33,092 bases of DNA from Clostridiales bacterium (lineage in GTDB: Bacteria; Bacillota; Peptococcia; DRI-13; UBA5745): positions 1-33,092 of the forward strand of contig WRMS01000006.1 of assembly GCA_009777025.1 (NCBI GenBank), read 5' to 3'. The position numbers and the translations under genes are program-made. Below the pieces are notes generated by a model, which was not told the DNA's origin, made no database searches, and saw only the letters and a list, made by a program, of their open reading frames with translations. Each line of letters opens with the position of its first letter. The stretch's first letter is position 1. Shown here piece by piece: positions 1 through 33,092 of the stretch.

Positions 1-13
1 CGCTGAGTTTCAT
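1..13 (-). CDS. 5' end of a minus-strand gene (first four codons only)
   Basis: Reading the minus strand, an AAAAGGAG ribosome binding site (20-27) is followed after 6 nt by ATG AAA CTC AGC and the window edge. The site and spacing are good, so a gene probably begins here. Only M-K-L-S is visible and no product can be named. A long untranslated stretch (about 255 bp back to the TSCPD gene) precedes it. Confidence 0.5.
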
Positions 14-78
14 CGTTTTCTCCTTTTTGTCCCCTTCATATAGTTGGTTGAGTAATCCGCTAATGTTGAACGTTATTT

Positions 79-107
79 GTATAAGTCTAACAATAAGGAA
101 CAGTTAA
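79..107 (-). promoter_or_regulatory. possible sigma-A promoter for the gene leaving the left edge
   Basis: On the minus strand TTAACT (102-107) and TTATAC (79-84) are separated by 17 bp, about 65 bp upstream of the ATG at 13. Both hexamers match the vegetative consensus only in part. If real, the structured-looking segment at 110-262 lies upstream of the transcript rather than inside its leader. Confidence 0.3.
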
Positions 108-109
108 TT

Positions 110-262
110 CTACACCCCAATGCGTAAAACCTGATTCTCAAAATACACCTTGCTCGCTCGGTAACCCAGTAAGTATTCCGAAGGGGACTTTGCTCTACCA
201 CTCCGGCGGCTTTAGCTTAAGCCTGTTCCTTACAGGCGCAGGACTAGGTATTATCCTTCTTT
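110..262 (-). other. non-coding segment with hairpin potential; possible small RNA or leader, family unknown
   Basis: No reading frame is listed here. On the minus strand GCCTGT-AAGGA-ACAGGC is followed at once by GGCTT-AAGCTA-AAGCC, two small hairpins that share GGC and so would exclude each other. The outer segments CCTAGT...GCG...CCTG and CAGG...CGC...ATTGGG could pair to form a long imperfect rod. The short strings AAAGCC and GGGTTACCG occur in the order seen in c-di-GMP-I riboswitches, but the conserved GCAAAC segment was not found, so I do not call that family. A rod-like small RNA of the 6S type is an equally weak possibility. Confidence 0.25.
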
Positions 263-269
263 ATTGCGT

Positions 270-524
270 TTACAAGCTTTGTTTGATCTGGAGCAGCATC
301 TTCGCGAACTGATCCGGACAGGAAGTCGCTTTTTGGTCACAGGGGATGCCGTCCAGCAGCGCGATCAGCTCGTCCATATGCCTTCCTTTCACCAGCCGAC
401 TCATTCCCTGTCCATAGCCGTCGCATCCATCGTCCACGGACAAGCTTTCGACAAAACCTTCCTCGCTTACTTCGATATGAAACTGCGTGCTGCATACGCC
501 TTGGGGCTTGAAATGGTACATCAT
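270..524 (-). CDS. TSCPD-domain protein (TIGR03905-like), 84 aa
   Basis: A small soluble protein, complete at 84 aa, which is the usual length of the family. The name-giving motif TSCPDQFAK is near the C-terminus (about residues 67-75). The N-terminal half has the family pattern FKPQGVCSTQFHIEV, then a DGCDGYGQGMSRLVKG stretch corresponding to the usual GGCxGNxxGIxxLVxG. Several conserved cysteines (VCST, GCDG, IPCD, SCPD) suggest metal or cofactor binding; related domains sit at the C-terminus of some B12-dependent ribonucleotide reductases, but the job of the stand-alone protein is not established. Two ATGs stand in tandem (524 and 521) behind an AGAGGG element at about 537-543; either could be used. 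It lies in the same direction as the gene leaving the left edge. Confidence 0.85.
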   Translation of the reverse strand: MMYHFKPQGVCSTQFHIEVSEEGFVESLSVDDGCDGYGQGMSRLVKGRHMDELIALLDGIPCDQKATSCPDQFAKMLLQIKQSL

Positions 525-563
525 GGAATCTGATCATCCCTCTTTTCTGTGAATATTTACTCA

Positions 564-572
564 ATTGTATCA
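564..572 (-). promoter_or_regulatory. extended -10 promoter candidate for the TSCPD gene
   Basis: TGATACAAT on the minus strand fits the TGnTATAAT extended -10 form, about 40 bp upstream of the start codon. No convincing -35 hexamer is present at the expected distance. Confidence 0.35.
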
Positions 573-679
573 TGTTCGCTCGGATGTATCCATCAATATA
601 TACGGAACTAAAATGTCAGAGCCTCCCTACACTTCGTGCCTATTCAAGACCTGCCTAAGGCCCACAGTATAAACTGCAA

Positions 680-717
680 AACGCCCGCTTGGGAGAAATC
701 CTCAAGCGGGCGTTTTT
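680..717. terminator. bidirectional intrinsic terminator
   Basis: A perfect 12-bp stem, AACGCCCGCTTG paired with CAAGCGGGCGTT, encloses an 11-nt loop. The plus-strand side ends in a run of five T; the minus-strand side ends in four T. It lies about 60 bp past the stop of the LPXTG protein gene and is well placed to end that transcript. Confidence 0.85.
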
Positions 718-774
718 CTATTCCGTTATTCTATGTGTCCTTATCATCCTTTCAACTAAAGTACTGCTTTAGTA

Positions 775-3700
775 TTAATGCATTCCTCTTTGCCGTTTCC
801 TCCTTCCCCGGACAGTGACGGCCATGGTGATCAACACCGATGCGTAGAGTACGTACAGCTCCATTGTCATTCCCGGGTAACCTGTCTTCGGTAAGCTTCC
901 CGTCGGCGGCGGATAGGCGATGAATATCCACGTATCCGTATCGTCGTCCCAGCGCCACTCTCCTGTAGGCGTACCGTTCCCGTTCAACTCAACGAAAGTA
1001 TTATCCTCATCAGCAGGAACAATTGTATCCTCCGGACTGATGGGATCCGGCGGAGGCGCGGTAGGTTCAATCGGTTCCGGGTCCGGTCTTATTTCCGGGT
1101 CAGGCGTTCCTGGCTCAGGTGTTTTTACCTCAGGATCAGTCGGCTTCGGGTCTGTCGTTCCCGGATCGGTTGGCTTCGGGTCTGTCGTTCCCGGGCCTGT
1201 TGTTCCTGGATCGGTTGTCCCCGGATCTGTTGTTCCGCCGTTTGGTTTCCAGGTTGCCGTTACGGTTACATCCATAGCAGGCATAATAAAGTTCGCTATT
1301 GCGCTGTTCTTGCCTGTATCATCCAGGACCGCTCCGCCTTCATCGATGGTCCAGCCGGCGAAGGTGTAGCCACTCTGACTGCCTGCGCGGATGGTAACGG
1401 TCACGCCTTCATCATATACGCCCTCTCCGGTTATGGATGGGCCTTCCGCAAAGGCGCCCATGCTCCCGTCAACAGCGAAGCTGTTTTTTACCGTGACTTT
1501 GTATTGCAGGCTTCGGCTCTCCTCCCAATGGGCTTTGACGGTTACATCTTTATCCGGCATGACGAATGAGGTGGTCGCTTCGCTATCCTCCGCCAACACC
1601 ACGCCGCCTTCCTCCACGGTCCACCCTAGGAAGACATAGCCCTTTCGGCTTCCGGCATTTATCGCGACGGTCCTTCCCTCCGCGTAAAGCCCCGCGCCGC
1701 TGTATTCCGCGTAGCTGTCGATCACCTTCACCTTGCTGGTGACAGGCAGTTTGTTCCACTGCGCGTATACGGTCATGCTCACGTGAATGATCGTATCTCC
1801 GGTAAAGCTATAGCCTTTGCCTTCTTTATCCGTATTCCATCCCAGGAATGCATGACCATCCCGTTTCGGATCGTCCGGCATGTTGCCGCCCAGTGCAGTG
1901 CCGGCTTCCACCGTACGGACATCCGTTATTTCTCCGCCAGCAAAGCTACCGCCGTTCGTATCAAAGGTAAGATCCACATAACTGGCAGGCAGTTTCAGGT
2001 ACTTAAAGGCAGCGCCATTGATCCCTTCTACAGGTAGCGTTTCCGTACTCATGTAATAGAATTCATTTAATGTGCTGTTTTTGGGAAATACCGCCATGCT
2101 GGCGTCCTCAACCGCAAGCGTCCCTTCTGATTTTCCAAAAACTGCCCCGTCTTTGCCCCAGAAGCGGGCAAAGCCAATCTTCTCGTCCAGTCCGGGCTCT
2201 ATAAGCGTTTTACTTGACAACAGAATTGCCGGTTCATTTTCGCCGTAGAATACCCCTCCGGTGATGCGTCCGATTTGGGCAGGTTCACCCGTATAGATTG
2301 GTTCACTGGAAACCGCGGCGTAGTTACCGAAGATCTGTCCGCCGGATAGGATGTCGATTTCCCCCCGATTCCGAATGCCATAACTATACGACACATTGAG
2401 AATCGTTCCGCCGCTGATTTCGACGATCTTCCCTCTCGGCTCATTGTCGATACCGGGCCCGCGGTATCCCGATATGTACAGGGATTCCCCGCCGAGCTTT
2501 TCAATCGTACCTGCGTTATACACGCCTGTACCTTCCGCGAACAGCGTCTGATTTCCTTCGCCTATAAAGTATCCACCGGAGATTTCGTTGATCAGCCCAT
2601 CGTAACCATTGAGAAGAGCCATCGTCGCCTCAAACCTCCCGCCTGTGATAGCGCCAATTCTGGCTCCTTGTCCGGACACCAACAAGCCCACATATCCTCC
2701 GCTGACCGTCAGTCCGGAAATGGTTCCGATACTGGTCTCCACCGGGTAGGGTAATCCCACGTCAGAGACGACATGAATCCCCCCATGATTCGTTGAATTA
2801 TTCTCCCTTGTCACAAACTCTCCGCCGCTGATCGCGTCGATTCGTGTGCCGCGATAGACGCCCAGAACCGGGCGGCTGTCCGATTCAAAGTAACCACCGC
2901 TGATCTCGCCAATATAAGACTCGTTCTGTACGACAAAAGCCGTGCTGTTGTAAGTCGGAGCGGTTTTGATAAACCTGCCGCCGGTGATGGCGCCGATACT
3001 TGTCGTCATGCCCTTGTTCCCAAAAAAATTGTTTGTATCCGAAGTCATACTGACCGAGTGCTGGCTGCCAAGAAACTCACCGCCGCTGATAACATGAATC
3101 CTGGCGCCGTTTTCGACTTCCAGCGCATTACGCCCTTGTAGAATTCCGCCGGTTATCGTAGCACTGGCAGCTTTTCCTTCTCTACCGCTCAGCTTTAAGG
3201 CATAACTGGTATCAGTTATATTGATAAGCTTTATGCCGTCATGGATTTCGATTTCGCCGCCGCCGCTGACTTCCATCGTTTGACTGTCGGACGATAGCGT
3301 GACAATATTATCTTTCGTTCCATCGCCCAGGACGAGCCTGGCGCCTTCGCCAAGTACCAGGATACTGCTCCTTAGCTGAATTGTGTGCGCACCGCACACC
3401 CCGACGATGGTGACGTCGGTGTCCGGGGACACGAGAATAAATCTTGTTTCTGAGAAATCTTCATGAATCTCAATCGTAACGGGACCTGCATCCTTTGCCG
3501 CTTCAAAAGCGTCATATAGCGTGTCATAAAAAGTACCCGTTTCGCGAATACTGACTTTACCAGCCGCAGGAAAATCTCTGAACGGCCTCGTTTCGCCAAT
3601 CCCCCTGGCGCCAGTTTCTTCAAAGGCAATCTTTGCATCACTCTCAGCCTTTTCCAAAGTAAGGCCTTCCTCTGTTTTGCCATCCTCCGCAATGGTAAGG

Positions 3701-3834
3701 ATCGGCATAGTCTCATCCGCCAGCACCGAAAAAGGCGCCATATATATCGATGTCAAAAATACAACGACTAGCATAAAAGCCAGCAATTTTGTTGCAGTAT
3801 GTTTGCTGTGTTCGCCAAAAGCTATTTTTCGCAT
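775..3834 (-). CDS. LPXTG-anchored surface protein with beta-helix-like repeats and InlB B-type repeats, 1019 aa
   Basis: Predicted to be exported and covalently attached to peptidoglycan by sortase. Residues 1-40 form a signal peptide (basic start, hydrophobic core, VLA-DE cleavage-like site). Residues about 80-590 hold around a dozen rungs with an [IV][ST]GGxF core (ISGGYF, ITGGRF, ISGGEF), as expected for a right-handed parallel beta-helix. Next comes a Listeria-Bacteroides repeat (TFDTNGG...FLGWNTD...VYAQW, about 620-690), then two divergent InlB B-repeats (about 695-855), a Pro/Thr/Asp/Gly wall-spanning spacer, LPKTG at 981-985, a hydrophobic segment and the tail RGRRKRQRG. GGAGG sits 9 nt before the ATG, so the start is secure. 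It stands alone between two terminators; no sortase gene is in view. The ligand is unknown; adhesion is an inference from architecture. Confidence 0.9.
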   Translation of the reverse strand: MRKIAFGEHSKHTATKLLAFMLVVVFLTSIYMAPFSVLADETMPILTIAEDGKTEEGLTLEKAESDAKIAFEETGARGIGETRPFRDFPAAGKVSIRETGTFYDTLYDAFEAAKDAGPVTIEIHEDFSETRFILVSPDTDVTIVGVCGAHTIQLRSSILVLGEGARLVLGDGTKDNIVTLSSDSQTMEVSGGGEIEIHDGIKLINITDTSYALKLSGREGKAASATITGGILQGRNALEVENGARIHVISGGEFLGSQHSVSMTSDTNNFFGNKGMTTSIGAITGGRFIKTAPTYNSTAFVVQNESYIGEISGGYFESDSRPVLGVYRGTRIDAISGGEFVTRENNSTNHGGIHVVSDVGLPYPVETSIGTISGLTVSGGYVGLLVSGQGARIGAITGGRFEATMALLNGYDGLINEISGGYFIGEGNQTLFAEGTGVYNAGTIEKLGGESLYISGYRGPGIDNEPRGKIVEISGGTILNVSYSYGIRNRGEIDILSGGQIFGNYAAVSSEPIYTGEPAQIGRITGGVFYGENEPAILLSSKTLIEPGLDEKIGFARFWGKDGAVFGKSEGTLAVEDASMAVFPKNSTLNEFYYMSTETLPVEGINGAAFKYLKLPASYVDLTFDTNGGSFAGGEITDVRTVEAGTALGGNMPDDPKRDGHAFLGWNTDKEGKGYSFTGDTIIHVSMTVYAQWNKLPVTSKVKVIDSYAEYSGAGLYAEGRTVAINAGSRKGYVFLGWTVEEGGVVLAEDSEATTSFVMPDKDVTVKAHWEESRSLQYKVTVKNSFAVDGSMGAFAEGPSITGEGVYDEGVTVTIRAGSQSGYTFAGWTIDEGGAVLDDTGKNSAIANFIMPAMDVTVTATWKPNGGTTDPGTTDPGTTGPGTTDPKPTDPGTTDPKPTDPEVKTPEPGTPDPEIRPDPEPIEPTAPPPDPISPEDTIVPADEDNTFVELNGNGTPTGEWRWDDDTDTWIFIAYPPPTGSLPKTGYPGMTMELYVLYASVLITMAVTVRGRRKRQRGMH
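1135..1236 (-). repeat. short tandem repeats encoding the TDPGT/TDPKP wall spacer
   Basis: Degenerate 15- to 36-bp units rich in GGATCGGTTG and GGTCTGTCGTTCC encode the proline-rich segment before the LPKTG motif. Such runs commonly vary in length between strains. Confidence 0.7.
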
Positions 3835-4033
3835 TTTCGCTAACCTCCAGTTTTCTTTTAGCGTAAACTGCGAAGGAACTTGAAGGTCAACAAGTTTTCG
3901 AATATTTTTTGCGTTCCGCTTGTTTTTCTCTAGGTCACCGTATTATGTGCAAAAGCGCTTCTTATTTCATCTTCTGTAACATATGATGTATTCCCTTATT
4001 TTTCCTGTACTTTATTTTTATGGTGTACTGTAG

Positions 4034-4063
4034 TAAAAAAACCTTAGACATTCTCTAAGGTTT
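4034..4063 (-). terminator. intrinsic terminator after the small drug-export gene
   Basis: The stem AACCTTAGA/TCTAAGGTT (9 bp, 5-nt loop) is followed on the minus strand by a run of T. It lies about 35 bp past the stop of the gene at 4098-4592. Confidence 0.75.
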
Positions 4064-4097
4064 GTAGCCCTTTTTAAGATCAAAACATCAGATTATG

Positions 4098-4592
4098 CTA
4101 TCGAACCAGAAATTGCAGAACGCCTATCGTTCCATAGGCTGCTGCCGTCATGATGAGTCCGGCGAGCAGAACGCCAATCGCAATGGCAGGAAACGCATAC
4201 CGCAGTCGCATATTCAGTAGGGCCGCAATACCGGCTCCGGTCCAGGCGCCTGTACCGGGCAAAGGAATGCCGACAAATACGACCAACGCCCAAAAGGATA
4301 GGTCGGTGATTTTACGGCTATGCTTGACGAGCCGTTCCTCATACCATCGAATAAAGGGCCCGAACGCAGGAAAGCGTTTCAACATATAGAGTATCCGTTT
4401 GATGAACAGCAAAATAAAGGGTATGGGCAACAGATTGCCCAGAACGCTGATCACCAATACCGTATACCAGGGCATTTGTAAAGCCGCCCCCAGTATCACA
4501 GCCCCCCTCAGTTCGATCAGGGGGATCATGGATATCATGAATAAGGCCGCTTCCCGCCCGGCAAAAGACGCCCATTGAAATAGTTCAGCCAA
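4098..4592 (-). CDS. small multi-drug export family membrane protein (COG2426/PF06695 type), 164 aa
   Basis: A very hydrophobic protein with about four membrane segments, of the usual length for this family. Family-type features are the early ISMIPLIELRGAVILGA segment, NLLPIPFILLFIKRIL, and the loop VGIPLPGTGAWTGAGIAALL. The name comes from old annotation; the transported substrate is not firmly known, so export function is a family-level statement. The start codon is TTG at 4590-4592, preceded by GGGAGGGG about 5-7 nt away; no better ATG is available. It lies 57 bp downstream of the ArsC-like gene in the same direction and is followed by a terminator, so the two probably share a transcript. 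Confidence 0.8.
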   Translation of the reverse strand: MAELFQWASFAGREAALFMISMIPLIELRGAVILGAALQMPWYTVLVISVLGNLLPIPFILLFIKRILYMLKRFPAFGPFIRWYEERLVKHSRKITDLSFWALVVFVGIPLPGTGAWTGAGIAALLNMRLRYAFPAIAIGVLLAGLIMTAAAYGTIGVLQFLVR

Positions 4593-4649
4593 TTCCGCCC
4601 CTCCCGATCATAACCGAATAGAGATTAACCGGTTTTCTCTGTATAGCAC

Positions 4650-4979
4650 TTAATCCCATCCGCTCCATATGTCCGGACAGTAGCCAACCGTAGCGTATTT
4701 GCCGTTTCTGACGATAGGGGTTTTGAAAAGGCTCGGACACTCGAGGAGCTTATCCGGCTTCGATTCGTCGGTTAAGTAACGGAACAGATGGTAGTCTTCC
4801 GCTTTGTCTGAAACCATTGCGTCAATTCCGACAGAAGCGATCACCGAATTAAGCTCACCCTTGCTCAGCCCTTTTTGCAGAATATCTACGCGTTGATACT
4901 TAATGCTGCGCTCCTTGAAGTACCGTTCGGCTTTTTTTGTATCAAAGCATTTTGCTTTTCCGAATATCTGAATGTTCAT
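4650..4979 (-). CDS. ArsC/Spx-family thioredoxin-fold protein, 109 aa
   Basis: The sequence MNIQIFGKAKCFDTKKAERYFKERSIKYQRVDI is the classic start of the ArsC/Spx/MgsR family: a beta strand, then a single active-site-like Cys (Cys11) with no CXXC partner, then KKAERYFKER. The C-terminal part (CPSLFKTPIVRNGKYATVGYCPDIW) matches the family's TPIVRxGxxxTVGYxPE segment. Candidates are a reductase of the ArsC type or a redox regulator like Spx. The KAKCFDTKKAERYF pattern is common in small clostridial 'arsenate reductase family' proteins, and no ars operon is present, so arsenate reduction is not supported. AAGGAGAG precedes the ATG. A good promoter lies about 50 bp upstream. Confidence 0.8.
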   Translation of the reverse strand: MNIQIFGKAKCFDTKKAERYFKERSIKYQRVDILQKGLSKGELNSVIASVGIDAMVSDKAEDYHLFRYLTDESKPDKLLECPSLFKTPIVRNGKYATVGYCPDIWSGWD

Positions 4980-5028
4980 GAACTCTCCTTGGTTTGCGAT
5001 TTATCATTTTCTCGCTTTCAGCAGGTCT

Positions 5029-5057
5029 ATTATCTCAGCTATGTCCATCGCAATCAA
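5029..5057 (-). promoter_or_regulatory. sigma-A promoter for the ArsC-like/drug-export pair
   Basis: TTGATT (-35, 5052-5057) and GATAAT (-10, 5029-5034) on the minus strand are separated by exactly 17 bp. The -10 box lies about 50 bp upstream of the ATG at 4979. Confidence 0.55.
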
Positions 5058-5190
5058 CTGCTCTTTCTAGTAACTGCAGAAAATAGTTCGCCCACAGTAG
5101 TATCTGCCTGAAGCGTTTTGTAGAAGTCTCACATGAGCAAACACCCGCATCAGCATGAAGCCATTTGACATTAAACCATACCGCAATGCA

Positions 5191-5239
5191 GATTGCCCTA
5201 CTCTGTTATGGAAAATCCATAACGGAGCAGGGCAATCCA
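5191..5239. repeat. long imperfect hairpin downstream of the YdbC/PC4 gene
   Basis: GATTGCCCT-a-CTC-t-GTTATGGA is followed by AAA and then TCCATAAC-g-GAG-c-AGGGCAATC: a 22-nt arm with two mismatches and a 3-nt loop. It lies 30 bp past the stop of the gene at 5269-5595. There is no T-run on either side, so a standard intrinsic terminator is not clear; an mRNA 3'-stabilising stem or a miniature repeat is possible. Confidence 0.6.
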
Positions 5240-5268
5240 TCGTCAGAAAATACTATAGTCTTTGGGCA

Positions 5269-5595
5269 TTAACCGGCTTTCTTCTTAGCGCTTCCTTCAT
5301 TATTATAATCACTCTTACCAGCCGCTTCTTCCAGCATCTCTTCTGTAACGATTTCTTCCTCATCCTGCGGTTCAGGCAACTCTGTCTCAACCAGCAGTTC
5401 CTGCAGCGATCTCATCTCTCTCAGCGACAAGGTGATTCCCCGGCTTGCTTTTCTGTCTCCGGGCGCCCATTCCCGCAGGTCATAACGGGGACCTCGATTG
5501 TTCCAGTTCATGAGCCTCAATTCCTTAGTCCAGCCTGTGGGAGACTCTGATAAAATCCCAAGCTTCTCCAGCACTTCAAATGTGATATCTGCCAT
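5269..5595 (-). CDS. YdbC/PC4-type single-strand nucleic-acid-binding protein, 108 aa
   Basis: The N-terminal 70 residues carry the YdbC/PC4 pattern: an early strand ending in GILSESPTGWTKELRLMNWNNRGPRYDLREW, then RGITLSLREMRSLQELL. In the family this is a small dimeric fold that binds single-stranded DNA or RNA. The C-terminal 35 residues are acidic (EPQDEEEIVTEEMLEEAAG) and end in a lysine-rich tail, a disordered extension beyond the minimal fold. The ATG is preceded by purine-rich GGGAGTGATGGGAAGG. It has its own strong promoter 67 bp upstream and is followed by a long hairpin, so it is probably transcribed alone. Confidence 0.8.
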   Translation of the reverse strand: MADITFEVLEKLGILSESPTGWTKELRLMNWNNRGPRYDLREWAPGDRKASRGITLSLREMRSLQELLVETELPEPQDEEEIVTEEMLEEAAGKSDYNNEGSAKKKAG

Positions 5596-5661
5596 GCCTT
5601 CCCATCACTCCCTTTTTTGTCGTTTTTCGGGAACAGACGGCCGTTCCTGTTCCATACCTCC

Positions 5662-5690
5662 ATTATAGTATCCCAATTTTTGTTAGTCAA
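5662..5690 (-). promoter_or_regulatory. strong sigma-A promoter for the YdbC/PC4 gene
   Basis: TTGACT (5685-5690) and a perfect TATAAT (5662-5667) on the minus strand are separated by 17 bp. This is the best promoter match in the window. Confidence 0.8.
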
Positions 5691-5784
5691 GGGATATTTT
5701 GTCATTCTATCTTTTTATTTCCTGATAATAGAAACAGTTGAATGCGTCATCCTGTTATCATGTTTTTATGGTATGCTGTGAAAT

Positions 5785-5822
5785 GAAAGGAGGGAATGCG
5801 GAAAGCCGGATGTCCATATTAG
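5785..5822 (+). other. ribosome binding site followed by an 8-codon ORF
   Basis: AAAGGAGGG (5787-5794) lies one base before an ATG that opens only M-R-K-A-G-C-P-Y before TAG. The ribosome site is strong but too close for ideal spacing, and nothing lies downstream in this frame. It may be the stub of a broken gene, a leader peptide or chance. Confidence 0.2.
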
Positions 5823-5845
5823 TTGCGTCCCATTTGGTCTATCTA

Positions 5846-6070
5846 TTACAGCCTTACCACAATACCATAACCAAACTTGCCGTTAAGACCCACATACTGT
5901 ACTTCCTGGACACGGGACTCGCGGCATTCCGGATGCTCGATAGGATACCGAACATAAAAAGAGGACAAGGCGGCGTACTGTGTTTGTACGACAATCTTGT
6001 CACTCTTAGCGGAAACGATAAGGTTATCCCCATCACGCTGCTTTAGTACCTTACGGACTTGATGTGTCAA
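5846..6070 (-). CDS. doubtful hypothetical ORF, 74 aa
   Basis: The minus-strand frame begins at a TTG with no clear ribosome site and encodes a composition that looks protein-like (IVSAKSDKIVVQTQYAALSSFYVRYPIEHPE) but matches no family I recognise. Its TTG lies inside the loop of the inverted repeat at 6044-6104. The frame is also open upstream, without a stop, back to the TGA of prsA and in the same phase, so it could be a former C-terminal extension of that gene or chance. An opposing plus-strand frame (5738-6046) has a less natural composition. Confidence 0.25.
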   Translation of the reverse strand: MTHQVRKVLKQRDGDNLIVSAKSDKIVVQTQYAALSSFYVRYPIEHPECRESRVQEVQYVGLNGKFGYGIVVRL

Positions 6071-6104
6071 TCTAAAACACGAATTGTTTGTCCGTAAGGG
6101 ACTA
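6044..6104. repeat. inverted repeat just downstream of prsA
   Basis: TAGT-a-CCTTACGGAC pairs with GTCCGTAAGG-g-ACTA across a 31-nt loop, with a possible small inner GTGT/ACAC stem. It begins 20 bp after the prsA stop. It lacks the T-run of a typical terminator. Confidence 0.6.
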
Positions 6105-6124
6105 ACGCTGCCGGATGCAGTTTC

Positions 6125-7219
6125 TCAATAACCCTGAGATGCTTCCGACTCGAAATCAGGCACGTCTACATTATAGGTGATCGCCGCAGCATTGACTACC
6201 TCCTGATAGTAGGCGTTGAAATGGTCCTCTTTCGCCTGCATCAACAGATGATAATCCAAGGCTTCCTCCACCTCTTCCAGGCTTTGCACCCTCGCCGGGG
6301 CAATTTCGTCAAGGACGATGATATGATAGCCGAACTGGGATTCCACCGGCGTTTGTGTGAAATCTCCCGTGTTCTCCAACGCAAAGGAAGCTGCCGCAAA
6401 TTCCGGCACCAGGGAACCGCCGTCGAGCATCGAGCCATAAGAATCAAAAGGCCCTATAGTGCCACCGTCCGCAAGGGATCCCTCATCCAGAGATTTCTCG
6501 TTGACAAGCGCTGCAAAATCCGCTCCGTCGTTCAGACTGGCGATGATCCCTTCCGCTTCCGCGATTTCATCTACCAGAATATGCCTGACCAGTCTGGTTT
6601 CGTCCAGGTAAAACTCTGTCAGGTTTTCTGAATAATACTCCTCCGGCGTCTGCTCCGGCGCCACAATATCCTTGGTCATTTCTTCATATAAGAACTGAAT
6701 CTGAATTTGTTCTTTCAAATAGTTGCGTAATGATGCTTCGGTAAATCCCCACATCATCAGAATGGTCTGAAAATTCGCCTCATCCCCTCCCGCATAATAG
6801 GTGACGAGCTGCTGCCGATAATCCTCCACATCCTGATCTTCCACCGCGATATTCTTCTTTAGCGATTCCTGCTGAAGGACTTTGTTTTCTGCATAGCTGA
6901 TCAAGTAGGTGCTTTTGTAGTTCTCAATGAGACTGACCACTTGCTCATCCTGTTCGGTGGACATATCCAGTCCCAGGACCGAAGCCATTGTCTGCAGATA
7001 CCACTCCATGTACACGTCTTCGAAAATGTCCTCGCCGTTGACATTGGCAATCACGCTGTGTTCGCCGGTGCTGATTCCGCCGATGATCGCCTGCGGCTTT
7101 TCCGCTTCCGGCTCTTCCTTCGCGACATCGGTGTTTCCGCCGCAAGCACCCAGCAGTATAAATGCTGCTATCGCTGCACTCAGAACTGTGACCCATTTCG
7201 CTCGCATCATTTTCTTCAT
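6125..7219 (-). CDS. prsA: PrsA-type lipoprotein foldase (peptidyl-prolyl isomerase), about 364 aa
   Basis: An extracytoplasmic membrane-anchored chaperone that helps secreted proteins fold after translocation. Residues 1-26 are a lipoprotein signal ending in the lipobox LLGAC (Cys26 lipidated in the family). A SurA-like N-terminal region (about 60-190) carries VNGEDIFEDVYMEW and a long helical stretch. The parvulin/PpiC domain (about 205-305) has the hallmarks RHILVDEIAEAEGII, LADGGTIGPF, and VESQFGYHIIVLDE; a helical tail follows. The track starts at a TTG (7225), but I prefer ATG 7219, which gives MKKMMRAKW directly. The ribosome site is weak (AGAG about 8 nt away). It has its own extended -10 promoter and lies about 100 bp after mfd. 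Confidence 0.85.
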   Translation of the reverse strand: MKKMMRAKWVTVLSAAIAAFILLGACGGNTDVAKEEPEAEKPQAIIGGISTGEHSVIANVNGEDIFEDVYMEWYLQTMASVLGLDMSTEQDEQVVSLIENYKSTYLISYAENKVLQQESLKKNIAVEDQDVEDYRQQLVTYYAGGDEANFQTILMMWGFTEASLRNYLKEQIQIQFLYEEMTKDIVAPEQTPEEYYSENLTEFYLDETRLVRHILVDEIAEAEGIIASLNDGADFAALVNEKSLDEGSLADGGTIGPFDSYGSMLDGGSLVPEFAAASFALENTGDFTQTPVESQFGYHIIVLDEIAPARVQSLEEVEEALDYHLLMQAKEDHFNAYYQEVVNAAAITYNVDVPDFESEASQGY

Positions 7220-7258
7220 CCTCAATTCTCTGTGTAATCCGCGTTGACATTGTATTGT

Positions 7259-7267
7259 ATTATATCA
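7259..7267 (-). promoter_or_regulatory. extended -10 promoter for prsA
   Basis: TGATATAAT on the minus strand is a perfect extended -10 (TGnTATAAT), about 40 bp upstream of the prsA start. No good -35 is present. It suggests that prsA can be transcribed independently of mfd. Confidence 0.55.
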
Positions 7268-7326
7268 TACTAATTATCTATGCGTGCAGTTCGTCTTACA
7301 TGAATTCTGTGTGAGGCGGCCGCAGG

Positions 7327-10300
7327 TCAGGCGTTCTGCGCCTCTGCAAGCGCAGGGGATTTGCTCAGGTCCGATAGGGTATTTACCGCTTGCAGCATGA
7401 ATCCGATTACGTTTTGCTCCTCGGGCTTACCCAGTTGAATCACGATTTCCAGCTTTTCCAGCGCATGGAAAGAGACCTTACGCTGAAAACGCTGAACCAG
7501 TTCCATGAGCTCCGGGCTTTTTAAGCCATGATCCCTTGCCATCGTGATCCTGATCCGGCTAGGCTCCTGTATCAGGCCGCTGATCTTTGCTTCTTTTGCG
7601 ATGGCTTTGATCTTCCCGATAGCCAGTAAATTCTCTAAGGGCAGGGGAAGGTCGCCGAAACGGTCGGTCATTTCTTCCCGCAGATCTTCAATGTCTTCCT
7701 CAGTCAGAGCGCTATTGATTCGCTGGTAAAAATCTATTTTCGCACTTTCATCCTCCATGTACGAAGCCGGGATGTAAGCCTTGACCCGAAGGTCGATGGT
7801 TACTGTTTCCAATTCATTTTCAGGCGGATCCGGCAGGGCGTGGCCGGCTTCTTTTTCCATTTTTTTCTTTTTCATGGCGTCTTCCAGCATCCGGCAATAC
7901 ATATCAAAGCCAACCGCCGCAATCTGCCCGTGCTGTTCCATACCCAGTATATTGCCTGCGCCTCGTATTTCCAGATCGCGCATAGCGATTTTATACCCGG
8001 CGCCCAGATCGGTAAACTCCCGGATGGCGGACATCCTCTTCTCCGCAACCTCCGTGATTGTTCTTTCTTTGGTATAGGTCAGGTAAGCATACGCCACTCT
8101 GCTGGTACGCCCGACCCGTCCGCGGATCTGATAGAGCTGCGCCAGCCCCAGACGGTCGGCATGGTCAATGATGACCGTATTGGCGTTGCCGATATCCAGG
8201 CCGGACTCGATGATCGTGGTACAGACAAGCACGTCGATCTCCCCTTCCAGGAAATCAAACATCGTCCGCTCCAGCAGCGTTTCCGGCATTCGCCCATGGG
8301 CGGAAGCCACCCTGGCCTCCGGAACAATGGCTTCAATGCTTTCCCGGACCCGGTCTATATCTTCAATCCTGTTATGCACATAATAAACCTGTCCCCCTCT
8401 GCCCAGTTCCCGCAGGATCGCTTCCCGGACAAGAGGAACGGAGTGTTCCACGACGAAGGTCTGCACCGGATAGCGATCTTCCGGCGCTGTCTCGATCACG
8501 CTCATATCCCGGAGTCCGGACAGGGCCATATGCAGCGTTCGCGGTATAGGCGTGGCTGTCAGTGTCAAAACATCTACAGTTTGCTTGAGTTTTTTGATTT
8601 TTTCCTTATGAGAGACGCCAAAGCGCTGTTCTTCATCCACAACCAGCAGCCCAAGATTTTTGAATTTCACATCAGCGGACAAGATCCTGTGCGTTCCAAT
8701 CAGGATATCCACTTTTCCCTGCCCCAGCCGTTTCACTGTGTCTTTCTGCTCAGCGGAACGCCGGAAACGGTTGAGCACCGCCACTTCCATAGCGAAGCCG
8801 TCGAAACGCTCCCGGAAAGTGGTATAGTGCTGCTGGGCTAAAACCGTTGTAGGTACTAAAATCGCCACCTGCTTGCCATCGGCAGCCGCCTTAAAAGCAG
8901 CCCGCATGGCCACTTCCGTTTTGCCATAGCCTACATCGCCGCATAGCAATCGATCCATAGGCCGAGGCTTCTCCATATCCAGCTTGACTTCGTCGATAGA
9001 CCGCAGTTGATCCGGCGTCTCCTCGAAGGGAAAGGATTCCTCGAATTCTCTTTGCCAGGGGCTGTCGTCGCCAAAAGCGATCCCGGGCAGCGCTTCTCTG
9101 GCGGCATAGAGTTCCAATAATTCTTCCGCCATGTCATTTACCGCTTTTCGGGTCTTTGCCTTCACTCGCATCCACTCGCTGCCGCCCAGCCTGGACACCT
9201 TTGGCCTGCTTCCCTCCTGGCCTGTATATTTCTGAAGCAATTCCGCCTGGTCGGTCGGCACATATAAGCGATCGGTTCCGTGGTAATTAATCACCAGATA
9301 ATCCCTTTGCGCCTGATCCACAGTCATATTCTCTATGCCCTGATAACGGCCGATGCCGTAGTTGACGTGAACGATGTAATCCCCCGGCTTAAGGTCTTCC
9401 AGATAGTACTGCTTTTTCCCTTCGCGGAATATCTTCCTGGCCGTCCTTTTCTTCGGTTGAAAATATAATTCATATTCCGTCACGACGGCAAGCTTCAGAC
9501 CGGGCAGGTCAAAACCTGCGGAAGCTTTTCCCGTCATGATAAAGACGCCGCCCCGTTCCGGCTTGAACTCTCCATCAACCCAGGTGCTTTCCATACCATA
9601 GTCTCTTAAGTTTTCCCGAAGGCGCTGGCCGCGTTCCGCGCTGCTTACCAGAATCATTACACAGTACTGTTGCCGCTTCCATTCCTTCAGTTCGTCAGCC
9701 AGAAGCTGGATTTTCTGCAAGAACAGGGACACGCTTTTCGCCGTCACGCCCAAGGTATTGACGTCCTCAAACCATCCCGGCCTTCTGGGAAGTAAAGCTA
9801 AAAATAGAATTCCCTGATCGCCAAGTCGTCTGACAAGCTCGTCCAGCAACAGATAGTTCCGCATCTGCCCCGGGCATATACGGCCTTTCTCCAGCAGATC
9901 CGCGCAGGTTTCACTGTAATCCTTTTCCCAGAGCTGAGCGGCTTCTCTCTGCCTTGAGGGCTCTGTGATGACCGGCGTTACCGGACCTGCAAAATAGTCG
10001 CTGATCAGACAGGCGCGCAGACCGGCATAGGGCAGCAATTGCTCGTGTCCGGGGAAGAACTCATTTTCCCGCAATAGTTCGATCAATTGATCCGCCCTGC
10101 TGCCGTTCCGGATCCCGTCGTCCTCCTCGCTCTCCGCCGCAGCCCTTCTCCTTTTCCTTCTTAAAAGGCTCTTTTTTTCCTCATTCAGTCCGGCTATAAT
10201 GGTCTCCCGCTGCTCCGGGCTAAAGACGCATTCGCTGGCAGGCGCAAGAAGCACCTCATTCATTTTCTCAACGGAGCGCTGGGATTCCGGTGAAAAACCG

Positions 10301-10926
10301 CGAATCGAATCGATTTCGTCGTCAAAGAATTCCAATCTCCAAGGGATCATTGCCGTTGGGCAATAGATATCCAGAATGCCGCCCTTCAGCGCCAATTGCC
10401 CTTTCTCCTCGACTCGCTCCACTCGTTCGTAGCCCCGTTCAATCAACCAGGCGACTAAATCCAGAACCTTTACCACATCGCCTGTTTTCAGAAACCGGAA
10501 TTGCTCCATGAGTTGCTCTTTGGGAAGCAACGTCTTTCTCAGGGCTTCCACTGTCGTCACTACCGCTATAGGCGAATTACCGAGCAGCAATGCTTGCATG
10601 ACTTCCAGGCGCTTCCAGCGGGTTTCTTTGCTTTGCGCCAGTACTTCATAGGAGATGATATCCAAAGCCGGGAAAAAGAGCACCTGATAATCAGGCAACC
10701 AAAAGCTGAGATCGTCGATAATCTCCCTGGTTTTTTGCGTGTTTTCCGCCGTAAATAAAATATTCCTGTCACGGCTTCGGGCGATGGCAGCGCTAAGGAA
10801 TCCCTGTTGCCCTCCCGATACGCCGTGGATAAAATTATGTTTCTGCTCTATATTCTGTTGGATAATAAAACTGTATTCCGTCTGTTCCGTTAAATAGGAC
10901 TGCAGAAGCGATACTCCTGTCGTCAA
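7327..10926 (-). CDS. mfd: transcription-repair coupling factor Mfd, 1199 aa
   Basis: An ATP-dependent DNA translocase that pushes stalled RNA polymerase off the template and recruits UvrA for nucleotide excision repair. Order of parts: UvrB-like N-terminal region (residues 1 to about 340); RNA-polymerase-interacting CarD-like domain near 505-575 (LKPGDYIVHVNYGIGRYQG); helicase lobe 1 with Walker A GDVGYGKTE near 660, DEEQ near 762 and TATPIPRTLHMAL near 790; lobe 2 with VSTIIESG-like VCTTIIESGLDI and GRVGR; and the C-terminal TRCF domain (YIPASYMEDESAKIDFYQRI, near 1050). All parts are intact, and the length is slightly above the usual 1150-1180. The start is a TTG preceded by GGGAG; this ribosome site lies inside the last codons of pth, so the two are probably translationally coupled. 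Confidence 0.97.
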   Translation of the reverse strand: MTTGVSLLQSYLTEQTEYSFIIQQNIEQKHNFIHGVSGGQQGFLSAAIARSRDRNILFTAENTQKTREIIDDLSFWLPDYQVLFFPALDIISYEVLAQSKETRWKRLEVMQALLLGNSPIAVVTTVEALRKTLLPKEQLMEQFRFLKTGDVVKVLDLVAWLIERGYERVERVEEKGQLALKGGILDIYCPTAMIPWRLEFFDDEIDSIRGFSPESQRSVEKMNEVLLAPASECVFSPEQRETIIAGLNEEKKSLLRRKRRRAAAESEEDDGIRNGSRADQLIELLRENEFFPGHEQLLPYAGLRACLISDYFAGPVTPVITEPSRQREAAQLWEKDYSETCADLLEKGRICPGQMRNYLLLDELVRRLGDQGILFLALLPRRPGWFEDVNTLGVTAKSVSLFLQKIQLLADELKEWKRQQYCVMILVSSAERGQRLRENLRDYGMESTWVDGEFKPERGGVFIMTGKASAGFDLPGLKLAVVTEYELYFQPKKRTARKIFREGKKQYYLEDLKPGDYIVHVNYGIGRYQGIENMTVDQAQRDYLVINYHGTDRLYVPTDQAELLQKYTGQEGSRPKVSRLGGSEWMRVKAKTRKAVNDMAEELLELYAAREALPGIAFGDDSPWQREFEESFPFEETPDQLRSIDEVKLDMEKPRPMDRLLCGDVGYGKTEVAMRAAFKAAADGKQVAILVPTTVLAQQHYTTFRERFDGFAMEVAVLNRFRRSAEQKDTVKRLGQGKVDILIGTHRILSADVKFKNLGLLVVDEEQRFGVSHKEKIKKLKQTVDVLTLTATPIPRTLHMALSGLRDMSVIETAPEDRYPVQTFVVEHSVPLVREAILRELGRGGQVYYVHNRIEDIDRVRESIEAIVPEARVASAHGRMPETLLERTMFDFLEGEIDVLVCTTIIESGLDIGNANTVIIDHADRLGLAQLYQIRGRVGRTSRVAYAYLTYTKERTITEVAEKRMSAIREFTDLGAGYKIAMRDLEIRGAGNILGMEQHGQIAAVGFDMYCRMLEDAMKKKKMEKEAGHALPDPPENELETVTIDLRVKAYIPASYMEDESAKIDFYQRINSALTEEDIEDLREEMTDRFGDLPLPLENLLAIGKIKAIAKEAKISGLIQEPSRIRITMARDHGLKSPELMELVQRFQRKVSFHALEKLEIVIQLGKPEEQNVIGFMLQAVNTLSDLSKSPALAEAQNA

Positions 10927-10929
10927 ACT

Positions 10930-11559
10930 CTATTCTCCCTCCCCGCGCGTTGTCGTCCTGTTCCCCAAGCCCTCATCCTCTGCAGACGCTAAGGCAAGAT
11001 CTGTGGCGTTATACTTATTCATTGCCTGCACGCATCCTTCGTTCAGCCAGCAGAAGATCCCTTCGGCGGCTATTCTCAGGACTTGATCCAGTATAGCTCT
11101 TTCTTCCGGGGAGAAGGCCTGCAAGACATAGGCTTCCGCAGTTAACAGCCCCGGACGTCCAATGCCGATTTTCAACCGGTCATACTGGTCCGAGCCAAGG
11201 CTGGCTGTGATCGATTTGAGTCCCTTGTGTCCCCCTGTGCCGCCGCCGGTTTTAAAGCGCATTCTGCCAAGGGGCATATCCAGATCGTCATGGACAATGA
11301 TAAAATCTTCTACGTTATTTTTATAAAAATGGATCAATTCCCATACGGGATTTCCGCTCAGGTTCATATAGGCCTGCGGTTTCACTAGCAAAAGGCGGTC
11401 TGCGCCGGCGCTTGCCTGCCGGACCAGAGCCTGTCCTTGTTTTTTTTCCTTTCCGGCGCCCCATAGAGACGCCAGATGATCGATCATCATAAAACCGGCG
11501 TTATGCCGGGTATGCGCATAGGCTAAACCGGGATTCCCCAGTCCTACAATCAGTTTCAA
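10930..11559 (-). CDS. pth: peptidyl-tRNA hydrolase, 209 aa
   Basis: Releases tRNA from peptidyl-tRNAs dropped by the ribosome. The sequence begins MKLIVGLGNPGLAYAHTRHNAGF, with the catalytic His at position 19, followed by the family segments AYMNLSG, VHDDLDMPLG (catalytic Asp region) and RLKIGIGRP. In the substrate-binding loop GGHKGLKS a Lys replaces the Asn found in the E. coli enzyme; I believe non-Asn residues here occur in some other Bacillota. The C-terminus is about 15-20 residues longer than usual (LALASAEDEGLGNRTTTRGEGE). It lies 26 bp after prs, and its last codons carry the ribosome site for mfd. Confidence 0.95.
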   Translation of the reverse strand: MKLIVGLGNPGLAYAHTRHNAGFMMIDHLASLWGAGKEKKQGQALVRQASAGADRLLLVKPQAYMNLSGNPVWELIHFYKNNVEDFIIVHDDLDMPLGRMRFKTGGGTGGHKGLKSITASLGSDQYDRLKIGIGRPGLLTAEAYVLQAFSPEERAILDQVLRIAAEGIFCWLNEGCVQAMNKYNATDLALASAEDEGLGNRTTTRGEGE

Positions 11560-11585
11560 CAGCCGCCTCCCTGTGTGCTTGCATT

Positions 11586-12533
11586 CTACAAAAAGAGTTT
11601 GCTGACGGAAATGTTCTCATGGATACGAATGATCGCTTCCCCGATCAGCGGCGCCGTGGAAATGGTTTTGATATTATCGGCCTGCTTTTCCTTCCCGATG
11701 GGTATCGTGTTCGTCACAACGAGTTCCGTCAGGACGGAACTCTGTATCCGTTCGACAGCCGGGCCGGACAGCACGGCGTGGGTGCAGCAGGCTAAGACCT
11801 CTCTCGCACCATTTTTCAACAATTCCTCGGCGCCTAGGGTAATGGTCCCCGCCGTATCGATGATATCATCGATGATGATGGTGACCTTGTCCTTCACTTC
11901 GCCGATGATATGCATAATCTCCGACACATTCGGTTCCGGACGCCGTTTATCAATGATTGCCAGCGGCGCCTGGAGTTTTTCCGCCAGTCCCCTGGCTCTG
12001 GCGACGCCTCCCACATCCGGGGAAACGACCACTACATCTTTCCTGTCAAAGCGACCCAAAAAATACTCCGCCATCAGGTTAACCGTACTGAGATGATCTA
12101 CCGGGATGTCAAAGAAACCTTGTATCTGCCCGGCGTGAAGGTCGACGGCCAGCACTCTGTCCGCTCCCGCCGTAACCAGGAGATTGGCGATCAGTTTGGC
12201 GGTAATCGGATCCCGTGCTTTACTTTTTCTGTCCTGTCTGGCATATCCATAGTAAGGCAGTACAGCGGTGATTCGCATGGCTGAGGCGCGAAGCAGGGCG
12301 TCGATCATAATCAGCAGCTCGATTAGGTTATCATTGACAGGGGTACAGGTAGGCTGAATGATAAAGCAATCCGCGCCGCGGACGCTTTCTCCTATGCCTA
12401 CGTCGATCTCGCCGTCACGAAAGGTGGAAACTGTAGCATGGCTTAGCTCCATACCCAGGTATTCGGTAATTTCTGAAGCGAGCTGGGGGTTGGCGTTTCC
12501 GGTGAAAATTTTGATATTCTTGTATCTGACCAT
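11586..12533 (-). CDS. prs: ribose-phosphate pyrophosphokinase (PRPP synthetase), 315 aa
   Basis: Makes PRPP from ribose 5-phosphate and ATP for purine, pyrimidine, NAD, histidine and tryptophan synthesis. Visible hallmarks are [13 protein letters not shown] at the start, [23 protein letters not shown], the [10 protein letters not shown] flexible-loop region, [19 protein letters not shown], and the PRPP-binding loop DDIIDTAGT near residue 221 (Ile where many have Met). The track gives 348 aa from 12632, but those extra 33 residues overlap the end of glmU and look non-native. ATG 12533 has AGGAGG at good spacing, right after the glmU stop, and gives the standard length of 315. Confidence 0.96.
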
Positions 12534-12543
12534 TTTACCCTCC

Positions 12544-13956
12544 TCAAGCGTTTGCCGAATGTTTTGCCCTTTTCCATCCGATAATGTTCTTCTGTCTCCC
12601 CCGGGCGATGCCCAATGCCTCAGCCGGTACATCCTCGGTGATGGTGGAACCGGCGGCGGTATACGCGCCCTCGCCCACAGTAACCGGCGCTACCAGATTG
12701 CTATTGCTCCCGATGAAAGCATCTGCGCCGATGATCGTCTGATGCTTATCCTTCCCGTCATAATTGCAGGTAATGGTTCCTGCGCCGACATTGACTCTCT
12801 CTCCGACGAAGCAGTCTCCCATGTAGCTCAGATGGGGCACTTTCGCGCCGGGGGCAATGATCGCTTTTTTCATTTCCACAAATGTTCCGGCTTTCGCGCC
12901 GTCTCCCAGCACACAGCCCGGGCGGAGATAGGTATAGGGCCCGACGTCGCAGCGATTGCCAATCTCGCATTCCATAGCCGTGGTTTGGTTGATCGTACTC
13001 TCGTCGCCGATACGGCAGTCTGTGATTCTGCTTCGCGGGCCGATAACGCAGGATTTGCCGATAACCGTCTGCCCGAAGATCTGGCATCCTGTCTCAATAA
13101 AGCTATCCCGTCCGATTTCTACAAAGGGGCCAATGATGGTAGCGGCCGGTTCTTCCACCGTTACCCCTTCCCGCATATGCCCTTCCAATATCCGATGGCG
13201 GAGCAGGTCCTGGGCTTTGGCTAATTGCAGCCGGTCATTGATTCCCAGCGCTTCCTCCGCGTCATGGGTCTGCCAGGAAACGACGGCTTGCCCCTGTCCG
13301 CTTAGCCAGGCAATCACATCGGTCAGATAATACTCGCCCTGGGCATTGACAGGGCGGATCTCCTCCAGTGCCTTTGCCAGCCAGTCTATATCGAAGGCAT
13401 AAGCGCCAACGTTGATCTCGTTGACTTTCTGCTGGGCCGCATCAGCGTCCTTCTCTTCCACAATGGCGACGACCCGGTCCCCTTCTTTGATGATCCGGCC
13501 ATAGCCCTCCGGCTTATCAAACAAAGCCGTCAGCACCGCGGCCGCAGCTCCCGTCTCTCTGCGTGTATTTCGCAGGCAGGTCAGCGTCTCGCCGGTCAGT
13601 AAGGGTGTATCCCCGTATACCACGAGACATTCCTCTATGCCGCTTTCGCGATAGGCCATCAGTTCCGGCAAAGCCATCCGCAGCGCATGTCCCGTACCCA
13701 GCTGCTTTTCCTGATAAACCGGCTTGATCCGCCCTTTCAGCGCCTCTTCGACCTGTGCGGCGCCATGACCAAGCACCGCCAGGATGTTGCTTGCGCCTGC
13801 CTGTTCTAAAGCCCGTATCACAAAGCGGATCATGGGCTCTCCCAGGAGAGGATGGAGTACCTTGGGCAGATCGGATTTCATGCGGACGCCCATACCTGCG
13901 GCAAGGATCACTGCGGCTGACTTCGTATCCTTTCTAACCATACCTTCGTTCGCCAT
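12544..13956 (-). CDS. glmU: bifunctional GlmU (GlcNAc-1-P uridyltransferase / GlcN-1-P acetyltransferase), 470 aa
   Basis: Catalyses the last two steps to UDP-GlcNAc, the precursor of peptidoglycan and wall polymers. The N-terminal pyrophosphorylase domain shows [19 protein letters not shown] (residues 18-35), VYGDTPLL and a GxGEYYLTD-like segment [10 protein letters not shown]. The C-terminal left-handed beta-helix (about 260 to the end) has hexapeptide repeats and the acetyltransferase segment [23 protein letters not shown], followed by [16 protein letters not shown] and [13 protein letters not shown]. The track starts at 13989, but ATG 13956 has AGGAGG 8 nt upstream, avoids overlap with ispE, and gives a typical length. 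The stop TGA abuts the prs ribosome site. Confidence 0.97.
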
Positions 13957-13981
13957 CGCTGCGGCCTCCTTTATGATAAGT

Positions 13982-14947
13982 TCAACCATACACTCTATCG
14001 TTCAGATCCGTTTCGTCCAGCGTCTTTGCCAACAGGATCAAAGGGAGTCCGCTGTCCCAGCCGATCCCCAGCCTGCGCGCCACGCGCAGCCTCTCCGCAA
14101 GTTGCCGCGCAGATCCTTCATCCGGGAAATAAACCGCCAGCGTAGAGCCGCTGCCGCACAACATGACCTTGCCGCAACGAACATCGATCCGCGCCAGTTC
14201 TTCTTCTATCCATTGTTTGTATGTAGACAGCCTCTTCTCCATCAGAAAAGCCGGTTTTTCCAAGTCATTGTCCATATTCGCCCAAATGTGTTCCGGCTTG
14301 TTGTCCCGCAAGCCTTCCAGTAGCAAGGCAAGGGAAGCGCCGGCGCCGCTAAGATCTGTTTCTTGCGTTGTACGGAGATGGTCCCAGTTGTCATACACGG
14401 CCTTCGTTGACATGCCGAAAGCCGGCTTAACTAACACAATCCACAGGGACGGCCCCGGATTCGCAGGCCTTAGCTTTTCGCCGCGACCGCAGCCAACCGC
14501 CGCAAGGGGCTGAAGGCAGAAGGCAACGTCCGATCCAAGCTTGGCGGCGAAATCCGTCAGAACCTCCATACCCAAATCAAGCGCAAACAGCCTGTCGATA
14601 CCTGTTAGCACAGCCGCCGCGTCGGCGCTGCCGCCGCCAAGCCCGGCATTCAGCGGGATCCGTTTATACAGCCGGATACGTATGCCGCCGATCCGGTCCG
14701 GAAATGCGTTCCGCAGCATATCCGCAGCCTGCCAGGCCAAGTTTCTGTTGTCTTCCGGCAGATCCTTAGCCGCTGGGCCTTCGCATGAAAGCGCGACGCC
14801 ATCCTTTGCTTTGCTGAGAACTACCGTATCATACAGAAATATACCACGAAACAGCGTTTCTATCCCGTGATAGCCATCCGGCCTTTTTTCTTTAATCTCC
14901 AGACGCATATTTACTTTCGCAAAGGCCCGTACAGTGACGCGCTCCAT
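13982..14947 (-). CDS. ispE: 4-diphosphocytidyl-2-C-methyl-D-erythritol kinase, 321 aa
   Basis: ATP-dependent kinase of the MEP pathway to isopentenyl diphosphate. It is a GHMP kinase: AFAKVNMRLEIKEKRPDGYHGIETLF at the N-terminus (with the conserved Lys and the DGYH segment) and the glycine-rich ATP loop NAGLGGGSADAAAVL near residue 100. Later come the VLVKPAFGMSTKAVYD and MLCGSGSTLAVYF segments typical of IspE. At 321 aa it is longer than the usual 280-300. An AAGGAAT/GAAGG purine region precedes the ATG. It is first in the minus-strand run and lies 25 bp before glmU. Its presence implies isoprenoids are made by the MEP route. Confidence 0.95.
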   Translation of the reverse strand: MERVTVRAFAKVNMRLEIKEKRPDGYHGIETLFRGIFLYDTVVLSKAKDGVALSCEGPAAKDLPEDNRNLAWQAADMLRNAFPDRIGGIRIRLYKRIPLNAGLGGGSADAAAVLTGIDRLFALDLGMEVLTDFAAKLGSDVAFCLQPLAAVGCGRGEKLRPANPGPSLWIVLVKPAFGMSTKAVYDNWDHLRTTQETDLSGAGASLALLLEGLRDNKPEHIWANMDNDLEKPAFLMEKRLSTYKQWIEEELARIDVRCGKVMLCGSGSTLAVYFPDEGSARQLAERLRVARRLGIGWDSGLPLILLAKTLDETDLNDRVYG

Positions 14948-15130
14948 CCTTCGATTCCTTTACCTACGCATATGGCGCTGCGAGTATAACAATTGTAATA
15001 GCCGATGCGTCTTTCTTCGGATCGGCTACGGATTCAGTCTGCGATTTAGCCAGGATATTTCCTTCCTCAATTGTACGTGTTTTTGCCTGATTTTTCAATA
15101 ATAAGTTTTGTTTTGTTTTGTTCGGTTTCG

Positions 15131-15160
15131 TTGACAATGTATAATATGATTGAGTATTAT
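15131..15160 (+). promoter_or_regulatory. promoter for the AT-rich membrane-protein cassette
   Basis: A perfect TTGACA (15131-15136) and TATTAT (15155-15160) are separated by 18 bp, giving a leader of about 65 nt before the first gene. The divergent spacer from 14948 also contains a GTTTT-rich run and a small hairpin at 14999-15028 (TAGCCGAT...ATCGGCTA), but no clear promoter for ispE was found. Confidence 0.6.
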
Positions 15161-15229
15161 AAATAGGAGATAAAGCAGCTCAGACACATTTGCGGTCGCA
15201 CCCTCCCATCAAGGAGTTAGGAGGTAACT

Positions 15230-15604
15230 ATGGATAAAATTATAAATCTACTCGTTTCCATCAACAATAACCATTTTCGGCGTTATCTGTTCGTGCTTTT
15301 GCCTCTGTTAACGGTTTTGATTTCCCTATATAATATTGTAGATTTCTTACCCGAAAACCAGTTCTATGCCAGCGGAAGCATTGTAGTAATCATAATGGCT
15401 GCTTATTTCTCTATTCTGTACTGGGTATCCCATCGAAGAGATTTATTTTGCATGACTTCACTCATGATTTTTTTTCTTTGTTCGATCTTCAATTTTATTG
15501 CTAACCGTGTATATGCATTTATCAATGTTTTGATGTTAACGTTACTTATTGCTGTCTTTATCATCACAATGTTCGTTCGGTTTTCTCCACGTCGATACGG
15601 ATAA
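15230..15604 (+). CDS. small four-TM membrane protein, copy A1, 124 aa (unknown family)
   Basis: Not recognised. It begins MDKIINLLVSINNNHFRRYLFVLLPLLTV, an amphipathic start leading into the first membrane segment. Four hydrophobic segments follow, and the protein ends in a conserved basic tail VRFSPRRYG. A second copy at 16102 shares the first 25 residues and the last 9 almost exactly, while the middle has diverged. The ATG has the strong site TTAGGAGGTAACT. Codon use is clearly AT-richer than in the flanking operons, suggesting acquisition from elsewhere. Possible roles include immunity or an accessory membrane subunit, but nothing in the sequence decides this. Confidence 0.75.
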   Translation: MDKIINLLVSINNNHFRRYLFVLLPLLTVLISLYNIVDFLPENQFYASGSIVVIIMAAYFSILYWVSHRRDLFCMTSLMIFFLCSIFNFIANRVYAFINVLMLTLLIAVFIITMFVRFSPRRYG

Positions 15605-15654
15605 AGCAACCCTTGACATGACAGGGAGGGCATTCAAATGATCGCTGTTATGAT
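15573..15654 (+). repeat. 82-bp direct repeat, left copy (right copy 16442-16523)
   Basis: From TCGTTCGGTTTTCTCC to ATGATCGCTGTTATGAT, the end of A1, the 33-bp spacer and the start of the next ORF appear identical to 16442-16523, offset by 869 bp. Perfect identity in a spacer points to recent duplication or gene conversion. Confidence 0.85.
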
Positions 15655-15793
15655 TATTTATATTTGTTTCCTCCTATTTTACATACGCTTTCAAATATCT
15701 ACTATTGTTAAGCTCAGAAATAATCTAAAGAAGTATTCCGCAGTATTGCTAATGGAGAGGAGGTCATGGTTTGACGCAAAGAGAGATTATTAA
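15638..15793 (+). pseudogene. truncated copy (B1) of the downstream membrane protein, 51 codons
   Basis: The first 39 codons (MIAVMIIYICFLLFYIRFQISTIVKLRNNLKKYSAVLLM) match the start of the 172-aa protein at 16507-17025, apart from a 3-codon indel and a few substitutions. After SAVLLM the sequences part abruptly, and the frame runs out in ERRSWFDAKRDY before TAA. It keeps a GGGAGGG ribosome site. The break falls exactly where the next ORF's ribosome site (AGGAGG) begins, as expected if a foreign segment was joined there. Only one membrane helix remains, so it is probably a remnant, though a short peptide could still be made. Confidence 0.6.
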
Positions 15794-16088
15794 CTTAACA
15801 ATAGGTGGTTTTTGGACTGTTTACCATTTGACCTATGCGGTAAAAACGCTGATCATGATCAGGAAAAAACGCAGGTCGAAAGAAACTCTCAGTAGTCACA
15901 AATGGATTCGTGCTGTGATCTATGTGGGGTTAGTGTTGGGTTTTCTTGGTTTTTCCATTCCTATCTCATCAATTGTGTATGGCGATTTCTCAAGATTCAT
16001 CGGAGACTCACTACTCCCGGGCGTGTTTTTCTTACCGACATTTATTTTGGTCAGAGGGAAGAAAAGAAAAGAAATGAACGAAAGTTGA
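15771..16088 (+). CDS. small three-TM membrane protein, 105 aa (unknown family)
   Basis: Not recognised. Three hydrophobic segments (INLTIGGFWTVYHLTYAVKTLIMI; WIRAVIYVGLVLGFLGFSIPISSIVYG; LLPGVFFLPTFILV) are separated by the basic loop RKKRRSKETLSSHK, and the protein ends in a lysine-rich tail. It starts at TTG with AGGAGG 7 nt upstream and overlaps the last codons of the truncated B1 copy. It has no second copy in the window and lies between the two A copies, so it is either an insert that split the duplicated unit or the original neighbour of one unit. It is AT-rich like the rest of the cassette. Confidence 0.65.
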   Translation: MTQREIINLTIGGFWTVYHLTYAVKTLIMIRKKRRSKETLSSHKWIRAVIYVGLVLGFLGFSIPISSIVYGDFSRFIGDSLLPGVFFLPTFILVRGKKRKEMNES

Positions 16089-16101
16089 TTTAAGACAGGA
16101 T

Positions 16102-16473
16102 ATGGATAGAATCATCAATCTGCTCGTTTCCATCAACAATAACCATTTCAAGCGATATCTGTTCGTGCTTTTGCCTCTGTTCACGGTTTTGCTTAGCATT
16201 ATAAGAATAAGAGATATCGCCCCGGAAGGATTGTATTTTGCAGGGAACGTGATGCTATTGTTTGCTGCGGTTTTTATGTTCTGTCTGTATTGTTATTCAA
16301 AAAAAAGAGATTTGTTCTGCGTTGTTGCGACAATCGATTTTTTTCTTTTCGCGATACTTCTATTTTTTGTCGACCGCTTGAATATAATAATAGTATTATT
16401 TGCGCTTGCCGGTATCATCTTCATATACATCATCATGTTTCTCGTTCGGTTTTCTCCACGTCGATACGGATAA
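16102..16473 (+). CDS. small four-TM membrane protein, copy A2, 123 aa (paralogue of A1)
   Basis: Paralogue of the protein at 15230: MDRIINLLVSINNNHFKRYLFVLLPLFTVLLS at the start and LVRFSPRRYG at the end are nearly the same, while the middle (YFAGNVMLLFAAVFMFCLYCYSKKRDLFCVV) keeps only the pattern of hydrophobic segments and the RRDLFC/KRDLFC loop. The A1 ribosome site is not retained here. Only a weak AGGA lies close to the ATG, so translation may depend on coupling to the gene ending 13 bp upstream. Conserved ends with a diverged core suggest selection or gene conversion acting differently on termini and membrane core. Function unknown. Confidence 0.75.
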   Translation: MDRIINLLVSINNNHFKRYLFVLLPLFTVLLSIIRIRDIAPEGLYFAGNVMLLFAAVFMFCLYCYSKKRDLFCVVATIDFFLFAILLFFVDRLNIIIVLFALAGIIFIYIIMFLVRFSPRRYG

Positions 16474-16523
16474 AGCAACCCTTGACATGACAGGGAGGGC
16501 ATTCAAATGATCGCTGTTATGAT
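16442..16523 (+). repeat. 82-bp direct repeat, right copy (left copy 15573-15654)
   Basis: Partner of the repeat described at 15573. It spans the A2 end, the intergenic spacer with its GGGAGGG site, and the first codons of the full-length B protein. Confidence 0.85.
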
Positions 16524-17025
16524 GGCTGTTATAATTATTTATATTTGTTTTATCCTATTTTACATATGCTCTCAAATATCTACTGTTGTTAAGTTCAGAA
16601 ATAATCTCAAGAAGTATTCCGCAGTATTGCTAATGAATAGATTTTATCTAGCTGCACTGGTGGTTGTAATGCTTATAAGCTTGTCAATGATAACCAAAGC
16701 TGCGTTCGATGTATTATCTAGTATACAGCGAAATAGTAACGAACAGCTTCCCTTTGCCATATATGCACTTCCACTCATAACCACTTCATTTAGCTCTGCA
16801 TTGTCTGAAGGTTTATATGCTTTTGGCAACGGATATCTTGTCGGGTACAAATCGGTCGTCCCAATTACATCCGTTACGTTAAAGAAACTGTCTGTTAAAA
16901 AACTGAACAGAGTGAAAGCTGTGCTGTCGATTCACGATCAAAACAAGGCAAAGGCAATAGACATCGTTATGCGAACTTCAAAAAAGAATTTTGACGAGCT
17001 TGCGAAAGCCATCGAAACACAATGA
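16507..17025 (+). CDS. membrane protein B2, 172 aa, three TM plus cytoplasmic C-terminal domain (unknown family)
   Basis: Full-length member of the pair whose truncated copy lies at 15638. Hydrophobic segments are at about 7-24, 47-66 and 80-108, and the remaining 60 residues are soluble and basic (GYKSVVPITSVTLKKLSVKKLNRVKAVLSIHDQNKAKAIDIVMRTSKKNFDELAKAI). That tail alternates strands and ends in a helix, resembling the small PH-like domains found after membrane helices in YcxB-type proteins; this is only a resemblance. GGGAGGG lies 8 nt before the ATG. It always follows an A gene with the same 33-bp spacer, so A and B probably work as a pair. Confidence 0.75.
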   Translation: MIAVMMAVIIIYICFILFYICSQISTVVKFRNNLKKYSAVLLMNRFYLAALVVVMLISLSMITKAAFDVLSSIQRNSNEQLPFAIYALPLITTSFSSALSEGLYAFGNGYLVGYKSVVPITSVTLKKLSVKKLNRVKAVLSIHDQNKAKAIDIVMRTSKKNFDELAKAIETQ

Positions 17026-17117
17026 TGCGCATAGAGGATGATGCCTAGATGGTATACCTCCTCATCCGCCGACATGACATCAATGACTGCGGAGCAGTTT
17101 GTCTCACGATCATATTC

Positions 17118-17216
17118 AAGCGACACGGTTTGCCCCCGCCAAAGAATTAGGAGGTAACTACGGATAGAATCATCAATATCCGGCTTTCCTCTAGCGAAGC
17201 GCGTAGTGCGCCTTAA
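17118..17216 (+). pseudogene. decayed third copy of the cassette start (leader, RBS and first codons of an A gene)
   Basis: The segment matches the A1 leader: GACAC-GTTTGC...CCC, then TTAGGAGGTAACT followed by aCGGATAGAATCATCAAT. The ribosome site is intact, but the start codon is ACG instead of ATG. The frame reads D-R-I-I-N as in A2, then diverges and stops at 17214-17216, overlapping the end of the opposing UroD-like gene. It is therefore a remnant from which the rest was lost. The stretch 17026-17117 before it holds nothing I recognise. Confidence 0.5.
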
Positions 17217-18307
17217 ACGATTCCCCGTTCCTTGTCGTAGTATTCGCGGGAATAGCAGTAGGCCTCGCAGCAGGCGTCCCACATCGCCTCGGGGCTTGGA
17301 GGCGCGCCCAATACCAGATACAAACCGCCTTGTCTGCCGTACAGATCGACGGTGTTTCTGATCTTAGCCAGCCTCTCTTCACTGGAGACTTCTTCGTCGA
17401 TGGCGAGGCCTTCGATCGAGCAGCAGAAGCCGACCTTGTCGCCGTACGCCCGCTTAAGACCGGGCATATCATTCGCCCGACGCTGGATCTGCAGGATATC
17501 CACTTTGAGGTCGATGATATACCGGATGAAGCGCTCGATCTTTCCGCAGGTGTGCAACTCAAAGCAAATATCGCCGGACGCCTTGATATGGTCGATGACC
17601 TTTTTTGTCGGCGCCCAGACCATAGATTCGAAATACGCTTCGGAGAAGAAGGTATCCCGCTCTGTTCCCCAGTCGTCGTGATAGGTAATCTGGTTCACGG
17701 AGGGGTAGCATGCCTTGATGAGATCATAGCGCTCCAGCAGATTGTCCGCGTAGGCGTCAAAAAATGCTGTAACCGCATCCTGCTCCTGGGCCATTGCCAC
17801 CATGGCTTCTTCGTAGCCGCCCATCACGGCTACCAGTTTTTCCGTGCATCCGGTACCGATATCGATAGACAGCACTTTATCCGGATCCTTCCGGTTTTGC
17901 AGATAGGCGTCGGCAGCCGTCTTCCAGTCATAGGTCTTCCAGTCGGGAAAGACGAGCCTGCTGTCCCACTTGGTGATATCGTCCAGGAGCTGCGTTCCTG
18001 GCTTAAGCATCGAGCCGCCGGCGACGGGAACATATACCCATTGGCAGCCCCAGTCGTCGGTGTATTCGACCCGTTCACTCCCGCCGATCAGGGGGGGATT
18101 TTTTCCGGTTATCCTTACCGTATCAAAATCCAGCATGGCTGTAGGCGCCCATACCGGCGTTTGATGCTTCCAGGCGCGCTTAAAGTTTTCGACGGGCGTC
18201 AGCGGGCGGTCAAGGACCGGCACGTCATATTCCTTCGAAGTGAACATCGCCCTTCTTCTTTCCGTTGGCGTGCCTTCCGCCATAAAGGGAATACGCGGAT
18301 AGTTCAT
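17213..18307 (-). CDS. uroporphyrinogen decarboxylase-like (URO-D/MtaA superfamily) protein, 364 aa
   Basis: TIM-barrel family containing uroporphyrinogen decarboxylases and cobamide-dependent methyltransferases. Family-type elements are the C-terminal segments QITYHDDWGTERDTFFS, DICFELHTCGKIERFIRYIIDLKVDILQIQ (the HxCG element, a zinc-site feature in the methyltransferase branch) and KVGFCCSIEG. It lacks the N-terminal arginine-rich substrate signature of true HemE as far as I can see, and no haem or corrinoid-protein gene is nearby, so a methyltransferase-like or unassigned role is more likely than haem synthesis. The track starts at 18340, but ATG 18307 has AGGAGGAGG just upstream. It is last in a four-gene minus-strand set, 46 bp after the aldo/keto reductase. 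Confidence 0.8.
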   Translation of the reverse strand: MNYPRIPFMAEGTPTERRRAMFTSKEYDVPVLDRPLTPVENFKRAWKHQTPVWAPTAMLDFDTVRITGKNPPLIGGSERVEYTDDWGCQWVYVPVAGGSMLKPGTQLLDDITKWDSRLVFPDWKTYDWKTAADAYLQNRKDPDKVLSIDIGTGCTEKLVAVMGGYEEAMVAMAQEQDAVTAFFDAYADNLLERYDLIKACYPSVNQITYHDDWGTERDTFFSEAYFESMVWAPTKKVIDHIKASGDICFELHTCGKIERFIRYIIDLKVDILQIQRRANDMPGLKRAYGDKVGFCCSIEGLAIDEEVSSEERLAKIRNTVDLYGRQGGLYLVLGAPPSPEAMWDACCEAYCYSREYYDKERGIV

Positions 18308-18353
18308 AGAGCCTCCTCCTTTGCACTGGTTTACTATCATCGTGCCACATTGC

Positions 18354-19295
18354 TCATTCAGAATCGATGCAGTCTACCTTGCCGAACAAGCTGTCCAGCC
18401 TGGCCAGTACCTTCTCCGGCAGCGGCGGCCTCTGTATCGACCGCAAGTTTTCTTCCAGATGCTCTGCATTGCTTGTCCCGGTCAGGGTAACGCTGATGCC
18501 CGGACTATGACGGCAAAAACGATAAGCGGCGTCGATCACGCTTTCCGCCGCGCCATCCTCCTTCAGAAAGTCCAATATATCCGGGGAAGGCTTGAACCCT
18601 GGCCCACCCTGGCCGTGTTCGGCGATGATATCCAGGTTCGCCTGCAGCCTTTCCTGGTTGGACAAGGCGGTCCGCACCGCAAACATGCAGAGGACGCCGA
18701 TATTGTTCCGCAGCGCGACAGGCAGAACCGTCTTTGCCGCGGAGGGGTTAAGATAATTGAAGCCTGTCATGATGACGTCAAAAATACCTTCTTCCAGGGA
18801 CTGCTTCAGCATCTCATGGGAGCGGTCGATCATAAACCGTTCCGTCACGCCGAAGAAGCGCAGCTTCCCCTGTTCTTTCGCTTTTTCCATGACCGGGATA
18901 AAGGTATCCCGCGCCCGGATGTAGTCCGCCGGCGCCAGGCCGTGCAGATGGTAGACGTCCACATACTCCGTGCCCAGCGCCCGAAGGGCGTTTTCCAGCG
19001 TCGCCATCAGCGCGTCCGGCTTCTCAAATTCCCCGCCGAAGCTATTATAAGGGAATTTAGACGACAGCACATATTGGTCTCTGGCTATGCCTTTCAGTCC
19101 CCGACCGATGGCCGCTTCCGTTCCGTAGGCGGCGGAGGTGTCAAAGAAATTGACGCCCGCATCAAATGCCTTTCTGACGATGCCTGCGGCGTGTTCCTCC
19201 CCGAATTTGCCAAGCCCAAGCCGCGAATGCCCGCCGCCTCCGAGACCGGCGACGCTCACCTTTAATCCGGTTCTCCCAAGAATAATCTGCTCCAT
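18354..19295 (-). CDS. aldo/keto reductase, 313 aa
   Basis: NAD(P)H-dependent oxidoreductase of the AKR TIM-barrel family. The expected catalytic residues are in place: Asp and Tyr in FFDTSAAYGTE, Lys in VLSSKFPY, His in VDVYHLHGL. The end also fits (ISVTLTGTSNAEHLEENL is the usual GTS...NL segment of cofactor binding). It begins EQIILGRTGLKVSVAGLGGGG, as in the YghZ/'general stress' branch, which commonly has the L-G-T-G/R-T-G-L-x-V-S start. Substrate unknown. ATG 19295 follows AAGGAGGG at good spacing and is preferred over the track start at 19313. It is 21 bp downstream of the nucleotidyltransferase gene and likely co-transcribed. Confidence 0.92.
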   Translation of the reverse strand: MEQIILGRTGLKVSVAGLGGGGHSRLGLGKFGEEHAAGIVRKAFDAGVNFFDTSAAYGTEAAIGRGLKGIARDQYVLSSKFPYNSFGGEFEKPDALMATLENALRALGTEYVDVYHLHGLAPADYIRARDTFIPVMEKAKEQGKLRFFGVTERFMIDRSHEMLKQSLEEGIFDVIMTGFNYLNPSAAKTVLPVALRNNIGVLCMFAVRTALSNQERLQANLDIIAEHGQGGPGFKPSPDILDFLKEDGAAESVIDAAYRFCRHSPGISVTLTGTSNAEHLEENLRSIQRPPLPEKVLARLDSLFGKVDCIDSE

Positions 19296-19316
19296 AGTTT
19301 CTCCCTCCTTCATTTT

Positions 19317-19973
19317 CTATACCTTGCCATCCTGCTTGTGTCCTATGCTATGGGGAGGAAGCGCGGCATGGTATTGCTTTACCCGCTCCCAATCCTCTTC
19401 GCTATCGACGTCCATACCCTGCCAGCCCGCTTCAGCAGGAATATACAATATCCTGTCCCTCTCTTCCCCGACCGCCTTCATCCCGCCTTCTTCTCCTTTA
19501 AGGGTCTTCAGGAGCGGGATCCTGTCCGCCGGGAAAGTGACCGGCGAACCGGGCCTGCCATCGTAGACAGGCACGACGATCCGGTCGGGCGCCTGCAAAA
19601 AACATTCGTTAAGCTTCCATAATAATTGGTCCGTCATCAGCACCTGATCCCCGGGGAAAAAGATGATTCCAAGGGGCATGGGCTTCCCTGCTGACGTCGC
19701 TCTTTCTTCCAGGGCTGCGATCCCTAAGCGGATCGAGCTGCTTTTCCCTTCGGCTGCATAAGGGTTTCCCACTGATACAAATCCTCTTATACCTGCCATC
19801 TCCAATATTTCCGTATATTGAGAAACTACAGCCACCGTGTCGTAGCCGATTCTTCCGATCCGATCCAACACGCTGCCGATCACCGTTCCGTTTTCCCAGG
19901 GGAGCAGGAGTTTGTTTCGTCCCATTCGACGGGAGAAACCGGAGGCCATCACCACAGCTGACACAGGGTTCAT
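19317..19973 (-). CDS. MobA/MocA-like nucleotidyltransferase, 218 aa
   Basis: NTP-transferase fold with the signature VVMASGFSRRMGRNKLLLPW at residues 7-26, corresponding to the LAAGxSxRMGxxK loop that binds CTP or GTP. Later come YAAEGKSSSIRLGI, the metal-binding FPGDQVLMTDQLL (usual xxDxP) and RPGSPVTFPAD (usual GHPVLF). In MocA/MobA this activity links a nucleotide to molybdopterin, and the ASGFSRRMGxNKLLL form is common in clostridial selenium/molybdenum hydroxylase clusters. No xdh, moa or mog gene is in the window, so the substrate is open. AGGAGA precedes the ATG by 6 nt. Confidence 0.85.
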   Translation of the reverse strand: MNPVSAVVMASGFSRRMGRNKLLLPWENGTVIGSVLDRIGRIGYDTVAVVSQYTEILEMAGIRGFVSVGNPYAAEGKSSSIRLGIAALEERATSAGKPMPLGIIFFPGDQVLMTDQLLWKLNECFLQAPDRIVVPVYDGRPGSPVTFPADRIPLLKTLKGEEGGMKAVGEERDRILYIPAEAGWQGMDVDSEEDWERVKQYHAALPPHSIGHKQDGKV

Positions 19974-20028
19974 CTTTTTCTCCTATCTCCTTTCTCCTAT
20001 TTTTCAGCATTTGCTTATTGGTATCATT

Positions 20029-20790
20029 TCATATCCAATCGGTAAACGCCTTGTGGAACAGGTAAAGCAAAGCCAGCATAAGCGGCTGGTGTACAATATA
20101 GATCAGCAGAGACTTTCTGCCCAAAGCCATGAGTCCTCTTAGTGTATAAGCCACCGGTTTCGGAAAGCCCGCCGGATCGGCTATAGCGGATAAGCGGGCT
20201 TTATTCTTTTCACTTTTCAGTAGTAGAATGCCGGCTGCGCCGCCGATAAAGAACACGCCAAGCCAGGGAATCAGCGGGTAATGATCATAACTGGAGTAAG
20301 AACTTGTAATCAGCCCGAGGAAAAACAAATAGGGAGATTCTACATGGCTTTTACCAAACGGGATTCCCAACAAAAGGAATAACGGAGAACAAAGGAGTAA
20401 CACAGTAAGCTTAACGGACTGTTTCCGTATCAGCTTGTCCATGATCCCCCACAGGATCATGGCGGAACCCAGAAAATGCAAAATGCCAAAACGAATATAT
20501 AAAGTCGGGATAAACAGAAAGGTTGCCAGGGTAACCACCATACCCAGCAGAAAAACCCGGACGCCTCTCTTACCATTGTTTGCCGATAGGCTGCAGCTCG
20601 CGCCGGATACCAGCATAAACAGTATCGCCGAGGTCCTTCCTACAAAAATCCATGGCGATGCGTAATACGCGATAGCATAACCAAAAAAATCCCGCAGATC
20701 CACAAGCAGATGAAAGAAAACCATCAGCACAATAGCCAGGCCGCGCAACTCGTCAATGATCCATATCCTATCGGGTTGTATCCTGTTCAT
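20029..20790 (-). CDS. DUF1624/HGSNAT-type membrane acyltransferase-like protein, 253 aa
   Basis: Multi-pass membrane protein with about seven hydrophobic segments. The N-terminal IWIIDELRGLAIVLMVFFHLLVDL, with its RGLAIxLMVxxH core, is the hallmark of the heparan-alpha-glucosaminide N-acetyltransferase catalytic-domain family; the His in the first helix is thought to be catalytic there. Further family segments are RTSAILFMLVSGASC and the C-terminal LGRKSLLIYIVHQPLMLALLY. The presumed role is acetylation of a cell-surface or membrane sugar, but the acceptor is unknown. GGAG lies upstream of the ATG. It is first of the four-gene minus-strand set and divergent from the giant surface-protein gene, whose wall-related role would fit surface glycan modification only loosely. 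Confidence 0.85.
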   Translation of the reverse strand: MNRIQPDRIWIIDELRGLAIVLMVFFHLLVDLRDFFGYAIAYYASPWIFVGRTSAILFMLVSGASCSLSANNGKRGVRVFLLGMVVTLATFLFIPTLYIRFGILHFLGSAMILWGIMDKLIRKQSVKLTVLLLCSPLFLLLGIPFGKSHVESPYLFFLGLITSSYSSYDHYPLIPWLGVFFIGGAAGILLLKSEKNKARLSAIADPAGFPKPVAYTLRGLMALGRKSLLIYIVHQPLMLALLYLFHKAFTDWI

Positions 20791-21118
20791 GATAGCTCCA
20801 TCATATCAAAGAAGCTCTTTCGCGTCTATACGAATCCTGTTTTTGCCGTTTAGTAATTGTCACAGAAATGTATGTATTTGTTCTGCTTATTCATCAAATG
20901 TTATTGTTACAAATGTTGAAATATGCTAGTATATAATATATTACTATAGTTTTATAGTTCTTCCTTCATTCGGTCACCGCTCGCGCCAAATGATTCAATC
21001 TACAGCGCGGGTAATGATAGAGAAAATCATAGATCTATACGCTGAATGCATACTAATTTTATCAAGTATGCAGAAATTCTTTCAGTGTCCGGTAATGTGA
21101 TTGGGGGAGGAATTTATC
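20791..21118. other. divergent intergenic region (328 bp) with 5' untranslated leader of the giant gene
   Basis: No gene seen. The left part separates the divergent DUF1624 gene; the middle is AT-rich and holds a plus-strand promoter; the right part is an untranslated leader of about 180 nt ending in GGGGGAGG 8 nt before the giant ORF's ATG. The listed ORF 21046-21264 overlaps that start in another frame and is not a gene. Confidence 0.6.
20904..20937 (+). promoter_or_regulatory. promoter candidate for the giant LRR/Ig gene
   Basis: TTGTTA (20904-20909) and TAGTAT (20927-20932) are 17 bp apart; an overlapping perfect TATAAT at 20932-20937 is 22 bp from the same -35. The region is strongly AT-rich. 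Which -10 is used cannot be decided by eye. Confidence 0.4.
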
Positions 21119-24100
21119 ATGCATTCAAAGCAAACATCATTCTTCAGCAACAGGAAAAAGGGCATGCTATTCAAGTTACCCTTAGTCGTCATGCTCATCC
21201 TGCAGCTTGCGGCTTCGCCGCTGCTGGCTCTCGTGGAAGAACCGCTTCCGGAGAGCTTGTTTAGCGTCTATCCTGAAGCGGATAATCCCGGCTTAAGCGA
21301 GGCTTTGCCTGACGGTAATCCCGACTATCATGATGAGGATACGGATTACCCCAGTCTGGTACCTTTAGATGACGAAGTCGTCGATCGGTTTATTTCGCTC
21401 CTTACCGAACCGGAGGATATTCATACTATAGAAGGCGCTGTCGCCGGAAGCCTGTTCGTGGAAGCGCTGGGCTTCGAAAGCGAACTGACTTTTCAATGGT
21501 TCGAAGGGGCATTTGCGACAGACAGAAGCGGTCTGCTCATTGAAGGCGCAACAAAATCCATGTTCGATATCCCGCCTGATCTGGACGCCGGTACGTACTA
21601 TTACTATTGTATCGTCAGTGCGGAAGACGCGGTAAGCGCGATCAGCATAGCAGCGATCGTGACTGTCGAACCCCCGAAATACATTCGCTATATCGATTCC
21701 ATCCCGGACGCCAATTTCCGCAGCTTTGTGCTGTCGTATTTGAACTGGGACGGCGGCAGACGAACGGACGACAGCCCCATTACAGATGCGGACATAGCGA
21801 CGCTGGCTGTCATCTCCCAGTTGGTCCTCAGCGACATGGGAATTGCCGATCTGACGGGGATTCAGCTTTTTACCGGGCTTCAGGTTCTGGATTGCCGCGG
21901 TAACTTTCTGACCTCGCTGGATTTGTCTTATAATCCAAACCTCAGCTCCCTCTATTGCGCAAACAACCAGCTGACAGGTTTGGACGTCTCTGCAAACCTC
22001 GTGCTAAACCGGCTCATCTGCAATAATAACGATATGGCTTCTCCGGATGATGTGATAGGCTGGGAGGCAATCGGCCTGATGATCAACAGCCCGGACAATT
22101 TGGGGAGCGGTTCGTTCCACTTCTATAACCAAAGAGGCGTGATCGAAAAACCCCAGATCAAGATTACTGCCCAGCCGGTGAACGGAACAATGGGGCTGAT
22201 CAACGGCAGGCTGGATTACAGCTGCATCTTAAGTGTAGCAGCTGAAATCAACAGCGGCGACAAACTGTATTATCAGTGGTATTGGCTTACAGGCGAGGCG
22301 CCGGATCCGAACGCGGATATTCCGGTCGGCGCGGAAGCGTCATTGGAGGTAACGCCTGAACTTGTAGACTTCCAGTACCAATGGCTGTATACGTTCTATT
22401 GTGTGATTCACGCGGATTCGGCGGAAAGCGTAATCAGCGACATAGCCGAGGTTGAACTGACTGAAATCATGATGTGTCCCGATACCAGCTTCTTCCTCCA
22501 GCCCGAAGCAATGACCATCGTAACGGAGGGCGCTATCAGCGGAAGCTTATATGCCGAAGCCGTGACCTACAAAGTGGATGTAGCCTATCAATGGTTCCGT
22601 ACCGATACGCCGGATGATTATTACTATGCTACCCCCATCGCAGGCGCTACCTCCCCGGAATTTGTCATACCGGAGGACTTAACCGCAGACGGCAGCCCCT
22701 ATTATTTCTACTGCAGGGCCGCCGGCTGGGTAGACGTAGACATAAGCGAGCTCGCCACCGTCGTTGTCGAGCCGAAGAAGACCGATTTTATCACTTATGC
22801 GGAAGCCTTCCCGGACGCCAATTTCTGCGCCGCTGTGCTGAAGCTGATTAACGCCGGCGACGAAATCAACAGGACAGAGGATAGCCCGCTTACCGAGGAG
22901 GACCAGCGCTTTCTGGCGGCGGTGGAAGAGCTTGATCTCTTTAAGCTCAACATCACGGATCTGACCGGCTTACCCTACTTCAGCGGTATGATCCGTTTCT
23001 CTTGCGCCGGAAATCAGTTGACAAAGCTGGACGTGCGCCCGTTCACCGCCCTCGAATGGCTTTCCTGCCATGAAAATCAGCTTACCGATTTGGATGTATC
23101 GCAGAATACGGCCCTGGAAAGGCTGACCTGCTACGACAACCGGCTGGAGACGCTAATTCTGACGGAAAACGCGGCCCTTCAAGTCCTCTATTGCTATAAC
23201 AACCGGCTGGAAATGCTCTATCTGACAGATAATCCGCTGCTCAGCGAGCTGGCGTGCAACAATAACCGGATTCAATGGCTGGATGTAAGTCAAAACCCAT
23301 CCCTGCTCTCTCTGTATTGTGACGACAATCTGCTTCTGGATCTGGATATCACGCAAAACACGGCGCTGCTCAACCTTAGCTGTTCCAACAATATACTGAC
23401 AGACTTGGATGTGTCGCAAAATAGCGCCCTCCGCACAATCGATTGTTCCGGCAACCTGCTGTACGAGCTGGATGTGACGCAAAACCCCTTACTGAGTGAT
23501 TTGCTTTGCGCGGACAACCGGTTAGTCAAGCTTGATGTGTCAAATTCAACAGGTCTCGCCTATATCGATTGCAGCAACAATTTACTGGAGGAATTGGACG
23601 TTTCCCAAAATGCGGCCCTCTTATATCTTTACTGCTTCGAAAACCGGCTGACAGGCTTGGAACTGGCGAAAAGCGATACGATATGGCGGCTTTACTGCTA
23701 TAACAACTATATGACTTCCCCGGACGATGTGATCGGCTGGCAGACTAAGAACAATCTGGTGATCAATAGCCCCGGCAATCTGAATAGCGGTACCTTCCGT
23801 TATTTCAACCAAAAGTCCGGTGTTATCCGTCCGTCTATCATCATCCGGTCTCAGCCGGAGGATTTGCTCATCCTCATTCAGGATGAGATAACAAGCCCCG
23901 ATACCCTGACCATTGACGCGATTGCAAACCCGGATGCAGAGCTTACTTATGCCTGGTACCAGCTCCTAGGCGAGGAACCAAACCCTGCTACGGACAGGTT
24001 TATGGCCACAGGGGCAAGCTTCTCTGTTGCCCCCCTTCTGTCATCGTATCCATACGGAGGACTCTTCTATTTCTACTGTGTCGTCGGTGCGGAAAACGCG

Positions 24101-27100
24101 GACAGCGTGATCAGCAGGGTAGCATACGTCTATATTACGTATGTCTTTGTAGATCCCGGCGTTGAAATTGTTACCCAGCCCGAGGCGAACACCACCGTCA
24201 CCGAAGGGGAAATTGAAGGCAGCTTGTATATCCACGCGAAACCCATCGGCAATACAACTGTATCGTATCAGTGGTACCGCAATACCAGCGCATCCAACAC
24301 AGGCGGTATGCGCATCGAAGGCGCCACATCGCCCGAGTTTATGATCCCGGCGGATCTGACGGCGGACGGCAGCCCCTATTACTATTACTGTGTAGCAAGT
24401 GGCGGAATCGACTCCCCGGCGAGCGAGGTCGCGACTGTGACGGTCGTCACAAAATCGACCTTCACCACGATCGAGATTATCACACAGCCCTTGAGCGGCA
24501 GGCTGCGGATCATCAACGGCAGGTTGGATTACAGCTACATCTTGTACGTTGAAGCCGAAGCCGATAACGGCGCCACTTTGCAGTATCAGTGGTTCTATCG
24601 CAGCGGTTCGGCGCCGAATCCCGGGTACGACCGGCTGGTGGGGTCGGAAGCCGATTTGGAAATCAGCATAGAGCTGCTGAGCGGCTTCAGCCATTTGCAG
24701 AGTTATGACTTCTACTGTATCGTTAGCGCGGAAGGTGCGGACAGCGTAACCAGTTCCGCGGCGAATATCAATGTCGTGGATACGACTATGTATCCCGACA
24801 CCTTCTTCCTGCTTCAACCCGCCGCCGAAACCGTCGTCACTGAAGGCTTCATCAGCGGCAGTTTATACGCCGAAGCATGGACCTACAAAGTGGATGTGGA
24901 ATACCAGTGGTACAGCATGCTTTCGGCGGATCCGGCGTCTGGCATAACGCCTATCGAAGGCGCTACCTCCCCATCCTTCAGGATCCCGGCGGATCTGGCG
25001 GCGGACGGCAGCCCCTATTATTTCCTCTGTGGCGCTTCCGGATGGACGGAAGTGATTTTCAGTAATCCTGCTGTCGTTGTCGTCAAACCGGAGCCAGGCC
25101 AGATAACCTATGAAGCCGCCTTCCCGGACGTCAATTTCCGGGACGCTGTGATTGCCCTGCTGAATACGGACGGCGGCGACAGAGCCGGCGACAGTGTCAT
25201 CAGTGAAGACGACTTGATGCGTATGGCGCGCATGACAGAGCTGCATATTTCCAATCAGCGCATCGCCGATCTGACAGGGATAGCATACTTCCCCTCTCTG
25301 CTAACGCTGGATTGCAGCAACAACCAGCTGACTGCTCTGGATGTTTCGCAGAATGCCGGTCTGCGCATACTGTCCTGCCAGTTTAACGCGATAACGGAGT
25401 TGGATCTTTCCTCCAACCCCGCGCTTCTGGTGTTGAATTGCAACAACAATCGTTTGGTTTCCCTCATTCTGACGCAGAACAGGGCGCTTCTGTCGCTCAA
25501 CTGCGCAGGCAACAATCTGGCGAAACTGGACTTGACGGGGGTTCTCGATCTATCTGTGCTCTTCTGCCAGGAAAACGACCTGACGGCATTGAATCTGACG
25601 AATAACGCCAGCCTGATGCATCTGGAATGCTGGGACAACCCGCTGACCGATCTGGATCTGAGCGGGAATCCCTACCTGACAACCCTGATCTGTGGACGCT
25701 TTGATAGCGGCGAAGGCTTCCTGACTGAACTGGATGTATCGCAAAACAAGGAATTGGTTTACATCTGGTGCAGCGGTAATCAGCTCTCAAGCCTGGATGT
25801 ATCGCAAAATACCAAGCTGAACAGGCTATTCTGCAATGACAACTACATTGCTTCCCCGGACGACGTAAAGGGCTGGCAGGAGATCGGGCTGGAGATCAAC
25901 AGCCCGGAATCCCTGAATGCTGGGACATTCCGCTACTATAACCAGAAAGAGACCATTGCCAAGCCAGTCATCACGATTCTGTCCCAGCCTGAGGACAAGG
26001 TGCTGATTTACCAGGATGGCATACTCGTCGGGACCGATGACCTGCACATTACTGCGGAAGCGACGCTTGGCGCAGAATTAACCTATACCTGGTATCTACT
26101 CCTTGGCGAAGAACCGGATCCCACTAAAGATGAAGCGGTAATTACAGGGGCCGACATCTCCCTGACGCAGCTGTTATCGCCGGCAGTCGCGGAAATATAC
26201 TACTTCTACTGTGTGGTCGCCGCGGAAGGCGCAGACAATGTAATCAGCAGAGTAGTGGAAGTGACGATCCTCGGGTCTATCACCGGTCCCGATGTGCAGA
26301 TCATCGCCCAACCTGCCGAAAATACGGTTGTTACCGAAGGGGAAATCGAAGGCAGTTTGTGCATCGACGCGATCCCCATTGGTACGGATACGGTGTTCTT
26401 TCAATGGTACATCAATACTGTCGCCTCCAACGAAGGCGGTTCGCCCATTTATAGCTCGCCTACTTCCTCGGATTTTCCGATTCCGACGAACCTGACAGCC
26501 GACGGCAGCCCCTATTACTTCTACTGCGAAGCATCCGTCGGTTCCACTAGTAAATTCAGCGACGTAGCGATAGTCACGGTACTGCCGGCAAAGACCGGCG
26601 TCACCTACGCGGAAGCTTTCCCGGACGCCAATTTCCGAGAAGCGGTGCTGGGATTGTTGAATGCGGACGGTGGCGACAGAACCGGCGAAAGCCATCTCAG
26701 CGAAGCCGACCGCGCGTGGATGGCAGGGCTGGAAGAATTGGAAATTTTCAACAGAAGCATCGCGGATATGACCGGCCTGGCCTATTTTACCGGGCTATCG
26801 TACTTGCATTGCTCCGACAACCAATTGACGGAATTGGATGTAACGCAAAACACGGAGCTCGAGTACCTAAATTGTTGGAACAACCTGCTGGTAGAACTGG
26901 ATGTAAGCCAAAACACCGCATTGCGGATCCTTGACGTAGGAGATAATCTCCTGACAGAGCTGGATTTATCCAATAATGCGATGCTGGTCAATCTGTATTG
27001 CGACTATAACCTCTTGGCAGAACTGGATGTAAGCCAAAACACGGAGCTCGAGAACCTAGATTGTCGGAACAACCTGCTGGCAGAACTGGATGTAAGCCAA

Positions 27101-30100
27101 AACACGGAGCTCGAGAACCTAAATTGTTCGAACAACCTGCTGGCAGAGCTGGATGTAAACCAAAACACGGAGCTCGAGAACCTAGTTTGTTCGAACAACC
27201 TGCTGACAGAACTGGATGTAAGCCAAAACACCGCACTACGGAGCCTTGACGTAGACGATAACCTCCTAACAGAGCTGGATGTAAGCCAAAACCCAGACCT
27301 GAAGTATTTACATTGCTCCGGTAATATGCTGACCGGGCTGGACTTCACGCTGAACCCGGCCCTCGAGGATCTGTTTTGCGACGATAACCTCCTGACAGAG
27401 CTGGATGTAAGCCAAAACCCATACCTGCAGTATTTATGTTGCTCCGGCAATATGCTGACCGGGTTGAATGTAACGCAAAATCCTTTCCTTTGGATTCTAT
27501 ACTGTTTGGATAACCTCCTGACAGAGCTGGATGTAACGCAAAATCCTTTCCTTTGGAAACTGTATTGTTCGAACAACCTCCTGACCGAACTAGATGTGAC
27601 GCAAAATACGGAGCTCGAGTACCTAGATTGTTCGAACAACCTGCTAACCGAGTTGGATGTGACAAATAATCCATCCTTTTGGGAGCTTTATTGCTACGAC
27701 AACTACATGACTTCCCTGGATGACGTCGCCGGTTGGCAGGCGCTGGGGCTTAAGATCAACAGCCCTGATAACCTGGATAGCGGAGATTTCCGCTTCTATA
27801 ACCAGAAGTCGAGTATTGTCGAACCGATCATCACGATTCTGTCTCAGCCTGAGGACCTGACAGTGAATTTCCAGGATGGCATACTCATCGGGAGCGATAC
27901 CTTGAGCATCGCCGCGGAAGTGAAGCCTGAGACAGAATTAACCTATACCTGGTATCAGCGTCTTGGCGAAGACCCGGATCCGGCGAAAGACAGGCCTGTC
28001 GGCAATGAAACAAGCCTGGCCATATCGCCGCTGCTGCCGGAAGGCCTTGCGATTGGCTTCTACTACTATTACTGTGTGGTTGGCGCGGAAAACGCGATCG
28101 ACGTAACCAGCAGAGTCGCGGAAGTATTTGTTGCCCATGCCATCACCGATCCGGGCGTACAGATCCTTGCCCACCCCGCCGAAAACACTGTTGTTACCGA
28201 AGGGGAAATCGGAGGCAGTTTGTGCATCGACGCGATCCCCATTGGTACGGATACAGTGTACTTTCAATGGTACAGCAATACTGTCGCCTCCAACAAAGGC
28301 GGTACGCCAATTTATGGCGCGACTTCCCCGGATTTTGCGATTCCGGCGGATCTAACGGCGGACGGCAGCCCCTATTACTTCTATTGCGAGGCATCCGTCG
28401 TGTTCACCAGCGAATTCAGCGATGTTGCGATGGTCACGGTACTGCCACAGAAGGGCGAACTCACTTATGCGGAGGCTTTCCCGGACGACAATTTCCGCGC
28501 GGCAGTGCTGGAATTGCTGAATGCGGACGGTGGCGACAGAACCGGCGAAAGCCTTCTCAGCGAGACCGACCGCGCGTGGATGGCAGGACTGGAAGTATTG
28601 GACGTGTCTGACAGAAGCATCGCAGATATGACCGGCCTGGCTTATTTTACCGGGCTTTGGGACTTGAATTGCTCCGGCAACTTCCTGACAGAACTGGATG
28701 TAACGCAAAACACGGCGCTCGAGTACATATATTGTTGGAACAACCAATTGGCAGAACTGGATGTAACGCAAAACACGGCGCTCGTGTACCTAGATTGTTG
28801 GAGCAACCTGCTGGCAGAACTGGATGTGCGCCAAAACACCGCATTATTGGTTCTTGACGCAGGAGATAATCTCCTGACAGAGCTGGATGTTAGACAAAAC
28901 ACAGACCTGATGCGCCTCTATTGCGACAATAACCTCCTGACAGAACTGGATGTAAGCCAAAACTCAGACCTGCAGTTTTTATATTGCTCCGGCAATATGC
29001 TGACCGGGCTGGACGTCACGCTGAACCCGGCACTCGAGGATCTGTATTGCGAGAATAACCTCCTGACAGAACTGGATGTAACGCAAAACCCAGACCTACA
29101 GTATTTATATTGCGCCGGCAATATGCTGACCGGGCTGGACGTCACGCTGAACTCGGCCCTCGAGGATCTGTATTGCGAGAATAACCTCCTGACAGAGCTG
29201 GATGTTAGACAAAACACAGGCCTTATGCACCTCTATTGCAACGGCAACCTATTGACAGAGCTGGATGTGAGGCAAAATACGGAACTCGAGTTCCTAGATT
29301 GTTCGAACAACCTGCTGACCGAGTTGGATGTAACAAATAAACCATACCTTAATATGCTTTATTGCTACGACAACTACATGACTTCCCTGGATGACGTCGC
29401 CGGTTGGCAGGCGCTGGGGCTTAAGATCAACAGCCCCGATAACCCGGATAGCGGAGATTTCCGCTTCTATAACCAGAAGTCTGGTATTGTCGATCCGATC
29501 ATCACGATTCTCTCTCAGCCTGAGGAAATGGAAGTACGGTTCACGGATGGTAAACCCAACGGAGAATATAGCCTGCACATTGCCGCTGAAGTAACCGCCG
29601 ACATAGAGCTGCACTACTTCTGGTATCAACTCCTTGGCGCGCTACCGGATCCGGCTGTCGATACGCTGGTGGGTACGGACGCCGATTTACTCCTGACGCC
29701 GCTGGTGGCGCAGGAACCCGCAGCATTGTACTTCTACTGTGTAGTCACCGCGGAAGGCGCAGCCAGTGTAACGAGCAGGGTAGTGGAAGTCGAAGTCGTC
29801 ATCATTACCTCAGACCCCGGTGTGAAGATTCTCACACATCCTGCGGAGAACACCATTGTTACGGAAGGGGCGATTCAGGAAAGCCTGTTCATCGAAGCTA
29901 TACCCCTCGGCGACGCCATCGTTTATTACCAGTGGTACAGTCATCCGATCGCACTTAATACAGGCGGCACGCCCATTGTCGGCGCCACTTCCCCCACGTT
30001 TGCGATTCCCACGGACCTGACAGCGGAGGATAGCCCCTATTACTTCTACTGCGAAGCTTCCGTCATATTCACCAATGAATTCAGCCTTGTCGCAACGGTC

Positions 30101-33092
30101 ACGGTACTGCCGCCGAAAGAAGGAATCACCTTCGAAGAAGCTTTCCCGGATGATAATTTCCGCGCGGCGGTGCTGGAATTGCTGAATGCGGACGGCGGCG
30201 ACAGAACCGGCGAAAGCCTTCTCAGCGAAGCCGACCGCGCGTGGATGGCAGCCTTAACGGAACTGAATGTAAGCTATCGAACGATCGCCGACCTGACCGG
30301 GATAGCCTACTTTACTTCTTTGGAAACGCTGAATTGCAGGAACAACTTGCTGACCAGCCTGGATGTAACGCAGAATACGAATCTGGTGAATCTGTCCTGC
30401 CAAGAAAACGCGTTGACGGCGCTTGACCTGTCCGCCGCACCTGCCCTGGCGGTATTGAATTGCTTTAGCAATCAGCTGGCGGAACTCGACCTGTCAAACA
30501 ACCCGGCGCTGGTCAGGCTGAACTGTACAGACAATGCGCTGACCAAGCTGGATGTGACAGGCAATACGGCGCTGACCTATCTTAACTGTCAGGAGAATGA
30601 CATTGCTGCGCTCAATGTGACCAACAACACCGCCCTGACGTATCTCGAATGCTGGAACAACCCGCTGACGGAGTTGGATGTGTCGCAGAATACCGCCCTG
30701 ACCGTCCTGATCTGCGGACGCTTTGACGGCGGCGAAGGCTTACTGACGGAACTGGATGTGTCGCAAAATACCGAACTGATCCAACTGGAGTGCTGGGGAG
30801 AACTGACAGAACTGGATCTTTCTCAAAACACGAAGCTCGTCAGGCTGCATTGCGGCGGCAACCTGCTGACAAGCCTGGATTTGTCAAACAACCCGGAACT
30901 TCAGGTCGTCTACTGCGGCGACAACCTCCTGACTGAACTGGATTTATCCCATAACGCGATGCTGTTCGAGCTGTATTGCGCCAATAATCTCTTGACGAAG
31001 ATCGACCTGTCGGGAAGCCCCGCTTTGCAGCTCCTGTCCTGCGGCGGCAATAAGCTGGAGGATTTGGATGTATCCGCTACGCCGGCACTGGCTTTCCTCT
31101 GGTGCAGCGATAATCAACTCGCCTCCCTGGATGTGACGGTGCTTCCCGCGCTTGTGCAGCTATACTGCCAGGGTAATCGCCTGACTGCGCTGGACGTCAC
31201 GATGAACCCCGAACTGGATTGGCTGTTCTGCTATAACAACCAACTGACTGGCTTGGATGTATCCCATTCTGCTACTGCAGGCCTTACGAGACTCTATTGC
31301 TACAACAACTACATGACTTCCCCGGATGACGTCATTGGTTGGAACTTACACAGCTATCTGCAGAGCATCAACAGCCCCGGCAATCTGGAAAGCGGCAACT
31401 TCCGCTACTACAACCAGCTCGACCCCTCAGTGGAGCCGGGCGTCATTATCACCATCCAGCCTGCGCCGGAAACAATCGTAACAGAGGGCGAAATCCTCGA
31501 AAGCTTGTATATCGAAACGATTCCCATCGGCAATGCGCAGATAAGCTATCAGTGGTATCGCAACGATAATCCGTCGAACAGCGGCGGTACGCCCATTGAA
31601 GGTGCGCAGGCGTCGGTCTTTGCGATTCCCGCTGACTTGACAGCCGGCGGCAGTCCCTATTACTTCTACTGTGTAGCAACGGGAGGGACCAGCCATGATG
31701 TGAGCGATATCGCAATGGTGACGGTTGTTCTTCCCCAAGTAAGCCTAACCTATGCCGAAGCTTTCCCCGACGCCAACTTCCGCGAAGCGGTACTGGAGAT
31801 CGTGAATGACGCGGACGATGGTGACAGAACAGGCGCAAGCGCTGTCTCCGCCGGAGATATCGCCTTCCTTGCCGGGATAGAGGTATTGGATGTATCCGGC
31901 AGAGGCATCGCCGATTTGACCGGGATCGCGTACTTCCCCGGGCTGGTCGCACTGGATTGCAAAGACAATGTTCTGACCGCGCTGAACTTGAGCCCCCTGG
32001 TAAACCTGGAAGATTTGAACTGTAATCTCAACCAGCTGACTTCTCTGGATTTGACGATGTTGCCTACGCTGCTTTCGGTGACCTGCAACAGAAACCTGTT
32101 GACGGAGATTCACGTGGCGGGACTTGAGAATCTTGCGACATTGGGCTGTGGTTCAAATCAAATCGGGACGCTTGATTTATCAGGCTTAAGTAGCCTCGAA
32201 AACTTGTTCTGTGACAATAATCTGCTTACGGACCTGAATCTGTCGGGCCTGGACGCGCTGGAGGCTGTCTGGTGTTATAACAATCGCCTGACAGGGCTGG
32301 ACCTGCGGGAAACACCCGGGATTGGATGGCTGGCCTGCTACGAAAATGATATGGTCTCGCCGGACAGCGTCCTCGGCTGGGAGGATTTGGACTTGATCAT
32401 CAATAAGACCGACGACCTGAATACCGGCACCTTCCTCTTCCATAATCAGAGAACCACCTCCGTGGTCGTCGAACTGACAGAGATCGCTGTGACCACGCCG
32501 CCGGCGGTTATCGAATATATACAAGGCGAAGCGCTTTCCCTGGCGGGCATGGTCGTCACTGCCCATTATAGCGACGGCAGTGAAGCCACCGTCACAGGTT
32601 ACACTGCAGAGCCGGCTGAGGGTACAATTCTTGATTCACTTGGCGATGTGACAGTCACGCTGCGTTATACCGAGGGGGTCGTCACCGGCACAGCCGCGTT
32701 CCTTGTCCATGTCGAGCCGGCGCCGGTCGCCGTCATACTGGATAGTATCAGCATTTCCACCTATCCCCAACAAACCGAATACACGCTTGGCGACGCCCTT
32801 TCCTTGGCGGGCATGGTCGTCACTGCCCATTACAGCGACGGAAGCACAAGTCCGGTCACAGGCTTTAGCACAGATGTAGAGGCGGGAACCATATTGGATA
32901 CGCCCGGCACACAGACCGTGACAGTAAGCTACACGGAGGACGGCATAACCGTTACTGCTTCGTTCAGCATAATGGTGGATGTAGCGGTTGCCGACCCGGT
33001 ATTGGACGGCGTCAGTATCGGTGCTTATCCGACAAAGACAAGTTATATTGCAGGAGAGAGGCTTGACCTGAGTGGGCTGTCTATTATTGCCA
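21119..33092 (+). CDS. giant secreted LRR / Ig-like repeat surface protein, at least 3991 aa, 3' end outside the window
   Basis: One uninterrupted frame by my reading, missing from the ORF track because it has no stop in the window. Residues 1 to about 40 are a signal peptide (basic FFSNRKKG, then a hydrophobic core). Approximate domains: Ig-like 101-188; LRR1 191-341; two Ig 344-551; LRR2 560-904; four Ig 905-1327; LRR3 1330-1611; two Ig; LRR4 1830-2234; two Ig; LRR5 2448-2791; two Ig; LRR6 3003-3436; one Ig; LRR7 3543-3781; then at least three bacterial Ig-like (Big_3 type) units. Each LRR domain opens with AFPDANFR...LLNADGGDR and closes with SPDDVIGW...INSPxNL...FRYYNQ; the repeat is 21 residues (LxCxxNxLTxLDVSxNTxLxx). 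The Ig-like modules share YQWY, GATSPxFxIPADLTADGSPYYFYC. It is probably a cell-surface binding protein; the anchor lies beyond the window. GGGGGAGG sits 8 nt before the ATG. Confidence 0.95.
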   Translation, partial: MHSKQTSFFSNRKKGMLFKLPLVVMLILQLAASPLLALVEEPLPESLFSVYPEADNPGLSEALPDGNPDYHDEDTDYPSLVPLDDEVVDRFISLLTEPEDIHTIEGAVAGSLFVEALGFESELTFQWFEGAFATDRSGLLIEGATKSMFDIPPDLDAGTYYYYCIVSAEDAVSAISIAAIVTVEPPKYIRYIDSIPDANFRSFVLSYLNWDGGRRTDDSPITDADIATLAVISQLVLSDMGIADLTGIQLFTGLQVLDCRGNFLTSLDLSYNPNLSSLYCANNQLTGLDVSANLVLNRLICNNNDMASPDDVIGWEAIGLMINSPDNLGSGSFHFYNQRGVIEKPQIKITAQPVNGTMGLINGRLDYSCILSVAAEINSGDKLYYQWYWLTGEAPDPNADIPVGAEASLEVTPELVDFQYQWLYTFYCVIHADSAESVISDIAEVELTEIMMCPDTSFFLQPEAMTIVTEGAISGSLYAEAVTYKVDVAYQWFRTDTPDDYYYATPIAGATSPEFVIPEDLTADGSPYYFYCRAAGWVDVDISELATVVVEPKKTDFITYAEAFPDANFCAAVLKLINAGDEINRTEDSPLTEEDQRFLAAVEELDLFKLNITDLTGLPYFSGMIRFSCAGNQLTKLDVRPFTALEWLSCHENQLTDLDVSQNTALERLTCYDNRLETLILTENAALQVLYCYNNRLEMLYLTDNPLLSELACNNNRIQWLDVSQNPSLLSLYCDDNLLLDLDITQNTALLNLSCSNNILTDLDVSQNSALRTIDCSGNLLYELDVTQNPLLSDLLCADNRLVKLDVSNSTGLAYIDCSNNLLEELDVSQNAALLYLYCFENRLTGLELAKSDTIWRLYCYNNYMTSPDDVIGWQTKNNLVINSPGNLNSGTFRYFNQKSGVIRPSIIIRSQPEDLLILIQDEITSPDTLTIDAIANPDAELTYAWYQLLGEEPNPATDRFMATGASFSVAPLLSSYPYGGLFYFYCVVGAENADSVISRVAYVYITYVFVDPGVEIVTQPEANTTVTEGEIEGSLYIHAKPIGNTTVSYQWYRNTSASNTGGMRIEGATSPEFMIPADLTADGSPYYYYCVASGGIDSPASEVATVTVVTKSTFTTIEIITQPLSGRLRIINGRLDYSYILYVEAEADNGATLQYQWFYRSGSAPNPGYDRLVGSEADLEISIELLSGFSHLQSYDFYCIVSAEGADSVTSSAANINVVDTTMYPDTFFLLQPAAETVVTEGFISGSLYAEAWTYKVDVEYQWYSMLSADPASGITPIEGATSPSFRIPADLAADGSPYYFLCGASGWTEVIFSNPAVVVVKPEPGQITYEAAFPDVNFRDAVIALLNTDGGDRAGDSVISEDDLMRMARMTELHISNQRIADLTGIAYFPSLLTLDCSNNQLTALDVSQNAGLRILSCQFNAITELDLSSNPALLVLNCNNNRLVSLILTQNRALLSLNCAGNNLAKLDLTGVLDLSVLFCQENDLTALNLTNNASLMHLECWDNPLTDLDLSGNPYLTTLICGRFDSGEGFLTELDVSQNKELVYIWCSGNQLSSLDVSQNTKLNRLFCNDNYIASPDDVKGWQEIGLEINSPESLNAGTFRYYNQKETIAKPVITILSQPEDKVLIYQDGILVGTDDLHITAEATLGAELTYTWYLLLGEEPDPTKDEAVITGADISLTQLLSPAVAEIYYFYCVVAAEGADNVISRVVEVTILGSITGPDVQIIAQPAENTVVTEGEIEGSLCIDAIPIGTDTVFFQWYINTVASNEGGSPIYSSPTSSDFPIPTNLTADGSPYYFYCEASVGSTSKFSDVAIVTVLPAKTGVTYAEAFPDANFREAVLGLLNADGGDRTGESHLSEADRAWMAGLEELEIFNRSIADMTGLAYFTGLSYLHCSDNQLTELDVTQNTELEYLNCWNNLLVELDVSQNTALRILDVGDNLLTELDLSNNAMLVNLYCDYNLLAELDVSQNTELENLDCRNNLLAELDVSQNTELENLNCSNNLLAELDVNQNTELENLVCSNNLLTELDVSQNTALRSLDVDDNLLTELDVSQNPDLKYLHCSGNMLTGLDFTLNPALEDLFCDDNLLTELDVSQNPYLQYLCCSGNMLTGLNVTQNPFLWILYCLDNLLTELDVTQNPFLWKLYCSNNLLTELDVTQNTELEYLDCSNNLLTELDVTNNPSFWELYCYDNYMTSLDDVAGWQALGLKINSPDNLDSGDFRFYNQKSSIVEPIITILSQPEDLTVNFQDGILIGSDTLSIAAEVKPETELTYTWYQRLGEDPDPAKDRPVGNETSLAISPLLPEGLAIGFYYYYCVVGAENAIDVTSRVAEVFVAHAITDPGVQILAHPAENTVVTEGEIGGSLCIDAIPIGTDTVYFQWYSNTVASNKGGTPIYGATSPDFAIPADLTADGSPYYFYCEASVVFTSEFSDVAMVTVLPQKGELTYAEAFPDDNFRAAVLELLNADGGDRTGESLLSETDRAWMAGLEVLDVSDRSIADMTGLAYFTGLWDLNCSGNFLTELDVTQNTALEYIYCWNNQLAELDVTQNTALVYLDCWSNLLAELDVRQNTALLVLDAGDNLLTELDVRQNTDLMRLYCDNNLLTELDVSQNSDLQFLYCSGNMLTGLDVTLNPALEDLYCENNLLTELDVTQNPDLQYLYCAGNMLTGLDVTLNSALEDLYCENNLLTELDVRQNTGLMHLYCNGNLLTELDVRQNTELEFLDCSNNLLTELDVTNKPYLNMLYCYDNYMTSLDDVAGWQALGLKINSPDNPDSGDFRFYNQKSGIVDPIITILSQPEEMEVRFTDGKPNGEYSLHIAAEVTADIELHYFWYQLLGALPDPAVDTLVGTDADLLLTPLVAQEPAALYFYCVVTAEGAASVTSRVVEVEVVIITSDPGVKILTHPAENTIVTEGAIQESLFIEAIPLGDAIVYYQWYSHPIALNTGGTPIVGATSPTFAIPTDLTAEDSPYYFYCEASVIFTNEFSLVATVTVLPPKEGITFEEAFPDDNFRAAVLELLNADGGDRTGESLLSEADRAWMAALTELNVSYRTIADLTGIAYFTSLETLNCRNNLLTSLDVTQNTNLVNLSCQENALTALDLSAAPALAVLNCFSNQLAELDLSNNPALVRLNCTDNALTKLDVTGNTALTYLNCQENDIAALNVTNNTALTYLECWNNPLTELDVSQNTALTVLICGRFDGGEGLLTELDVSQNTELIQLECWGELTELDLSQNTKLVRLHCGGNLLTSLDLSNNPELQVVYCGDNLLTELDLSHNAMLFELYCANNLLTKIDLSGSPALQLLSCGGNKLEDLDVSATPALAFLWCSDNQLASLDVTVLPALVQLYCQGNRLTALDVTMNPELDWLFCYNNQLTGLDVSHSATAGLTRLYCYNNYMTSPDDVIGWNLHSYLQSINSPGNLESGNFRYYNQLDPSVEPGVIITIQPAPETIVTEGEILESLYIETIPIGNAQISYQWYRNDNPSNSGGTPIEGAQASVFAIPADLTAGGSPYYFYCVATGGTSHDVSDIAMVTVVLPQVSLTYAEAFPDANFREAVLEIVNDADDGDRTGASAVSAGDIAFLAGIEVLDVSGRGIADLTGIAYFPGLVALDCKDNVLTALNLSPLVNLEDLNCNLNQLTSLDLTMLPTLLSVTCNRNLLTEIHVAGLENLATLGCGSNQIGTLDLSGLSSLENLFCDNNLLTDLNLSGLDALEAVWCYNNRLTGLDLRETPGIGWLACYENDMVSPDSVLGWEDLDLIINKTDDLNTGTFLFHNQRTTSVVVELTEIAVTTPPAVIEYIQGEALSLAGMVVTAHYSDGSEATVTGYTAEPAEGTILDSLGDVTVTLRYTEGVVTGTAAFLVHVEPAPVAVILDSISISTYPQQTEYTLGDALSLAGMVVTAHYSDGSTSPVTGFSTDVEAGTILDTPGTQTVTVSYTEDGITVTASFSIMVDVAVADPVLDGVSIGAYPTKTSYIAGERLDLSGLSIIA
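27011..27262 (+). repeat. 63-bp tandem repeats inside LRR4
   Basis: Units begin at 27011, 27074, 27137 and 27200 and encode 21-residue leucine-rich repeats. The first three differ from one another at only a few positions around GGCAGAACTGGATGTAAGCC; the fourth diverges in its second half. Similar units continue less perfectly on both sides. Confidence 0.85.
28991..29242 (+). repeat. 126-bp tandem repeat (two LRR units) inside LRR5
   Basis: GGCAATATGCTGACCGGGCT starts at 28991 and again at 29117, exactly two 63-bp LRR units apart, and the first 90 or so bases of each unit are almost identical. A related copy of this pair occurs in LRR4 near 27321-27470. Confidence 0.8.
32476..33092 (+). repeat. 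tandem bacterial Ig-like (group 3 type) domains, 264-bp period, cut by the window edge
   Basis: Three units with the pattern Y-x-x-G-x-x-L-x-L-x-G-M-V-V-T-A-x-Y-S-D-G-S, the last one incomplete. TGGCGGGCATGGTCGTCACT occurs at 32541 and again at 32805, exactly 88 codons apart, with almost no changes around it. Such domains usually form stalks lifting the binding region off the cell surface. Confidence 0.85.

What the first reader, a model, noticed from the sequence alone, without database searches (positions are those of the whole stretch)
21119..33092. Giant modular LRR/Ig surface protein gene (at least 3991 codons) not in the ORF track
The plus-strand frame from ATG 21119 is open to the last base of the window. 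It alternates seven LRR domains with a dozen or so Ig-like modules and ends in Big-type stalk repeats. Individually the modules are known; the alternating order at this scale, with dedicated opening (FPDxNFR) and closing (SPDDVxGW) caps for each LRR block, is unusual. Seven separate LRR faces on one chain suggest multivalent binding to host glycans, other cells or polymers (inference).
Basis: partly seen in the sequence, partly recalled or inferred. Interest (0 to 1): 0.85.

Follow-up and report, generated by a model that had tools for sequence, protein, structure and literature searches.

The report
Giant seven-headed internalin-like surface protein
This gut-type bacterium carries a real gene for a giant cell-surface protein that strings seven internalin-J-type binding domains between pairs of immunoglobulin-like spacers, which makes it an unusually large, multi-headed version of a common kind of bacterial adhesin rather than a new kind of system.

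Summary
The plus frame from ATG 21119 is open for 3991 codons, to the last base; the window is a whole metagenome-assembled contig, so the assembly cuts the gene. Shown: an N-terminal hydrophobic segment, 7 LRR blocks, 14 Ig modules (6 type A, 8 type B) and at least two and a half Big_3 modules.

The LRR is not a new type. It is the 21-residue internalin-J "cysteine ladder" (IRREKO) repeat. PDB 3bz5 is the best hit by sequence and by predicted fold. The opening cap is the internalin helical cap. Multi-block precedents exist (five caps in Clostridium sp. Marseille-P3244). Seven blocks alternating with Ig doublets is the extreme in my sample and occurs only in this genome.

Contig C127 of the same genome opens in the second half of a Big_3-like module, about where the window stops, and ends in three SLH domains. 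The join is inferred, and synteny did not test it.

Most likely function: an SLH-anchored, multivalent fibrillar adhesin binding through aromatic-rich LRR faces. The ligand is unknown. New variant of a known kind; moderate interest.

The parts
21119..33091 (+). Open reading frame of the giant LRR/Ig surface protein, 3991 codons, 3'-truncated by the contig end
21119..21229 (+). N-terminal positively charged and hydrophobic segment, signal-peptide-like (residues 1-37)
   Evidence: read from the translation; no signal-peptide predictor available
21380..21676 (+). Ig module, type B, copy 1
   Evidence: alignment A1
21686..22150 (+). LRR block 1 with N-cap and C-cap
22160..22783 (+). Ig doublet A1-B2
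22793..23827 (+). LRR block 2
23840..25096 (+). Double Ig doublet A2-B3-A3-B4; A3-B4 is closest to A1-B2
25106..25963 (+). LRR block 3 (folded with the following Ig doublet: InlJ-like)
25973..26596 (+). Ig doublet A4-B5
26603..27823 (+). LRR block 4
27833..28456 (+). Ig doublet A5-B6
28463..29494 (+). LRR block 5, recent duplicate of block 4 (caps 81-93% identical in protein)
29504..30121 (+). Ig doublet A6-B7
30128..31429 (+). LRR block 6
31439..31741 (+). Single Ig module B8
31748..32467 (+). LRR block 7
32474..33091 (+). Big_3 stalk: two whole modules and the first part of a third, cut by the contig end
   Evidence: Pfam PF07523 at residues 3882-3953 and 32762-32977; the others by sequence repeat

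Best explanation
The gene encodes a secreted, cell-surface-anchored, multi-headed fibrillar adhesin of the internalin-J type. Seven InlJ-like cysteine-ladder LRR solenoids, each with an internalin N-cap, are spaced along one rod by pairs of Ig-like modules. The rod ends in a Big_3 stalk and most probably in three C-terminal SLH domains that hold it non-covalently to the cell wall. Binding is probably through the aromatic-rich strand faces of the LRRs, and seven heads give avidity for a repetitive target such as host or dietary glycan, mucus or peritrophic polymer, or a neighbouring cell. Shown: the open frame, modules, LRR class and predicted fold. Inferred: secretion, SLH anchor, adhesion, multivalency. 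Unknown: ligand.
For: LRR class: phmmer best hit is InlJ 3bz5, E 1.3e-61; NCBIfam internalin_J is the top family, E 1e-296, though below its strict cut-off. AlphaFold of unit 3 has mean pLDDT 82, helical N-cap, strands every 21 residues and two Ig folds. The top fold match is again 3bz5, E 1.3e-15. Of 71 Cys-strand units, exposed positions 3/5/7 are 27/41/24% Y/W/F against 8.9% in the whole protein; the nested D-type units have 0-2%. Anchor: the genome has 28 SLH matches. Same-genus G003 has an InlJ-type LRR protein ending in SLH. Contig C127 opens in a Big_3-like half and ends in 3 SLH, while the window gene is the only curated Big_3 hit in the assembly. Function of the class: InlJ-type LRRs are a prevalent fibrillar-adhesin head (PMC9210967). 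InlJ, InlB and InlC LRRs were reported sufficient for MUC2 binding (PMC5397405). P. gingivalis InlJ mediates cell-cell binding (PMC5915736).
Against: No ligand, expression or localisation data. The 3' end is missing, and the C127 join has no sequence overlap; synteny with relatives was uninformative. A second paralogous SLH end (C132) could belong to this gene instead. Two weak sortase hits exist in the genome, so LPXTG anchoring is not excluded. The authors of PMC5397405 themselves say direct LRR-mucin interaction is not proven. The fold model rests on five paralogous rows with pTM 0.54, so relative domain orientation is not established.
Confidence: 0.72

Rival explanations
1. It is mainly a structural S-layer or sheath component: the LRR and Ig modules serve as a long mechanical rod or self-assembly surface, and homotypic LRR-LRR contacts hold cells or layers together rather than binding a foreign ligand.
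For: The family is rich in SLH proteins, with 6 to 70 SLH matches per genome. S-layers are reported as common in the class Dehalobacteriia, if this genome belongs there (PMC10327494). Several other SLH ORFs of about 2,700-3,000 codons exist in this genome.
Against: Constrained but diverged faces with aromatic enrichment on the exposed strand positions look like ligand sites. The seven-block gene is found in one genome of five in its genus, which is unlike a core S-layer protein.
Confidence: 0.15
2. The LRR array is a diversification reservoir: seven blocks recombine to vary the displayed binding face, as in phase- or antigen-variable surface proteins, so that the array rather than avidity is the point.
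For: Blocks 4 and 5 are recent duplicates, and the Ig doublet A3-B4 is a displaced copy of A1-B2. Paralogous fragments C86 and C59 are present in the same genome. Contigs C6, C86, C59, C127 and C132 all end inside such genes.
Against: Most blocks are old (synonymous sites near saturation), the D-type strand positions are conserved, and no recombinase family was seen among the window proteins scanned.
Confidence: 0.08
3. The reading frame is a mis-assembly that fuses repeats of several separate genes.
For: Metagenome assembly with 170 contigs; related repeats on several contigs.
Confidence: 0.05

Closest known systems
Internalin J (InlJ) of Listeria monocytogenes, PDB 3bz5
   Same: 21-residue LxxLxCxxN cysteine-ladder LRR, helical internalin N-cap, Ig-like module following, best sequence and fold match; surface adhesin.
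   Different: One LRR block with a MucBP domain and LPXTG anchor in InlJ; here seven blocks, Ig doublets, Big_3 and probably SLH.
IRREKO LRR class (Matsushima et al. 2010, PMC2946307)
   Same: Second subtype LxxLxCxxNxLxxLDLxxNxx, nested 10/11-residue periodicity (observed).
   Different: The abstract and the section read describe the repeat class, not seven-block chains; the rest of that paper and its supplements were not checked.
Multi-block InlJ-type LRR proteins, e.g. L025 (Clostridium sp. Marseille-P3244, 1828-codon ORF, 5 full caps) and L028 (Oscillospiraceae MAG, 1552 codons, 4 full and 1 partial cap)
   Same: Several capped LRR blocks separated by other modules on one chain.
   Different: Fewer blocks; no match to the Ig A/B modules or to the SPDDVxGW closing cap.
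LRR-SLH protein of the same genus (G003:C66, 1872 aa from ATG)
   Same: InlJ-type LRR, bacterial repeat modules, SLH C-terminus.
   Different: One LRR block, no Ig doublets.
Giant1-5 surface proteins of Apilactobacillus kunkeei (PMC12863079)
   Same: 3,000-8,000-residue extracellular proteins of an insect-associated Bacillota, with domains related to glycan- and cell-binding ones.
   Different: Beta-solenoid head at the N-terminus, not multiple LRR heads.

Membership tests
InlJ-type / IRREKO cysteine-ladder LRR domain | 21-residue repeat LxxLxCxxNxLxxLDLxxNxx with Cys at position 6 | tested here: met
   71 Cys-strand units and 53 L..LD-type units over seven blocks; consensus in PMC2946307
InlJ-type / IRREKO cysteine-ladder LRR domain | Internalin helical N-cap and LRR solenoid fold | tested here: met
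   Predicted helices 13-16, 20-33, 45-53 then strands every 21 residues; best PDB fold match 3bz5
Internalin J protein proper (NCBIfam NF033187) | Whole-protein score above the curated cut-off (1700 bits) | tested here: not met
   986.7 bits; hence not filed as InlJ, only as InlJ-type
Internalin J protein proper | LPXTG sorting signal | not testable with these tools
   C-terminus lies beyond the contig end
Fibrillar adhesin | Adhesive domain plus repetitive stalk modules on a secreted chain | tested here: met
   InlJ-type LRR plus Ig and Big_3 modules; adhesive cluster 15 of PMC9210967 is InlJ. Secretion itself is inferred from the N-terminal segment only.
Fibrillar adhesin | Binds a target (adhesion shown) | not testable with these tools
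   needs experiment
SLH-anchored surface protein | SLH domains in the same polypeptide | tested here: inconclusive
   None inside the window; C127 carries 3 SLH after a Big_3-like half module and is the probable continuation, but no overlap or synteny proof

The most novel reading that the evidence does not exclude
A seven-headed LRR/Ig rod whose blocks have diverged to bind different targets, so that one chain works as a poly-specific cross-linker between the cell, host or food polymer and neighbouring cells: an architecture I did not find described among fibrillar adhesins, which typically carry their adhesive domain on a stalk.
Probability: 0.15. Interest if true: 0.6.

Novelty: new variant of a known kind. 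Interest (0 to 1): 0.4.

Why it matters
It extends the internalin-J head from one or a few copies to seven on one chain, with a regular LRR-IgA-IgB grammar, in a little-known lineage whose surface is rich in SLH proteins. If the heads differ in specificity, it would be a natural multi-target scaffold. If they share it, it is a clear case of avidity built by block duplication. Either is directly testable with single recombinant units.

Tried and rejected
Phage origin: an IMG/VR scan with the N-cap gave no relative. Exact overlap between the window end and the starts of C127, C132 or C86: none. Synteny test of the C127 join: the gene next to the giant gene (HGSNAT-like) is absent from relatives, and no window gene other than partial Mfd-like helicase matches lies near the C127 neighbour gene in four relatives, so it says nothing. 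tRNA, Rfam and PHROGs searches in the window were empty. Mis-assembly and chance frame were considered and set low. I considered calling it an InlJ orthologue and rejected that, because the curated cut-off is not met. The class name Dehalobacteriia is my recollection from UBA7185, whose genome is in the same class; it was not confirmed.

Full report
Observation. The frame from ATG 21119 to 33091 is open for 3991 codons, and it is the only long open frame in the region. The chance of this at the local base composition is about 1e-75. Codon-position GC matches the neighbouring mfd gene, a ribosome-binding-like GGGGGAGG precedes the start, and paralogous modules keep dN/dS well under 1 wherever it can be computed. 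The window is the whole of contig C6 of a 2.11 Mb, 170-contig assembly estimated 85% complete. The gene therefore runs off the contig rather than off an arbitrary window.

Anatomy. After a signal-like segment the order is: IgB1 - LRR1 - IgA1 IgB2 - LRR2 - IgA2 IgB3 IgA3 IgB4 - LRR3 - IgA4 IgB5 - LRR4 - IgA5 IgB6 - LRR5 - IgA6 IgB7 - LRR6 - IgB8 - LRR7 - Big_3 Big_3 Big_3 (cut). All 14 Ig modules share an invariant Trp and Cys. They match Pfam Ig families only weakly; the best PDB hit is an 'immunoglobulin-like domain protein' chain, E 1.2e-8, followed by a tail protein. The repeating grammar is LRR-IgA-IgB. The second linker is doubled, and its second half (A3-B4) is closest to the first linker (A1-B2). 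Units 4 and 5 are the youngest duplicates (N-cap 81%, C-cap 93% protein identity).

LRR class. The repeat is LxxLxCxxNxLxxLD[VL]SxN in 21 residues, with 71 Cys-strand units. That is the second IRREKO subtype, which includes Listeria lmo0331 homologues, and the cysteine ladder of internalin J. InlJ 3bz5 is the best solved-structure hit by sequence and by the fold of unit 3, and internalin_J is the top NCBIfam model, although under its curated cut-off. The opening cap forms three helices before the first strand in the model, which is what I know of internalin caps. Exposed positions of the Cys strands are enriched in Tyr/Trp/Phe (27, 41 and 24% at positions 3, 5 and 7 against 8.9% in the whole protein), while the D-type strands are not. 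Other InlJ-type proteins in the sample show a similar trend, so this is partly a property of the class.

C-terminus. In the same genome, contig C127 (391 codons, open at its 5' edge) starts with TGSAATYTTSPAEDTILSTPG..., the second half of a Big_3-like module, and ends in three SLH domains. The window stops after LDLSGLSIIA, the first half of its third Big_3. By comparison with the window's own second Big_3, about ten residues would be missing (my reading). The only significant nucleotide similarity found is 82% over 45 bases between that second Big_3 and the start of C127. Pfam finds no other Big_3 in the assembly, which favours the join. There is no overlap between the contigs, gene order in relatives did not help, and C132 carries a paralogous SLH end, so I treat the join as probable, not shown. 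A same-genus genome has an InlJ-type LRR protein that does end in SLH.

Relatives. The same genome holds two more fragments of such genes: C86 (1702 codons, two LRR caps, five Ig modules, a beta-helix segment and a Listeria-Bacteroides repeat) and C59 (an N-terminus of 231 codons). In 46 genomes of the class only 5 had a cap at E 1e-8, and in 399 genomes of the phylum only 6. The Ig modules occur in 10 of those 399, and no genome other than this one appears in both sets (the first look scores a limited number of candidates). In named genomes, multi-block chains with 2 to 5 full caps exist, notably Clostridium sp. Marseille-P3244 with five. Seven is the maximum I saw.

Host. The named relatives are mostly gut, rumen and some environmental MAGs. 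The closest cap is 54% identical, in an Oscillospiraceae MAG that I believe, from its sample code, to be from a termite gut. G035 of the same class is Peptococcaceae bacterium UBA7185. The habitat of the window's own organism is not known from these tools.

Mechanism. Best reading: SLH-anchored, seven-headed adhesin, each head an InlJ-type solenoid, the rod made of Ig doublets and Big_3. InlJ-type LRRs are among the most prevalent fibrillar adhesin heads, with more than 170,000 metagenomic homologues. Known members bind MUC2 or other microbial cells, with the caveat that direct LRR-mucin contact has not been demonstrated. The ligand here is unknown. Rivals are a structural S-layer role and a diversification reservoir.

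Novelty. The domain, opening cap, stalk and anchor types are all known. The number of heads and the LRR-IgA-IgB grammar are new to my sample. Hence a new variant of a known kind, moderate interest.

Noticed in passing
window 15230-17160: AT-rich island (GC about 0.37 against about 0.53 around it) with a tandemly duplicated cassette of small, hydrophobic-looking proteins; the ORFs scanned have no Pfam or PHROGs match. Near-identical starts 'GGATA(G/A)AAT...' at about 15230, 16102 and a remnant at about 17162.
   Followed up: partly
window 775-3834 (-): Second surface-type protein at the other end of the contig, 1019 aa, with Listeria-Bacteroides / InlB B-type repeat domains.
   Followed up: no
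L006 (contig C86) 4557-9662 (-): Paralogous LRR/Ig protein, 5'-cut, that carries an inserted Gly-rich beta-helix segment between LRR blocks and ends without SLH.
   Followed up: partly
L083 (G000:C10) and L082 (G000:C5): Three further SLH ORFs of 3072, 2681 and 2938 codons in the same small genome; giant surface proteins are common here.
   Followed up: no
L011, L013, L050-L053, L055-L057: Family relatives share an ORF of about 650-720 codons with a weak match, mostly to the last part of the cap/LRR model; possibly a conserved family protein of its own.
   Followed up: no
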